From positions 1 to 64,000 of the forward strand of contig NZ_CABPSB010000012.1 of assembly GCF_902459655.1 (NCBI RefSeq): a DNA stretch of 64,000 bases. Direction: 5' to 3'. A model generated the notes under the pieces. That model searched no databases, was not told where the DNA came from, and worked only from the letters and a program-made list of their open reading frames with translations. Positions 1 to 64,000 of this stretch are shown in pieces (positions within the stretch are counted from its first letter, which is position 1; each line of letters begins with the position of its first letter). The translations under genes were made by a program, and so were the position numbers. The stretch is from Pandoraea anhela. Its GTDB lineage: Bacteria; Pseudomonadota; Gammaproteobacteria; Burkholderiales; Burkholderiaceae.

Positions 1-239
<239 letters not shown>

Positions 240-664
240 GCCAGTCGTGGGGAGGGGCCTGCACGCGTTCGGCACAGCGCGTGCAGGCGCTGGCCCCGCT
301 GTTTCGATGGTTTTGCGAGTCTCGCAGGTTATTCGTCGGTTCCTGACGCGACCGGCTGACAGCCTGGCCGTCAGCCGTGCCACCCCCCCGGCCCGTGATC
401 AGGCTGTTCTCCCGGCGAAGCGCCCCTTCGGTGATCCGAGGGGGCGTTTTTTTGTCATTTGCGAAGCCTATCGAATCGAACGGGGGATATCGAAATGCCG
501 ATTATGTATTTCGCGTAAACCCGCACTTGTGGCAGCATCCGGTTTCCGGGTCGCGCGAACGGACTGTCCGCCGCGCGCGACCGAAGCGGACTCATCAGGT
601 TCGCCGTGACTCGCACAGACGCCCAACAGGCGTCGACTCATATAAGCACAAGGAGAAATCGCAC
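240..664. other. Intergenic region upstream of metQ
   Basis: This 425-bp spacer has no convincing gene. It contains a small hairpin (arms GGCTGAC 354-360 and GTCAGCC 370-376), the intrinsic terminator at 421-453, and about 210 bp that should carry the metQ promoter. I could not match a SAM-type riboswitch here. Confidence 0.5.
421..453 (+). terminator. Rho-independent terminator
   Basis: An 11-bp stem (421-431 paired with 436-446, one G-U pair) with a 4-nt loop is followed by seven T residues. It lies 180 bp after the glycine-rich gene and 210 bp before metQ, so it probably ends the upstream transcript. Confidence 0.75.
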
Positions 665-1468
665 ATGCTGTCCCGTCAACTGATCAACGCGTTCCTCGGC
701 GCCACGTTTGCGCTGGCCTCCCTGGGCGCCTCGGCCCAGACCGCCGACAAGCCCCTGAAAGTCGGCACGATGGCCGGCTCGGACGCGCAGATCTTCGAAG
801 TCGTGAAGAAGGTTGCCGAGAAGCGCGGCCTGTTCATCAAGATCGTCGAGTTCAGTGACTACGCACAGCCGAACGCCGCGCTCGACGCCGGCGATCTGGA
901 CGCCAACGGCTTCCAGCACAAGCCGTTCCTCGACAGTCAGATCAAGGATCGCGGGTACAAGATCGCGACTGCCGGCCTCACCTACGTGTCGCCGCTCGGC
1001 TTCTATTCGAAGAAGTACAAGTCGCTCAAGGACCTGCCCAATGGTGCGCAAGTCGGTATTCAGAACGATCCGTCGAACGGTAATCGTGCCCTGCTCCTGC
1101 TGCAAAAGGAAGGTCTGATCAAGCTCAAAGCCGGTTTGGAAGGCAAGAACGCCACGCCGCTCGACATCGCCGAGAACCCGAAGAAGCTGAAGATTCGCGA
1201 ACTGGAAGCTGCGCAACTGCCGCGCGCCTTGCCGGATCTGGACGCCGCGTCGATCAACACGAACTTCGCCGCCCAAGCCGGTCTGGTGCCCAAGCGTGAC
1301 GCCATCGCCATCGAAGACCTGAAGGGCCCGTACGCCAACCTGATCGCCGTGCGCACGCAAGATCTGAACAAGCCGTGGGTCAAACAGCTGGTCGACGCGT
1401 ATCACTCGGACGAAGTGAAGCAGTTCATCGACAGCCAGTTCAAGGGCGCGCTGATTGCCACTTGGTAA
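665..1468 (+). CDS. metQ: MetQ/NlpA-family methionine-type substrate-binding protein
   Basis: The 267-residue protein is a periplasmic binding protein of the NlpA/MetQ family, which delivers D- or L-methionine to the MetNI ABC transporter. Visible family features are KVGTMAGSDAQIF after the signal peptide, a Y-P-N-A-A-L-D-A-G-D-L-D-A-N segment (MetQ proteins have D.N.N.FQH) and FQHKPFLD. The ATG at 665 is preceded by AAGGAG. The start fits a signal peptide (MLSRQLINAFLGATFALASL...SAQ). Unlike classical MetQ there is no lipobox cysteine, so the protein looks soluble in the periplasm rather than lipid-anchored. No metN or metI gene lies beside it, so it is either an orphan binding protein or the transporter is encoded elsewhere. 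Confidence 0.85.
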   Translation: MLSRQLINAFLGATFALASLGASAQTADKPLKVGTMAGSDAQIFEVVKKVAEKRGLFIKIVEFSDYAQPNAALDAGDLDANGFQHKPFLDSQIKDRGYKIATAGLTYVSPLGFYSKKYKSLKDLPNGAQVGIQNDPSNGNRALLLLQKEGLIKLKAGLEGKNATPLDIAENPKKLKIRELEAAQLPRALPDLDAASINTNFAAQAGLVPKRDAIAIEDLKGPYANLIAVRTQDLNKPWVKQLVDAYHSDEVKQFIDSQFKGALIATW

Positions 1469-1520
1469 GCATGTAGGCGTGATTCGGTGCGCAAAGCGCG
1501 CATCGTTCGCGGCTAACGAA

Positions 1521-1547
1521 AAACCGGGGGCGGCCCCGGTTTTTTTT
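1521..1547 (+). terminator. Rho-independent terminator after metQ
   Basis: ACCGGGG (1523-1529) pairs with CCCCGGT (1534-1540) around a 4-nt loop. A-rich sequence precedes the stem and a T8 run follows it. It ends the metQ transcript. Confidence 0.85.
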
Positions 1548-1624
1548 ATGCTGCGCATTTGGGGCGTCGGCACAAAAGCGTTTGACTAGAATAGAAACAT
1601 GATTCCTGTCGACGGGAGGCCGCC

Positions 1625-1786
1625 ATGTCCATGATCAACATTTCGATGATGCTCGTCGCGTTGCTCGTCGGGTTCGCTATCGGGATGCTCGTCGATCACT
1701 TCTGGGTGACGCATCACGACGAGCCGTCCGGGCATAAGCGCCTCGACTGGCACGAGATGTGGGAACGCATTCGTCATCAGCATTGA
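1625..1786 (+). CDS. Small single-pass membrane protein
   Basis: This 53-residue reading frame starts at an ATG preceded by GGGAGG (1615-1620). Residues 4-24 form one hydrophobic segment rich in V, L, I, A and G. A charged, histidine-rich tail follows (HHDEPSGHKRLDWHEMWERI). The clean ribosome-binding site and the transmembrane-plus-soluble-tail layout support a real gene. No family is recognised and the role is unknown. It sits alone between the metQ terminator and the convergent prpR gene. Confidence 0.6.
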   Translation: MSMINISMMLVALLVGFAIGMLVDHFWVTHHDEPSGHKRLDWHEMWERIRHQH

Positions 1787-1842
1787 ATCGACGATCGTCG
1801 ACCGAGCGCCGGGGCCCCGCGCCCCTGCGCCCCTCCTTCCCT

Positions 1843-1873
1843 ACGCCCTTACGCCCTTACGCCCTCACGCCCC
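1843..1873. repeat. 8-bp tandem repeat at the 3' end of prpR
   Basis: Unit ACGCCCTT occurs at 1843 and 1851, then as ACGCCCTC at 1859 and a partial copy at 1867. The tract spans the stop codon of prpR. Confidence 0.7.
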
Positions 1874-3844
1874 GGTGCGCAGTTTGCGCCAAAGCGTCGA
1901 GCGGCTGATGCCAAGCGCTTCGCACGCGGCGTTGCGGTCGCCACCGCAGGCGGCCAGCGTCGAGCGGATGCGCGCGAGTTCCTCGGCGGCGCGACGCTCG
2001 CGCCCCGAGCGCGGACCGCTAGCGGGTTCGGGCGGGGTAATTTGCCGTCCCTCGTTCGTTTTTGAAACATCGAACGTCGGCGCGGCGAGTTCCGGTGCGA
2101 TCTCGATCAGTCGCGCCCGGCTGATTTCGCGGGCATCGACCACATCCGCGCAGACCACGGCAATGCGCTCCAGCAGATTTTCCAGCTCGCGCACATTCCC
2201 CGGCCAGCGATAAGTCGCGAGCAGCGGCAGCAGCGACGCCTGCAACGCGTCCACGCTCATGCGTGCGCCGGCCCGGGCAAGCGCGCGTTCGAGAAAGAGC
2301 GGCGTGAGACGCGGCAGGTCGTCCATGCGCTCGCGCAGCGGCGGCAGCCCCATGCGCAGAATGTTCAGGCGATAGTAAAGGTCTTCGCGGAACTCGCCGG
2401 CGCCGACTTGCTGGCGCAGGTCGCGATGTGTCGCGGCGATCACGCGCACGTCGCAAGGCACCGGCTCGTTGGCGCCAAGGCGTAGGACTTCGCGCTCTTG
2501 CAAGACACGCAGCAGGCGCGTTTGCAGCGGCATCGGCATCTCACCGATTTCGTCCAGAAAGATCGTGCCGTTGTGAGCCGTCTCGAACAGGCCGGCCTTG
2601 CCGCCACGCCGCGCCCCCGAGAACGCGCCGTCTTCGTAGCCGAACAGCTCGCTCTCGAGCAATGTTTCCGGAAATGCCGCGCAATTGATCGCGACGAACG
2701 GATAGTCGCGTCGGCGGCTCGCGTTGTGAATACCCTGCGCCAGCAACTCCTTGCCGGTCCCGCTCTCGCCATGCACGAGCACGGTCGAGTCGGTCTGCGC
2801 GTAGCGCCGCGCCAGCGCGCGCACATGCGTCATGGCCGTGGAGTCGCCGATCAGATCGTCGAGGCGGTAGCGCGCCACGAGGTGCCGTGGGCGATGGCGC
2901 GAGCGCAGTGAGCGGTCCACCCTTGCGAACGACTGCGAGTCCTGACAGGTGAGCAGTGCGCCGGTCAAGGTGCCCTGGTCGAGCAGCGGAATCCGGTTGA
3001 CGACCCAGGTCTTGCCCGCCATCGAGACGATGGCTTCGAGTTCCGCGCTCGCGCTTTCCAGCGTTCGGGCGATATCGAGTGCGGGCGCAATCGCATCGAG
3101 CCCACGACCGACGGCATCGGCCACCGTCACACCGAGGATCGCCGCCATGGCGGCGTTGATCGCTTCGATACGTCCGTTGAGATCGACGGCGGCCACGCCT
3201 TCGTGCAAGTGCCGCAGCACCGTATCGAGACGCTCGCGCCGCTGCGCTTCGATACGCCCGAGGCGTGCGACTTCCAGTGCCGTGTCGAACGCTGCGCGTA
3301 CCGAATCCTGCGAATAAAGAAAGATGCCCGTGAGTCCCGCGCGTTCGGTCAGTTGCGTGACGTATCCGGGGCCGACGATGACCTGCATACCTTCGTCACG
3401 CAACCGATGCACGAGGTCCTCGGCATTCTGCGCATCGACATAAGTGTGCTGCGCGATGTCGATATGAAAGGCGCTCTTGAATCGCTCGAATTCGGCGGCG
3501 GGGCGCGCGTAGGACACCAGCGCGATACGGGAATCGGGAGAGGTCGACGGCAGGGCGCGACGCGCGCGGGCCAGCGCATGCATCACATCGGAGCCCGTCA
3601 CCTTCACCAGCACTACGGGCAGCGCGAGACGCTCGCGCAGGAAGTCGCCGTTCGATCCCGCGGCGACGATTCCGTCGACACTTCCGGCCGGCAGTCGCTC
3701 AAGGGCTTCGATGACCGCCTCGAAACCCTTGTCGACGATGTGGACCTCGGCTTGCGCGGCGTAGTCCGGCACGATGTCGCGATACAACTCACCGAGCTTG
3801 CTGATGCCGACCGCCCAGATCACCGGTTTTCTCATGGCGGGCAT
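1865..3844 (-). CDS. prpR: PrpR, sigma54-dependent activator of propionate catabolism
   Basis: PrpR senses a 2-methylcitrate-cycle intermediate (2-methylcitrate in enteric bacteria) and activates the prp operon through sigma54 RNA polymerase. The protein has an N-terminal PrpR_N sensor domain (PVIWAVGISKL...AAGSNGDFL), a PAS-like segment, an AAA+ domain with Walker A GESGTGKE, GAFSGA (the sigma54-contact loop, serine for the usual threonine) and GEIGEMP, and a C-terminal Fis-type helix-turn-helix (CEALGISRSTLWRKL). I chose ATG 3844 (659 residues) because homologues begin just before the PVIW segment. The frame stays open to 3985, with other ATGs at 3964 and 3928, but none has a good ribosome site and the 3985 ATG lies inside the operator dyad. 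The gene is divergent from prpB. Confidence 0.93.
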   Translation of the reverse strand: MPAMRKPVIWAVGISKLGELYRDIVPDYAAQAEVHIVDKGFEAVIEALERLPAGSVDGIVAAGSNGDFLRERLALPVVLVKVTGSDVMHALARARRALPSTSPDSRIALVSYARPAAEFERFKSAFHIDIAQHTYVDAQNAEDLVHRLRDEGMQVIVGPGYVTQLTERAGLTGIFLYSQDSVRAAFDTALEVARLGRIEAQRRERLDTVLRHLHEGVAAVDLNGRIEAINAAMAAILGVTVADAVGRGLDAIAPALDIARTLESASAELEAIVSMAGKTWVVNRIPLLDQGTLTGALLTCQDSQSFARVDRSLRSRHRPRHLVARYRLDDLIGDSTAMTHVRALARRYAQTDSTVLVHGESGTGKELLAQGIHNASRRRDYPFVAINCAAFPETLLESELFGYEDGAFSGARRGGKAGLFETAHNGTIFLDEIGEMPMPLQTRLLRVLQEREVLRLGANEPVPCDVRVIAATHRDLRQQVGAGEFREDLYYRLNILRMGLPPLRERMDDLPRLTPLFLERALARAGARMSVDALQASLLPLLATYRWPGNVRELENLLERIAVVCADVVDAREISRARLIEIAPELAAPTFDVSKTNEGRQITPPEPASGPRSGRERRAAEELARIRSTLAACGGDRNAACEALGISRSTLWRKLRTGA

Positions 3845-3983
3845 CGAGCCTGAGCGTGCAGCGTTGAGCGCGCCGGCGACGGCAACCGGCAAGCGGGACG
3901 GCAGGTCCGGCGGAATCGCATTCGGCATGGCGGTACGGAAAATGTCATGAGTCCTGCCGTGCATCGTAGCATATCGAGACGTC

Positions 3984-4014
3984 ATGTTTCATTTTTCGTT
4001 TCAAAATGAAACAT
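3984..4014. promoter_or_regulatory. Candidate PrpR operator (12-bp-arm inverted repeat)
   Basis: ATGTTTCATTTT (3984-3995) and its exact reverse complement (4003-4014) flank a 7-bp spacer. A nested dyad, GTTTCA-AAA-TGAAAC, lies within it. The site is about 134-164 bp upstream of the sigma54 promoter, the usual distance for an enhancer site bound by a sigma54 activator. Assignment to PrpR is inference from position and symmetry. Confidence 0.65.
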
Positions 4015-4127
4015 CATGCAATGAAGGTTGCGTCGGCGGTGTGAAGATTGCCTTGACGTAAACGTCATGTCGGCGAAGAATTTTCGTCGACAAATGAAGA
4101 CGTTAGGCAGGCACGGGCATGTCATGT

Positions 4128-4143
4128 GCACCGCTTGCGGTGC
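4128..4143. repeat. 16-bp inverted repeat in the prpR-prpB spacer
   Basis: GCACCGC-TT-GCGGTGC is a perfect 7-bp-arm dyad immediately upstream of the sigma54 promoter. It could be a second regulator site; its role is unknown. Confidence 0.45.
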
Positions 4144-4147
4144 GTGC

Positions 4148-4163
4148 TGGCACGTCCATTGCT
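4148..4163 (+). promoter_or_regulatory. Sigma54 (-24/-12) promoter of the prp operon
   Basis: TGGCACG-N4-TTGCT matches the sigma54 consensus exactly. The -12 GC at 4161-4162 predicts transcription from about 4174, leaving a leader of about 72 nt before prpB. It agrees with PrpR being a sigma54-dependent activator. Confidence 0.85.
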
Positions 4164-4245
4164 ATGACGTAACCGCTACTCAACCCACGTGCGATGGCGC
4201 GGCAGTCAGACTGCGCATCGTGCAAGACACGACCGAGGGACTCAA

Positions 4246-5136
4246 GTGACGCAAACCATTCGTTCGGCCGGCGCCGCCTTCCGCGAGGCCGTCAAGACCG
4301 AGCAACCGTTGCAGGTTGTCGGTGCGATCAACGCCAACCACGCCTTGCTGGCCAAAGCGGCCGGCTTCAAGGCGATTTATCTCTCGGGCGGCGGTGTCGC
4401 CGCCGGGTCGCTCGGTTTGCCCGATCTGGGCATCTCGACACTCGACGATGTGCTCACCGACGTGCGCCGCATCACGGACGTGTGCGATCTGCCGCTGCTG
4501 GTGGACGTCGACACGGGTTTCGGTCCGTCGGCCTTCAACATCGCGCGCACGGTCCAGTCGCTGATCAAGTTCGGCGCGGGCGCGATGCACATCGAAGATC
4601 AGGTCGGTGCGAAGCGCTGCGGGCATCGTCCGGGCAAGGCGATCGTCACGCAGCAGGAAATGGTCGATCGCATCAAGGCCGCCGTGGACGCGCGCACCGA
4701 CGAGAATTTCGTGATCATGGCGCGCACCGACGCGCTGGCCGTCGAAGGGCTTCAGGCCGCCATCGACCGCGCGTGTGCCTGCGTCGAAGCGGGCGCGGAC
4801 ATGATTTTCCCCGAGGCGATGACCGAATTGCCGATGTACCGCCAGTTCTCCGACGCCGTGAAGGTGCCGGTGCTCGCCAACATCACGGAGTTCGGATCGA
4901 CGCCGTTGTTCACCGTGGAAGAGCTCAAGAGCGCACAGGTCGGCCTCGTGCTGTATCCGCTCTCGGCGTTCCGCGCGATGAACAAGGCGGCGGAGAATGT
5001 CTATCACACGATTCGTCGCGACGGCACGCAAAAGGCCGTGCTCGACACGATGCAAACGCGAGCCGAACTCTATGAGAGCATCGGCTATCACGCCTACGAA
5101 CAGAAGCTCGACGCGCTGTTCGCGCAACAGAAATAA
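4246..5136 (+). CDS. prpB: 2-methylisocitrate lyase PrpB
   Basis: PrpB cleaves 2-methylisocitrate to pyruvate and succinate, the last step of the 2-methylcitrate cycle for propionyl-CoA. The 296-residue length is typical. The isocitrate-lyase-superfamily signature KRCGH with catalytic Cys125 is present, as are the metal-site segment VDVDTGFG and the [18 protein letters not shown] segment. The GTG at 4246 follows GAGGGA at 4234-4239. Longer readings upstream run through the promoter region and are not used. It is the first gene of the prp operon, with prpC 27 bp downstream. Confidence 0.95.
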
Positions 5137-5163
5137 CGAATCCCTGATCCTGGAGGAATGAGC

Positions 5164-6315
5164 ATGAGCGAGACGACTGCCACCGGCTTCAAACCGAAGA
5201 AATCCGTCGCCCTGTCGGGTGTGACCGCGGGCAATACCGCCTTGTGCACCGTGGGCCGTTCGGGCAACGATCTGCACTATCGCGGCTACGATATTCTGGA
5301 TCTGGCGCAGACTTCGGAGTTCGAAGAAATTGCCTATCTGCTGGTCTACGGCAAGCTGCCGACGGTGGCCGAACTGCGTGGCTACAAGGCCAAGCTCAAG
5401 TCGCTGCGCGGTCTGCCCGCTGCCGTCAAGGACGCGCTCGAAGCCGTGCCTGCCGCCGCGCACCCGATGGACGTGATGCGCACCGGTGTGTCGGTGCTCG
5501 GCACCGTGCTGCCGGAGAAGGACGACCACAACATCCCCGGCGCGCGCGACATCGCCGACCGACTGATGGCGAGCCTCGGGTCGATGCTGCTTTACTGGTA
5601 TCACTACAGCCAGAACGGTGTGCGTATCGACGTGGAGACGGATGACGACAGCATCGGCGGCCACTTCCTGCATCTGCTGCACGGCGAGACCCCGTCCGAT
5701 CAGTGGGTGCGTGCGATGCACACGTCGCTGATCCTGTACGCGGAACACGAATTCAACGCCTCGACGTTTACCGCTCGCGTGATCGCAGGCACCGGTTCCG
5801 ACATGCATTCGGCCATCACCGGCGCGATCGGCGCGCTGCGCGGTCCGAAGCACGGCGGCGCCAACGAAGTCGCGTTCGAAGTGCAGAAACGCTACAACTC
5901 GCCGGACGAAGCCGAAGCCGACATCCGTCAGCGCGTTGAGAACAAGGAAGTGATCATCGGCTTCGGTCATCCGGTCTACACCGTGAGCGACCCGCGCAAC
6001 AAGGTCATCAAGGAAGTCGCGCACGCGTTGTCGAAGGACCAGCAGAACACGGCGATGTACGACATTGCCGAGCGTCTCGAATCGGTGATGTGGGACGTCA
6101 AGAAGATGTTCCCGAACCTCGACTGGTTCAGCGCCGTGAGCTATCACATGATGGGGGTGCCGACGGCGATGTTCACGCCGCTGTTCGTGATCGCGCGCAC
6201 GTCGGGCTGGAGCGCGCACATCATCGAGCAACGGATCGACAACAAGATCATTCGTCCGAGCGCCAATTACACGGGACCGGAAGACCAGAAGTTCGTGCCG
6301 ATCGAGAAGCGCTGA
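5164..6315 (+). CDS. prpC: 2-methylcitrate synthase PrpC
   Basis: PrpC condenses propionyl-CoA with oxaloacetate to 2-methylcitrate. The 383-residue protein belongs to the citrate synthase superfamily. Visible features are the catalytic histidine regions around [14 protein letters not shown] and [12 protein letters not shown], and [13 protein letters not shown]. Two ATGs lie close together at 5158 and 5164. GGAGG at 5152-5156 is correctly spaced only for 5164, which also gives the usual MSET-type start. It follows prpB directly and precedes acnD after a 168-bp gap that contains a short repeat. Confidence 0.95.
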
Positions 6316-6321
6316 GCGGCA

Positions 6322-6341
6322 CCTGCCTGCGCCTGCCTGCG
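6322..6341. repeat. 10-bp tandem repeat between prpC and acnD
   Basis: Two exact copies of CCTGCCTGCG lie just after the prpC stop codon. The rest of the 168-bp spacer shows no gene and no clear terminator, so acnD is probably in the same transcript. Confidence 0.6.
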
Positions 6342-6483
6342 CCGATTGGCTCCTGCCGGGCCGGTCGGCGTCGGTGAGCGTTTGTGCCGCGTTCCTACGC
6401 TCCGATACGTTTGCGTGCGTCTCAACAGGTCTCAATACGTCACCAGTCCGCCTCAATAAGCGCCAACCCCACAACACCGCGAC

Positions 6484-9081
<2,598 letters not shown>

Positions 9082-9092
9082 GGGGAGATGTG

Positions 9093-10286
9093 ATGGCGCA
9101 TCAGCCACAAATCCGCATTCCCGCCACGTATATGCGTGGCGGTACGAGCAAGGGCGTGTTCTTTCGCTTGCAGGACCTGCCCGTCGCCGCGCAGACACCC
9201 GGCGCCGCGCGCGACGCGCTGCTCATGCGCGTGATCGGCAGCCCGGACCCATACGGCAAGCAGATCGACGGCATGGGCGGGGCGACGTCGAGCACCAGCA
9301 AGACGGTCATCATCGCGAAGAGCGAGCGGCCGGACCATGACGTCGACTATCTGTTCGGGCAGGTCTCGATCGACCAGAAGTTCGTCGACTGGAGCGGCAA
9401 CTGCGGCAATCTGTCGGCGGCCGTCGGCCCGTTCGCGATCAGCGGCGGGCTGGTGGATCCGGCGCGAGTGCCGCGCGACGGTGTGGCCGTCGTGCGCATC
9501 TGGCAGGCCAACATCGGCAAGACCATCGTGGCGCATGTGCCGATGACGCAAGGCGCGGTGCAGGAGACGGGCGACTTCGAACTCGACGGCGTGACCTTTC
9601 CGGCCGCCGAAGTACAACTCGAATTCCTCGATCCGGCTGCCGAGGAGGAGGGGGACGGCGGCGGCGCCATGTTCCCGACCGGCAATCTCATCGACGACCT
9701 CGAGGTGCCCGGTGTGGGCACATTCAAGGCGACGCTGATCAATGCCGGCATTCCCACGATCTTCCTCAACGCCGAGGACATCGGCTATCGCGGCACGGAG
9801 TTGCAGGACGCCATCAACGGCGATCCGAAAGCGCTGGCCATGTTCGAGACGATCCGGGCGCATGGGGCCATCCGCATGGGACTGATCAAGGACGTGTCGG
9901 AGGCGGCGACGCGTCAGCACACGCCGAAGGTCGCGTTCGTCGCGAAGCCTGCCGGGTACACGGCGTCGAGCGGCAAGGTGGTGAATGCGAGCGATGTGGA
10001 CCTGCTGGTTCGCGCGTTGTCGATGGGCAAGCTGCATCATGCGATGATGGGCACGGCTGCCGTGTGTATCGGCGCGGCGGCGTCCATTCCGGGCACGCTG
10101 GTGAATCTGGCCGCCGGTGGCGGTGCGCGCAACGCCGTGCGCTTCGGTCATCCGTCGGGTACGTTGCGTGTGGGCGCCGAGGCGAACGAATCCGGCGGCG
10201 AGTGGACGGTCACGAAGGCCATCATGAGCCGCAGCGCCCGTGTGCTGATGGAAGGCTGGGTTCGCATTCCCGGAGACGCATTCTGA
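9093..10286 (+). CDS. prpF: 2-methylaconitate cis-trans isomerase PrpF
   Basis: PrpF isomerises the 2-methylaconitate made by AcnD so that an aconitase can form 2-methylisocitrate. The 397-residue protein shows the family start IPATYMRGGTSKGVFF, DPYGKQIDGMGGATSSTSK, WSGNCGNLSAAVGPFA and a late GGGARNAVRFGHPSGTL. The ATG at 9093 follows GGGGAG (9082-9087), 12 bp after acnD. The reading frame is open further upstream inside acnD but has no coding logic there. Confidence 0.95.
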   Translation: MAHQPQIRIPATYMRGGTSKGVFFRLQDLPVAAQTPGAARDALLMRVIGSPDPYGKQIDGMGGATSSTSKTVIIAKSERPDHDVDYLFGQVSIDQKFVDWSGNCGNLSAAVGPFAISGGLVDPARVPRDGVAVVRIWQANIGKTIVAHVPMTQGAVQETGDFELDGVTFPAAEVQLEFLDPAAEEEGDGGGAMFPTGNLIDDLEVPGVGTFKATLINAGIPTIFLNAEDIGYRGTELQDAINGDPKALAMFETIRAHGAIRMGLIKDVSEAATRQHTPKVAFVAKPAGYTASSGKVVNASDVDLLVRALSMGKLHHAMMGTAAVCIGAAASIPGTLVNLAAGGGARNAVRFGHPSGTLRVGAEANESGGEWTVTKAIMSRSARVLMEGWVRIPGDAF

Positions 10287-10317
10287 TCGGAAGCTGACCC
10301 CTCACAGGAGGTAGTCG

Positions 10318-11775
10318 ATGACATCGGATACTTCGCACCCGTTGCACGTGCGTGCCTCGCCCGACAAAGTACTGACCGACATTGTCGACTACGTACTGAC
10401 CTATGAGATCCGCAGCGATCTCGCCTTCGACACCGCGCGCGACTGCCTGATCGACACGCTCGGGTGCGGCTTCGAAGCGCTCTCCTATCCGGCGTGCACC
10501 AAACTGCTGGGGCCGATCGTGCCGGGCACCGTTGTGCCGAACGGCGCGAAGGTGCCCGGCACGCCGTATCAGCTCGATCCCGTGCAGGCCGCCTTCAGTC
10601 TGGGCGCGATGATTCGCTGGCTCGACTTCAACGATGCGTGGCTTGCTGCCGAGTGGGGACATCCGTCCGACAATCTCGGCGGCATTCTGATGACGGCCGA
10701 CTGGCTCTCGCGCACTGCCGTGGCGCAGGGGCAGCCGCCGCTCACGATGCGTCACGTGCTCGTCGCGATGATCAAGGCGCATGAGATTCAGGGCTGTCTG
10801 GCGCTGGAGAACTCGTTCAATCAAGTCGGACTCGATCACGTCGTGCTGGTCAAAGTCGCGTCGACAGCGGTCGTCGGCGAGATGCTGGGCCTGTCGCGCG
10901 ATGAACTGATCAATGCGCTTTCGCTCGCGTTCGTGGACGGCCAGAGTCTGCGCACGTATCGTCATGCACCCAACACGGGTAGTCGCAAGTCGTGGGCGGC
11001 AGGCGATGCGACGAGCCGCGCGGTGCGTCTCGCGCTCATGGCGCGTACCGGCGAGATGGGGTATCCGTCGGTGCTGACGGCGAAGACATGGGGCTTCTAC
11101 GACGTGTTGTTCAAAGGCAAGCCGTTCGCTTTCCAGCGGCCTTACGGGTCATATGTGATGGAGAACGTGCTGTTCAAGATTGCTTTTCCCGCCGAATTTC
11201 ACGCGCAGACGGCTGCTGAGGCGGCCATGACGCTGCACCGCCGGCTGGCGTCGATGGGACGCAGCGCGAACGATATCCGCTCGGTGAAGATTCGCACACA
11301 TGCGGCGGCGATTCGCATTATCGACAAGCAGGGGCCGCTCGCCAATCCGGCGGATCGCGATCACTGCATTCAGTACATGGTGGCCGTGCCGCTGCTGTTC
11401 GGGCGGTTGACCGCCGCCGACTATGAAGACGACGTGGCGGCCGACCCGCGCATCGACGCCTTGCGTGCGCGCATCGTGTGCGAGGAAGATCCGCAGTTCA
11501 CGCGCGACTATCACGACCCGGACAAGCGTTCGATTGCGAACGGACTGACCGTCACGTTGAACGACGGCGTGACGCTCGACGAAGTGCTCGTCGAGTATCC
11601 GATCGGTCACAAGCGACGTCGTGACGAAGGCCTTCCATTGCTGGTGGAGAAGTTCAGGACCCACCTCGCACGACGCTTCGCCCCGCGTGCCCAAGCGCGC
11701 ATTCTCGAGGTGGCGCTGGACCGGCGCAAACTGGAAGCGATGCCGGTGCACGCCTTCGTGGACCTGATGGTCTGA
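10318..11775 (+). CDS. prpD: 2-methylcitrate dehydratase PrpD
   Basis: PrpD (MmgE/PrpD family) dehydrates 2-methylcitrate without an iron-sulfur cluster. The 485-residue length is normal for PrpD. Recognisable segments are DCLIDTLGCGFEAL, IRWLDFNDAWLAAEWGHPSDN and SRKSWAAGDATSRAVRLA. AGGAGG at 10306-10311 supports the ATG. Its presence together with acnD and prpF gives this operon both known dehydratase routes. Residues were not checked for activity beyond family resemblance. No terminator is visible after it. Confidence 0.94.
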   Translation: MTSDTSHPLHVRASPDKVLTDIVDYVLTYEIRSDLAFDTARDCLIDTLGCGFEALSYPACTKLLGPIVPGTVVPNGAKVPGTPYQLDPVQAAFSLGAMIRWLDFNDAWLAAEWGHPSDNLGGILMTADWLSRTAVAQGQPPLTMRHVLVAMIKAHEIQGCLALENSFNQVGLDHVVLVKVASTAVVGEMLGLSRDELINALSLAFVDGQSLRTYRHAPNTGSRKSWAAGDATSRAVRLALMARTGEMGYPSVLTAKTWGFYDVLFKGKPFAFQRPYGSYVMENVLFKIAFPAEFHAQTAAEAAMTLHRRLASMGRSANDIRSVKIRTHAAAIRIIDKQGPLANPADRDHCIQYMVAVPLLFGRLTAADYEDDVAADPRIDALRARIVCEEDPQFTRDYHDPDKRSIANGLTVTLNDGVTLDEVLVEYPIGHKRRRDEGLPLLVEKFRTHLARRFAPRAQARILEVALDRRKLEAMPVHAFVDLMV

Positions 11776-11796
11776 CGCGGCACATGTAGCCTATAG

Positions 11797-11826
11797 GGCG
11801 TACGGGGCATATGGGGCGTATGGGGC
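11797..11826. repeat. Degenerate 9-10 bp tandem repeat after prpD
   Basis: Variants of a CATATGGGG/GTATGGGG unit occur three to four times in the spacer between the convergent prpD and MFS genes. Confidence 0.5.
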
Positions 11827-11906
11827 ACGTCGCACGGGTGCCCTACGCCTGCATCTTGCGCCGTTGTGTGGCATCCGGCGCACACGCGGCGCCAGATGCC
11901 CGGGGC

Positions 11907-13184
11907 TTACATCGCCGAGGTGTCATGGGTCGACCTCGCTGCGCGGGCACGAAGACCGCCCAGCCAGTGCAACGCCAGTGCGAGCCCGCCGAGCACCAGT
12001 CCCATCACGACCACCCCTGTCCAACCGAACCGCGCCATCAACCCGCCGCTCGCGCTCGCGCCGAGCGCACCGCCGAAAAACGTTGCGGTCATATAGAGGC
12101 TGTTGATTCGGCCCTGTGCTTTCGGGTCGACCGCGAAGGCGCGCGTCTGATTCGCGACGAGACCGGCCTGCACGCCGATATCGAGCACGATCACCCCCAG
12201 CACGAGCAGCGCGAGAGACGCATTTGCACCGCCCAACAGCAGATAGGAGAGCGTAACGATGGCGATGCTCGCACCGATGATGCCACGGGGGCCGAGCGAG
12301 TCGGTGGCGCGTCCGCCGAGCGAGGCCGCAAACGCGCCCGCCGCGCCGATGATGCCGAAGCCTCCCGCCCAGGCGCTGCCGAGATGCCACGGCCCGTCGG
12401 CGAGCAAGGCGGCCAGATTGACCCAGAAGGCGTTGAAGCAGGCCCAGAGCAGCGCCTGAATCATCATCGATTCGCGAAGCGGACGATGATCGCGCGCGAG
12501 CGGCCACAGCGATGCCAGCAGGCGTGCGTACGAGAGGTCCGTACTCGGGCGGCCTTTGGGCAGCAGCACGGCGGCGGCGATCCACGCCGGGATCATGAAG
12601 GCCGCTTCCATGCCGTAGACGGCGCGCCAGCCGAAGGTCTCCCCGACGATACCGGCGATCGTGCGTCCCAGCAAAATGCCGACCATGATGCCGCTCACCA
12701 CGGTGCCCACGGACCGGCCCCGTTGCTCGGGCCGGGACAGCACGGCAGCGAAGGGCACCAGTTGCTGCGGCACGCAGCACACCACGCCCAGACCGAACGA
12801 GGCGGCGATCAATGCCCAGATGTCCGGCGCGAACGTCGCGCCCAGCGCGAAGCAAAAGGCGAGCGCGATCTGCACGAGTACGAGCTTGCGGCGATCGTAC
12901 CTGTCCCCCAGCGGCAGCAGGAGGGCGAGCCCCAGCGAAAAGCCGAGCAATGCGGCGGCGGCGACGAGATCGACCAGCCCCAGATCGACGTGCATGCCGG
13001 TTGCGATCAGGGGCAGGATCGGCTGCGTGCAGTAAATGTTGGTGACGACCGCTCCCGCAATGATCGCCATCATGAGGATCTTGCTGCGTGAGGCGATCTC
13101 CGGCGCACATACCGATGCGCGATGAGATGGCGCGAGGGCGGCTTTCGTGTCGGTGGGGTCGTTCGGGGTTTTGGGGGAGGGCAC
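11907..13184 (-). CDS. MFS transporter (drug/metabolite efflux type)
   Basis: This 425-residue polytopic membrane protein shows MFS features: twelve or so hydrophobic stretches, a loop 2-3 motif GDRYDRRKLV, and GRTIAGIVGETFGWR in the fifth segment. The sequence style (NIYCTQPILPLIA near the start) resembles the arabinose-efflux/YnfM-like exporters. The start is a GTG at 13184 with a good AGGAG on the minus strand. The divergent LysR gene across a 156-bp spacer probably regulates it. The substrate cannot be read from the sequence. Confidence 0.88.
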   Translation of the reverse strand: MPSPKTPNDPTDTKAALAPSHRASVCAPEIASRSKILMMAIIAGAVVTNIYCTQPILPLIATGMHVDLGLVDLVAAAALLGFSLGLALLLPLGDRYDRRKLVLVQIALAFCFALGATFAPDIWALIAASFGLGVVCCVPQQLVPFAAVLSRPEQRGRSVGTVVSGIMVGILLGRTIAGIVGETFGWRAVYGMEAAFMIPAWIAAAVLLPKGRPSTDLSYARLLASLWPLARDHRPLRESMMIQALLWACFNAFWVNLAALLADGPWHLGSAWAGGFGIIGAAGAFAASLGGRATDSLGPRGIIGASIAIVTLSYLLLGGANASLALLVLGVIVLDIGVQAGLVANQTRAFAVDPKAQGRINSLYMTATFFGGALGASASGGLMARFGWTGVVVMGLVLGGLALALHWLGGLRARAARSTHDTSAM

Positions 13185-13340
13185 TGTGCACTCCTGTCAT
13201 GGATGGATATCGCCGGCGGTGGGGCGTCGCGTATCGTGCGACGGCCGGTGACCGCGGCTGGTGATGCACGTTACGCGCTTGCACCGGAGTAGAGAATCCA
13301 TCAAGATCAGGAATCATCTTTCCGGAATTTGGTAGAGTCC

Positions 13341-14243
13341 ATGAATCGACTCGAATCGATGTCCATCCTGATCGCCGTGGTCGACGCGGGGAGTTTGTCG
13401 GCAGCGGCGCGCCGTCTGGGAATGCCGCTGGCGACCGTCAGTCGTAAAGTCGCGGAGCTCGAAGCCCACCTGAAGACACGGCTGTTGCATCGGACCACGC
13501 GGCAGTTGTCGCTCACCGAGGCGGGGAGCGCCTATGTCGCGGCATGCCGCCGGATCCTCGAAGCGATCGGCGAGGCCGAGCGCACTGCGACGGGCGAGTA
13601 TGTCGTGCCGAAAGGGGAGTTGGTGCTCACCGCGCCCGTCGTGTTCGGGCGTTTGCATGTGTTGCCCGTGGTCGCGGAATTCCTCGCGCAGTACCCGGAG
13701 ATCGATGTCCGTCTGATGCTGACCGATCGCGTGGTCCATCTGATGGACGAACAGACGGACGTGGCGCTACGCATTGGCGACTTGCCGGACAGTACGTTGG
13801 TGGCAAGGCGCATCGGTGCGGTGCGCCGGGTGATCTGTGCGAGTCCGGGCTATCTGGCAGCGCATGGCACACCAGTGCAACCGCGCGATCTGGCCGGGCA
13901 TGCGTGTATTACGTTCGAAGTGCTGGCGTCGCGCCGCGCGTGGGAGTTCGGCGCCGGCAGGTCCGAGCAGTCGGTGCCGATTCGCTCGCGGCTGGCCGTG
14001 AACACCGCGGAAGCGGCGATCTCGGCGGCGGTGCTGGGTGTCGGCTTCGTGCGCGTGTTGTCGTATCAGGTCGCGCAGGCGTTGCGCGACGATTCCCTGC
14101 GCGTGGTGCTGGAAGATTTCGAGGCCGTGCCGCTGCCCGTCAATCTCGTGCATAAGGGGCAGAACCCGTTGCCCCTGAAGTTGCGTGTCTTTCTCGACTT
14201 CGCGGCGCCGCGACTGCGGGCGAGCATCGCCGGACTCGGTTAG
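13341..14243 (+). CDS. LysR-family transcriptional regulator
   Basis: The 300-residue protein has an N-terminal winged helix-turn-helix (FVDAG-type start, SLSAAARRLGMPLATVSRKVAELE) and a C-terminal LysR substrate-binding domain. It resembles the DsdC/CrgA-like group common in Burkholderiales. I chose ATG 13341 (MNRLESMSILIAVVDAGS), the standard start for this group, rather than an in-frame TTG 12 bp upstream. It is divergent from the MFS transporter and likely controls it. Confidence 0.88.
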   Translation: MNRLESMSILIAVVDAGSLSAAARRLGMPLATVSRKVAELEAHLKTRLLHRTTRQLSLTEAGSAYVAACRRILEAIGEAERTATGEYVVPKGELVLTAPVVFGRLHVLPVVAEFLAQYPEIDVRLMLTDRVVHLMDEQTDVALRIGDLPDSTLVARRIGAVRRVICASPGYLAAHGTPVQPRDLAGHACITFEVLASRRAWEFGAGRSEQSVPIRSRLAVNTAEAAISAAVLGVGFVRVLSYQVAQALRDDSLRVVLEDFEAVPLPVNLVHKGQNPLPLKLRVFLDFAAPRLRASIAGLG

Positions 14244-14298
14244 CGCGTCCGAATCGAGCGGGCTCGAGCGGGCGCCCACGGTCCGGCGTGTGCGTGCA

Positions 14299-15462
14299 TC
14301 AGCGCTTGTGCGTGTATCGCAGGCGAGCCATCTGTTCGGCGCTGTCGGCCAGCAGGCCGGCTGCGTCGGCGATGGCCTTCTCCAGCGTGGTCGGGCCGAA
14401 CGTCAGCGAGAAGCATCCCGAGAACACGCGCGAGAGATGCTCCAGCGCGCTGCGGTCGATGGCGCCCGACAGCAGCGACGCCGTCGCTCCCGCCTTGATG
14501 GCGACTTGTGCGGCGATCATCGGCGTCTTGCCCGACAACGTTTGTCCGTCGCTGCGCCCTTCGCCGGTGATGAGCCAGTCGGCGCCTTCGACCGCTTGCG
14601 GCAGGCCGACGCGCTCCGCAACCACTTCCGCGCCGGAGCGGAATTGTGCGCCCAGCAAATGCAGCGCGAAGCCCAGACCGCCGGCGGCGCCGGCGCCGGC
14701 GCGGCTGGCGGCTTCGCTCGCGTTGAACGCGCGATGCGCGTGACCGGCGAAGTGCGCGATGGCGCGATCGAGCGGTTCGACCTGCGCTTCGCTCACACCC
14801 TTTTGCGGCCCGAAGATCGCCGTCGCGCCTTGCTTGCCGTTCAGCGGATTGTTCACGTCGGACATCGCCACCAGCTCGCAATCCTTCAGGCGGGCGTCGA
14901 GTCCATTCAGATCGATGGACGCCACACGATGCAGCGCGGCCGGCACCGGCGGTACTTCTTCACCGGCTTCGTCGAGCAGGCGCGCACCGAGGCCGACGAG
15001 CAGCCCGGCGCCGCCGTCGTTCGTGCTGCTGCCGCCCAACCCGATGAGCACTCGACGCGCCCCGGTGTCGAGCAAGGCGCGCAGCAGCTCGCCGAGGCCG
15101 AGCGTCGAGCGCTCGGCCACCGGCGTTTGCATGCCGACCGGGTCGGTGATGCTCACGACATTGGCGCTCTCGAGCACGCCGGTGCCGTCGGGCATCACGC
15201 CGTACTCCGCCGTCACCGAGGCCTTGCCTGCGCCGCGCACCGACAGCGGAACGCGACGTCCGCCGGCAGAGAGCAGGGCGTCGAGCGTGCCTTCGCCGCC
15301 GTCGGCCATCGGACGCAACCGCAGATCGGCCTGCGGCAGCACGCGGGCGATGCCGGACGCGATGGCTTGCGCCACTTCAGGCGCGCTTAGCGAACCTTTG
15401 AACGAATCCGGAGCGATAACAATGATCGGGGCGATGATCGGGGCTTGCGCATTGCTGGACAT
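14299..15462 (-). CDS. Glycerate kinase (GlxK/GarK family)
   Basis: The 387-residue protein phosphorylates glycerate, normally to 2-phosphoglycerate in this family. Signatures are APDSFKGSLSAPEVAQAI near the N terminus, RPMADGGEGTLDALL, LIGLGGSSTNDGGAGLL and ITGEGRSDGQTLSGKTP. I chose ATG 15462 (MSSNAQAPII), since upstream sequence is non-coding in style. The N terminus contains IIAPIIVIAP, produced by a 12-bp tandem duplication at about 15422-15445. No hydroxypyruvate reductase or tartronate semialdehyde gene is beside it, so the pathway link is not evident locally. Confidence 0.9.
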   Translation of the reverse strand: MSSNAQAPIIAPIIVIAPDSFKGSLSAPEVAQAIASGIARVLPQADLRLRPMADGGEGTLDALLSAGGRRVPLSVRGAGKASVTAEYGVMPDGTGVLESANVVSITDPVGMQTPVAERSTLGLGELLRALLDTGARRVLIGLGGSSTNDGGAGLLVGLGARLLDEAGEEVPPVPAALHRVASIDLNGLDARLKDCELVAMSDVNNPLNGKQGATAIFGPQKGVSEAQVEPLDRAIAHFAGHAHRAFNASEAASRAGAGAAGGLGFALHLLGAQFRSGAEVVAERVGLPQAVEGADWLITGEGRSDGQTLSGKTPMIAAQVAIKAGATASLLSGAIDRSALEHLSRVFSGCFSLTFGPTTLEKAIADAAGLLADSAEQMARLRYTHKR

Positions 15463-16014
15463 GGAAATCGGGACAGTCGCAAAAAGTGCTTCAGGTTGGC
15501 AGGATTCACGTGCGCCGCAGATGAACACCCGGCCCGCTTGTCGTGATCGCTTATGGCGTACCGGCAGGACGGTGGGCCCTTGGTCCGGTGGGCGGGGTCG
15601 CACGCTGGCTCGCAGTGGGGTCGGACGCGAGGCGGTGCGACGCAGTGTGACAGAAACCAGCAATATACGCGATTCGGGCCAGCGCGCATTGCGTGAATTG
15701 CCATGCTATGAATAACGCGAGTAAGATGAGCGCCAACCGGCAGTGCGTCGCCCGATAGGCCGCCAGATTCACGGATTCGTCCGTGAAACGGGCGCGGGCA
15801 TGCGCGCACGACGCGCCGGTGAACCTCAACGGACACAACGACGCGCGTGTCGGCCCGGCATGGATGCATCAAGACATCCCAAGGCCGTCGCATATTCCGC
15901 GTCTCGACCCGATACCCGCATGACGTCACGACATCGCCGTGCCTGCTCCGGCAGACGGCGGCGGCAAGCTGGCGCGACGCATGCGATAACGATTTGCAAG
16001 TGTGGAGCGGGGCC
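15463..16014. other. Intergenic region between glycerate kinase and lipoprotein genes
   Basis: This 552-bp spacer lies between divergent genes and must contain both promoters. Reading frames within it have implausible compositions. I see no terminator, riboswitch or clear operator. Confidence 0.4.
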
Positions 16015-16512
16015 ATGAACCGGGGCATCAACACGAATTTCGACACGGCGCGCGGGGCGCGGCGCGGTGTCGCGCGGGCCGCTGCGCTCGCGCTGGCGGC
16101 GCTGCTGGCCGGATGCGCCCAGACGGCGCCGGTGGCCGCCACGCCTGACGATCCGCCCGTAGGCAGTGTCGCCGATGTGGCGCCGGAAAACGTAAAAGTC
16201 GAGACGTTGCCCGCCTATCGCGACACGATCAGCGACGCCCGTGCCAACGGCGCGGTCTGGCAAGGGTCGTCGAAGAAGGGGTTCGCCCGCGTGAGCGCCT
16301 GCACCGCGCGGCTCTGGAAAAAGCAACTGCCCTATGCGCGGTTGCAGCGGGTCAAGGCGGGCACGGGGCAGACACTCGAACTGTCCTCGACGGACGACGG
16401 CATCCTCGCTGTTCTCGATCTCGCGCCGGGCAAGCCGGGCAGCGAAGGCTCCCTCTACCTCGGCTCGACCGGCCCGCAATCGCTGGCCGACGCCGTGCGT
16501 CAATGTCTCTGA
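16015..16512 (+). CDS. Small hypothetical lipoprotein
   Basis: The 165-residue protein begins MNRGINTNFDTARG and has a hydrophobic signal segment ending in a lipobox LLAGC, so it should be lipid-anchored. The mature part contains no recognised domain. It has one further cysteine pair (VSACTARLW and the penultimate C of VRQCL) that could form a disulfide. GGAG upstream supports the ATG at 16015 over a longer frame starting at 15847. Function is unknown. Confidence 0.7.
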   Translation: MNRGINTNFDTARGARRGVARAAALALAALLAGCAQTAPVAATPDDPPVGSVADVAPENVKVETLPAYRDTISDARANGAVWQGSSKKGFARVSACTARLWKKQLPYARLQRVKAGTGQTLELSSTDDGILAVLDLAPGKPGSEGSLYLGSTGPQSLADAVRQCL

Positions 16513-16649
16513 GCCCCAGGGGATCGACATCGACCGACGGCCCGGTTGTCATGCTGGGGTCACGGTAGCGTCATACAACGGCGGGGTATCATGACGGCGA
16601 ACGCGCGGCCGGTCGGGCTGCGCGATGGCTTTTACCTGTGTGCGTGCCG

Positions 16650-17519
16650 ATGTCCTCTATCGAATCTGTCGAATCCGCCGACCCTGTCGATTCCGTCAAT
16701 TCTGTCAGTTCCGTCGACAGCCCGGACGGCACCGGGGCGACCGGTGACGCGGCTCAGGCGTCTCTGAACCCGCGTCAGCAGTCGCTGTTCGACGCCGTTC
16801 GCCGCGACGGCTTCCTGACCGTCGACGAACTCGCCGCACGCTTCGAGGTCACGCCGCAAACCATCCGTCGCGACATCAACTTCCTCGCGGAACGCAAATG
16901 GGTGCGGCGTTATCACGGTGGCGTGGGCCTGCCGGGCGGCGCGGAGAACGACGCTTACGACGCTCGCCAGACGCAACTGGCCGAAGAAAAGCGCCGCATC
17001 GCCGTGCGCCTGGCCGAACAAATCCCCGATCACGCCTCGCTCTTCATCAACCTCGGCACCACGACGGAAGCGGTGGCGCGAGCGTTGTCGCGGCATCGTG
17101 GCTTGCGGGTGATCACCAACAATCTGCATGTGGCCGCGATGATGAGCAGCTACCCCGACGCCGAGGTCATCATCGCCGGCGGCGTGGTGCGCGCGCGCGA
17201 TCAGGGCGTGACCGGCGAGGCCACGCTCGATTTCATCCGTCAGTTCAAGGTCGACTTCGGCATCGTCGGCATTTCCGCCATCGACGCCGACGGCACGTTG
17301 CGTGACTTCGACTACCGCGAAGTGCGGGTGGCCGAGGCGATCATCGCGCAGTCCCGCACGGTGTTTCTCGCCGCCGATCACAGCAAGTTCGGACGCCCGG
17401 CGCTCGTGCGCCTCGGGCATTTGTCCCAGGTGGATGCGCTGTTCACCGACCGGCCGGTCCCGGCCGGTATGGCCGGCGTGATCGCCGAAGCGGGCACACG
17501 GGTCCACGTGGCGGACTGA
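16650..17519 (+). CDS. glpR: GlpR, DeoR-family repressor of glycerol-3-phosphate genes
   Basis: GlpR represses glycerol-3-phosphate catabolism and is released by glycerol-3-phosphate. The DeoR helix-turn-helix is clear (LAARFEVTPQTIRRDINFL), followed by the sugar-phosphate sensor domain (LGTTTEAVARAL, GISAIDADGTLRDFD, DHSKFGRPA). The chosen ATG (289 residues) leaves an unusual N-terminal extension of about 35 residues made of VES/VDS/VNS/VSS repeats; the conserved region begins at LNPRQQSLFDAVRRDGF. The extension comes from degenerate short repeats and may be dispensable. The gene precedes glpD and glpK in the same direction, with a GlpR operator in the glpR-glpD gap. Confidence 0.92.
   Translation: MSSIESVESADPVDSVNSVSSVDSPDGTGATGDAAQASLNPRQQSLFDAVRRDGFLTVDELAARFEVTPQTIRRDINFLAERKWVRRYHGGVGLPGGAENDAYDARQTQLAEEKRRIAVRLAEQIPDHASLFINLGTTTEAVARALSRHRGLRVITNNLHVAAMMSSYPDAEVIIAGGVVRARDQGVTGEATLDFIRQFKVDFGIVGISAIDADGTLRDFDYREVRVAEAIIAQSRTVFLAADHSKFGRPALVRLGHLSQVDALFTDRPVPAGMAGVIAEAGTRVHVAD
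16656..16724 (+). repeat. Degenerate 9-12 bp repeats in the glpR 5' coding region
   Basis: Variants of (A/T)(T/C)C(T/C)GTCGA(A/T/C) recur about six times and encode VESADPVDSVNSVSSVDS. Confidence 0.55.
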
Positions 17520-17618
17520 CGGGCCCGGCAAATGCCGATGTGGGAATTCGCACATTGCACTATGGAAATGCGCGAATTCGAAACTCATGTCGCGTGATCT
17601 GTTAGAATTCGAATGTTG

Positions 17619-17636
17619 ATGTTCGAAAACGAACAT
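17619..17636. promoter_or_regulatory. GlpR operator upstream of glpD
   Basis: ATGTTCG-AAAA-CGAACAT is a perfect dyad. It matches the E. coli glp operator consensus WATGTTCGWTAWCGAACATW except for one central base. It lies between glpR and glpD, about 90 bp before the glpD start, beside further GAATTCGAA half-sites (17574-17613). Confidence 0.8.
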
Positions 17637-17724
17637 TTCTGATCGTTTCGAATCTCGCTTGGAACCTGGAAGCGAGTCTTTTCGAGCTTTCCCTGATTTG
17701 CCCCCCGATATTGGGAGTGACGAC

Positions 17725-19308
17725 GTGCAGACACCCGCTCAATCGCCATCCGCCGACGGACTGGTCGCTTCGGCCCCGCAGGCCCCCTCGGCCCCCTCGG
17801 CCCCCTCGGCCCCTTATGACCTGCTCGTCGTCGGGGGCGGCATCAACGGCACCGGCATCGCGCGCGACGCCGCCGGCCGTGGCCTGCGTGTGCTGCTCGT
17901 CGAACAGGACGATCTGGCGTCGCACACGTCCTCGGCCAGCACCAAGTTGATTCACGGCGGTTTGCGCTATCTCGAATATTACGAATTCGGACTGGTGCGC
18001 AAAGCGTTGCAGGAGCGCGAAGTGTTGCTGCGCGCGGCGCCCCACATCATGTGGCCGCTGCGTTTCGTCATGCCGCATATGCCGAATCTGCGTCCTGCGT
18101 GGCTGATTCGCGCGGGCCTGTTCCTCTACGATCACCTCGCGCGCCGCGAGATCCTGCCGGGGTCGCGCGGCATCGATCTGCGCCGGCATCCGGCGGGCGC
18201 GCCGCTGCGTCGCGATCTCACGCGTGGTTTCGTCTATTCGGACGGCTGGGTGCAGGACGCACGCCTCGTCGTGCTCAATGCACAGGACGCCGCAGAGCGC
18301 GGCGCGACGGTGCTGACCCGCACGCGGCTGGTCGGCGCCGAGCGCGGCGAACACTCGTGGACGGCGCAGCTCGAAACGACGGCCGGCGAGCGTCAGACGG
18401 TGCGTGCCCGCGTCATCGTCAATGCGGCGGGGCCATGGGTCGGGCATTTGCTGGGCGACGTGCTGCGCCAGAACGCCACGCATCGCATACGCAACGTGAA
18501 GGGCAGTCACATCGTCACGCGCAAGCTGTTCGATCACGATCACGCCTACATCTTCCAGAACACCGACAAGCGCATCATTTTCGCGATTCCGTACGAACGC
18601 GACTTCACGCTCATCGGTACGACCGATATCGAGTACCTCGGCGACCCGGCGACGGTCGCGATCAACGACGACGAAATCGACTATCTCTGCAAGTCGGCCA
18701 GTGAGTACTTCACCAAGCCGATCACGCCGGCGGACGTCGTATGGACATACGCGGGCGTGCGTCCGCTGATGGAGGAAGACGTCTCCAACCCGTCGGCCGT
18801 CACGCGCGACTACAAGCTCGAACTCGACGCGCCCGGCACGCGCGCGCCGCTGTTGTCGGTGTTCGGCGGCAAGATCACGACGTATCGCCGCCTTGCGGAA
18901 GAGGCGATGTCGTATCTTCACGGCGCACTGGGTTTCACGCACGGCGACTGGACGGCGGGCGCGCCGCTGCCGGGCGGCGACATGGCCGAGCCCGATGCCG
19001 GGGCTTTCGAGACGTCGCTGCGTGCGCAGATGCCGTGGCTGCCGTCCTCGCTCGCCCAGCGTTATGCGCACACTTACGGCACGCGCACCCATGTGCTCGT
19101 CGGCGATGCGAGCTCGCTCGACGGCCTCGGTCAGCGCATTTGCGGCGACCTCTACGAAGCCGAGCTGCGCTATCTGGTGCAGCACGAATGGGCACGCACT
19201 GCACAGGACGTGCTGTGGCGGCGCACCAAGCTCGGTCTGCACGTTGGCAAGGAAGGCGAGGCCAGCGTGGCGCAATGGTTCGCGCGTCATCTGGCCATGG
19301 CGGCCTGA
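17725..19308 (+). CDS. glpD: Glycerol-3-phosphate dehydrogenase, aerobic, FAD-dependent
   Basis: GlpD oxidises sn-glycerol 3-phosphate to dihydroxyacetone phosphate at the inner membrane and passes electrons to quinone. The FAD-binding motif VVGGGINGTGIARDAAGRG follows a short N-terminal tail. STKLIHGGLRYLEYYEF and the later GGKITTYRRLAEE are typical of the family. GGGAG at 17713-17717 is ideally placed for the GTG at 17725 (527 residues), so I prefer it over a TTG at 17659. The tail before the FAD fold contains an in-frame SAPSAPSAP repeat from a 9-bp tandem duplication. Confidence 0.94.
   Translation: MQTPAQSPSADGLVASAPQAPSAPSAPSAPYDLLVVGGGINGTGIARDAAGRGLRVLLVEQDDLASHTSSASTKLIHGGLRYLEYYEFGLVRKALQEREVLLRAAPHIMWPLRFVMPHMPNLRPAWLIRAGLFLYDHLARREILPGSRGIDLRRHPAGAPLRRDLTRGFVYSDGWVQDARLVVLNAQDAAERGATVLTRTRLVGAERGEHSWTAQLETTAGERQTVRARVIVNAAGPWVGHLLGDVLRQNATHRIRNVKGSHIVTRKLFDHDHAYIFQNTDKRIIFAIPYERDFTLIGTTDIEYLGDPATVAINDDEIDYLCKSASEYFTKPITPADVVWTYAGVRPLMEEDVSNPSAVTRDYKLELDAPGTRAPLLSVFGGKITTYRRLAEEAMSYLHGALGFTHGDWTAGAPLPGGDMAEPDAGAFETSLRAQMPWLPSSLAQRYAHTYGTRTHVLVGDASSLDGLGQRICGDLYEAELRYLVQHEWARTAQDVLWRRTKLGLHVGKEGEASVAQWFARHLAMAA
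17781..17807 (+). repeat. 9-bp tandem repeat in glpD
   Basis: Three exact copies of GGCCCCCTC encode the APSAPSAPS stretch before the FAD domain. Confidence 0.75.
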
Positions 19309-19400
19309 GTACGCCCGTCCCGGTGGCTACCTGAGCCACAGCAAGCCAAAGCGGCCGCAGATGTCAGCGCGGCCGCCATCGCATCAAGGAGACCAAGACA

Positions 19401-20903
19401 ATGTCAGGAGGCGCGTACATCCTCGCGTTCGATCAGGGGACGACCAGCTCGCGAGCGCTGCTGTTCGATCGCGACGGTCATGTGGTGGCGACCGCACAGA
19501 AAGAGTTTCGTCAGATCTACCCGCATCCGGGCTGGGTCGAGCACGACCCGCGTGAAATCTGGGCAACGCAGGCGGGCGTGGCCGCCGAAGCGCTGACGCA
19601 CGCTGGGCTGGGCGGCAGCGACATTGCGGCCATCGGCATTACCAATCAGCGTGAGACGACCGTTGTCTGGGATCGCCGCACGGGCGAACCCGTCTACAAC
19701 GCCATCGTCTGGCAAGACCGCCGCATGGCCGACTTTTGCGAGCAGCTTCGCGCGCAAGGCAACGAAGCGCTGGTCGCGAGCCGCACCGGCCTTCGCATCG
19801 ACTCCTACTTTTCCGGCAGCAAGATCCGCTGGATTCTCGATCACGTGGATGGCGCGCGCGAGGCGGCGGAGGCGGGGCATCTCGCGTTCGGTACGGTCGA
19901 TAGCTGGCTGGTGTGGCATCTCACCGGCGGCAAGCTCCACGTGACGGACGTGTCGAACGCGTCGCGCACCATGCTCTTCAACATCCACGCGCTCGAATGG
20001 GACGACGAACTGCTTGCGCTGCTCGATGTGCCGCGTAGCATGCTGCCCGAGGTGCGTTCGTCGAGCGAGGTTTACGGTCACACGGCAACGCCGTTGTTCT
20101 CGGCGCAGGTGCCGATTGCCGGTATCGCAGGCGATCAGCAGGCGGCGTTGTTCGGGCAGATGTGCCTCTCGCCGGGAATGGTGAAGAACACCTACGGCAC
20201 CGGCTGTTTCATGGTGATGAACACCGGCGACAAGCCGCAGGCGTCGAGCCATAACTTGCTCACGACGGTCGCATGGAAGATCGGCGATCGCGTCGATTAC
20301 GCGCTCGAAGGCAGCATCTTCATCGGTGGCGCGGTCGTGCAGTGGCTGCGCGACGGACTCGGCATCATTCGCCATTCGCGCGATGTCGAAGCGCTTGCCA
20401 CGAGCGTGCCCGATGCCGATGGCGTCGTGCTCGTGCCGGCCTTCGCCGGGCTCGGCGCACCGCACTGGCAGCCGCACGCGCGCGGCACGTTGTTTGGCGC
20501 CACACGCGGCACCACGGCGGCGCACGTCGCTCGCGCGGCGCTCGACAGCATCGCCTTCCAGACGCTCGACGTTCTGCGGGCCATGGAAGCCGATGCCGGA
20601 TTGCATGTGTCGGAATTGCGTGTGGACGGCGGCGCTGCGGCCAACGATCTGCTGATGCAATGGCAAGCCGATTTGCTCGGGGCGGATGTGGTGCGTCCGA
20701 AAGTGATCGAGACGACGGCAGCCGGGGCGGCTTATCTCGCGGGACTTGCCGTGGGCTACTGGCCCGACATCGATACATTGCAACGTCAATGGCAGTTGCA
20801 GCACCGCTTCTCTCGCAAGCTCTCCGAACCGGAGGTCGACCGCGCGGTCGGCGCATGGCAGCGTGCGGTACGCGCGGCCAAGGCGTGGGCGGAAGACAGC
20901 TGA
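19401..20903 (+). CDS. glpK: Glycerol kinase GlpK
   Basis: GlpK phosphorylates glycerol to glycerol 3-phosphate, feeding GlpD. The 500-residue length is normal. FGGY-family features are [39 protein letters not shown] and [18 protein letters not shown] precedes the ATG at 19401. It follows glpD by 92 bp with no terminator between them, so the two are probably co-transcribed under GlpR. No glpF facilitator gene is present in the cluster. Confidence 0.95.
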
Positions 20904-21742
20904 GCGGCTGTCGGCCGGGGGGCGGGGGGCGGGCCACCGCCTCCCGGGCACTGACGTGTCCCGGCATCCTCCCCGGTGAGGGCCGATTTCAGCGCAATGC
21001 CCGCCCGGGGGCGACATGGCGGCGATCGCCGGCGCCATCGTGCCGACGATGCCGCCAGCTTGCACACCGCTCGCGCGGATGACGACGGGCCGATTTGGCC
21101 GGACTCGCCGGTGCGAGCGATCTGACGCAGGGACTTAGGGCGCAAGGCCCGGTGCGGCGCATTCGCATGATCCTCTCCCTGAAGCGATACCTTCCTCCGA
21201 CCGGCATGCGCTGCGTCTTTCGTATCCGACGCAGCGATCGATGGCGGTCGCTGGTGCAGTCCGTCCGCGCCCGGGGCGCTCCCGGCGAGGCATGGGCATC
21301 GGGCGTGCCGGGGCCATGTGGCGTGCATGGCTTAATTCCCGAGGCGGTCGGCCTGGCGAGGAGACTTCCCCGGGGGCGGACGGCTTGCCACCGGGTCGAT
21401 GCGAGAAGCATGCCAAGGTGCGCAACTCCTTGAATCGACTCGAAAGTTCGAGGGGGGAGGCGACGAGTTTTTCGCTGTGCAGCGAAAAACGTTTCAGGAA
21501 TGAACGACAGACACGAACGTGCGCGGTCAACGTTTCACGTCCGTGAGCGACGCTTCAGGGAAGGGGGCGGCGCATCGTCGACAAGCGAATGCGCCACGTT
21601 ATTGCGCGAGTGTGACGGCAAATTAGGCAATGCACTTGACAGCCAATGCCGGCGGGCGATTCCGCTGCCGGCAAGGCACTTATGCAAAGGGTTATCAACA
21701 GTTGCTGTGGATATCCTTGCCGTCACTTTCCGGGAGGTTCGC
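20904..21742. other. Unusually long gap between convergent genes
   Basis: This 839-bp region lies between the 3' ends of glpK and the FAH-family gene, where no promoter is needed. Reading frames on both strands give arginine/proline-rich low-quality products with no family resemblance. I found no tRNA or recognisable riboswitch. The only structured element seen is the palindrome at 21468-21489. A small RNA or a decayed gene is possible but not shown. Confidence 0.4.
21468..21489. repeat. 22-bp palindrome in the glpK downstream gap
   Basis: TTTTTCGCTG and its exact complement CAGCGAAAAA are separated by 2 bp. The arms are A+T-rich at the ends and no separate T-run follows, so it looks more like a protein-binding dyad than a terminator. 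Confidence 0.6.
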
Positions 21743-22447
21743 TCAGGCCACCGGCTTCTCGCCGACGGTGAAAGCGATCTCACCCACGCCCGCCACACCG
21801 GCGCTCACTTCGTCCCCCGGTTCGAGCGGACCAACGCCGGCGGGGGTGCCGGTGAAGATCAGATCGCCGGCGGCGAGCTTCACGCTGCGCGAGATCTCGG
21901 CAATCAGATCGGGCACCGACCAGATCAGTTCGTCGAGGTCGCCGGTCTGGCGGTTCTCGCCGTTTACGTCGAGCCATACACGGCCCGCGTTCGGATGCCC
22001 GACGTCGGCCACGGCATGCAGCGGGCCGCAGGGTGCCGACGCGTCGAACGCCTTGCCCCAATCCCAGGGACGGCGTGTGTCCTTGGCCTGCTGTTGCAGG
22101 TCGCGACGCGTGAGGTCCACGCCCACACCGTAGCCCCACACCAGCGACAGGGCGTCGCCTGCATCCACGTTCTCGCCGTCGGCACCGATGGCGACGACGA
22201 GTTCGATTTCGTGATGCAGCTCGCTCGTGAGCGGCGGGTAAGGCAGCGTGCCCTCGGCAGCGACGACGGCATCGGCGGGCTTCATGAAGAAGAACGGCGG
22301 TTCACGGTCCGGATTGCTGCCCATTTCACGGGCGTGTGCGGCGTAGTTGCGGCCGACGCAGAACACGCGGCGCACGGGAAAGCGGGCGTCGCTGCCAGCG
22401 ACGGCGACCGACGCCTGAGGCGGGGCCGAAATAACGAATTGGCTCAT
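21743..22447 (-). CDS. Fumarylacetoacetate hydrolase-family protein
   Basis: The 234-residue protein has the FAH C-terminal fold: RRVFCVGRNYAAHAREMG, the metal-binding region LHHEIELVVAIG, and GDLIFTGTPAGVGPLEPGD. Such enzymes hydrolyse acylpyruvates, most often fumarylpyruvate, or decarboxylate oxaloacetate. I chose ATG 22447 (MSQFVISAPP). It lies 152 bp downstream of the VOC gene on the same strand, which fits a ring-cleavage or gentisate-like route, although no dioxygenase of the cupin type is present here. The exact substrate is not readable. Confidence 0.85.
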   Translation of the reverse strand: MSQFVISAPPQASVAVAGSDARFPVRRVFCVGRNYAAHAREMGSNPDREPPFFFMKPADAVVAAEGTLPYPPLTSELHHEIELVVAIGADGENVDAGDALSLVWGYGVGVDLTRRDLQQQAKDTRRPWDWGKAFDASAPCGPLHAVADVGHPNAGRVWLDVNGENRQTGDLDELIWSVPDLIAEISRSVKLAAGDLIFTGTPAGVGPLEPGDEVSAGVAGVGEIAFTVGEKPVA

Positions 22448-22599
22448 GAGAAAACTCTCGACTGATGTGAGGCGAATACCAACGACAAACACAAACCGGT
22501 GCCGTCCGGGCGTGAACCCGCGACGCTACCGGGAAATCGGGGAACCTGCATAAACGATCCGACTGCGATCCGAGTGCGACCCGAGCGCTCATCGGCCCG

Positions 22600-23019
22600 T
22601 CACTTCGCGAAGACTTGCGACATATCCGCGAACGCCTTGAACTCCAACGCATTGCCCGACGGGTCGTAAAAAAACAGCGTTGCCTGCTCACCGACCTGTC
22701 CGGCGAAACGAATATGGGGCTCGATCACGAAACGCGTGCCCGCTGCGCGCAGCCGCTCGGCGAGGGCATGCCACGCGGGCATCTCAAGGATAACGCCGAA
22801 ATGCGGAACGGGAACATCGTCGCCGTCGACCGGGTTGGTGATGCGCTTGCCCGCCTCGTCCGGCGACAAATGCGCCACCAGTTGATGACCGAAGAAGTCG
22901 AAGTCGATCCAGTGATCCGAACTGCGCCCCTCGGCGCAACCCATCACACCACCGTAGAACTGGCGGGCCGCGGCGAGATCGTGCACGGGAAAGGCAAGAT
23001 GAAAAAGCGGCGTTGTCAT
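22600..23019 (-). CDS. VOC-family (glyoxalase/dioxygenase-like) protein
   Basis: The 139-residue single-module VOC protein starts [21 protein letters not shown] and contains [17 protein letters not shown] and [16 protein letters not shown]8-, H47- and E-type metal ligands are apparent at the family positions. AGGAG lies directly before the ATG. It is the first gene of a two-gene minus-strand unit with the FAH-family gene, and the divergent LysR gene probably controls both. Substrate is unknown. Confidence 0.85.
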
Positions 23020-23120
23020 GCGGGTCTCCTTGGGGATGTGGGGTGGGGCGTTCGCCGGCGCGGCGCTGATCGCGATGCGCGCGCCGATTTGCTGTAAATT
23101 CTATCCATCGATAAAAATAA

Positions 23121-23139
23121 TCGAAAACGAATAATTCGA
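23121..23139. promoter_or_regulatory. Candidate LysR operator in the VOC-lysR spacer
   Basis: TCGAA-N9-TTCGA is a dyad in a short A+T-rich stretch (about 23099-23160) between divergent genes. Position and symmetry suit a LysR-type box; no experiment or search supports it here. Confidence 0.4.
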
Positions 23140-23165
23140 CCGCTCAGCCACAAAATTTTCGATCC

Positions 23166-24107
23166 ATGATCCGTTACCTCAAAACCTTCGTCACGGCTGC
23201 TGAAACCGCGTCGTTCTCGGCGGCCGGCGCGCGTCTCGGTCTGACGCAATCGGCGGTGAGCGCGCAGATCCAGCGTCTCGAGGACGACCTCGGTGTGCAA
23301 CTGTTCGAGCGCACCGGGCGCGCCGTGTCGTTGTCGGACGATGGGCGGCGTCTGCTGGCGCAGGCGCAGGGCGTGATCGCGGGTTATCAGGCGATGCGCG
23401 GCGATGCGGGGGCGCTTGGCGGGCAGGCGGCGCTCGCACCCATTCACGTGGGGGCGATTCTGACCGCGCAGCTTGGCCTGTTGCCCGGGGCCGTGAGACG
23501 CTGGACCACGCTCGGCGCGATGCCGCATCTGAATATCGTGCCGGGCATGTCGGTGCAGTTGCTCGCGCAACTCGACGCCAGGGAACTCGATCTGGCCGTG
23601 ATGATTCGCCCGCGCATCGGTGTGCCGGCCGACATGAAGTGGCTCACGCTCATGCATGAGCCTTACGTGGCTATTGCGCCCAAGGGCACGCGCGGTGACG
23701 TCGCCGGATGGGCGACGACGCTACCGTTCGTGCGCTACAACCGGCGCTCGTATGGCGGCGATCTCGTCGACCGGTACTTGCGACGTCACCGGCTATGGGT
23801 GCGCGAGGGCGTGGAGCTGGACGAGCCGGAAGTCATTCTGCGCATGGTGCGCGCGGGACTGGGCTGGTCTATCGTGCCGGCCACGCTCATCGGGCTTGCG
23901 TTCGAGGGGAAAGCGGCGGGCGCGTCCGCGCCGGCCACAGGCTCAGGCAAGTCGCCCCGGGCAGGCGCGGGTGTGCAGGTGCTGCCGCTCTCCGGCGCGC
24001 CGCTCACGCGGGAGCTTGGTGTGCTGGTGCGCCATTCGGCCCTGAAGCGCGCAGCCGTGAGTACGCTGCTGCAATGCCTCAGCGACGAGGCGGGTTCGCG
24101 GGGCTGA
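23166..24107 (+). CDS. LysR-family transcriptional regulator
   Basis: The 313-residue protein has a classical LysR N terminus (FVTAAETASFSAAGARLGL, then TQSAVSAQIQRLEDDLGVQLFERTGR split across the recognition helix) and a substrate-binding domain. It starts at ATG 23166, where the frame begins with MIRYLKTF. A flexible glycine/alanine/serine-rich insertion (GKAAGASAPATGSGKSPRAG) interrupts the C-terminal domain. It is divergent from the VOC/FAH pair and likely regulates it. Confidence 0.87.
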   Translation: MIRYLKTFVTAAETASFSAAGARLGLTQSAVSAQIQRLEDDLGVQLFERTGRAVSLSDDGRRLLAQAQGVIAGYQAMRGDAGALGGQAALAPIHVGAILTAQLGLLPGAVRRWTTLGAMPHLNIVPGMSVQLLAQLDARELDLAVMIRPRIGVPADMKWLTLMHEPYVAIAPKGTRGDVAGWATTLPFVRYNRRSYGGDLVDRYLRRHRLWVREGVELDEPEVILRMVRAGLGWSIVPATLIGLAFEGKAAGASAPATGSGKSPRAGAGVQVLPLSGAPLTRELGVLVRHSALKRAAVSTLLQCLSDEAGSRG

Positions 24108-24397
24108 CGCCGGTCGCGAACGCCGCGCTCGCGATGTGGCCGGCGTTCTGCGCGCGTCGTGCATCGATTCGCCTGCTTTCAGGTCGGTGGTCGATTTGGC
24201 GAGCGATGCGACCATAAGCGACGACGGATTCGCCGCATGCGCATGCCGGATCCGATAACGCGATGAAGGCCTTACGGTTTAGGCGGCTTCATGCGGGCGA
24301 TGAAACTCTCTGTTATTGTGCGCACATGTTCGGTGGCGCGGGGATGCGCGAGTGGTGGCGCAGCGCGCCGAACCCAATGCAAGGGAGCTTGATTGAT

Positions 24398-24964
24398 ATG
24401 TCTCACGACACGTTCGACGAAAACGACTGGAAGCGATTCCTGAAACACATCGGCGAAGATCCGAATCGTCCAGGCCTGCATGAGACGCCGGCGCGAGTGC
24501 AAAAAGCCTGGCGTCAATGGACGGCAGGCTATGACCAGGAACCGGCCGAAGTGCTCAAAGTCTTCGAAGACGGCGCAGAGCAATACAACGAACTGATCGT
24601 GGTGCGCGGTATTCCCGTCTATAGCCATTGCGAGCACCATCTCGCACCGTTCTTCGGCAAGGCGACGATCGGCTATCTGCCCAATGGCAAGATCGTCGGG
24701 CTGTCGAAACTCACGCGGCTTGTCGATTGCTTCGCGCGTCGTTTGCAAGTGCAGGAACGCATGACGACGCAGATCGCAGAAGCGCTGATGACGCATCTGC
24801 AACCGAAAGCCGTCGGTGTGGTCGTGTCGTGCCGTCACATGTGCATGGAGAGCCGTGGCATTCGTACGGCAGGCGAAGAAACGGTGACGTCTGCGATGCT
24901 CGGTGAGTTGCAGCCGAATCTGGCACTGCGCACCGAATTCCTCGCCCTCGCCCGGGACAAGTGA
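24398..24964 (+). CDS. folE: GTP cyclohydrolase I FolE
   Basis: FolE converts GTP to 7,8-dihydroneopterin triphosphate, the first step of folate and pterin synthesis. Family hallmarks are the zinc-ligand motif SHCEHHLAPF, GKATIGYLPNGKIVGLSK and CRHMCMESRGI. I chose ATG 24398 (MSHDTFDEND, 188 residues) with AAGGGAG upstream. In-frame ATGs at 24377 and 24263 would add residues not typical of the family. It stands alone and is followed by a strong bidirectional terminator. Confidence 0.93.
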   Translation: MSHDTFDENDWKRFLKHIGEDPNRPGLHETPARVQKAWRQWTAGYDQEPAEVLKVFEDGAEQYNELIVVRGIPVYSHCEHHLAPFFGKATIGYLPNGKIVGLSKLTRLVDCFARRLQVQERMTTQIAEALMTHLQPKAVGVVVSCRHMCMESRGIRTAGEETVTSAMLGELQPNLALRTEFLALARDK

Positions 24965-25020
24965 TCGCGGCGCGGCGAGCGGAACCGTTCGATATGTGCT
25001 CGCCGATCGGACCCGCCGAA

Positions 25021-25060
25021 AACAAAACGCCAGCGAACATACCGCTGGCGTTTTGTTTTG
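25021..25060. terminator. Bidirectional intrinsic terminator
   Basis: A perfect 15-bp stem (25021-25035 with 25043-25057) with a 7-nt loop has A-rich 5' and T-rich 3' arms on both strands. It serves folE (+) and the PEBP-family gene (-). Confidence 0.9.
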
Positions 25061-25153
25061 CTCGCCGACGCGCGCGCGATATGCGCGCGCCGCAGGGCAT
25101 GCCTGAACGCTGCGACATCAGCGACATCGGCAACGTCGGCGACATCGACGCGC

Positions 25154-25726
25154 TCAGCGACCGTAGCGCGCTACGATTGTCGAGCCGTTCAGTGTGCGCC
25201 CGGCGAGTTGACTCGCGAGACCGGTGGCGTCGAGTCCGGCGGGCAGCGTGCCCGGTTCGATATCGGTCGCCGTCACCGTGATGATGTAGTGGTGCGGCGT
25301 ATCGCCGACTGGCGGACATGCGCCGCGATAAGCCTGCGCGCCGGAGATGTTCTTGCCGACCGTGATGTTCTCGCTGGTTTTATTGCCGGCACCGGCAGGC
25401 AATGCGTGCACCGATGCCGGGATGTTGTAGGCGAGCCAGTGAACGACACCGCCGCCCTTCGCGCCGTCTGGGTCCGTCATCCGGATGACCACGCTGCGCG
25501 TGCCCTGCGGCAGATTGTTCCATTCGAGCGGCGGGCTCACGTTCTCGCCCCCGCAGGTATCCGCCCCGGCGTGGATCGCAGGCAGCAGGCCGCCGTCGGC
25601 GAATGCACTGGATGAAACGCTCATGCCTTGCGCGCGCGCCGTGCCGGCGAATCCGGCAAGCAGGGCGACGGCCATGGCCCCCGCGCCTGCCATGCGCTTG
25701 ACGTCCGGCGATGCAATTCGCTTCAT
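25154..25726 (-). CDS. YbhB/YbcL-type PEBP-family protein, secreted
   Basis: The 190-residue protein carries a signal peptide ending near ARAQG, then a phosphatidylethanolamine-binding-protein fold of the bacterial YbhB type. Visible motifs are GGENVSPPLEWNNLP, RMTDPDGAKGGGVVHWLAYN and YRGACPPVGDTPHHYIITV. GGAGG precedes the ATG at 25726, so the longer upstream frame is rejected. These proteins have no settled biochemical role, and the raf-kinase-inhibitor name is historical. It lies just downstream of the cyd genes on the same strand, 10 bp after the DUF2474 gene, and may be read with them. Confidence 0.88.
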   Translation of the reverse strand: MKRIASPDVKRMAGAGAMAVALLAGFAGTARAQGMSVSSSAFADGGLLPAIHAGADTCGGENVSPPLEWNNLPQGTRSVVIRMTDPDGAKGGGVVHWLAYNIPASVHALPAGAGNKTSENITVGKNISGAQAYRGACPPVGDTPHHYIITVTATDIEPGTLPAGLDATGLASQLAGRTLNGSTIVARYGR

Positions 25727-25736
25727 AAGCTGCCTC

Positions 25737-25940
25737 CTATTTGGCAGTTGCAATGATGAGTTTGAATGGTAGGGCAAGCACGACGGTGCCCGCCACCCCG
25801 GCGCACCAGAGCGCAACGAACCAGCCCCAGCGCATCCACGCCTGTCGCCGTGAACCGCGTGAATCGCATGAACTGGCGATGTCCGCCTGCTCGCGTTGCC
25901 GGCGCACGCCGGGACGCACGAGATCAGTGATAGTGCGCAT
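25737..25940 (-). CDS. DUF2474-family small subunit of cytochrome bd-type oxidase
   Basis: The 67-residue protein has a charged N-terminal half and one transmembrane segment beginning WMRWGWFVALWC, the pattern of DUF2474/CydX-like mini-subunits that accompany CioAB oxidases. Its ATG lies inside the 3' end of cydB (17-bp overlap), so translation is probably coupled. The N-terminal 35 residues are longer than in most such peptides. A role in oxidase assembly or stability is inferred from context. Confidence 0.75.
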   Translation of the reverse strand: MRTITDLVRPGVRRQREQADIASSCDSRGSRRQAWMRWGWFVALWCAGVAGTVVLALPFKLIIATAK

Positions 25941-26922
25941 CGTGTGTCACCTTGCCGCGAAAGACCCAATACGCCAGCATCGTGTAGGCGAGGATCACGG
26001 GAATGATAAAGGCCGCACCCCACATCGTGAACGAGAGACTGGATCGCGGCGCGGCGGCGTCCCACAGCGTAATGCCCGGCAGAATCGCATACGGATACGC
26101 GCTGATGAGCAGGCCGCTGTAACCGAGGAACACCAGCCCGATGGCGAGCCAGAACGGCGTGGCGTCATGCGCGCGTTGCAGCACGCGACGCATCGCAAAC
26201 GTTGCGCCGGCGACCACGAACGGCACCGGCAGGCAGCGCCAGAACCATTGATCGCCGAACCAGCGCTCCGCCACGATCGGCAAGCGTAGCGGCGTCCACA
26301 GCGAGACAACGGCCATCGTGGCGACGAGCATCAACGTGAGCGGCCAGGCGAGCATGCGCAGACGGCGTTGCAGATCGCCCTCGGTCTTGCCGATCAGCCA
26401 GCAGGCGCCGAGCAGGGCATAAGTGACGAGCAAGCCGAGGCCGGTGAACAGATTGAACGCCGTGACCCATGCGAAGGCGTCGCCCGCGAACTGTCCGTTC
26501 TCGACGGGAATGCCCGACAGGTACGCGCCCAGCGCCACGCCCTGAAAGAACGTTGCACCGGCCGAACCGCCGATGAACGCCATATCCCACCATTGCCGCG
26601 TGCGTCGCGACTTGCCGCGAATCTCGAACGCCACGCCGCGGAAGATCAGACACACCAGCATAAGCACGAGCGGCAGATAAAGTGCCGAGAGCAACACCGA
26701 GTAGGCCATCGGGAAGGCGGCAAGCAGTCCCGCGCCGCCAAGCACGAGCCACGTCTCGTTGCCATCCCAGACAGGCGCGACCGAGTTCATCATCGTGTCG
26801 CGCTCACGCGCGTCGGGGAAGAAGGGGAAGAGAATGCCGATGCCGAGGTCGAAACCGTCGAGCACCACGTAGAGAAAGAGGCCAAGCGCGATGATGGCGG
26901 CCCACGCCAGGGTCAGGTCCAT
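25924..26922 (-). CDS. cydB: Cytochrome bd-type (CioB) ubiquinol oxidase subunit II
   Basis: The 332-residue, roughly eight-helix membrane protein is the CydB/CioB subunit of a quinol oxidase reducing O2 to water without proton pumping. The start MDLTLAWAAIIALGLFLYVV, with DGFDLGIG in the first helix, and APVWDGNETWLVLGGAGL are diagnostic. It follows cydA with a 129-bp gap that contains a 12-bp triple repeat, and overlaps the DUF2474 gene. Confidence 0.94.
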   Translation of the reverse strand: MDLTLAWAAIIALGLFLYVVLDGFDLGIGILFPFFPDARERDTMMNSVAPVWDGNETWLVLGGAGLLAAFPMAYSVLLSALYLPLVLMLVCLIFRGVAFEIRGKSRRTRQWWDMAFIGGSAGATFFQGVALGAYLSGIPVENGQFAGDAFAWVTAFNLFTGLGLLVTYALLGACWLIGKTEGDLQRRLRMLAWPLTLMLVATMAVVSLWTPLRLPIVAERWFGDQWFWRCLPVPFVVAGATFAMRRVLQRAHDATPFWLAIGLVFLGYSGLLISAYPYAILPGITLWDAAAPRSSLSFTMWGAAFIIPVILAYTMLAYWVFRGKVTHDAHYH

Positions 26923-26976
26923 GAGAAGTCTCGCTATATTGGGTGTGTGTCGATGAGCGTTGATGCGTGGCGACGC

Positions 26977-27012
26977 TAGGCGACGTATTAAGCGACGTAT
27001 TAGGCGACGTAT
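26977..27012. repeat. 12-bp triple tandem repeat between cydA and cydB
   Basis: TAGGCGACGTAT, TAAGCGACGTAT and TAGGCGACGTAT follow one another without gaps. A further partial unit lies just upstream (CGACGC). Confidence 0.85.
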
Positions 27013-27051
27013 GTCGACGCTGTGGGTCCGCTGAAGCCGATGCCGATCGGC

Positions 27052-28497
27052 TCACCGGCGCGCGTCGGGATCGATGCGACCGGACAACCCGGACATCGCC
27101 GGAATGGCCTGTGGCCCAAGGTGCGCGCCGTCGGTCTGCAATGGGTCCGGTGTGCGATTCGAGGGCGGCGTCACGTCGGACCCCGCAGGCCCGCCACGCA
27201 GAATTTTCAGCACGTAATACACCCCCGTGCCGAACACGAGAAAGTACGACAGCACGATCACCAGCAACGAAACCTGTACCTGTTGCGCGCTCACCGGGGA
27301 CATCGCATGCGCGGTGCGCATCACGCCGTACACGACCCACGGCTGACGTCCCGCTTCGGTCGTGATCCATCCGGCGAGCAGCGCGATAAAGCCCGTTGGC
27401 GAGAGCAGCAGCATGACGCGCGCGAAGGTGCGTGACGTGAAGAACGTGCCGCGACGGCGCAGCCACACCGCCGCGAGCGCCGCGCCGATCATCGCCAGCC
27501 CGAGACCGACCATGATGCGAAAGCTCCAGAACACCAGCGGCACATTGGGACGCTCGTCCTTCGGGAATTCCTTCAGACCGCGAATCTCGCCGTCCCAGCT
27601 ATGGGTGAGGATCAGACTGCCCAGATGCGGTATTTCGAGGGCGTAGCGCGTGGTCTCGGCCTCCATGTCGGGCCAGCCGACCAGGTTGAGCGGCGTGCCG
27701 CCGGTCTTCGTCTCCCATAGCCCTTCCATGGCGGCGAGCTTTGCGGGTTGGTGTTCGCGCGTATTGAGGCCGTGCAGATCGCCCACGAACGCTTGCAGCG
27801 GCGCAAAGATCAGCAGCAGCCACATCGCCATCGAAAACATCGTTTTGATGGCGGGATCGCGCCGCCCCCGCAGCAGATGCCACGCGCCGGTGCCGGCCAC
27901 AACCAGCGCAGTTACCACGAACGCTGCGATGCTCATGTGCGCGAGGCGATACGGGAAGGACGGATTGAAGATCACGTCCCACCACGACAGCACGACCACA
28001 CGGCCGTCCACGATCTCATACCCCTGCGGCGTTTGCATCCAGCTGTTCGAGGCCAGAATCCAGAACGTCGAGATGAGCGTGCCGATGGCCACGCACAGCG
28101 TGGCGGCGAAGTGCGCGCGCGGGCCGACACGGTTCCAGCCGAACAACATGATGCCGAGGAAGCCTGCTTCGAGAAAGAAGGCGGTCATCACTTCATAGGT
28201 CAGTAACGGCCCCGTGACCGCACCGGCGAAACTGGAGAAGCCCGACCAGTTCGTGCCGAACTGATAGGCCATCACCACGCCTGAGACCACGCCCATGCCG
28301 AAGCACAGGGCGAACACTTTCGTCCAGAAGCGGCACAGGTCGAGATAGTGCTGTTGACGTGTCTTGAGCCACAGACCTTCGAGCACGGCGATGAAGCTCG
28401 CCAGACCGATGGTGACGGCTGGGAAAACGATGTGAAACGAGACCGTGAACGCGAATTGCAGGCGTGCGAGGTCGAGGCCTTCCGGGACGGCAGTCAT
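27052..28497 (-). CDS. cydA: Cytochrome bd-type (CioA) ubiquinol oxidase subunit I
   Basis: CydA carries the haems and the quinol site of the bd oxidase. The 481-residue protein begins LDLARLQFAFTVSFHIVFP and contains GLNTREHQPAKLAAMEGLWE followed by a short Q-loop, as in cyanide-insensitive CioA, rather than the long insertion of E. coli CydA. GRQPWVVYGVMRTAHAMSP is also typical of CioA. I chose ATG 28497 (MTAVPEGLDL). The 250-bp upstream spacer is A+T-rich and should hold the promoter; I saw no certain Anr/FNR box. Confidence 0.94.
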   Translation of the reverse strand: MTAVPEGLDLARLQFAFTVSFHIVFPAVTIGLASFIAVLEGLWLKTRQQHYLDLCRFWTKVFALCFGMGVVSGVVMAYQFGTNWSGFSSFAGAVTGPLLTYEVMTAFFLEAGFLGIMLFGWNRVGPRAHFAATLCVAIGTLISTFWILASNSWMQTPQGYEIVDGRVVVLSWWDVIFNPSFPYRLAHMSIAAFVVTALVVAGTGAWHLLRGRRDPAIKTMFSMAMWLLLIFAPLQAFVGDLHGLNTREHQPAKLAAMEGLWETKTGGTPLNLVGWPDMEAETTRYALEIPHLGSLILTHSWDGEIRGLKEFPKDERPNVPLVFWSFRIMVGLGLAMIGAALAAVWLRRRGTFFTSRTFARVMLLLSPTGFIALLAGWITTEAGRQPWVVYGVMRTAHAMSPVSAQQVQVSLLVIVLSYFLVFGTGVYYVLKILRGGPAGSDVTPPSNRTPDPLQTDGAHLGPQAIPAMSGLSGRIDPDARR

Positions 28498-28750
28498 GTT
28501 GCGCTCTATATATGCAATTGAACCCTGTCTTGTATTGTGATAATGACGAGATTTCACCATTTATTTGCCTGCATATTAGGCGCGATTGAATTGCGGCACG
28601 CGTGGCAAGTCGTCACATGCGGCGCATTGACGCGGGATTTTTCGTTCTCGAAATCCGCCTTATTTGTATGTTTTTAAAGGGATTCATGTACGCGGACGAT
28701 GCGGCGTCATGTCGCACGTGTTCCGCGTAGGCTGGCGCTGGGAGCGGGCG

Positions 28751-29422
28751 TCAGCTCAGCAATCCGGCGCCGATGTTGATCGACAGGCCGAGCACGGCCA
28801 GATTGAAGAAGAACGAGAGGATGGCCTGTGCGAGCGTGGCGCGTCGCATGCGGCGCGACTTCAGTGCGATGTCGGCGGTTTGCGAGGCAACGGCAATCGT
28901 GAACGAGAAGTACAGGAAATCCCAGTAGTCGGGGTCGCAGTCGCGGTCCGGCCACGCCAGCGCGTAGGGCGATTCGGTGTCGGTGAAGTACAGACGGGCG
29001 TAATGGAGCGTGTAAATCGTCGGCACGAGAAACCAGCCGGCGATCAGCGTAGCCGCGGCGAACAGTACATGCTCCGAGGCGTGCGACGCGCCGCCCGCTT
29101 TCGCGCTCGCCAGAACGTGGATGATGGCGGCCACGCTCGCGATCGCGGACAGACTGACCACTGTCAGCACGACGACGGCGCTCTGGTCCTCCTGCTCGGC
29201 AAATCGCTCGATACTGCGCTTGGGCGCGGTGACCATCATCAGCCAGATCATCGCGAGATAGGACCACGCGCCGGCGTTCCAGCCGATGAGTACGCGCGTG
29301 ATCGTGCTGAACTCCCCCTTGACGAACACTTGCACGAACACGCCGGCGAGCATACCGATGACGATGGCGATGAGCAGGCGCGGGTGAAAGCGGACCAGAT
29401 GCGGGAAAAGCTTGGCGTTCAT
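28751..29422 (-). CDS. DUF1345-family membrane protein
   Basis: The 223-residue protein has about five transmembrane segments and the DUF1345 style: RFHPRLLIAIVIGMLAG, WNAGAWSYLAMIWLMM, and DYWDFLYFSFTIAVASQTAD, a hallmark of this family. I chose ATG 29422 (MNAKLFPHLV). Function is unknown. It faces the same way as the CPBP-protease gene upstream, with a 115-bp gap. Confidence 0.85.
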   Translation of the reverse strand: MNAKLFPHLVRFHPRLLIAIVIGMLAGVFVQVFVKGEFSTITRVLIGWNAGAWSYLAMIWLMMVTAPKRSIERFAEQEDQSAVVVLTVVSLSAIASVAAIIHVLASAKAGGASHASEHVLFAAATLIAGWFLVPTIYTLHYARLYFTDTESPYALAWPDRDCDPDYWDFLYFSFTIAVASQTADIALKSRRMRRATLAQAILSFFFNLAVLGLSINIGAGLLS

Positions 29423-29537
29423 GGGCGATTTCCGGGCGGGGCATGGCAGCGGATGGGGTCGATTATCCCCTACGCCTTTCGATGCCGCCATGCGTTGCTG
29501 CGCGAGGTGTCCGGCAGGATCCCTTGCCGGATTTCGC

Positions 29538-31349
29538 TCAGCGCGCCAGAACCATCCCGACGAAAATCGCGTTGTTGATGGCGTGAATCACGATGGGCAC
29601 TGCCAGTCCGTGCGTCTTCTTGGCCAGCCAGCCGGTGGTGAGGCCGAACAGCATGAAGAACAGAAAGTGTTTGGCGTCGAAGTGCACCGACGCGAAGATC
29701 ACGGCCTGCCAGAGGTTGGCGGCGGCGAAGCTCATGTGGCGTGTCAGGCCGCCCAGCAAACAGCCCCGGAACACAAACTCCTCGACAATCGGCACGGCGA
29801 TGGCGATCAGCAGGAAAGCGAGTCCTGCCCCGCCTGCCTGTTCGGCGCTGCGCACGATGATTTCGTTCCAGACGGGCTTGTCGGGGGTGTCCGGCAAGCC
29901 GTGTCGCGTCATCGTCCACGCGCTCAGCGCCGTGATCGTCAGCAAAATGGCGGGCCAGATGAACCAGCGCACCTTCCATTGCCCGTCGCCGGGCCACTGA
30001 CGCCATCCGAACTTCCACAAGGTATGGGCGAGGGCGAGCGAAACGAGACCGAGCGTGATGAATTGGGCAATCGCGAGTTTGGGTTGGGCCAGCGGCAGAT
30101 CCGCCGGCATGCCCGTGCCTGACGTCGAGGTCTGCCCTATCATGAGCGCCGGAACGACCCAGGTGACGAGGCAGAACACGGCGAGTCCGTACCACGCATG
30201 CCGCAAGCCGATTCCCTCGAAGATCGGCAGGGTCGGTCGGCCTTTGCGAGCACGCACCGTACCGACGTAGTGCACCGGAAACATCAGCAGACCGGGCAGC
30301 GACACGATGCACAGACCGATCGCGATCAATGTGAGCATGAGCCCGAGGAATGCCGGATGCATGGCCGCTAACGGGTCGATGGTGAGCAGCACCGCGTACG
30401 ACTGCGAGAGCGGCCACCGGTTGCCCGTGTCGTGTTCGAGCGAGGACTGGAGCGCGGTCGATGCGGCTTTACCGTCGCCGGCGGCGAGTGCGACCGACAA
30501 GCGCAGCGCGCGATTCTGCGCAATCTCGGCAGCGCCGGGCTGGGTATCCGCGAGGGCGCGTTGTGCGCCGGCGGCGTCCCCCGCCTGAAGCAGGGCGCGG
30601 GCGCTGGTGTATGCGTCGATCTTCAATCCGGCCTGCTGCATGCGTTGGAGCAGCTCGCGCGCGGTGGTGCCGGGCAGCACATCGTAGGCGGTGTTGATGC
30701 GAGTGCTCGCCAGCCAGGGCACTTTGGGCGCGGGGGCGTCCATCAGCAGACGCGTTGCCTGCGTCTTGTCGCCCGTCGAGGCAAGATAACGAACGGCGAG
30801 CAGCAGCACGGGCGTCTCTGGCCAGAGTCTGGCGGACTCCACCGCATGTTTGCCCGCGTTGCGCTTGTCCTGCGTGGCCTCGTAGGCATTGGCAAGTGCG
30901 GCATGCAGACGGCCGCGATCACCCGGCGACCAGCGCGCCGATGTCTCCAGAAGCGCCAGACCTTGCTCGATGGCGGCCTTGCCATGGGTGCTTTGCAGCG
31001 TATACAGCGCAACCTCCGGCACCGCGCCGAATTTTTCCTTGAGCGTTTCCTGGCAGATCGAAAGGTCCGTTTGCGCTTGTGCCGCCCAGCGCACGTCTTC
31101 CGACCACGAATAGTTCTGCATGAACTGGCAGCGTGCGAGCGCCAGCGCCGTATCGGCGGGGCGCTCGCGAATGGCGGCGTCGAACGTCGCGACGATCTCG
31201 CGATACTTGGCGTGCGATGCCGCATCGACCTGCTGTGTGAGTACATCCTGAGTCAGCAGCGGATTTCCCTTCGAGGGGGCGGCGTGGGCGTGGGTGAGCG
31301 GCAGGAGGCCGAGCGCGGCCACCAAGAGAGAACGAAAGATGCGGTACAC
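29538..31349 (-). CDS. CPBP-family intramembrane metalloprotease with N-terminal TPR-like region
   Basis: The 603-residue protein begins with a signal peptide (LLVAALGLLPLTHAHA). A roughly 330-residue soluble, helical TPR-like region follows (LALARCQFMQNYSW, ALANAYEATQDKRNA). About eight membrane segments then include the CPBP/Rce1-like protease core: EEFVFRG near residue 523, FASVHFD near 554 and HAINNAIF near 589. The glutamates and histidine are the expected metal-site residues. I chose GTG 31349, because everything upstream in frame is non-coding in style. Fusion of a periplasmic TPR domain to a CPBP protease is uncommon. Candidate roles include processing of cell-envelope proteins or bacteriocin-immunity-like functions; the substrate is unknown. 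Confidence 0.82.
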   Translation of the reverse strand: MYRIFRSLLVAALGLLPLTHAHAAPSKGNPLLTQDVLTQQVDAASHAKYREIVATFDAAIRERPADTALALARCQFMQNYSWSEDVRWAAQAQTDLSICQETLKEKFGAVPEVALYTLQSTHGKAAIEQGLALLETSARWSPGDRGRLHAALANAYEATQDKRNAGKHAVESARLWPETPVLLLAVRYLASTGDKTQATRLLMDAPAPKVPWLASTRINTAYDVLPGTTARELLQRMQQAGLKIDAYTSARALLQAGDAAGAQRALADTQPGAAEIAQNRALRLSVALAAGDGKAASTALQSSLEHDTGNRWPLSQSYAVLLTIDPLAAMHPAFLGLMLTLIAIGLCIVSLPGLLMFPVHYVGTVRARKGRPTLPIFEGIGLRHAWYGLAVFCLVTWVVPALMIGQTSTSGTGMPADLPLAQPKLAIAQFITLGLVSLALAHTLWKFGWRQWPGDGQWKVRWFIWPAILLTITALSAWTMTRHGLPDTPDKPVWNEIIVRSAEQAGGAGLAFLLIAIAVPIVEEFVFRGCLLGGLTRHMSFAAANLWQAVIFASVHFDAKHFLFFMLFGLTTGWLAKKTHGLAVPIVIHAINNAIFVGMVLAR

Positions 31350-31513
31350 GCGAGATTTCCCGGAATATTGTCGTCGTCGACTGCACAGGCAGTCTGCCTG
31401 AGTGGCATAACGACTCGAGGATGCCCGAACTGAAATGGCGCCGGCTATCGGGAAACGATGCTCCATCTCGAGTGAGCCTTCGGAAATCGCGACGCGCCAT
31501 CGCTTGCCGTCAT

Positions 31514-31528
31514 GCACGGTGCTGGGCA
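31514..31528. promoter_or_regulatory. Weak NtrC-like enhancer site
   Basis: GCAC-N5-TGGGCA resembles the NtrC consensus GCAC-N5-TGGTGC with a mismatch. Its centre is 62 bp, about six helical turns, from the stronger site at 31576-31590, a spacing expected for cooperative binding. Confidence 0.4.
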
Positions 31529-31575
31529 TGACGCGCACGATCGCCGGCCAGTCGCGTGCCGGACGACCCGCCGGC

Positions 31576-31590
31576 GCACGGTAATGGTGC
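31576..31590. promoter_or_regulatory. NtrC-like enhancer site
   Basis: GCAC-GGTAA-TGGTGC matches the NtrC consensus GCAC-N5-TGGTGC exactly. It sits in a longer dyad, GGCGCAC (31573-31579) and GTGCGCC (31587-31593). It lies about 167 bp upstream of the sigma54 -24 element, a normal enhancer distance. Confidence 0.65.
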
Positions 31591-31593
31591 GCC

Positions 31594-31611
31594 GCCGCAT
31601 CGCGATGCGGC
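31594..31611. repeat. 18-bp perfect palindrome beside the NtrC-like site
   Basis: GCCGCATCGCGATGCGGC is its own reverse complement. It abuts the NtrC-like dyad directly; role unknown. Confidence 0.6.
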
Positions 31612-31756
31612 ATTGTGCCCGTTGCCATGCCATGACGCCGGGGGCCGCAGATAGCTTCGGGCGTCGCGCATCTAGACCTCATGCGTCAGGTGCGCTCCGC
31701 CGAATGCCCCGTGAAATGGACGTCCAACGGATTTCGCTGCTGAGAGGATGCGCACT

Positions 31757-31772
31757 TGGCACGCCAATTGCT
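31757..31772 (+). promoter_or_regulatory. Sigma54 (-24/-12) promoter of the nitrate transporter
   Basis: TGGCACG-N4-TTGCT, the same perfect sigma54 sequence as in the prp promoter, places the transcription start near 31783. The resulting leader is about 166 nt long. Confidence 0.85.
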
Positions 31773-31782
31773 AAGCATTGCA

Positions 31783-31948
31783 TAAGGCCAACGGCGGCCG
31801 AGTAAAGACAAGCGAATTTTCTGCACCGCATGCATGACCTCGCGAAAGCGGGGATTTCGGGGCAACGGCGTCCCGGAGCTACAGGTCTGTTTTCAGGCCG
31901 ACGGCTTCGGGACGCTTTTTTTTTCGGCATACGAACACGAGGGTACCC
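31783..31948 (+). promoter_or_regulatory. ANTAR-type (NasR/NasT) antitermination leader
   Basis: The predicted leader contains two hairpins with the identical hexaloop AACGGC, having A at loop position 1 and G at position 4, the known signature for ANTAR proteins. Hairpin 1 is GGCC-loop-GGCC (31786-31799). Hairpin 2 is a 6-bp stem, CGGGGC-loop-GTCCCG (31858-31875). A GAAA-loop hairpin lies between them (31838-31853). Hairpin 2 uses the same bases as the 5' arm of the terminator at 31868-31924, so the two structures are mutually exclusive. This matches nitrate-responsive antitermination in nas operons. The cognate ANTAR protein is not in this window. Confidence 0.75.
31868..31924 (+). terminator. 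Conditional intrinsic terminator (attenuator)
   Basis: GCGTCCCG (31868-31875) pairs with CGGGACGC (31908-31915). The stem continues inward through GAGC/GCTT and GGTCTG/CAGGCC around a TTTT loop, and nine T residues follow. It lies 25 nt before the transporter ATG, and no plus-strand gene precedes it, so it can only attenuate the transporter transcript. Confidence 0.88.
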
Positions 31949-33337
31949 ATGAGCACGCTCACGCAATCGTTGAAAAGTGGCAACTGGCGCGCGCTGGTTG
32001 CGTGTTTTCTCTACTTCGACACGGGTTTCACCGTCTGGGTGATGCTCGGCCCGCTGGCCCCGTTCATCGGCAAGGACATTGCGATGACGCCCGCTCAGAC
32101 CGGCTTCCTCGTGGCCGTGCCGGTGCTGGGCGCCGCGATTCTTCGCGTGACGCTGGGCAATCTCTATCAGGCCTACGACGGTCGCAAGATCGCGTTGATG
32201 GGCCTCGTGCTGTCGGCGATCCCCTCGGTCGTGCTGCTGCTGATGCCGGGCACGCCGTCGTACACCCTGCTGCTCGTGCTCGGCGTGTTCCTGGGCGTGG
32301 GCGGCGCAAGCTTCGCCGTGGCGCTGCCGATGGCCGGCAGCAACTATCCGCCGAAAGTGCAGGGCCTCGTGCTCGGTCTCGCTGCTGCGGGTAACGTCGG
32401 CGCCGTGCTCGACGGCTTCATGTTCCCGGGGCTGGCCGAGCACTTCGGCTGGGCGCACGCCGCCGGCGCCGCGCTGCCGCTGCTCGCGCTCGCTGCGCTG
32501 GCGCTGGTGTTCTGGGCGAAGGATCTGGGCGTGAAGTCGGGTAGCGCACCGCGTGCGTTCTCCAGCTTCTTCGTGACGGTATTCGGTCTCGTCGCCCTCG
32601 TGCTATGCGTGCACGCCGGTGCGTTCGGCGAAGGCAAGGCTGGCGTTCTGCTGCTGCCGGTGCTGGGTGCACTGCTCGCGATCGCGGTGCTGCCGCGCCA
32701 CTATCGCGGGGTGCTCGGCGAGCGCGACACGTGGGTCATCATGCTGGTCTACAGCATCACGTTCGGCGGCTTCGTGGGCATGTCGTCGTATGTCACCACG
32801 CTGCTGATTTCGTTGTACGGCATGCCGCGTCTCGAGGCCGGCCTGTTCATGTCGCTGCTCGCCTTCCTCGGCGCGCTGGTGCGCCCCATCGGCGGTCTGG
32901 TGGCGGACCGCATCTCCGGGGTGCGTGCGCTCGTGCTGCTGCTCGCCGCCATCTCGATCATCGATTTCGTCTTCGCCGCGTGGATGCCCCCGCAAGGCGC
33001 CGGTATCGCGCTGCTCGTGCTGGTCTACGTGTGCTTCGGTCTGGGCAACGGGGCCACGTTCCAGCTCGTGCCGCAACGCTGGCAAGGCAAGACAGGCCTG
33101 ATGTCGGGGATCATCGGCGCCGCCGGCGGTATCGGCGGCTTCTATCTGCCGGTGATCATGGGCATCGCCAAGGAGTCGACCGGCAGCTATCAGATGGGCT
33201 TCGCGACGTTCGGGGCGCTGGCGGCGCTGGCTTTCGTCCTGGTGGTCGCCCTGCGCACGCACTGGATGTCGTGGGCGTTGCCCAAGGAAGTGGCCGGTGC
33301 GCCGGTGCTCGCCGGGGGCGTGGCGCACGCAGAGTAG
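31949..33337 (+). CDS. Nitrate/nitrite transporter, NNP family (NarK/NasA-like)
   Basis: The 462-residue MFS protein of the nitrate/nitrite porter family has about twelve membrane segments. Family features include GPLAPFIGKDIAMTPAQTGF, GLAAAGNVGAVLDGFMFPGL, GNGATFQLVPQRW and the nitrate signature region GIIGAAGGIGGFYLPVIMG. A weak GAGGG precedes the ATG. The sigma54/NtrC plus ANTAR-type control region points to nitrogen-limited, nitrate-induced expression, so assimilation is more likely than respiration. No nitrate or nitrite reductase gene is adjacent. The protein ends inside an 11-bp tandem repeat. Confidence 0.9.
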   Translation: MSTLTQSLKSGNWRALVACFLYFDTGFTVWVMLGPLAPFIGKDIAMTPAQTGFLVAVPVLGAAILRVTLGNLYQAYDGRKIALMGLVLSAIPSVVLLLMPGTPSYTLLLVLGVFLGVGGASFAVALPMAGSNYPPKVQGLVLGLAAAGNVGAVLDGFMFPGLAEHFGWAHAAGAALPLLALAALALVFWAKDLGVKSGSAPRAFSSFFVTVFGLVALVLCVHAGAFGEGKAGVLLLPVLGALLAIAVLPRHYRGVLGERDTWVIMLVYSITFGGFVGMSSYVTTLLISLYGMPRLEAGLFMSLLAFLGALVRPIGGLVADRISGVRALVLLLAAISIIDFVFAAWMPPQGAGIALLVLVYVCFGLGNGATFQLVPQRWQGKTGLMSGIIGAAGGIGGFYLPVIMGIAKESTGSYQMGFATFGALAALAFVLVVALRTHWMSWALPKEVAGAPVLAGGVAHAE

Positions 33338-33365
33338 GGGCGGAGTAGGGGCAGAGTAGGGGCAG
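33333..33365 (+). repeat. 11-bp triple tandem repeat over the transporter stop codon
   Basis: AGTAGGGGCGG, AGTAGGGGCAG and AGTAGGGGCAG are contiguous and include the TAG stop of the transporter. A fourth degenerate copy follows. Confidence 0.8.
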
Positions 33366-33405
33366 AGTCGGGCGGCGTAGGCGTGGAGCCCTATCACTCG
33401 CCCTA

Positions 33406-34230
33406 TCACGCGCCCGGTCGGAACAGCGCGTTGAGCGTTGCGCCGCTGGCCGCGCCGTCGAACCCGTCGAAGCGCCCCTCGGCGAGCGCCTGCGCGGCAT
33501 GCATGAAGCCGCCCCACGCCGAGCGCGCGAGTGCGCCACCGACGCTCACGCGTCGCACGCCGAGGCTCGCCAGCGTCTGCAAGGTGAACGGCGATGTCGC
33601 ACCGATCAGCACGTTGACCGGCTTGGGCGCGACCGCCGCCACCACGGCGCGGATCTGCTCGGCGGACTGGATCCCGGGGGCGTAAAGGCAATCCGCACCC
33701 GCTTCGGCATACGCCTGCAGGCGTTGGATCGTATCTTCGAGATCGGGCACCCCCGCGAAGAAGTTCTCCGCGCGGCCCACGAGCAAGGTGTCGCCCCCGG
33801 TCTCGTCGATGGCGCGACGGGCGGCGCGCATGCGGGCAACGGCTTCGTCGATAGGGAAGAGCGGCGCGTGGTCGATGCCTGTCGAGTCTTCGATGGACAA
33901 CCCGGCGACGCCTGTCGCCACCGCCATCTTCACGCTTTGCGCCACCTCGTCGGGCGTGCTGCCGAATCCGCTTTCGAAGTCGGCGTTCACCGGAAGGTCG
34001 GTGGCGTCGACGAGTGTGCGCAAATGCGCAAGCACGCTGTCGCGCGTCACGCCGTTATCGGGGCGTCCCGTCGACCAGGCGAATCCGGAACTGGTGGACG
34101 CAATCGCCTGAAAGCCGATGTGTTCGAGATACCGGGCGCTGCCGGCGTCCCAGGGATTGGGGATGACGAAACAACCGGCGAGGTGGAGCTCGCGAAACGC
34201 GGCGCGTTTTTCGGCGGTGCTGCGGGGCAT
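33406..34230 (-). CDS. Isocitrate lyase/PEP mutase-superfamily protein
   Basis: The 274-residue protein belongs to the isocitrate lyase/phosphoenolpyruvate mutase superfamily. Visible features are FRELHLAGCFVIPNPWDAGS, FAWSTGRPDN, NADFESGFG and the metal-site segment GLSIEDSTG. The classic KKCGH catalytic loop of true lyases is absent; here the equivalent stretch is short (STGIDHAPLF). It is therefore probably an oxaloacetase/PEP-mutase-like or uncharacterised relative rather than isocitrate or methylisocitrate lyase. AGGAG supports ATG 34230. It stands alone. Confidence 0.85.
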   Translation of the reverse strand: MPRSTAEKRAAFRELHLAGCFVIPNPWDAGSARYLEHIGFQAIASTSSGFAWSTGRPDNGVTRDSVLAHLRTLVDATDLPVNADFESGFGSTPDEVAQSVKMAVATGVAGLSIEDSTGIDHAPLFPIDEAVARMRAARRAIDETGGDTLLVGRAENFFAGVPDLEDTIQRLQAYAEAGADCLYAPGIQSAEQIRAVVAAVAPKPVNVLIGATSPFTLQTLASLGVRRVSVGGALARSAWGGFMHAAQALAEGRFDGFDGAASGATLNALFRPGA

Positions 34231-34507
34231 GGCGTGTCTCCTGAGGGGCGGCGCAGTTCGTTGCACGCTGCGCACGGAATGGCCCGATCATCGCGGTTTT
34301 GTTGCCCGCTCGCAAGGCAGATTCCATGAAGGAGAACGAGACGCATCGGGAAATACCGATCGCCAGACGTTTTTGTGCGCGTCGTAAAACGCAGCGCCCT
34401 TGCTGCGCCGGTCATTCGGGGTAATATTTTTTACGGCAACGCGGGAATAAGCGCGCTTCAACCGGCGTTATGCAATCATCTTCCCGCGTATTTTCAGGAC
34501 GTCTATC

Positions 34508-35140
34508 GTGAATTCTCTGCCTCCCTCAGCCACTTCCGCATCTGCCGGCAAGCCACGCGTTGCCCTGTACGAAGATCCGAAGTACACCCGTGTCGCCATG
34601 CTGCTGCATTGGGCGGTCGCGCTGCTGATGCTCGGCAATGTCGCCATCGGCCAGACGATCGCCCTGCTGCCCGATGCCACGCTCGAGAAAATCGACGTGC
34701 GCTTCTGGATCGATCTGCACAAGTCCGTCGGCATCACGGTGCTGGGGCTCGCGATGCTGCGCATTCTGTGGCGCGTCACGCACCGCCCGCCCGCGTTGTC
34801 GCATGTCTTCGCGTCGTGGGAGCGCGCCGCAGCGCATCTGGTGCACTGGCTGCTGTATGCGCTGATCTTCGCGATGCCGCTCTCGGGCTGGGCGCACGAC
34901 TCGGCGTGGGTGGCCGCATCGACACATCCGCTGGTGCTGTTCGGCGCCGTGCCGTTCCCGCGCATGGGCTTTCTGATGGCGATGAGCGACGCGAGCAAGG
35001 ATTACTGGCATGGCGTGCTGGGCGATGTCCACACCTACTGCGCCTACGCCCTGTACGGATTGCTGGCGCTGCATATCGGCGGTGCGCTCAAGCATCAGTG
35101 GATCGACCGTCACCCGGTGATTGGCCGGATGCTGCCGTGA
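34508..35140 (+). CDS. Cytochrome b561-family di-haem membrane protein
   Basis: The 210-residue protein has four transmembrane segments and the b561/CybB pattern, with histidines in the first helix (VAMLLHWAVALLM), HKSVGITVLGLAMLRILWR, AAHLVHWLLYALIFAMPLSG and LHIGGALKHQW. Such proteins move electrons across or within the inner membrane, for example from superoxide to ubiquinone. It begins at GTG 34508. The glycosyltransferase gene follows with a possible GTGA overlap. Confidence 0.9.
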   Translation: MNSLPPSATSASAGKPRVALYEDPKYTRVAMLLHWAVALLMLGNVAIGQTIALLPDATLEKIDVRFWIDLHKSVGITVLGLAMLRILWRVTHRPPALSHVFASWERAAAHLVHWLLYALIFAMPLSGWAHDSAWVAASTHPLVLFGAVPFPRMGFLMAMSDASKDYWHGVLGDVHTYCAYALYGLLALHIGGALKHQWIDRHPVIGRMLP

Positions 35141-35160
35141 GTGCGTCCCCGAGCCGGATC

Positions 35161-36705
35161 ATGACCCAGACCATCGAGACGGGCGTTGCCCGACTGGAAG
35201 CGGCGCGCGAGCAACATTCGCCGCGCTTTACCCTACCGCCCACGCCGCTCGCGAGCTGGCTGGTGCATGCCGGCGTCGCCGTGCTGTGGTGCCTGCTGTT
35301 TGCGCAGGCGTTCGTGCTCAAAGGCGTTTTTGCATGGGGCACCGGCGTGGCCTACGTCGCCTACGACACCGTGTTGCTGGCCTTCGTCTTCTGGCAGGCG
35401 TGGCGCTTGATGCGCCCGGACCCGGACGAGACGTGGGGCAATGCCGATAATGCCGGTAATGTCGGCAATGTGGGATCCGTGCGGGCCTCGGTGCGCACGT
35501 CGGCGCGGCTCACGCTCGGCGTGGTCGTGGCGGCGCACAACGAGGCGGCGGCGCTGCCGGTAACGCTGCGGGCGCTGATGGCAGGCCGCCATGTGCCCGA
35601 TGCCATCGTGATCGCGGACGACGGTTCGCACGACGGCACCGTCGCCTTGCTCACCGGCGAATACGGGCTAGTCGATCCGGGCCTGGGCGCCCTGAGTGCC
35701 GCGAGCACGCGTTATCCGAACCTGCGCTGGTTGCGCGTGCCGCACGGCGGCAAGGCGAAGGCGCTCAATGCCGCGCTCGTCGGCATGGACACCGATATCG
35801 TGATGACGGTCGATGCCGACACGTTGCTCGACGCGGGCGCCTGCGCGGCGATGCACGACGCGTTCGCCCGTCGCCCGCGTCTGGTCGCGGCCACCGGCGT
35901 ACTCACGCCGGTATGCGGCGACACCATGAGCGCGCGCGTGTTGCAGTTCTTCCAGACGTACGAGTACATCCGCAACTTCATCTCCCGCTTCGCCTGGATG
36001 CGGGCTGACGGCCTGTTGCTGATCTCAGGCGCGTTCGCGTGCTTCCGTCGCGAGGCGGTGCTGGCCGTGGGTGGTTTCGACCCCGCCTGTCTGGTCGAAG
36101 ACTACGAACTGATCCACCGTCTGCGCCGCTACTCGGTGGCCCATGGGCTCGATTGGGAAGTGCGCGTGGTGGGAGGCGCTCAGGCGATCACCGATGCGCC
36201 GGGCAACCTGACGAGTTTCCTGCGTCAACGTCGACGCTGGTTCGCGGGCTTCCTCCAGACGCAATACTGGTATCGCGACATGGTCGGCAACGGCCGCTAC
36301 GGCAATCTCGGTCGCTGGATGTTGCCGGTCAAGGCGTTCGACACGCTTCAGCCGATTTACGGGTTGACGGCCTTCGCACTGCTCGTGACGTTCGTCTGCG
36401 AGGGGCATTACGGGGTGGTGCTGCCGGTCTCCGGGATCATTCTCGGCAAGATCGTCGTCGATCTGGGTTTTCACCTGTGGTCGGTGCATGCGTATCGCCG
36501 CTGGACGGGACACCGCACCGGCACGAGCCTCGGGCTGGCTTTCGTTGCCGCCGTGCTGGAGCCGTTTTCGTTCCAGTTGATGCGCCATACCGGGGCGGCC
36601 ATGGGGTGGGGGCACTTCCTCACGGGGCGTCAGCGTTGGGGTGTTCAGGTGCGACGAGGTATCCTGTCGGGCGAGCGCGGGGCGGAGGTGTCCCGCGAGA
36701 GGTGA
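35161..36705 (+). CDS. Membrane glycosyltransferase, family 2 (processive type)
   Basis: The 514-residue protein has two N-terminal membrane segments, a cytosolic GT2 domain and three or four C-terminal segments, like poly-N-acetylglucosamine or cellulose-type synthases. Catalytic motifs are IADDGSHDGT, DADTLLDAG (DxD), EDYEL and RQRRRWFAG, the QxxRW signature of processive enzymes. I use ATG 35161. A GTG at 35137 overlapping the cytochrome b561 stop (GTGA) is an alternative. Reading frames further upstream belong to another gene. A short NADNAGNVGNVG repeat (9-bp units, 35440-35475) precedes the catalytic domain. The polymer made cannot be deduced. Confidence 0.85.
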   Translation: MTQTIETGVARLEAAREQHSPRFTLPPTPLASWLVHAGVAVLWCLLFAQAFVLKGVFAWGTGVAYVAYDTVLLAFVFWQAWRLMRPDPDETWGNADNAGNVGNVGSVRASVRTSARLTLGVVVAAHNEAAALPVTLRALMAGRHVPDAIVIADDGSHDGTVALLTGEYGLVDPGLGALSAASTRYPNLRWLRVPHGGKAKALNAALVGMDTDIVMTVDADTLLDAGACAAMHDAFARRPRLVAATGVLTPVCGDTMSARVLQFFQTYEYIRNFISRFAWMRADGLLLISGAFACFRREAVLAVGGFDPACLVEDYELIHRLRRYSVAHGLDWEVRVVGGAQAITDAPGNLTSFLRQRRRWFAGFLQTQYWYRDMVGNGRYGNLGRWMLPVKAFDTLQPIYGLTAFALLVTFVCEGHYGVVLPVSGIILGKIVVDLGFHLWSVHAYRRWTGHRTGTSLGLAFVAAVLEPFSFQLMRHTGAAMGWGHFLTGRQRWGVQVRRGILSGERGAEVSRER

Positions 36706-36729
36706 TTTCCCGGCAGGCTCTTCTCCCCG

Positions 36730-37434
36730 ATGATTCGATCTTCGACGTGGTTGGCAATGGTGTGTGCGCTCGGTGCGGTACTGGGCGCTGCGGGGTGCAC
36801 GACCCCCGTGCCCAAGCCGGCAGGCCCTGACTATGTGGCGCAAGGCGGCGCTGCCGAAGGGCGCGGCGACTGGAACGCCGCCCGACGGGCCTTTGGGCAG
36901 GCGGTGCTGGTGGCCGACCAGTCGGGCTGGCCGGCGTCGCAACGCGCGGCGGTGCATTTCGACTACGGACGGGCGCTGGGCGTGACCTGCTATTACACCG
37001 AAGCCGAACGCGAGTTGAATCAGGCTTACGATCTCGACATTCTCACGGCGCGCTACCGCTATCCGGCGCTCGTCGAACTGGCCCGGCTGGCGCTCGTGCA
37101 GCGCCGGTTCGACGTCTCGGCCAAGTATTTCGGTCGTGCGCTCGGCACGCTCGACCGTCTGGAGGCCGCACGCAAGGCGCCGTTCGCCTACGCCGAATTG
37201 CTGGACGAATACGCGCAGGCCCTCGGCGGTGCGGGCGACGCCGAGGCGGCGACGCGCATCATCGATCGGGCGGCCAAAGTCCGAGCCGCTGTCGGTGCCG
37301 ATGTCGGTGCCGATGTCGGTGCCGATGTCCGTGCCGATCCCGGCGATGGCGCGCGCAGCCGGCTCGCGTCCCGCACGCCATACGGCAGCCAGTGCGCGCA
37401 GTCGGGCGAAGCCCCGGCAGTGGGGATGCGATGA
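36730..37434 (+). CDS. TPR-containing lipoprotein
   Basis: The 234-residue protein has a signal peptide with lipobox GAAGC, so it is predicted to be a lipoprotein. TPR-like helical pairs follow (GDWNAARRAFGQAV, YTEAERELNQAYDL, FDVSAKYFGRAL). Near the C terminus is VGADVGADVGADVRAD, from four tandem 12-bp units. It lies 24 bp after the glycosyltransferase gene and overlaps mnmH by 4 bp (ATGA). It may serve polysaccharide export together with the glycosyltransferase; this is inference from position. Confidence 0.75.
   Translation: MIRSSTWLAMVCALGAVLGAAGCTTPVPKPAGPDYVAQGGAAEGRGDWNAARRAFGQAVLVADQSGWPASQRAAVHFDYGRALGVTCYYTEAERELNQAYDLDILTARYRYPALVELARLALVQRRFDVSAKYFGRALGTLDRLEAARKAPFAYAELLDEYAQALGGAGDAEAATRIIDRAAKVRAAVGADVGADVGADVRADPGDGARSRLASRTPYGSQCAQSGEAPAVGMR
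37291..37338 (+). repeat. 12-bp tandem repeat (x4) in the TPR lipoprotein gene
   Basis: GTCGGTGCCGAT occurs at 37291, 37303 and 37315, then as GTCCGTGCCGAT at 37327. It encodes the VGAD repeats in frame. Confidence 0.85.
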
Positions 37435-38534
37435 ACCATCTACGCGTACCGCTCGCCAGCGTTGGCGACTTCGACGAGATTATCGACGTGCGAACGCCGC
37501 TCGAATTCGCAGACGATCACATTCCCGGCGCGATCAATGCACCGGTGCTCAGCAACGAAGAACGCGTGATCGTCGGCACGATGTACAAACAGGTGTCGCC
37601 GTTCGACGCCTCGCGTGAAGGCGCCGCCATGGTCGCGCGCAACATCGCGCATCACCTCGACACGCTGTTCGCAGACCGGCCGCGCAACTGGCGTCCGCTC
37701 GTATATTGCTGGCGCGGGGGCATGCGTTCTGCCTCCATGACGCTGATGATGAACATGATCGGCTGGCGTGCGCGTCAACTGGAGGGCGGTTACAAGACGT
37801 ATCGCAGCGATGTCGTGGCCTCGCTCGAAACGTTGCCGCCGACGCTCGATTACATCGTGCTCGCCGGGCATACCGGCAGCGGCAAGACGCGTCTGCTGCA
37901 TGCGCTCGCCGAGGTCGGCGCCCAGACGCTCGACCTCGAAGGTCTCGCGGTGCATCGCGGCTCGCTGCTCGGGGCGATGCCGGACGCGCCGCAGCCGTCG
38001 CAGAAATCGTTCGATACGCGGCTGATCGGGGCACTGCGGGCGTTCGATCCGACGCGTCCCGTGTTCGTCGAAGCGGAGAGTCGTCGCATCGGCCTCGTTA
38101 CGCTGCCGGAATCGCTGATGGCTTCGATTCGCGGTACGACGCGCTGCATCGAGGTCGAGGTCCCCATCGGCGAGCGCGTCGAGTTGCTGATGCAGGAGTA
38201 CGGTCATCTGCTCGCACAACCGGACTATTTCCGCACGCAATTGCTGCGGCTCGTGCCGTTGCATGGCAGGGCGGTCGTCGATCAATGGCTGGCATTGCTC
38301 GACAGCGGGCGGCAGCGCGAACTCTCGGAAGCGCTGATCACGCGCCACTACGACCCGGCATACACGCGCAGTTCGCGCAAGCTGTTGCAAGGGCTGGCGA
38401 AGGCCATGCCCTTCGCGTTCCATCCGGTCGGGCAAGACCTGCACTCGCAGGCGCAGGCCCTGCTGGCCATCACTTCACCGGCAGACAGATCTTCGTCTGA
38501 AGCTGCGACGCCGGGGTCGAGCGCGGGGCGTTGA
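37431..38534 (+). CDS. mnmH: tRNA 2-selenouridine synthase MnmH
   Basis: MnmH (SelU/YbbB) replaces sulfur with selenium, via a geranylated intermediate, at the wobble 2-thiouridine of certain tRNAs. The N-terminal rhodanese domain has its catalytic cysteine at Cys93 in VYCWRGGMRS, and a P-loop GHTGSGKT follows at residues 146-153. EAESRRIG is also typical. The 367-residue frame starts at ATG 37431, overlapping the lipoprotein stop. The last 65 bp overlap the convergent AraC gene, and the serine-rich tail there (RSSSEAATPGSSAGR) looks like an extension. Selenophosphate from SelD, not in this window, would be required. Confidence 0.92.
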   Translation: MNHLRVPLASVGDFDEIIDVRTPLEFADDHIPGAINAPVLSNEERVIVGTMYKQVSPFDASREGAAMVARNIAHHLDTLFADRPRNWRPLVYCWRGGMRSASMTLMMNMIGWRARQLEGGYKTYRSDVVASLETLPPTLDYIVLAGHTGSGKTRLLHALAEVGAQTLDLEGLAVHRGSLLGAMPDAPQPSQKSFDTRLIGALRAFDPTRPVFVEAESRRIGLVTLPESLMASIRGTTRCIEVEVPIGERVELLMQEYGHLLAQPDYFRTQLLRLVPLHGRAVVDQWLALLDSGRQRELSEALITRHYDPAYTRSSRKLLQGLAKAMPFAFHPVGQDLHSQAQALLAITSPADRSSSEAATPGSSAGR

Positions 38535-39303
38535 GGTACTGCTCGAACATCGGGAAGTCGGCGGGTTCGAGTCCGCTGTTAGGCAACCATTCCGAGAACA
38601 GCCACTGATACGGCCTGGTCATCTCGTTGTAGGGGCCCGTGTAGGTCAGCACGGCACAACGTCCGGCCGGAATCTCGAAGCGATCCAGATAGCCGCCGAT
38701 GACGGCGTTGCTGGCGACCGGCACGCCCGCGAGCGAGCGCAATTGCGCGACGGGGACTTGCTCCGGGTCGTCGAAATAGATGCCGAAGCCGGTGCTGTTC
38801 GGCTGCGCCAGTCCGTGCGCGGCGGCAAGCATGAAAACGCGCGCGAAGACCGCGCCGATGGCCTGATAATCGCCGCTGTGCCGGAGTACGGCGAGCGTGG
38901 TGGCAGGAAACGATTCGACTGAGATTGGGTACATGCTGGGCTCCTGAGGATCGAGGGGGGCGGAGCGGGTGTCCCGATAGCGTCCCGGCGGCATGCCGAA
39001 GAACGCACCGAAGGCCCGGTTGAATGCGGCCTCCGACGTATAGCCGGCGCGCGACGCGACAACACGCATCGAATCCTCCGAGTCCGCCAGCGCGATGGCC
39101 GCACGGTGCATGCGAATGCGCTGCATCGTGCCGTTCACCGTCTCGCCGAGCAACGCGCGGTAGACACGGTGAAAGTGGTACGGCGACAGGCAGGCCAGTT
39201 CGGCGAGGTAGTACAGGTCCGGGGTGCTGTCCGGATGGCTGGCCAGCCAGCGCAGCACGGGCTCCATGCGTTGGGCGTAGCGAAGACGGGTCTCGGGTTT
39301 CAT
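38470..39303 (-). CDS. AraC-family regulator with GyrI-like ligand domain
   Basis: The 277-residue protein has an N-terminal AraC/XylS DNA-binding domain (LAELACLSPYHFHRVYRALLG, YTSEAAFNRAFGAFFGMPPGRYR). A C-terminal GyrI-like small-molecule domain follows (VESFPATTLAVLRHSGDY, AGRCAVLTYTGPYNEM, WLPNSGLEPADFPMFEQYL), the SoxS/Rob-related layout. AAGGAG precedes ATG 39303, so the upstream part of the frame is excluded. Its 3' end overlaps mnmH by 65 bp on the opposite strand. Targets are unknown. Confidence 0.88.
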   Translation of the reverse strand: MKPETRLRYAQRMEPVLRWLASHPDSTPDLYYLAELACLSPYHFHRVYRALLGETVNGTMQRIRMHRAAIALADSEDSMRVVASRAGYTSEAAFNRAFGAFFGMPPGRYRDTRSAPLDPQEPSMYPISVESFPATTLAVLRHSGDYQAIGAVFARVFMLAAAHGLAQPNSTGFGIYFDDPEQVPVAQLRSLAGVPVASNAVIGGYLDRFEIPAGRCAVLTYTGPYNEMTRPYQWLFSEWLPNSGLEPADFPMFEQYLNAPRSTPASQLQTKICLPVK

Positions 39304-39540
39304 ATGCGGCTCCTTGGACGCCAAGGTATCGACCAGCGGTTTGCCGATTTTGCGTTTTTTTTGTGACACGTCGTCGTCCATCGTCAGATCGGGGGCGTCG
39401 CCGGTGTGATGCGTGATGGCCTCGGTGCGAATGAAATCGCCGCTCCTGATCGTCGACAGAAACGCACCATTCGGCGCGCTTGACGCCTTCGCCGGCGCTG
39501 GGAGAAACGAACGCTGGCCGAAGGTTGACCGAACGTAGAC

Positions 39541-39572
39541 TGAACGCGTTGACTGAACGCGTTGATTGAACG
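39541..39572. repeat. 13-bp tandem repeat before the anti-sigma stop
   Basis: TGAACGCGTTGAC, TGAACGCGTTGAT and a partial third unit TGAACG lie between the anti-sigma gene and the AraC gene. Confidence 0.7.
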
Positions 39573-39573
39573 T

Positions 39574-40461
39574 TTACCCGCGCCGTTTCGCTGTTTGCCC
39601 ACGCGCTGCCAACTGCGCGTCAATCTCCTGCGACAGTCCCAGCAACACCTGCCGATCGATGCCGCCCGAAATCGCGTAGCCGAACGTCCCGTCGACCCAG
39701 TAGAAGACCTTGACCGGCCCGTCCTCGTAAAAGCGGAACGCCGCGGGCTGGCCGTCGATGCCGGCTGGCGAGATGCAGACCGTGATGCGCTCGCCGGCAT
39801 CGTTGCGATACATGTATTGGATCACGCGTTCGTCGCTGCCGGGCAGCGCGCGTCCGCCGCTTAGCCGGAAGCCGCGTGCGCTGAGGTCGGGGGCGTGCGC
39901 GGGGGTTTCCAGCCGGCTCGCGATCCATTGCGAGAAGCGGGCTTCGGTTTGCCCGTCCGTGCCCGACGGACGCTGGATCTCCGGCATGTAGACGACGTGT
40001 GCGATGGCCGCCCGCCGGGCGAAGCGCACGGCGCTGTCGGCAACAGCAAGGGGCTTCGTCGGCCCGTCGGTCATCGCCAGCGACGCGGCGGCGGGGGAGG
40101 CGGGTGCCGACCACATCCGGTTGCCCTGCACGCCGATACCGATGCCGACGACCAGCGCGGCGGCCAGTCCCGCGAAGCGTGGCCAGTTGGCGGCGCTGGC
40201 GCGACGGGCTCGCACCGACCGAGGGGGCGGTGCGTACGGCTGCGGTGGGCGTTGCAGGCGGGATGGCACCGGCTCGTCGAGCACGTCGTCGTACCGGGCA
40301 TGCAGCGCACGCTTGAGGGCGACGATCTCGCTCACGGCCGCTGCAAGTGCGGGATCATCGGCGAGCGCCCTGTCCAGCTCGGCGCGGCGTTGCGGCGGCA
40401 ATTCTCCGTCGACGTACGCGTGCAATTCGCCGTCGTCGACCGGGCGGTTCGGTTCGTTCAT
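39574..40461 (-). CDS. Anti-sigma factor, membrane-anchored
   Basis: The 295-residue protein has a short cytosolic N-terminal domain of the anti-sigma type (DDGELHAYVDGELPPQRRAE). A single transmembrane segment lies near residues 95-115 (AGLAAALVVGIGIG), and a periplasmic C-terminal domain of about 180 residues follows, with FYWVDGTFGYAISGG. Its ATG overlaps the stop of the sigma gene by 4 bp (ATGA), the standard co-translated arrangement. It should hold the ECF sigma factor inactive until an envelope signal arrives; the signal is unknown. Confidence 0.85.
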   Translation of the reverse strand: MNEPNRPVDDGELHAYVDGELPPQRRAELDRALADDPALAAAVSEIVALKRALHARYDDVLDEPVPSRLQRPPQPYAPPPRSVRARRASAANWPRFAGLAAALVVGIGIGVQGNRMWSAPASPAAASLAMTDGPTKPLAVADSAVRFARRAAIAHVVYMPEIQRPSGTDGQTEARFSQWIASRLETPAHAPDLSARGFRLSGGRALPGSDERVIQYMYRNDAGERITVCISPAGIDGQPAAFRFYEDGPVKVFYWVDGTFGYAISGGIDRQVLLGLSQEIDAQLAARGQTAKRRG

Positions 40462-40994
40462 CGCACCACCTTCAGCTTGGCAGGTTGACCGGCATGGCCG
40501 GATGGCGCGATGCCGGACATCAGATCGCGCAGTCGTTGTCTGCCGCGCGAGAGCCTCGACATGACGGTGCCGATCGGGACCTGCAGCGATGCGGCGACAT
40601 CCGCGTAACTCATGTCTTCCAGCCCGACGAGCAGCACGATGGCGCGCTGCTCGGCCGGCAAGTGCCGCAGCGCCTCGTCCAGATCGCGGATTTCGAGTCG
40701 GCGCGCCGGGTCGGCCGGCACGGCGACTTCGCGCTCGGCGACGTCGGTGTCGTCCAGTGAGATGTGCGCGGCCTGCGCGGGGGCGCGCCGTTGCTGATTG
40801 AGAAACAGGTTGTGCATGATGGTGAAGAGCCATGCGCGGGCGTCCGTGCCGGCTTCGAACATGGTGTAACGGCTCAGCGCGCGCTCCAGCGTGTCCTGCA
40901 CGAGGTCGTCGGCCAACTCGGCGTTGCCGGTGAGCGCGCGCGCATACCGCCGCAGGCGCGGCACGTGATCGTACAGCTGGTCGCGGATATCCAT
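40458..40994 (-). CDS. ECF-family RNA polymerase sigma factor
   Basis: The 178-residue protein contains sigma region 2 (YARALTGNAELADDLVQDTL, ARAWLFTIMHNLFLN) and region 4 (LRHLPAEQRAIVLLVGLEDM, YADVAASLQVPIGTVMSRLS). It forms an operon with the overlapping anti-sigma gene downstream. Upstream, 41005-41044 is a degenerate tandem repeat, and the promoter lies beyond or within it. The regulon is unknown. Confidence 0.92.
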   Translation of the reverse strand: MDIRDQLYDHVPRLRRYARALTGNAELADDLVQDTLERALSRYTMFEAGTDARAWLFTIMHNLFLNQQRRAPAQAAHISLDDTDVAEREVAVPADPARRLEIRDLDEALRHLPAEQRAIVLLVGLEDMSYADVAASLQVPIGTVMSRLSRGRQRLRDLMSGIAPSGHAGQPAKLKVVR

Positions 40995-41004
40995 GCTGTC
41001 AGAA

Positions 41005-41044
41005 GGGCCGAGTTTGGGGCCGAGTCGGGGGCCGAGTTTGGGGC
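41005..41044. repeat. Degenerate 11-14 bp tandem repeat upstream of the ECF sigma gene
   Basis: Copies of GGGCCGAGT(TT/CG)GG recur three to four times between the sigma start codon and its probable promoter. Confidence 0.65.
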
Positions 41045-41246
41045 TGGGACGGGGCCGGGAGCGGGCGAGACGGCATGAGGATCGGGGTCATATCCGGGTC
41101 AACACCCTTTGAAGACAGCTTATTCCATGCGACGGGAAAAATCTCGATGCGTCGCAGGGGAGCGGGCAGACTGTCCGAGCGCGGTTTGGCCTCGATCGGC
41201 CGGGCGGGAAGGGAACCGCGTCGATGCGTCGCCCGGCGCGACGCGC

Positions 41247-41759
41247 TTAACGCCGGTTCTCGCGTGCGTCCCTGATCGCGTTGAGCTTGGCCGCGATGCG
41301 TGCGGCGTAAGCGTCACGCAGCGCCGGGGTGGCCGAATGGTACGCGCCGATGGCGGCCCACGTGTTGCCGTACTTCGCCATCTGACGTTGCAGATGCCAT
41401 GCTGCGATGTACACGCTCTTGCACGGCACCATGAGGTCGTCGGTGCCGATGCCGAAGCGCGCCAGCGTTCCCAGATGCACCGAGTTGATCTGCATGAGAC
41501 CGTAGTCGACCGAGCCGTTCGTGTTCGTGCGACGGGCGTCGGGCCGGTTGTTCGATTCTTCCCACGCGATGGCGCGCAGCACGTCCGCGTTCACATGATG
41601 ATAGGTCGCGGCGTCGTCGAAACAGTCGGCGAACGACGGCTGACTCGTAGCGAGGGCCGCGAGTGCGATGCCTGCGAATGCGAGTGCGCGCGAGCAGGAA
41701 CGGCGCAGGACGAACCGGCGGGCGGGCTGATCGATGTCGACGGAATGGCTCGGGCGCAT
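41247..41759 (-). CDS. Lytic transglycosylase (SLT, secretion-system type)
   Basis: The 170-residue protein has an N-terminal signal segment (ALAFAGIALAALATSQPSFA). A compact SLT domain follows, with catalytic glutamate in IAWEESNNRPDA, then SVDYGLMQINSVHL and WAAIGAYHSATP. This is the VirB1/IagB/PilT-accessory type of lytic transglycosylase that opens peptidoglycan for secretion or pilus machines. It is the last gene of the gsp-like operon, 6 bp after the preceding pseudopilin gene, so the context fits wall passage of the secretion apparatus. Confidence 0.88.
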   Translation of the reverse strand: MRPSHSVDIDQPARRFVLRRSCSRALAFAGIALAALATSQPSFADCFDDAATYHHVNADVLRAIAWEESNNRPDARRTNTNGSVDYGLMQINSVHLGTLARFGIGTDDLMVPCKSVYIAAWHLQRQMAKYGNTWAAIGAYHSATPALRDAYAARIAAKLNAIRDARENRR

Positions 41760-41765
41760 GAATCG

Positions 41766-42557
41766 TCAGAAGGGTGGGTTGGGTTGAGACGTAGGCAGCG
41801 AGGAGAATGGCGACGCTGGCGGTGGCGAGCCTCCCGACGCGTTACCGGACGAGTTACCAGACAAATCGCTCTGCGGGCTGTTGATGCTGCCGCCGAAGTT
41901 GTTGCCGCCAAGGTTGGTGTTACCGACGTTGGCGTTCGGCGAGTTCGACAGGCCCTGCGGTCCCCCGAAGGCATTGCCCAGAGGATTGTTTATCGAGTCG
42001 TCGACGGGCGTGCCGGGGCCGGCGCCCGGTGTCGGCGTGGACGGCAGTATGACCGGCGTGGCCGTCGCTGCGGAGAAGCGCCAGTCGTAATAGTGCGTCT
42101 TGCCGCCGAACGTGCCGAACTGCTCGTCGAAGTGTCCCGTCTTCAACGGGGCGGCCGACGAGCGGCTGTACACCTCCAGCACGCCCTTGTTGGTCGTCAC
42201 GTAGGTTATGCCCCAGTCCGTGCTGCCGGTGATCGGGTCTGCGAAGATCTTGCGCAAATAGCGATGCGGTGTCGGAAAGCGCGGGTCGAGCAGCAGCGCA
42301 GCCAGATTCGGCGGTTGCGGCAACTGCCCGGCCGGCGTGGCGTCTGCATAAGCCCGCAGTGCGTCGCTGAACTGGGCGCCGATTTCTAGCAACTGCGCTT
42401 CGCGCGACGCCCGTTGCCACAGCGCACCGACTTTGATGGTGAGCGCCGCGACCAGTCCCAGCACGGCGACCAGAATCAGCAGCCCCACATAAGTGAACCC
42501 GCCTTGCGCCTGACGTGACGAGCGCCGGCGGCGCACGCGCCGCTCAATAGTCCGCAT
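41766..42557 (-). CDS. Divergent type II secretion pseudopilin-like protein
   Basis: The 263-residue protein has a prepilin-type N terminus, QGG then FTYVGLLILVAVLGLVAAL, with cleavage predicted after Gly20. The usual glutamate at mature position 5 is glycine (Gly25), as in some minor pseudopilins. The middle resembles GspG-like folds (DPRFPTPHRYLRKIFADPITG). The last 90 residues are rich in N, G, S and P (GNTNLGGNNFGGS), probably unstructured. It overlaps the preceding pseudopilin gene by 14 bp. A minor-pilin role is inferred. Confidence 0.75.
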   Translation of the reverse strand: MRTIERRVRRRRSSRQAQGGFTYVGLLILVAVLGLVAALTIKVGALWQRASREAQLLEIGAQFSDALRAYADATPAGQLPQPPNLAALLLDPRFPTPHRYLRKIFADPITGSTDWGITYVTTNKGVLEVYSRSSAAPLKTGHFDEQFGTFGGKTHYYDWRFSAATATPVILPSTPTPGAGPGTPVDDSINNPLGNAFGGPQGLSNSPNANVGNTNLGGNNFGGSINSPQSDLSGNSSGNASGGSPPPASPFSSLPTSQPNPPF

Positions 42558-43065
42558 ACGCCTTGCCCGCCGGATCCGTGCCCGTCGCGCCGCTCTTCAC
42601 GCAGCACACCCCCTTGTCCTCGACGACAGGAATCGCCCCCGGCGGCGGTGTCGGCGTGGAGGCGCCGAAACGCGCCGACTCCTGCGCGGCGCGCGTCGTA
42701 GCGAGAATCTGCGCACTCGGGTCCTGCGCGGCGTTCTCGGCGAGCGTCATGGTGATCCACGTCGAGTCGCTGCCGGTCACGGGGTCGACCGGGATCGCCC
42801 GCAGATACTTGCGTTCGACCAGTTCGTTGAGGTTCACCGGGTAGTGGCCGGTGTCGTCGTAGTACTGGTCGATGACCTTGCGCAGCGTGCGCAGATTCTC
42901 GGCCAGCACGGTGTTCTTCGCCTTGTTGATGGCCGGCACGTAGTTCGGAATCATTAAGGTCGCGAGCGTGGCGATGATGCCCAGCACCACCAGCAGCTCG
43001 ATCAGCGTGAAGCCGCGATACCCGCGACGGGATCGGTGCGAACGGGGTTTGGGAGAGCGGTTCAT
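42544..43065 (-). CDS. Type II secretion pseudopilin (GspG-like)
   Basis: The 173-residue protein has a canonical prepilin signal, RGYRG then FTLIELLVVLGIIATL, with cleavage after Gly18 and glutamate at +5. The C-terminal part has DDTGHYPVNLNELVERKYL and AIPVDPVTGS, like GspG-type major pseudopilins. A short cysteine pair lies near the end (GVCCVKSG). I chose ATG 43065 over an upstream out-of-style extension. It lies in the secretin-linked group of pseudopilins. Confidence 0.82.
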   Translation of the reverse strand: MNRSPKPRSHRSRRGYRGFTLIELLVVLGIIATLATLMIPNYVPAINKAKNTVLAENLRTLRKVIDQYYDDTGHYPVNLNELVERKYLRAIPVDPVTGSDSTWITMTLAENAAQDPSAQILATTRAAQESARFGASTPTPPPGAIPVVEDKGVCCVKSGATGTDPAGKAYADY

Positions 43066-43109
43066 GTCGAAGTCCACAGGGTGTGCACAGGGTCCACCGG
43101 GCGTGAGCG

Positions 43110-43637
43110 TCACCAGAGGCGATAAGGAACGCCGTTCAGGCTGACGCCCTGCGACAGCGTGTAGACGTCGTAAATGTCGTCGCCTTCGGCGGGCGTGTCG
43201 GGCGGGCTCGCGTAGCTTCGCTTGCCCCACGTCTGCGAGTTCGTGAGCGAATCGTCGTTGTTGAACGGGTCGCGCGGAATGCGTCGCAAAAAGTACTGGC
43301 GTTTGCGCTTCGGGTCGCGCATGTCGGGCACGCCCTGCACCAGAATTTCGAGCGAAGGGGGATAGCCGGTCTCCGTCGCCTTCTTTTCCATGTGACCGGT
43401 GTCCCAGGCGCGCTTGTAGGCGTCGATCGCCTGACGGATTTCGCGCAGATCACGCGCCAGTTCCTGCTCCTGCCGACGCTGCACGGCCAATTGCGAGACG
43501 GGGACCGCCAGTGCTGCCAGCATCGCCATGATGGCCAGCGTGACGAGCAATTCGATCAGCGTGAAGCCACGCTCACGCCCGCCGCAGGGGGGGCGTGCAG
43601 CGTGGCGCGAGCGAAGCGGTGCCCGGCGCATTCGCAT
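43110..43637 (-). CDS. Type II secretion pseudopilin
   Basis: The 175-residue protein has the prepilin signal GGRERG then FTLIELLVTLAIMAML (cleavage after Gly24, glutamate +5). An amphipathic region follows (QEQELARDLREIRQAIDAYK), then a GspG-like body with IPRDPFNNDD. The start ATG shares one base with the secretin stop (TGATG). Another ATG two codons later is possible. Confidence 0.82.
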   Translation of the reverse strand: MRMRRAPLRSRHAARPPCGGRERGFTLIELLVTLAIMAMLAALAVPVSQLAVQRRQEQELARDLREIRQAIDAYKRAWDTGHMEKKATETGYPPSLEILVQGVPDMRDPKRKRQYFLRRIPRDPFNNDDSLTNSQTWGKRSYASPPDTPAEGDDIYDVYTLSQGVSLNGVPYRLW

Positions 43638-45832
43638 CAGCGCGGTGCCGGTGCGCCACCGACGGGCACCGGTTGTTGCGAGGAGAGCGGCACCGGATCG
43701 CTGGTCGGACCGAGCACTGTGGTGGGCGTCGGCGCCGGCGCAGGCACCGGGTTGCCCGGCGGTGGGGGCACGGCGCCACCGGCCTGCGGGACGGCGGCGG
43801 GCGGCGGTAGCGGGGCTACCGGCGCGGCCGGCGCGGGCGTGGTCGGCGCGGCGGCGGCCGGTGCGCCATGCGACGCTTCGTACAGCGAGAGCCCGTTGGC
43901 CGACACGGCGGCGCCGCCGGCGCCCGACGTGGTCATCACCACTCCCGGCACGACGGTCGAGGTCTGCGGGCGCGGCGTGGCGTCCGGCAGCGCCGGTGCG
44001 GGGCGGCGACGGAAGTTGCCTTGCGTGCCGGACAGGAACTCGGTCGCGCTTTCCGCCGGGCGCGCCACATTGCGCACGATGTGCGGCGTGATCGACAGCA
44101 CGATCTCCGTCTTCTTGTCGTTGTTGGTCGTGTTGCCGAACAGACGGCCGAGAATCGGGAAGTCGCCGAGACCCGGAATCTTGTTCCCCGACGTTTGCTC
44201 CTGATTGTTGAGCAAACCGGCGAGCACCTGATTCTCGCCGTCTTTCAACTGGAGAACGGTGGACGCCTGACGCGTGCCGATCTGGAACACCGTGCTGCCC
44301 GACTTCGTGACCGTCTGCGTGCCGAGGCTGCTGACTTCCATGGCAATGCGAATGCCGACCTGATCGTTCATGTAGACCGTCGGCTCGACGTTGAGCGTGA
44401 GGCCGACGTCGATGTAGCTCACGGATTCCGAGGCGAATGCCCCGACCCCCGCGCCCACGGTGGTCGAAATGACTGGCACCTTGTCGCCGATCAGAATCTT
44501 CGCCTTTTCTTTGTTGCGCACGCGAATGCGCGGATTGGCGAGGATATTCGTGTCGCCATCGGTCGCATTGAGGTTGATCGTGGCCGACGGATTGCCCACG
44601 CTCACGCTGTTTCGCGTGGGAGAGAGCAAATCGGCCAGCGTGAGGGCCGCACCGTTGCCCGCCGACGCCAGCGGTGAGAGCGTGACCTTGTCCGGCCACT
44701 GAATGCCGAGGTTCTGCAAGCGGGTACGCGTGATTTCGAGCACTTCCACATCGAGCACGACTTCCGGCTCGGCGCGATCCTGGAGCGCGACGATCTGCTC
44801 GGCGACCTTGATCGCCTCGGGCGTGTCGCGCACGATCACCGCATTGAGTTTCTCGTCGACGACGATATCGGTGGACTTGGTGAGCGTCTTGAGCGAGGCG
44901 GCGACCAGCTTGGCGTCGGCGTTGTTCAGGAAGAACGTGCGCACGACCATTTCCTTGTACTCGCGCACCTTGGCGGGCAGGTTCGGATAGATGAGCAACG
45001 TGTTGTTGTCCATCACCTGTTGCTCGAGCTGGTTGGTCACGAGCATGAAGTACAGCGCCTGTTCCACGGTGCTGTTGCGCAGCGAAATCGAGACCTTGGT
45101 ATCCGTCTTCAGGTCTTTGTCGAACACGAAGTTCAGCCCCGAGCGCTGTGCGATGACCTGAAAGACCTGTCGCAGCGGTGCATCGCGGAACTCGATCGAC
45201 AACGGCTGACGGAAGGCGTCGGAGAGTTCTGCGCTGAGCACTGGCTGGGCGGCGCGCGACTCCACTTCGGCGAGCATGGCGCGCGCGGCGTCGTTGTCGG
45301 GGCGCTCGCGAAGAATCTGTTCGAGTGTCTTTCGCGCGGCGTCGAAGCGTCGTTCGTCCATCGAAATCGACGCCTGCTTCATCATGTTCTGGTGACGCAG
45401 CAGGGCGTCGAGCGTGCGCAGATCGGTCTTCGCCTTCTCGTTGTTCGGGTCGAGATCGAGCACCCGCTTGAACCACGGCCTCGCGGCCTGATACTTGCCG
45501 GCCGTCATCTCCTTCTCGCCACTGGCGATGAAGTCCGTGAGCATTTTGTCGCGCGCGTTGAGATAAATCAGGCGGTACTCGCCATTCGCGGGATCGCGCT
45601 GACTCGCTTCCTGCAACTTCTTGAGCCCGGCTTCGGGCTGATCGTGCGCGATCAGATCGCGCCCGTCGCGCAGTGCCATTTGCGCGGCGCAACCGGACAA
45701 CGCGACGAGCGCGAGTACCGCCGTGGCACGCCATACCGTGGCGCGGGTCGTGGCGAACGACCGGCGCGAGCGGGCCGCATGCGCCGACGGGGCGGCTTGG
45801 GACGAAGGGGGAGACACGACGGGCAACTTCAC
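43637..45832 (-). CDS. gspD: Outer-membrane secretin (GspD/MshL-like lipoprotein)
   Basis: The 731-residue secretin should form the outer-membrane gate of the secretion system. The N terminus ends in a lipobox ALSGC (Cys48). A TPR-like region (EYRLIYLNARDKM, WFKRVLDLDPNNEKA) is followed by N0/N1-type domains and the secretin core, with GDTNILANPRIRVRNKEKA and GLLNNQEQTSGNKIPGLGDF. The end is a long P/A-rich tail. Lipidation and the TPR region resemble MSHA/type IV-pilus-like secretins rather than classical GspD. It overlaps the PilP-like gene by 4 bp. Confidence 0.88.
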   Translation of the reverse strand: MKLPVVSPPSSQAAPSAHAARSRRSFATTRATVWRATAVLALVALSGCAAQMALRDGRDLIAHDQPEAGLKKLQEASQRDPANGEYRLIYLNARDKMLTDFIASGEKEMTAGKYQAARPWFKRVLDLDPNNEKAKTDLRTLDALLRHQNMMKQASISMDERRFDAARKTLEQILRERPDNDAARAMLAEVESRAAQPVLSAELSDAFRQPLSIEFRDAPLRQVFQVIAQRSGLNFVFDKDLKTDTKVSISLRNSTVEQALYFMLVTNQLEQQVMDNNTLLIYPNLPAKVREYKEMVVRTFFLNNADAKLVAASLKTLTKSTDIVVDEKLNAVIVRDTPEAIKVAEQIVALQDRAEPEVVLDVEVLEITRTRLQNLGIQWPDKVTLSPLASAGNGAALTLADLLSPTRNSVSVGNPSATINLNATDGDTNILANPRIRVRNKEKAKILIGDKVPVISTTVGAGVGAFASESVSYIDVGLTLNVEPTVYMNDQVGIRIAMEVSSLGTQTVTKSGSTVFQIGTRQASTVLQLKDGENQVLAGLLNNQEQTSGNKIPGLGDFPILGRLFGNTTNNDKKTEIVLSITPHIVRNVARPAESATEFLSGTQGNFRRRPAPALPDATPRPQTSTVVPGVVMTTSGAGGAAVSANGLSLYEASHGAPAAAAPTTPAPAAPVAPLPPPAAVPQAGGAVPPPPGNPVPAPAPTPTTVLGPTSDPVPLSSQQPVPVGGAPAPR

Positions 45833-46488
45833 TGCGCGCCTCCGATATCCAACTCTTGCTGCTGGTTCATGGGGATGTAGATGAGCGACAGGCGAGGCGG
45901 CTTGATCGACTCGACGCGATACACGTCGTCGACGACCGAGTTCTCATGCACGATGAAGGTCTTTTCGCCGCGCGCCAGATAGACCTCCCACGCCCCGGCG
46001 GCCTGCGCCTTGCCGAGATACGTGAACGGCATGGGCGGCGCGGTCGGCGGCAGAGGCGCGACGGGCACGGGCGCGGAAGACGGCGCTGGCGGCGGCGGCC
46101 CCCAGTTCTGGCTGGCGAACAGGCGTTGCGAAGCGGCGGGGGAGCCGTCCGCGTCGATGAGATTCTCGCGAGGTGTCGGCGCAACGATGGACGACGCCCC
46201 GACGCTCGGCCCGCTGCCCGACACGAACGCGCGCACCTGCGCGAGCAATTCGCGCCGGGATGCGGCGAGGGCGTCGGCATCCGCGTCGCCACGCATGGGG
46301 GCGACCGCCATGGCGGCGCTCGCCGGCGTGGCGGGATGCGCACGCGTATGCGTGACGGGCGAGGCCGCCGAGACAGCCGGCGCGCCCGACGACGACGCAT
46401 CGAGAAACGGCAGAAACGAAGGATCCACGAGCGCAGCCGCAACGCTCGCGGCGAGCGATCCCCACAAGAGCAGGCGACGCCGCGTCAT
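45829..46488 (-). CDS. PilP/GspC-like periplasmic alignment protein
   Basis: The 219-residue protein has one N-terminal membrane segment (LLLWGSLAASVAAAL). A long flexible A/P/S-rich linker follows, then a C-terminal domain of about 70 residues (PMPFTYLGKAQAAGAWEVYL, KTFIVHENSVVDDVYRVESI) like the PilP/GspC homology region that docks onto the secretin. It lies directly before the secretin gene (ATGA overlap), as PilP does before PilQ. Identity is inferred from fold pattern and order. Confidence 0.68.
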   Translation of the reverse strand: MTRRRLLLWGSLAASVAAALVDPSFLPFLDASSSGAPAVSAASPVTHTRAHPATPASAAMAVAPMRGDADADALAASRRELLAQVRAFVSGSGPSVGASSIVAPTPRENLIDADGSPAASQRLFASQNWGPPPPAPSSAPVPVAPLPPTAPPMPFTYLGKAQAAGAWEVYLARGEKTFIVHENSVVDDVYRVESIKPPRLSLIYIPMNQQQELDIGGAQ

Positions 46489-47090
46489 GGGGCGCGCACC
46501 GGGCCGTCCCGGAGATAAAGCGTGAAGCGCACTTGCGCGCTCACGGCGGCGTCGCCGATCGCGTCGCGCTTGAAGTTGATGTCCTGCAAGGCGGCGAACG
46601 GCAGCGTCTTCAGCACTTCAAGGACGAAATGCCAGATGGCATCGTAGTTGCCCTTGAGCGGCAGCACGATCTGGCACGTGGCGACGTGCGCGGCGGTGTC
46701 GTAACCGTACTGGTACTCGCCTTGCTTGAGCGTGAGGCCGTTCTGCTTTGCCAGATCGAAAAACAGCTTGATGTGCAGGTCGTTCTGCCGACGGTTGCCG
46801 AGCGTTTCGAAGAATGCGAGAAGGCCGGCGTCGACAGGCGTCGGCGTCGGCGATGCGCCTGACGGGCGGCGCTTGCCCGTGACCGCTTCGGCGACAGGCG
46901 ACGCCTCGTCGCGCGACAGCGAAAAACCGAACGTGCTGAGTGCGATCAGCGCGCACAGCAAGAGTGCGATTACGCCGGCCCGCGCCGCGCCCATGCGGGC
47001 CAGGGCGACGCGCGCGCGCAGCAGCGGCGCCGTCGGGCGGGCGGGCAGACGCGCGCCGAGCGCCGTCAGTGAGCGGCCGATACCGTCCAT
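46485..47090 (-). CDS. PilO/GspM-like inner-membrane assembly protein
   Basis: The 201-residue protein has one transmembrane segment (AGVIALLLCALIALSTFGF). A periplasmic domain contains the PilO-like pattern LFFDLAKQNGLTLKQGEYQY and LPLKGNYDAIWHFVLEVLKT. GGAGG supports ATG 47090. Its 3' end overlaps the PilP-like gene and its 5' end overlaps the PilN-like gene. A role in the inner-membrane platform is inferred. Confidence 0.68.
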   Translation of the reverse strand: MDGIGRSLTALGARLPARPTAPLLRARVALARMGAARAGVIALLLCALIALSTFGFSLSRDEASPVAEAVTGKRRPSGASPTPTPVDAGLLAFFETLGNRRQNDLHIKLFFDLAKQNGLTLKQGEYQYGYDTAAHVATCQIVLPLKGNYDAIWHFVLEVLKTLPFAALQDINFKRDAIGDAAVSAQVRFTLYLRDGPVRAP

Positions 47091-47629
47091 ACGGCCTCCA
47101 GTACAAAGCGAATGGGACGGTTGATGTCCTGCTCGTTGATTTCGTGATGCGTCAATTGAACGTCGGAAAAGAAGGGCTGCTCGCGCAGCACCCGCAGGTA
47201 GATGATCATTTCGTCGGAGGACGTCGTTTCTGCCGTAATTCGCACGGCATGCCGGTTGACGTCGGGCGCGAGCGAGAGCAGCGCGACGTTCGCCATGGCG
47301 GAGGCGTCGAGTGCGTCGCGCAGTTCGCGCCATGGCAGATTGAGCGTGCGGGCGATGGCGTTGATGGCGTTCGCCTGCGTCACCGGCACCACGATCGGGG
47401 GTGTCGGGGGATGGGCGCGGGCGTGTGCCGCGTCACGTTCTGCGACACGCTGGGCAGCCGCTTGCCGTGCCTGCTCGCGTGCGTAGACCCGATAACCGAG
47501 ACCCCCTGCCGCCGCGGCCATCACGACGGCGAGCGCCAGCACGGCGTACCAGCGCGGCGAGAGCTGTCGTAGTGTGCGCTGCCAGCTACGCGGCGCGAAA
47601 TCGATGGCGATGTGTGTCATGCCTGTCAT
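47066..47629 (-). CDS. PilN-like inner-membrane assembly protein
   Basis: The 187-residue protein begins MTGMTHIAIDFAPRSW, typical of PilN/GspL C-terminal-like proteins. One membrane segment follows (WYAVLALAVVMAAAAGGLGY), then a short coiled coil and a ferredoxin-like periplasmic domain. The ATG at 47629 overlaps the PilM-like stop (ATGA), and GGGAGG lies upstream. The pair PilM-PilN is conserved in type IV pilus and GspL systems. Confidence 0.66.
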   Translation of the reverse strand: MTGMTHIAIDFAPRSWQRTLRQLSPRWYAVLALAVVMAAAAGGLGYRVYAREQARQAAAQRVAERDAAHARAHPPTPPIVVPVTQANAINAIARTLNLPWRELRDALDASAMANVALLSLAPDVNRHAVRITAETTSSDEMIIYLRVLREQPFFSDVQLTHHEINEQDINRPIRFVLEAVWTVSAAH

Positions 47630-48472
47630 ACCAGCGCCCCTCCCGTTGCGAGGATGTCGGTGGCTTGCCAGTCGTGCGCGTCGCGCGGGGCGACCGGCGA
47701 CAGGGCGTTCAGATGCAGGGCGGCGAGCGTGACGCGACCATCGTCCGGTACCGCGCCGCACAGGTGCAGCGTCGTCGTTGGGGCTACGCCCATGAGCATG
47801 GCCGTGCGGCTCAGCGCCTGCGCGAGCCAGTGGACGTCGTGCGTCGCCGGTATCGTCACCTCGTGAATCGCTTGCAGATGCCGTCGTGTGCCGCTTGAGG
47901 CATTCATGCCCCCCATGACGCCTATGACGCCTATGCGCATCAGGTGGTCGTGCATCACGGCAAACCAGCCGGGCGCGCGGCACTGCCGCTGCCAGCGGTT
48001 CCATGCGCTCACGAACTGCGGCGCGATGCTCGTCACCGGAATGCGGCACGCCTGCGCGGTCACGATGAGCGTATCGACGAGCGCGCGCGGTAATGCCGCC
48101 GTGCAGAACGGACGTGCGACCTGCCAGTCCCCCGCGATCTGCCAAGGCTCGGGCGGTTGACCGAAGAGGTTGGCGAAGCGCAGCATGGCGGCGCCCTCGA
48201 TATCGGACAGACGCGTGGCGCCGGCGGGCGGCGTGGTCATCCAAAGCCGTGCGAGGCGGTCGTCGAACACGATATCGAGCGTGGCGCGGCGCAGCGCGTG
48301 AGCGCCAAGCAGCTCGCGCACGGCGTCTTGCACGGCCGGCACGTAGGCGTCGCCGGTGAAGTCGCGCAGCGACGTGGCGCCGAGGACTCGCCATGTCTGC
48401 GTCTTTCGCTCGTGCAGCACCAGACTCGCCGCATCGCGCGACACGCCCAGATGCAAGGATTGCGCGCGCCAA

Positions 48473-48480
<8 letters not shown>
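47626..48480 (-). CDS. PilM-like cytoplasmic protein (divergent)
   Basis: The 284-residue protein has an actin-like character (LHLGVSRDAASLVLHE, TLDIVFDDRLARLW, LRFANLFGQPPEPWQIAGDW) but is divergent and lacks clear nucleotide motifs. Position between gspE and the PilN-like gene suggests a PilM/GspL-cytoplasmic equivalent. A 9-bp duplication in the gene gives IGVIGVMGGM. It overlaps gspE by 8 bp. The identity rests mainly on gene order. Confidence 0.58.
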
Positions 48481-50172
<1,692 letters not shown>

Positions 50173-50176
<4 letters not shown>

Positions 50177-51378
50177 GAGAGATCTCCCGCCAGATCGAAG
50201 ATCGGCATGTAAAGCAGAATCACGATGGCGCCGACAACCAGACCGATGGCCGCCATGAGCACCGGTTCGAACGAGCGCGTGAAGCGGTCGATCCAGCGAT
50301 CGATTTCGCCGTCGTAGAAAGCGGCCGACTGCGTGAGCATCGGACCCATTTCGCCGGTGCGCTCGCCCACGCGCAGCATGCGCAGCGAAATCGGCGTGGT
50401 CAGTCCGGCCGTCTCGAACGCGGTGGACAGCGGCGTGCCGGCGTCGACGCTCGCCGACGCCGCGCCGAGCGCCGCGCGCAGATTGACGGACGCCATGGGC
50501 TGTACGGTGGCGAGTGCGCGCAGGATCGTGATGCCGCCTTCGAGCAGCATGCCGAGCGTGAGATACACGCGCGCCAGTTCATAAATGCGTACGCGCTCAC
50601 GCAGCACGGGAATGCGCGAGAGCAGCAGTACGACGCCGCCACGGCTTTGCAGACGCCGCCAGAGCAGGATCAGTGTCAGCACGATAGCGCCCTGCGCCGC
50701 GAGAAAAAGGGTGGTGTGCGCGCTCACCAGTTGCCCGAAGTCGAGCATGAGTTGCGAGGCGAACGGCAGTTGACGCCCTGCGCCCTGGTACACCTCGGCA
50801 AAGCGCGGCACGACGTACATCATCAGGAAGAAACTCACCGCACCGCCCACCGACATGAGAATGCATGGATAAATGGCAGCGCTCACAACCTTGTTGCGTA
50901 CGCTGTCCACACGTTGCTGATAGTCGACGTAGCGGGCGAGCGACCGTGGCAGGTCGCTCGTGCCCTCGGCCGCCTGCACGATGCCGACGTAAAGGGGCGG
51001 GAAGATGCGCGGTTGCTCGGCGAGCGCGGCGGAAAAGCGTTTGCCCGCCGACAGGCTCTCGAGCAGCCGGTGCAGGCATTCGCGAACACCGGGGTTGCTC
51101 TCCTTCTCGTGCAACGCCTGAAGCGACTCGACGACACCGAGCCCGGCGTTGATAAGGGCGAGCAACTCCTGACTGAAGAGCACCAGCGAGAGCTTCCTGG
51201 CGCTGGCGCCGCCCTTGCGGCTGCCCAGACGAAGCGGCGACATGCGCACGGCGCGCACTTCGCTCACGAAGCGGCCGTCGTCCTGTGCGCGGCGGCGGGC
51301 GTCCTCGGGGCTGTCCGCCTCGATACGAATCGTCTCAATCGTCCCCTGCGGGCCGATCGTGCGAACGTCGAAATGCAT
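50173..51378 (-). CDS. gspF: Type II secretion inner-membrane platform protein GspF
   Basis: The 401-residue protein has three transmembrane segments and two repeated GspF domains. Typical segments are LVLFSQELLALINAGLGVVE, GIVQAAEGTSDLPRSLARYV, RMLRVGERTGEMGPMLTQSA and the final VVGAIVILLYMPIFDL. It recruits GspE and organises the pseudopilus base. It lies 31 bp after gspG and overlaps gspE (ATGA). Confidence 0.94.
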
Positions 51379-51409
51379 GCGTCGGTCGGTGTGGCGACAG
51401 TGTTCGCGC

Positions 51410-51868
51410 TTACTGCGAGACGATGTCGGCGTCGTCGCCGGTGCCGCCGGGCTGGCCGTCGCGGCCGTAGGACATGACTTCGTACTCGCCCTTCGTGGCG
51501 GGCGACGTGTACTGATACGGATGGCCCCACGGGTCGAGCGGAATCGCCTTTTGCAGGTACGGACCGTTCCATGCCTGGCCGGCGGATGTCGGCGCGACCA
51601 TCAGGGCGTTCAGGCCTTCGGCCGTCGTCGGATACCGGCCCACGTCGAGACGGTAGGCGTCGAGCGACTTGGTAAAGGCGTCGATTTGCGCTTTGGCCAC
51701 CGTCACTTCGGATTTTCGCAATTGCGCAAAATACTTCGGCCCCACGTAAGCCGCGAGCAGGCCGATGATCACCACGACCACCAGCAATTCGAGCAGCGTG
51801 AAACCTCGCTGAGCGCGACGTTGACTGAAGGCGGAAGCGCGACGGCGGGCGGACGGGCTGAGTTTCAT
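51410..51868 (-). CDS. gspG: Major pseudopilin GspG
   Basis: The 152-residue protein has the prepilin signal RRAQRG then FTLLELLVVVVIIGLLAAYV (cleavage after Gly22, glutamate +5). The GspG body is clear: YRLDVGRYPTTAEGLNALM, DPWGHPYQY and the final YEVMSYGRDGQPGGTGDDADI with calcium-site acidic residues. It is the first gene of the minus-strand secretion operon, divergent from the giant glycoside hydrolase gene. I chose ATG 51868. Confidence 0.95.
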   Translation of the reverse strand: MKLSPSARRRASAFSQRRAQRGFTLLELLVVVVIIGLLAAYVGPKYFAQLRKSEVTVAKAQIDAFTKSLDAYRLDVGRYPTTAEGLNALMVAPTSAGQAWNGPYLQKAIPLDPWGHPYQYTSPATKGEYEVMSYGRDGQPGGTGDDADIVSQ

Positions 51869-52400
51869 GACGCGTGGGCTCGAAGTGGATATAACGGCGG
51901 ATCGTTCGGCGAAGTCCACGACGCAAACCAAAAAAGCGTCCGAAAATCGACGAGCGCATCCGGGCCGAACACAATGCGGCCGCGAGCATCATCGTGGAAT
52001 TGCGAAGAGGCGGGAAGATGTGAATCCCTCAGCATTGAATTGCAAAAAATTCAGTGCCGAGGCGCGCGAAGAAGACAGGCTTCCGAATGTCTTCGCGCAT
52101 TTACCGGGTGGTGGGTGGTTTGTCCTACAGCGCAAATTTGAGGATTGTTGCGCTGCACCCAAACTTGCCTTGTCGGCGCTGGCGCTGCGGGGATTTCACG
52201 GTTTTGGTGCTTGCGCACTCGGCGTCTCGCGAGGTCGTTCAAATGAAAACGACTAATGACACTCGTGAAAATTTCGCCGCGCAAAGCCAACTTAGTATTG
52301 CGCCCGAAGTGGGTAAGACCACTGTAACTCGTTCGGAGTTCAATCTAACCGTCGACGTTTTTCGAACGCATCTCACGCTTGCTCGGGATGACGGGAGCGA
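51869..52400. other. Divergent promoter region between gspG and the giant glycosidase gene
   Basis: This 532-bp region is less G+C-rich than its neighbours and should contain promoters for both the secretion operon and the giant gene. A 65-codon frame (52243-52440) overlaps the next start and has poor codon style. I see no sure operator or riboswitch. Confidence 0.45.
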
Positions 52401-55400
52401 ATGTTGCACGGGTTCATTCGGAACCACAATGACGAAATGAGAAATCGACACTCATTAGCGTGGACATGCGCCGGGCTTCTGCTCGCGTGGATGTTCCTGA
52501 TGGCGGGCACAGCCACGCCACAGACGAACGCGGGAGCGGCGCCGATACCCATACCGGCGTCAGGACGCGTAAAGATCAATCTCGGAGCCACCCCCTGGAA
52601 GTTCCAGGCAGACGACTCCACTGCCTATGCGCAACCGGGGTTCGACGACTCCGGCTGGAAAAACGTAGGGATTCCGCACTCGATGAACGAGAACAACATG
52701 TTCTCGAACACGCAGAGCGGTGGCGATGTGCCCAACGGGCGCGGCTGGTATCGCAAACACCTCAAGCTCGACAAGTCCTACGCTGGCCGCAAGGTCATCA
52801 TCGAGTTCGAAGGCGCGCACATGGCCGCGCAGGTCTATGTCAACGGCACGCCGGTCAAGGGCAGCAGCGTTCGCAGCCCCGACGCCACGCACGTGGTCGG
52901 CTTCCTGCCGTTCGCCATCGACATCACCAACATGGTGACGGCCGACGGCGTGACCGATAACGTGATCGCGGTACGTGTGGCCGCCAACGGCGACTGGTTC
53001 CAGGATCCGGACTTCTCGGGCGCGTTCCGCTTCGGTCAGGGCGACACGGGTATTTTCCGCCCGGTCTACCTGTACATCACCGATCCGGTGCACATCCCGC
53101 TGAACGACTACCCTGTCATGCAAACGTGGGGGACACACGTCTCGACCGTGAGCATCGACAGCCCGGCCACCGATGGCTCGGGCACGGCGGCGTCGGCGAA
53201 CATCCAGATCGAAACGAACGTGCTCAACGAGTCGGGCGCTGCGCAGACCGCACAGGTCACTACGCAGATCGTCGACGCGTCGGGCAAGGTCGTGCAGCAG
53301 GCGAAGGACGATGTGGTCCTGCCGCCGAACGCCGGCCCGGGTTATCACCCGACGCTCGTTCGCCAGAATCTGGTCGTCGACCACCCGACGCTCTGGTATC
53401 CGAACAACGTGCCGCGTGGCCGCCCGTACATGTACCGTGTGTTCCACATGGTCAGCGTGGGCGGTGTCGTGGTCGATGCGACGGAAAGCCCGCTGGGTAT
53501 CCGCCTGATCACCTGGGATAACAACTTCCCGAGCATCAACGGCTATCCGACCCACCTGTGGGGCGCTTCGGGCCGCTACGACTATCCGGGTCTCGGCACG
53601 GCCGTGCCGGAAGAGCAGCAGTGGCGCGATCTGCGTTTGCTGGCCGATGCCGGCGGCAATCTCTATCGTCCGGGCCACTCGTCGTCGAGCCCCGAATTCC
53701 TCAGCGCGGCCGACGCGTTGGGGATTTTCGTCGTGCAGCCGAGCGGCGACGGCGAAAACGGCTTCAACGAGTGCTACCAGCTCTCGGCGCCGACGGCGGA
53801 TTGCCCGCAGAACAAGATCGACAAGTACGCGCTGAAGCTCGAGCTGCATCGCGACATGATCGTTCGCGACCGCAACAACCCGTCCGTGCTGGCCTGGGAA
53901 GCGAACAACGGCATCATGAACACCTCGTTCGCGCCGCTGCTCGCCGCCATCGGCCGTCAGTGGGATCCGGTCAACACGCGTGCGCAGGCGGACCGTACGC
54001 CGAACGCGCTCAACGGCGACATCCTGAGCTGCTCGCGTCAGGGTTGTGAAGTCGGCGTGAAAAACCAGTTCCCGAACAAGCCGGCCTGGTCCGCCGAATA
54101 CTGGGGTCGTGGCGAGTTCCGCGAGAACTACGACTTCGAAATGGATCAGGTGGCGTCGTTCCTGAACGACTGGCGCAGCGGTGTTCTGGTCAACGCTTTC
54201 GGTATCGCTCACTGGTATCTGGCGGATACGCCGGGTGAAGACAGCTACTACTGGAGCGGCAAGACCTACGATCCGAAGCTCAACCCGACCGGTCCGATGG
54301 TTCGCTCGCTGGGCGAATCGATGACCGACGGCAACCGCTTCCCGCGTCTGCTGTACTACGCGTATCAAGCCGCGTGGACGCCGTTCTCGATCAAGCCGGT
54401 GGTGCACCTTGCCAACACGTGGAACCGCAGCGGTCCGGTGCGCGTGAACGTGTTCAGCAACTGCCCGGCCGTGCGTCTCGTCGTGAACGACGTGGTGCAG
54501 GGCGCCGATCAGAAGCCGAACAACCTCTCGACGTCGACCGACAATTCCGCCGGCACGACCACGGGTCTCGTGGGGCAGGCGCACTGGGATGACGTGGTCG
54601 CCACCAGCGGCCACATCCAGGCGCTGTGCGTGGACGGTTTCGGCGCGCAAGTGACGTACAACGGCAAGGCGGTGCTCGACGAGCAGTTCACGGCCGGCGC
54701 GCCCGATCACATCGTGCTGTCGGTGGTGCCGGAAGTCCTTCGTCCGAACGGTCAGTCGTTCCAGGTCACGGCCAACGGCTCCGACGCCGTGTTCGTGACG
54801 GCGATGGTCGTCGATGCGAAGGGCGTGGTCGTGCCGAACGCTTCGAACCTCATCACGTTCTCGGTCGATAACACGGCGGTCGCAAACTATCGCGGCGGCT
54901 GGGATCACATCGTGACGATGGACAAGCCGGCGAGCTATCACTCGCCGGGCGATCACGAACTCGCCGCCGAAGGCGGTCTGACGCGTATCGCGATTCGCAG
55001 CACGTTCCAGACGGGCCATGTGAACGTCACGGCAACGTCGCCGGGGCTGGGCAGCGGTGCGGTCGGTTACGACGTGCAGCCTGCTGTCGTCGTGCCGGTG
55101 CAAGCCGCCACTTCGGCGCCGCAAATCGTGGTGCAGCCGGCCAGCCAGCAGGTCAGCGTCGGTCAGCCCGCTCACTTCGATGTGACGGTCTCGGGTGCCG
55201 CGCCCATGCAGTTCCAGTGGCAGCGCGACCATCAGGACATCCCGGGTGCGACGAGCAGCAGCCTCGATACGGCCGCCGCGTCGTCTGACGACAATGGCCA
55301 TGTCTACGGCGTGCGCGTGCGCAACGGTGTTGGTGTCGTCACGTCGAACGACGCGGTGCTGTCGGTGATCCCGGCACGCGCGGTGACGATCGATACGCCG

Positions 55401-58400
55401 CCCGCCGCTCAGACGGTGTTCGTCGGCCAGACGGCCACGTTCAGCGTCGCGGTGACCGGCTCGCCGGTGATCGAGTACCAGTGGTTCCGTAACGACGTCG
55501 CCATCGACGGTGCCAAGTCGGCGACCTACACCACCCCGGTGCTGGGTCCGGACGACGACGGCGCGATGTTCAAGGTGTCCGTCAAGAACCCGCTGGCGCA
55601 GGTGACGTCGTCCCCGGTGGCCCTCAAGGTCAACGCGGCGACCGCGCCGACGATCACGACCCCGCCGGCCAACACGGTGGCGATGCTCAACCAGAGCGCG
55701 GCCTTCACGGTCGTGGCAGACGGTTCGAAACCCCTGCATTACCTGTGGAGCGGCCCGACGGGCGTAGTGGGCGGCGACTCGCCGACCCTCACGATCGACG
55801 CCGTCGCCCCGAAGGATCTGGGCAAGTACACGGTGACCGTGTCGAACGCGTCCGGCAAGAGTGTGACGAGCGATCCGGCAACGCTGAGCCAGGCCGCACC
55901 GGGTGTGAACCTGGCGCAGGGCAAGCGCGCGTTCGCCAGCAGCTATCAGGATATTCAAGGCATGCCGGCGAGCAACGTGACCGACGGCAACGTCAGTTCG
56001 CGCTGGAGTTCGGATCAGAAGGATGGCGACAATGCATCGATCACGGTCGACCTCGGCGCGCCGATGCCGATCAACCGCATGATCCTGCGTTGGGAAGCCG
56101 CTTACGCCAGCTCGTATCGCATCGAAGTGTCGAACGACAACGTTCAGTACACGAAGGCCTACGAATCGCCGGCTGGTTTCAGCGGTGGTGTGGACGATTT
56201 CACGTTCCCGCTCGTGACCGCACGCTATGTCCGGATGGTCGGTCAGAAGCGCGCGAGTGCCTACGGTTACTCGCTGTATGAAGTCGAGGTCTACAACGTA
56301 CCGAACTGTAACGACGGCGGTCTTTACACCAACGAACGTTACACGGTGCTCAGCCCGGGCGAGGCGCAGGACAAGGCCAGCACGCTGATCTGGAATCGCA
56401 AGCAGTACGCGACGACGGATCCGAACCACCAGTTCACCCAACTGGCGGCGGCCGACTACTGTGCAGCACAAGGCAAGCGCCTGCCGACGCGCGACGAAGC
56501 ATTGTCGATCGCCGGCAACAACAGCGCCGCGTGCGCCTTCCCGGAGAAGTGGACGACCTGGACGTCGACGCTCCTCACCACCGACCCGCGTCAGGCTTAC
56601 CTGATCACGTCGGCCGGTGAAGACCGTCAGGGTCTGATCGACAACGCGCCGGGCTGGGTGCTGTGCGTGGCGGGTACGGCGCAAGTGACGCCGCCGACGG
56701 TGACGGTGCAGCCGGCTGACGTGAGCGCAACGCGCGGTACGTCGGCACACTTCGGCCTCGGTATCAACGGCTCGGTTCCGCTCACGTTCAAGTGGTATCG
56801 CGTGGCGAAGGCGGGCGAGACCTCGGATACGCTGGTCTACACGTCGTCGGAGCCGATCTACGACACGCCGGCGCTCAAGCAGGAAGATGACGGCACGCAG
56901 TTCTACGTCATCGCCAGCAACGCCGCGGGCAGCGTCACGAGCCAGAAGTTCAAGCTCACGGTCACGGCACCCCAGCAGAATCCGGGCGGCAACGACCCGC
57001 AAGTGCCGCCGCCGACGATCGTCACGCCGCCGGTGAGCCAGTCGGCATCCATTGGCAAGACGGCAACGTTTACGGTCAGCGCGACCGGCAACGGCACGCT
57101 GTCGTACCAGTGGTACCGCGATGGCGCGCTGATCGACGGCGCCGTGTCGGCGAGCTACACCACGCCGGCCGTCAAGCTGGAGGACAACGGTGCGCAATTC
57201 ACCGTGCTTGTCAGCGCCGGCGGTGCAAGCAAGCTGAGCGACGGTGCAACGCTCAATGTCGTGGATGGCGTGCCGTCCAACGACACGAACCTGGCGCTGA
57301 ACAAGACGGTGACGTCGACGCCGGTGGAAAACCCGAACTTCGGTGCTGCCACCAACGTGAACGATGGCGACATCAACACGCGCTGGTCGTCGCTGTTCCT
57401 GGACAACCCGGACGCCGACAAGGCCAACATCACGATCGACCTCGGTAAGTCGCAAGCGGTCAATCTGGTGCGCCTGAAGTGGGAGCGCGCTTATGGCAAG
57501 CAGTATCTGATTCAGGTCTCCGACACCGGCAACGATGGTGACTGGAAGACGGTCTACACCCAGAATACGGGCCGTGGCGGTACGGAAAACCTGTCGTTCC
57601 AGACGGTCTCCGCCCGTTATGTCCGCATGCAGGGTGTGAAGCGTGCAACGGAGTACGGCTTCTCGCTGTTCGAGTTCGAAGTCTATGGTCCGCAACTGAG
57701 TTTCGATCAGCAGCCGCAGCCGCAAACCGTGCAAGTGGGCCAGTCGGCACACTTCTCGGTGTCGGTGATCGGTGCGTCGAACCTGTCGTACACGTGGTTC
57801 CGTAACGGCCAGCAAGTGGCGGTGACGGCCAACCCGTCGTACGACACGCCGGCGGCAACGCTGGCCGACGACGGTGCGCAGTACGGTGTGGTGGCCGATG
57901 ACGGTAACTCGAACATCACCAGCGCGCCGGCGAAGCTGACGGTCACCCCGGCGCCGGTCGGTGGTGGTAATGGCAACACCGGTGTCCCGCCGCAAGGCGG
58001 CACCGGTGACGGTGGCAATGGTGGTAATGGCGGTAATGGTGGCAACGGTAGCGACGGCAACAACGGCGCTACCGCTGTGAACCTGGCACTTGGCAAGCGA
58101 GTTTCCGCCAGCGGTGCCGAAAACCCGCAGGGCACGCCTGCGACCAACGCGGTCGACGGCAACGCCGACTCGCGCTGGTCGTCGGACTTCAACGACAACG
58201 CATGGATCGCCGTCGATCTGGGTGCCCCTACCCAGATCTCGGAAGTTCAGTTGCGTTGGGAGCGTGCTTACGGCGCTGCGTACGAGATCCAGGTCTCGGA
58301 CGATGGCAACACGTGGCGTAAGGTCGGCGGCCAGTCCGCCGGACAGGGGGGCACGGAGCAGGTGTCGTTCGCGCCGCTCACCACGCGCTTCGTGCGCATG

Positions 58401-60401
58401 GCCGGCAAGCAACGTGCGACGCCTTACGGCTACTCGCTGTTCGAGTTCGAAGTGTACGGCCCGGCCGGCGGTACCGTTCCGGTGAACAATCCGGCAACGG
58501 AAACCCCGACCGATAGCAATGGTGCTAACGGCAACCTGGCGAAGGGCAAGTCGGTCTTCGCGAGCGGCGCCGAGAACGACGGCACGCCGGCACGCTTCGC
58601 GGTGGACGGCATTTCGACTACGCGCTGGTCGTCGGACTTCAACGACAACGCGTGGCTCGCCGTCGATCTGGGGGCTGCGGTGCCGGTGTCGAAGGTGGTG
58701 TTGCGCTGGGAGCATGCTTACGGCGCGGCGTATGAGATTCAGGTATCGAACGACAACCAGAACTGGACGCGTGTGGCTTCGCAGCCGAACGGCCAGGGCG
58801 GTGTCGAGACCGTCTCGTTCGCAACCACGTCGGCGCGTTACGTGCGCATGGCGGGCGTCAAGCGCGCGTCGCCGTACGGTTACTCGCTGTTCGAGTTTGA
58901 AGTGTACGGCCCGACGGACGGCAGCACGCCGCCGCCCCCGCCGCCGTTGCCCGTGATCTCCGGCCAGCCGGCCAGCGTCACGGTGCAGCAGGGTCAGACG
59001 GCTCACTTCGCTGTCGCGGTCGCCAACCCGGACGGGGTGACGTATCGCTGGCGTCGTGGTGGCGACCTGATTCCTGGCGCCAATGCTTCGACGTATGACA
59101 CGCAACCCACGACGGCCGCCGACAACGGCGCGACGTTTACGGTCGACGTGAGCAACTCGGCCGGTCAGACGGTGACCTCCTCGGCGGCAACGCTGACGGT
59201 GACGCCGCCGCCGGTGACGGGCGATCCGGGCAACCCGCCGGATGGCGGCACCATCCCGAACTATCCGATCTATCCGAATCAGGTCGGCGTCGAACTTCGC
59301 AACAACACGAAGGGCGCTTACACGGACGATCAGATCTACGTGGCGGTGATCGCGCATGATCCGGCAAACAACGGTCGTTTCGTGTATCTGAAGGCCGACG
59401 GCACGATCGTGCCGATGGCGGTCGCAGACAACGATGCGCCGGGGCACCTCACGAAGAACGGACAGAACTTCAGTAACTACTTCTTCACGCTGGCACAGGC
59501 GAAGCAGTTGAAGTTCCCGAAGATCTTCGGCGCTCGCGCGTTCGTGGCACTCGGCTCGCCGTTGTACATCAAGGTCAATCAGGATGCGGCCGGCAACCTC
59601 GGCTTTGCGGGTCCCGACCTGCGCAACCCGACTGACCCCAACATCGACGTGCTCTTCGACTGGTATGAATTCACGTACGGCGACAACGGTATGTGGTTCA
59701 ACAACACGCAGGTCGACCAGTTCGGCTTCCCGCTGACGGAAGACCTGTATGGCAGCAACCGTACGACGCACGTACGCTCGGGTATCACCGAGTCGCGCGC
59801 TTCGATCTTCGCTGCCTACCAGAAGGAAGTGCCGCCGGAGTTCCTGCCGAGCAACCCGTCGCCGCTGCGCATCGCCGCACCGAGCAAGGGTGGTTTCGAC
59901 GCGGGACAACCGAACGGCAAGTACTTCGATGCTTACATCGACAGCATGTGGGAGTACTACCGTACGCACACGCTGACGCTGTTGATGTGGGGTAATGCAC
60001 GCAAGTTTGTTGGCCAGACGGTCGGCGATCAGCTTGTATTCACCGAAATCGATCAGGGCAATGGCGCCTTTGTGGGCGGCAAGTACTACGTGAACCATCC
60101 GAACACGCAGGACATGCTCGAAGCGAAGGGTCCGCTGGCCTCCGGCAATGCGACGGAGCTGGCGATCGAAGCCCAGGTGGCCGCAGCACTGAACCGCCAC
60201 ATCATGGAAGACGACACGCAGTGGGCAGCCCCGTCGTCGGCCTGGTATGCGAAGGCGCCTTACAACGCCTACGCGAAGTTCTGGCATGACCACAGCATCG
60301 ATCGTAAGGCCTATGGCTTCTCCTACGATGACGTGGCGGACCAAAGCTCTACGCTGGTCTCGCCGTCGCCGGAGTACCTGATTCTGGGTATCGGCTTCTG
60401 A
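52401..60401 (+). CDS. Giant secreted multidomain glycoside hydrolase (GH2-like, Ig-like, discoidin, GH64)
   Basis: The 2,666-residue protein starts with a signal segment (WTCAGLLLAWMFLMAGTATP). A GH2-like unit (about 53-760) has sugar-binding, Ig-like and barrel parts; Glu566 (SAEYWG) suits the nucleophile, but the usual acid/base site reads WEANNG, without NE. Seven Ig-like repeats follow (about 907-1167, 1431-1625, 1766-1853, 2183-2272). They are interspersed with four F5/8C discoidin (CBM32-like) domains (about 1168-1305, 1626-1765, 1889-2022, 2043-2172) and a DUF1566-like region (1305-1430). The C terminus (about 2290-2666) is a GH64 beta-1,3-glucanase with Glu2423 (DWYEF) and Asp2439 (QVDQF), 16 apart as in characterised GH64. 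ATG 52401 has GGGAG close by; ATG 52437 is an alternative. Beta-glucan degradation outside the cell is inferred. Confidence 0.9.
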   Translation: MLHGFIRNHNDEMRNRHSLAWTCAGLLLAWMFLMAGTATPQTNAGAAPIPIPASGRVKINLGATPWKFQADDSTAYAQPGFDDSGWKNVGIPHSMNENNMFSNTQSGGDVPNGRGWYRKHLKLDKSYAGRKVIIEFEGAHMAAQVYVNGTPVKGSSVRSPDATHVVGFLPFAIDITNMVTADGVTDNVIAVRVAANGDWFQDPDFSGAFRFGQGDTGIFRPVYLYITDPVHIPLNDYPVMQTWGTHVSTVSIDSPATDGSGTAASANIQIETNVLNESGAAQTAQVTTQIVDASGKVVQQAKDDVVLPPNAGPGYHPTLVRQNLVVDHPTLWYPNNVPRGRPYMYRVFHMVSVGGVVVDATESPLGIRLITWDNNFPSINGYPTHLWGASGRYDYPGLGTAVPEEQQWRDLRLLADAGGNLYRPGHSSSSPEFLSAADALGIFVVQPSGDGENGFNECYQLSAPTADCPQNKIDKYALKLELHRDMIVRDRNNPSVLAWEANNGIMNTSFAPLLAAIGRQWDPVNTRAQADRTPNALNGDILSCSRQGCEVGVKNQFPNKPAWSAEYWGRGEFRENYDFEMDQVASFLNDWRSGVLVNAFGIAHWYLADTPGEDSYYWSGKTYDPKLNPTGPMVRSLGESMTDGNRFPRLLYYAYQAAWTPFSIKPVVHLANTWNRSGPVRVNVFSNCPAVRLVVNDVVQGADQKPNNLSTSTDNSAGTTTGLVGQAHWDDVVATSGHIQALCVDGFGAQVTYNGKAVLDEQFTAGAPDHIVLSVVPEVLRPNGQSFQVTANGSDAVFVTAMVVDAKGVVVPNASNLITFSVDNTAVANYRGGWDHIVTMDKPASYHSPGDHELAAEGGLTRIAIRSTFQTGHVNVTATSPGLGSGAVGYDVQPAVVVPVQAATSAPQIVVQPASQQVSVGQPAHFDVTVSGAAPMQFQWQRDHQDIPGATSSSLDTAAASSDDNGHVYGVRVRNGVGVVTSNDAVLSVIPARAVTIDTPPAAQTVFVGQTATFSVAVTGSPVIEYQWFRNDVAIDGAKSATYTTPVLGPDDDGAMFKVSVKNPLAQVTSSPVALKVNAATAPTITTPPANTVAMLNQSAAFTVVADGSKPLHYLWSGPTGVVGGDSPTLTIDAVAPKDLGKYTVTVSNASGKSVTSDPATLSQAAPGVNLAQGKRAFASSYQDIQGMPASNVTDGNVSSRWSSDQKDGDNASITVDLGAPMPINRMILRWEAAYASSYRIEVSNDNVQYTKAYESPAGFSGGVDDFTFPLVTARYVRMVGQKRASAYGYSLYEVEVYNVPNCNDGGLYTNERYTVLSPGEAQDKASTLIWNRKQYATTDPNHQFTQLAAADYCAAQGKRLPTRDEALSIAGNNSAACAFPEKWTTWTSTLLTTDPRQAYLITSAGEDRQGLIDNAPGWVLCVAGTAQVTPPTVTVQPADVSATRGTSAHFGLGINGSVPLTFKWYRVAKAGETSDTLVYTSSEPIYDTPALKQEDDGTQFYVIASNAAGSVTSQKFKLTVTAPQQNPGGNDPQVPPPTIVTPPVSQSASIGKTATFTVSATGNGTLSYQWYRDGALIDGAVSASYTTPAVKLEDNGAQFTVLVSAGGASKLSDGATLNVVDGVPSNDTNLALNKTVTSTPVENPNFGAATNVNDGDINTRWSSLFLDNPDADKANITIDLGKSQAVNLVRLKWERAYGKQYLIQVSDTGNDGDWKTVYTQNTGRGGTENLSFQTVSARYVRMQGVKRATEYGFSLFEFEVYGPQLSFDQQPQPQTVQVGQSAHFSVSVIGASNLSYTWFRNGQQVAVTANPSYDTPAATLADDGAQYGVVADDGNSNITSAPAKLTVTPAPVGGGNGNTGVPPQGGTGDGGNGGNGGNGGNGSDGNNGATAVNLALGKRVSASGAENPQGTPATNAVDGNADSRWSSDFNDNAWIAVDLGAPTQISEVQLRWERAYGAAYEIQVSDDGNTWRKVGGQSAGQGGTEQVSFAPLTTRFVRMAGKQRATPYGYSLFEFEVYGPAGGTVPVNNPATETPTDSNGANGNLAKGKSVFASGAENDGTPARFAVDGISTTRWSSDFNDNAWLAVDLGAAVPVSKVVLRWEHAYGAAYEIQVSNDNQNWTRVASQPNGQGGVETVSFATTSARYVRMAGVKRASPYGYSLFEFEVYGPTDGSTPPPPPPLPVISGQPASVTVQQGQTAHFAVAVANPDGVTYRWRRGGDLIPGANASTYDTQPTTAADNGATFTVDVSNSAGQTVTSSAATLTVTPPPVTGDPGNPPDGGTIPNYPIYPNQVGVELRNNTKGAYTDDQIYVAVIAHDPANNGRFVYLKADGTIVPMAVADNDAPGHLTKNGQNFSNYFFTLAQAKQLKFPKIFGARAFVALGSPLYIKVNQDAAGNLGFAGPDLRNPTDPNIDVLFDWYEFTYGDNGMWFNNTQVDQFGFPLTEDLYGSNRTTHVRSGITESRASIFAAYQKEVPPEFLPSNPSPLRIAAPSKGGFDAGQPNGKYFDAYIDSMWEYYRTHTLTLLMWGNARKFVGQTVGDQLVFTEIDQGNGAFVGGKYYVNHPNTQDMLEAKGPLASGNATELAIEAQVAAALNRHIMEDDTQWAAPSSAWYAKAPYNAYAKFWHDHSIDRKAYGFSYDDVADQSSTLVSPSPEYLILGIGF
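58078..58914 (+). repeat. Tandem duplication of a discoidin domain (about 450-bp unit)
   Basis: Discoidin domains three and four share long identical nucleotide runs at a 450-bp offset, for example CGCGCTGGTC at 58171 and 58621 and TACTCGCTGT at 58431 and 58881. This suggests a recent in-frame duplication. Confidence 0.85.
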
Positions 60402-60744
60402 CGATTTGACGTTGTGACGTGAAATGGCGACGGGATGCGCAGTACGGCATCCCGTCGTTTTTCATGTCCGATCGATATCGGAGTGCTACCGAACCGGCGG
60501 TCGTCCCGGCGTCGGGCGTCGGCGTTGCGTTTGAATTTCTGTCGCAAATAGACGACGCGATATACAGGCGGAATATTGCGTGGTTTTTCTCGTGAAACGC
60601 CCGTTGGCCGCATGATCTGGTCATCTATACGAGGATGAGCGGCATTGCGGCTGGTATTGAGACGAATTTCAAATAATTTTTATTCTTTGTCTTCTTGGAC
60701 TTGTGAATAATGTGGAATCTTTCCGTCAGTGTCTGTGGTGGTGA
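60402..60744. other. Intergenic region between the giant glycosidase and the second ECF operon
   Basis: After the terminator at 60428-60462 this 343-bp spacer becomes distinctly A+T-rich (about 60530-60740) and should hold the promoter of the sigma gene. No gene is seen in it. Confidence 0.5.
60428..60462 (+). terminator. Rho-independent terminator after the giant glycosidase gene
   Basis: CGACGGGATGC (60428-60438) pairs perfectly with GCATCCCGTCG (60447-60457) around an 8-nt loop, followed by TTTTT. Confidence 0.9.
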
Positions 60745-61308
60745 ATGAACATGATGCAGTTCGAGCAAGATTCGGGGTTCGCGCGTTTGCTGCTCCCTAT
60801 GCTGCCGAAGCTGTGGACGTTCGCGCTGCGGCTGACCGGCGACCGGCATGATGCCGAAGACCTCGTGCAGCGCGCCTGCGTGCGTGCACTCGAACGGGCG
60901 GACGCCCAACTGCGGCCCGACAGTGCGCCGCTGAACTGGCTTTACTCCATCGTCCATTCGCTCTGGCTCAATGAATTACGCGCGCGTAACGTGCGCAATC
61001 GCGGCGGCGTGGCCTGGGACGACGCCTTGCTCGAAAACATTGCCGACTCCGTGTCGGGATTGCCTGACGAGCACCTCGGGCACCGTCAGATCGTCGACGC
61101 CGTGGAGCGTTTGCCGACGCCGCAGCGCGTGGCGCTGCTGCTCGTGGCCGTGGAGGGTTTCAGCTACCGCGAAGCCGCGCAGATTCTCGATGTTCCGGTC
61201 GCGACCGTCATGGGACGTCTGTCGGCGGCCCGTCAGCGTCTCGGGGTGCAGTTCGACATTGCCCCACGCCGGCGCAGCAGCGTCGAAGTAGGCGAAACGT
61301 CGACGTGA
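60745..61308 (+). CDS. ECF-family RNA polymerase sigma factor
   Basis: The 187-residue protein has sigma region 2 (LRLTGDRHDAEDLVQRACV, PLNWLYSIVHSLWLNELRAR) and region 4 (VERLPTPQRVALLLVAVEGF, YREAAQILDVPVATVMGRLS). It is the first gene of a three-gene operon with an anti-sigma-like gene and a cytochrome P450. The start may be ATG 60745 or 60751. It is distinct from the ECF factor at 40458-40994. Confidence 0.9.
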   Translation: MNMMQFEQDSGFARLLLPMLPKLWTFALRLTGDRHDAEDLVQRACVRALERADAQLRPDSAPLNWLYSIVHSLWLNELRARNVRNRGGVAWDDALLENIADSVSGLPDEHLGHRQIVDAVERLPTPQRVALLLVAVEGFSYREAAQILDVPVATVMGRLSAARQRLGVQFDIAPRRRSSVEVGETST

Positions 61309-62438
61309 TGATGATCACGGACCAGACCCTCCTGTCTTACGTGGACGGCACCCTGAGCGATGAAGTCCACGCGAAGGTCGAAGCCGCCGTTTCCCGTTCG
61401 CCTGCACTTGCGGCGCGTGTGGCGGCGTTGCGTGCGTCCGATCTGCCGTTCCGCGAGGCTTACGACGACTGCGTCTCCGCGCCGGTCCCCCCCGAACTCA
61501 TCTCGACGTTGCGCACGCTGGTGCGCGGGCGCACGACACTCGACGTTCCCTCGCACGTCGCCAGCGCCAACGACGCGCGCTTCGCGCGCGCGCGGCATCG
61601 TGTCCATGTTCGCAGCCGTAGCGCGGTCCCGCGTCGCAGCTCGCTGGACCGGGACAAGGACGAGCGCGGCGCGACGGTGACACGCCGCAGGCCGAGTTCG
61701 ATCTGGTGGCAGATCGGCGGTTTTTCGGCCGGTGCGATGGCGTTCGTCGTGCTGGTTGCGAGCGCCGGCGCACGCTTTCTCACGGAAGGCCCCGCGCCGA
61801 CGCCGCTGCCCCTCGCGCGCGCCGTGGTGGCGGCCGGCAATCTGGACGTCGACAGTGTCGCCGCGGCGCCGCCGGAAGCGCCGAACGTATGGCACGGCTC
61901 GTATGAGCCGTGGGTGCGCGCATTCGTCTCCTACCAGACGCTGATCGCCCGCGCGACGCTCGATCCGCTCGACGATGAACCCGCCGAAGCGATCGCGACG
62001 GTGCGTGCGATCCGGCATCGTGACGACATCCCGCTGGTCGTTCCCGATCTGCGCCGCGCCAACATGGAGTTCAAGCGCGTGCAACGGTTGCAGTTCGATG
62101 GCCGTGCGGTCGTGCAGATCGCGTATCTGCCACGCGAAGGTCCGCCGGTGGCGTTGTATATCGTCAAGGACACGCGCCTGGCGCATGGCCCTTCGGCGCA
62201 GGTGATTCCCCCGATGGACACGGTGACGTGGCGCCGTGACGGACAAATGTTTGCATTGGTCGCTCCCTCCGGGTCGAGCGATCTCCTGCCGATCGCCCGC
62301 GCGCTGGCCAACGCCGTCGTGCCGGTGCTCTACGACGGCGGCGCTACGCCGCCGAGTCTGCAAGCCAACGGTATCTTGCAGCCGTTCACCGACGCGATGG
62401 CAGATTCCCCCCTCTCCCAGACTTATGAATCTCGCTGA
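61308..62438 (+). CDS. Anti-sigma factor-like membrane protein
   Basis: The 376-residue protein begins TDQTLLSYVDGTLSDEVHAK, an anti-sigma-type N-terminal helix pair. A basic stretch, one membrane segment near residues 140-160 (GGFSAGAMAFVVLVASAGA) and a periplasmic domain follow (YEPWVRAFVSYQTLIARATL, RVQRLQFDGRAVVQIAYLP). The ATG at 61308 shares a base with the sigma stop (TGATG); GTG 61305 and ATG 61311 are alternatives. It probably controls the adjacent sigma factor. Its layout resembles that of the anti-sigma factor at 39574-40461. Confidence 0.78.
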   Translation: MMITDQTLLSYVDGTLSDEVHAKVEAAVSRSPALAARVAALRASDLPFREAYDDCVSAPVPPELISTLRTLVRGRTTLDVPSHVASANDARFARARHRVHVRSRSAVPRRSSLDRDKDERGATVTRRRPSSIWWQIGGFSAGAMAFVVLVASAGARFLTEGPAPTPLPLARAVVAAGNLDVDSVAAAPPEAPNVWHGSYEPWVRAFVSYQTLIARATLDPLDDEPAEAIATVRAIRHRDDIPLVVPDLRRANMEFKRVQRLQFDGRAVVQIAYLPREGPPVALYIVKDTRLAHGPSAQVIPPMDTVTWRRDGQMFALVAPSGSSDLLPIARALANAVVPVLYDGGATPPSLQANGILQPFTDAMADSPLSQTYESR

Positions 62439-63624
62439 TTTTTCTTCCCCCGCGTTCTTCGACAATCCTTACCCTGTATATGAGCGCCTGCGTCAGGCCG
62501 GCGATCTGGTGCCCATCGGTCCGGCGCTGATGATGACCGGGCGCTACGACCTGATCGAAGCGCTGTTGCACGACCGCCGCATGGGCAAGGCCTACATGCC
62601 GAGCGTGATCGCGCGCTATGGCCCGCTCGCGACCGAGCAGCCCGTGTTCCGCGCGATCAGCCGGATGTTTCTGATGGCGAATCCGCCGGAACACACGCGC
62701 CTGCGCACGCTGTTGATGCACTCGTTCAATGCTCGTCGCATCGAGGACCTGTCGAAAGACATGCATGAGCAGGCGGCCCTGCTCATCGAAGCGATGCCGC
62801 CGACCGGCCCGGTCGATCTGATGTCGTCGTACTGCACGCCGCTGCCGCTGCGCATCATCTGCCGCATGCTCGACGTGCCGATCGAAGACGGTCAGGTCCT
62901 GGGCGAGAGCGCCGCAGCGCTGGTGCGCGCGTTCGATCTCGCACCGCTCGACGAAGCCGGACTGGCTGAGGCCAACAAGGGCGCGCTGACGCTCGAATCG
63001 TATTTCGACCGCCTCCTGCGCGTGCGTCGCCGTGAACCGGGCGACGACTTGCTCTCCGCGCTGATCGTCGCCACGAGCGGTGAGGGCGGCTTGTCCGACG
63101 ACGAGATCGTCGCCAACATGTTGTTGCTGTTCGTCGCGGGCCATGAGACGACGTCGAACATGCTCGGCAATGCGCTGATTCACCTCTACCGTGATCCGGC
63201 GCAATGGCAGGCGCTTCGCAGCGATCCGTCGCTCACGCAGGCGGCCGTCGTTGAGGCGATGCGCTTCGACAGTTCGGTGCAGATGGTCGCGCGTACGGCG
63301 CTCTCGCCGGTGCGAGTGGGAGACGTCGCCATCGAAACCGGCACGACCGTGTTCATGCTGCTGGGCGCGGCCAATCGCGATCCGGCCAGGTTCGAGAACC
63401 CGGATGGCTTCGACATCCGGCGCAACAATCATGGCCGTCTGATCTCGTTTAGCGCCGGTATTCACCATTGCCTCGGCGCACGGCTCGCGACGGCGACGCT
63501 GCAAATCGCGCTCGACAAACTGCTTGGCAGCTTCCCGAAGCTGGAGATCACCGGGCTCGACGAACTGCGTTGGCATCGCCGCCATAGCCTGCGCGGCGTG
63601 GCGTCGCTGATGGCGAACTACTGA
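62425..63624 (+). CDS. Cytochrome P450
   Basis: The 399-residue soluble P450 should insert an oxygen atom into an unknown substrate. The I-helix motif AGHETT (238-243), ExxR (Glu277-Arg280) and haem loop FSAGIHHCLG with Cys349 are all present. Start ATG 62425 (MNLADFSSPAFFDNPYPVYE, a standard P450 beginning) overlaps the anti-sigma gene by 14 bp. No ferredoxin or reductase gene is adjacent. Being translationally linked to a sigma/anti-sigma pair is unusual and suggests regulated production in response to an envelope signal. Confidence 0.93.
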   Translation: MNLADFSSPAFFDNPYPVYERLRQAGDLVPIGPALMMTGRYDLIEALLHDRRMGKAYMPSVIARYGPLATEQPVFRAISRMFLMANPPEHTRLRTLLMHSFNARRIEDLSKDMHEQAALLIEAMPPTGPVDLMSSYCTPLPLRIICRMLDVPIEDGQVLGESAAALVRAFDLAPLDEAGLAEANKGALTLESYFDRLLRVRRREPGDDLLSALIVATSGEGGLSDDEIVANMLLLFVAGHETTSNMLGNALIHLYRDPAQWQALRSDPSLTQAAVVEAMRFDSSVQMVARTALSPVRVGDVAIETGTTVFMLLGAANRDPARFENPDGFDIRRNNHGRLISFSAGIHHCLGARLATATLQIALDKLLGSFPKLEITGLDELRWHRRHSLRGVASLMANY

Positions 63625-63667
63625 GCGGCGGCGCGCACCATCGCGTCGTTTCGGTGAAGTCAACGCG

Positions 63668-63708
63668 AATCGGCCCGTCACGGGAAGTGACGGGCCGATT
63701 GTGTTTTT
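63668..63708 (+). terminator. Rho-independent terminator after the P450 operon
   Basis: A perfect 14-bp stem (63668-63681 with 63687-63700) with a 5-nt loop is followed by GTG and TTTTT. It ends the sigma/anti-sigma/P450 transcript; the other strand lacks a T-run. Confidence 0.9.
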
Positions 63709-63760
63709 GCCATGCGCACGCGTCGGCATTCGACGCGCACGCTGGCTGCCTTACCGGAAC

Positions 63761-64000
63761 TTACTGACCGATATGCGAGGGGGCGTCGGTGTCGTACACG
63801 GCGTAGAGCTTGGTGTAGCCCTTCGATTCGAAGACACCCGTCCAGCCCTTGGGCAGGGTGACGGCTTCGCCCGGGCCGGCCTCGACGACCGTGCCGTCGC
63901 TCGACGTGAACTTCGCACCACCGGTGAGGAAGACGAGTAATTCGGTGTAAGGATATCCCGGCGCCGAGCGAATTTCCTCACGCACGGGGCCCGACTTGAA
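63761..64000 (-). CDS. Cupin-domain protein, C-terminal part (cut by window edge)
   Basis: The minus-strand frame is open from the right edge to a TAA at 63761-63763, giving about 79 residues with no upstream start. The sequence YTELLVFLTGGAKFTSSDG, then GEAVTLPKGWTGVFESKGY, is the second half of a small cupin (cupin_3/DUF861-like). An internal GTG at 63985 is not needed as a start. Function is unknown. Confidence 0.75.
   Translation of the reverse strand, partial: FKSGPVREEIRSAPGYPYTELLVFLTGGAKFTSSDGTVVEAGPGEAVTLPKGWTGVFESKGYTKLYAVYDTDAPSHIGQ

Follow-up and report, generated by a model that had tools for sequence, protein, structure and literature searches.

A predicted NasS/NasT-controlled attenuator leader with a long, structured linker in Pandoraea anhela, and its likeness to the narK RNA family

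ANTAR-target RNAs are defined by a dual hairpin with a variable linker, and overlap between the second hairpin and a terminator was used as a filter in the study that gives this definition (PMC3369931). In Paracoccus denitrificans, nitrate dissociates NasS from NasT, NasT binds the nasA leader, hairpin HI of that leader is needed for expression, and NtrBC is involved (PMC3795266, PMC5424462). Expression there responded little when HII, the second hairpin of the leader, was mutated (PMC5424462). In Enterococcus faecalis the linkers of eut leaders measure 5–12 nt (PMC3369931), and antitermination by EutV was abolished or strongly lowered when a linker was lengthened to 14 nt, or by 20 nt (PMC3369931, PMC8934654). 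The linker limit of 2–25 nt found in PMC8164766 is a curation limit for actinobacteria and does not belong to the 2012 definition.

The locus described here lies in a window of 64,000 nucleotides (the whole stretch of DNA analysed) from contig 12 of 61 in the 6.05-Mb assembly of Pandoraea anhela. It is very probably a transcription attenuator of a known kind, an antitermination leader controlled by NasS and NasT behind a sigma54/NtrC promoter. An earlier note on this DNA had proposed an ANTAR-type attenuator leader before a transporter gene, a proposal now supported by hexaloops conserved at 27 of 31 transporters of the genus and by a single ANTAR gene, nasT.

Promoter, leader and transporter gene

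The locus comprises the following features.

31576–31590, no strand assigned: NtrC-type site GCACGGTAATGGTGC (GCAC-N7-GTGC), conserved in the genus
31594–31611, no strand assigned: perfect 18-bp palindrome GCCGCATCGCGATGCGGC, directly behind the NtrC-type site in a conserved block
31757–31772, plus strand: sigma54-type −24/−12 promoter TGGCACGCCAATTGCT, its box seen in 27 of 27 genus loci with the leader
31786–31799, plus strand: P1 hairpin GGCC-AACGGC-GGCC, hexaloop with A1 and G4 at 31790–31795
31807–31831, plus strand: near-invariant linker block GACAAGCGAATTTTCTGCACCGCAT, 25 nt, from the alignment of 27 genus transporter leaders
31838–31853, plus strand: linker hairpin CCTCGC-GAAA-GCGGGG, pairing in 25 of 27 genus leaders
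31855–31878, plus strand: P2 antiterminator hairpin, hexaloop AACGGC at 31864–31869, 3′ arm common to the terminator
31868–31924, plus strand: intrinsic terminator with nine-T run, 13-bp outer stem, −35.6 kcal/mol without the tail
31949–33337, plus strand: NarK-family MFS transporter, 462 aa (TIGR00886, E 2.9e-76, 257 bits)

Both promoter elements stand as the earlier note had read them, TGGCACG-N4-TTGCT at 31757–31772 and an exact GCAC-N5-TGGTGC at 31576–31590, 167 nt before the GG of the −24 element. By sequence, a −24/−12 box with an upstream GCAC-N7-GTGC site makes up a sigma54/NtrC-type promoter at which binding is predicted. NtrC would bind at 31576–31590, and an NtrC gene is present in the genome with a score above the curated cut-off. 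Among the genus loci with the leader, GCAC-N7-GTGC is perfect in 26 of 27 and has one mismatch in the 27th (L106), and its start lies 179–191 bp from the start of TGGCAC. The site pattern occurs at three places in the window and TGGCAC-N5-TTGC at two (4148 and 31757); position 4148 carries a second strict sigma54-type box, TGGCACGTCCATTGCT. From the spacing of the box at 31757, transcription probably starts near 31782–31783, just 5′ of P1. The weaker NtrC copy that had been read six turns away (31513–31527) keeps one good half-site and is unconserved in the genus (26 usable rows of 27), and we regard it as doubtful. The 18-bp palindrome is exact in 24 of 27 genus loci, occurs once in the window at zero mismatches, and is possibly the site of another regulator.

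P1 and P2 share the loop AACGGC, as had been noticed from the window, and each is a stem of at least 3 bp that closes a hexaloop with A1 and G4. P2 overlaps and excludes an intrinsic terminator: RNA folded to 31880 forms P1, the linker hairpin and P2, whereas a fold carried through the terminator loses P2, so that the mutual exclusion first suggested by reading is borne out by predicted folds. The isolated energies are −6.1 kcal/mol for P1, −9.4 for the linker hairpin, −12.4 for P2 and −35.6 for the terminator, and the terminator hairpin that remains without the arm common to P2 has −16.2 kcal/mol. The terminator stem spans 31868–31915 and is followed by nine T (31916–31924) and 24 nt to the ATG at 31949. 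The window came through an automatic check for P1 and P2 with an overlapping terminator behind a −24 box, and none of 1960 mononucleotide shuffles did; the shuffles were drawn from 49 related loci and not from the window. A separate terminator scan of the window did not list the terminator at 31868–31924, probably because of its internal loop; it called three sites at the beginning of the transporter gene instead, with 0.9 expected.

The transporter scores below the curated cut-off of TIGR00886 (257 against 311.7 bits), yet this is its best-scoring NCBIfam family, and its best match among solved structures is the NarK nitrate/nitrite transporter 4u4t (E 5e-14). The transporters of named Pandoraea relatives are 91–98% identical to it.

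Together, these elements suggest the following mechanism. Under nitrogen limitation, phosphorylated NtrC near 31576 would activate sigma54 RNA polymerase at 31757–31772, and P1 would be the first hairpin to form on the transcript. When nitrate is absent, NasS would hold NasT, the terminator would beat P2, and transcription would stop before the transporter gene. When nitrate is present, NasS would free NasT to grip the hexaloops of P1 and P2, P2 would occupy the left arm of the terminator, and the polymerase would read through. The linker hairpin would fold the long linker, keeping P1 and P2 within reach of one NasT dimer.

Partner proteins and conservation in the genus

The earlier note had looked to an ANTAR protein of the NasR/NasT type, and absence of any ANTAR gene was to count against its reading. 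A six-frame search of the 6.05-Mb assembly with the Pfam ANTAR profile gives exactly one match, nasT, adjoining nasS; the regulator would accordingly be NasT (with NasS) and not NasR. The NasT-like protein has receiver and ANTAR domains, and its best solved relatives are ANTAR regulators. The protein encoded next to it is NMT1-like, which fits NasS, a name given by context. Both belong to a cluster in the order nirB-nirD-nasC-cobA-nasT-nasS. Its other genes have the orientation of nasT: cobA and nirD score above curated cut-offs and nirB above one; the best profiles of the molybdopterin oxidoreductase are formate dehydrogenase alpha and the nitrate reductases NasA/NasC, all below cut-off.

The nas cluster has a leader of its own, with a −24/−12 box, P1 (loop AAAGGC), P2 (loop AACGGC), a terminator and a GCAC-N7-GTGC site 108 nt upstream. 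DNA matching finds this leader in 27 of the 32 genomes of the genus, and the upstream region of G028, when read, shows it there too. Three P2-like sites in the P. anhela genome match exactly, of which two belong to the known leaders and the third lies on C15; when one mismatch is allowed the number of places is 51, against 50 in the reversed control.

Our genus set comprised 32 Pandoraea genomes, 31 with the transporter and 28 with an ANTAR protein above cut-off. The upstream regions of all 31 transporters were read, and two hairpins with A1/G4 hexaloops were present at matching places in 27 of them, A1/G4 having also been a search criterion; the hexaloops that the note had described are therefore conserved among relatives. 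Of the 28 genomes with NasT, 27 have the leader before the transporter; of the three whose transporter comes without NasT, none has it (Fisher p 9e-4; the value carries no correction for descent and, as descent is shared, overstates independence). The single genome with NasT but no leader there, G028, carries the transporter in another context. The three without NasT (G023, G025, G030) lack the leader and have a −24/−12 box 55–56 nt before the ATG with GCAC-N7-GTGC further up. Since they keep the promoter without the leader, promoter and attenuator are separable, and the attenuator goes with NasT. At the NasT-less Pandoraea loci L116, L117 and L215, the transporter is divergent from nirB, with a sigma54 box and GCAC-N7-GTGC but no attenuator; nitrate control is apparently absent there and nitrogen control kept.

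Among 80 named loci, the leader is present in 15 of 16 from Pandoraea (exception L079). Outside Pandoraea, a tandem hexaloop leader lies within 400 nt of the transporter at 15 of 63 examined loci, with at least five T after 13 of the 15, and no such tandem leader was found at the other 48; L061, with 61 bases upstream, was left out of this count. Four genomes (G007, G170, G227, G241) carry a second, more divergent ANTAR protein elsewhere.

The narK RNA and P11 families

An Rfam scan of the window at gathering thresholds gave no match. Below threshold, the leader resembles RF03032, the narK RNA (24.8 bits against a gathering score of 43.2), and its score is low probably mainly because P2 lies outside the reach of the model. 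In printed alignments of RF03032, columns 1–15 read as a −24/−12 box and the annotated stem as P1, its loop being AACGGC; the last columns, CGACAAAGACGUCG, form a second hexaloop hairpin (P2) that Rfam does not mark as paired. The family reportedly goes back to work by Weinberg in 2017; a literature search for narK RNA found no paper, and a wider search none by title among the matches listed.

RF03032 matches were obtained in 26 of 299 genomes at family level (E 0.001, none over threshold), 23 of 349 at order level (E 1e-4, three over threshold) and 5 of 321 at class level (two over threshold). Of the 49 hits at family and order level, 47 have a −24/−12 box, 48 show P1 and P2 by eye, and 43 clear the strict automatic check for P1 and P2 with an overlapping terminator. 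Among those that fail, L118 (a P1-stem mismatch), L120 and L134 (poor T-runs), L153 and L163 show P1 and P2 by eye; L142, in G016, has neither a −24 box nor hexaloops and was taken as chance. In all five class-level hits P1 and P2 can be made out by eye; the terminators of L221 and L223 are less regular. The genes behind the hits, judged by eye from translations, often encode NrtA/NasS-like substrate-binding proteins, nirB, cobA or transporters. At order level the ANTAR gene lies within 2 kb of the hit in 18 of 23 genomes and within 7 kb in 21, and on another contig in two. The matches in the P. anhela genome itself are weak (E 0.016 and 0.036): with so permissive a cut-off, 6 of 14 control genomes match as well, against none of 14 in the stricter searches; a third match (C35, E 0.75) was taken as chance.

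Two readings would remove the attenuator or its protein. The 3′ hairpin and T-run could be the ordinary terminator of an upstream plus-strand transcript, without effect on the transporter, as intrinsic terminators are common between genes. We give this reading the least credence of all: the annotatable upstream gene (CAAX-protease-like) is on the minus strand, in keeping with the earlier observation that no plus-strand gene precedes the leader, the left terminator arm is the 3′ arm of P2, and a sigma54 promoter lies directly before the leader. It is nearly as improbable that the leader, or narK RNA as a class, is a protein-free riboswitch that binds nitrate or another ligand directly, a reading to which Rfam lends itself, since narK RNA is entered there as cis-regulatory under a name taken only from a gene. 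The conserved core consists of two small A1/G4 hexaloop hairpins, which is the published ANTAR signature, and we rejected the riboswitch on the co-occurrence with ANTAR genes: every order-level genome with a match has one (23 of 23, against 165 of 349 overall; Fisher 1.4e-8, uncorrected for descent), as does every family-level genome with a match (26 of 26, a count without base rate). From the model columns, the P1, P2 and terminator at the hits and this co-occurrence, narK RNA looks like an ANTAR leader of the NasT type, with promoter DNA built into its model.

A second Rfam family, the Pseudomonas sRNA P11 (RF00625), has the same parts. Its printed consensus has a −24/−12 box, P1 and P2 with the loops AACGAU and AAAGGC, an annotated hairpin in the linker between them, and an overlapping terminator, and for this reason P11 looks like a terminated nas leader. 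The P1–linker–P2 part folds accordingly (z −5.0), the best fold closing one more pair across the P1 loop, and the linker of P11, at about 20 nt, is shorter than that of the Pandoraea transporter leader. At eight loci scanned, sub-threshold RF00625 matches occurred at two, once at the nas leader of P. anhela (22.2 bits, gathering score 70) and twice in L121; a HepC_CRE match was taken as chance. The higher-scoring match in L121 (1062–1212, minus strand) shows, by eye, the box, P1, P2 and terminator of another leader, so that L121 carries two divergent dual-hexaloop leaders back to back, at 1062–1212 (minus) and 1480–1612 (plus).

A 2024 study by Marogi is said to describe partner switching between nitrate, sensor proteins and P11, so that a link between P11 and NasT has probably been published already. 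P11 is the RNA of the C. elegans avoidance studies; PMC12080996, citing Marogi 2024, gives it as a regulator of the NirB-NirD-NasC operon, and in PMC6606865 it is named as homologous to a P. stutzeri RNA that lies next to a nitrite reductase gene. We equate the P11 of the C. elegans studies with RF00625 from the shared name and operon.

The linker and comparison with known systems

The earlier note had called the GAAA-loop hairpin in a 58-nt linker unusual. The length holds (58 nt with a 6-bp P2, 55 nt with a 9-bp P2) and the hairpin is conserved, but its GAAA loop is not, and hairpins of this kind recur in leaders with long linkers. In the 27 Pandoraea transporter leaders, 97.8% of cells of the linker hairpin pair, and the loop and much of the sequence vary. 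L107 and L112 lack the hairpin and have a 37-nt linker with the other parts intact; in L113 the best fold of the linker is a different one. A CGAWTT motif related to the 31807–31831 block seems by eye to be present in nas and Paraburkholderia leaders. Structured and 55–58 nt long, this linker is a variant that exceeds the published values considered here (2–25 nt for curated actinobacteria, 5–12 nt for E. faecalis eut leaders).

We measured linkers in 118 leaders (27 transporter and 27 nas leaders of Pandoraea, 15 others before a transporter, 48 RF03032 hits with L142 dropped, and the G028 nas leader), which gave 99 distinct linkers within groups. At least 25 nt long, 66 of 69 fold to −8 kcal/mol or better (exceptions L107, L112, L135), against one structured linker among the 30 shorter than 25 nt, a difference that is partly a length effect because long GC-rich stretches fold better anyway. 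Against dinucleotide shuffles, the Pandoraea transporter linkers fold only slightly better (mean z −0.8, n = 21); the means are −2.2 for Pandoraea nas leaders (n = 24), −1.2 for others before a transporter (n = 15) and −3.4 for RF03032 hits (n = 9). In the linker helices of nas leaders, 95.8–97.9% of cells pair, and two pairs changed on both sides, a result reached by 15 of 500 shuffles. Covariation is thin in the linker of transporter leaders, where the one pair changed on both sides was matched by 225 of 500 shuffles. The linkers of the 15 leaders from outside Pandoraea do not align, and RNAalifold did not find a hairpin common to them.

The nas leader of G028 has a 16-nt linker without a hairpin, and its relatives have similar flanks (by eye) around a hairpin, with about 18 nt outside it. 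Judged from this leader, L107 and L112, the linker insert seems to be gained or lost as a whole. We put the odds at about even that the linker hairpin serves as a neutral spacer, an inserted structure whose folding leaves P1 and P2 close enough for a single NasT dimer. The 37–39 nt outside the hairpin in Pandoraea transporter leaders fit this spacer role less well, unless the block at 31807–31831 is also folded or bound. The main rival reading, which strikes us as rather unlikely, gives the hairpin a role in pausing or timing: it would allow NasT to load before the polymerase has made the terminator. Hairpins can pause polymerase, and this one forms directly before P2; a pausing role sits badly with the leaders that lack the hairpin, two before the Pandoraea transporter and that of the G028 nas cluster, and with the variability of its loop and sequence. 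At L165 and L162, the loop of the linker hairpin is itself six bases with A1 and G4 (AACGAA, AATGAG), and these leaders may therefore offer three NasT sites.

On balance, and with reasonable though far from full confidence, we favor a wider conclusion: RF03032 would be the 5′ part of NasT-bound antitermination leaders, including untranscribed sigma54 promoter DNA, and not a separate riboswitch candidate, and alongside it there would be a long-linker ANTAR class folded by a third, freely exchangeable hairpin. If so, leader searches limited to 25-nt linkers miss this class, the spacing range seen in ANTAR-type leaders is widened, and a previously unassigned RNA family receives a probable function and protein partner, with the warning that part of its model is promoter DNA. 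The same likeness would tie these leaders to P11, a Pseudomonas RNA serving as a signal in C. elegans inheritance studies. The Pandoraea leaders form a natural test set, in which the linker may be long or short, the hairpin present or missing, and NasT encoded in the genome or not.

Among the described systems, the NasR/nasF leader of Klebsiella oxytoca shares with the predicted system two A1/G4 hexaloops, a P2 exclusive with the terminator and a nitrate signal (PMC3369936, PMC7496416); it differs in that NasR senses nitrate itself through a NIT domain, whereas a NasS–NasT pair would do so here. The EutV/eut leaders of E. faecalis likewise combine a dual hexaloop, a dimeric ANTAR protein and antitermination, but their linkers are 5–12 nt and lengthening abolishes or strongly lowers function (PMC3369931, PMC8934654). 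In Paracoccus, the NtrC-type site is at nasT, whereas in P. anhela a sigma54 box lies directly before P1, the gene behind the leader encodes a transporter and lies apart from the nas cluster, and the linker of 55–58 nt contains a hairpin.
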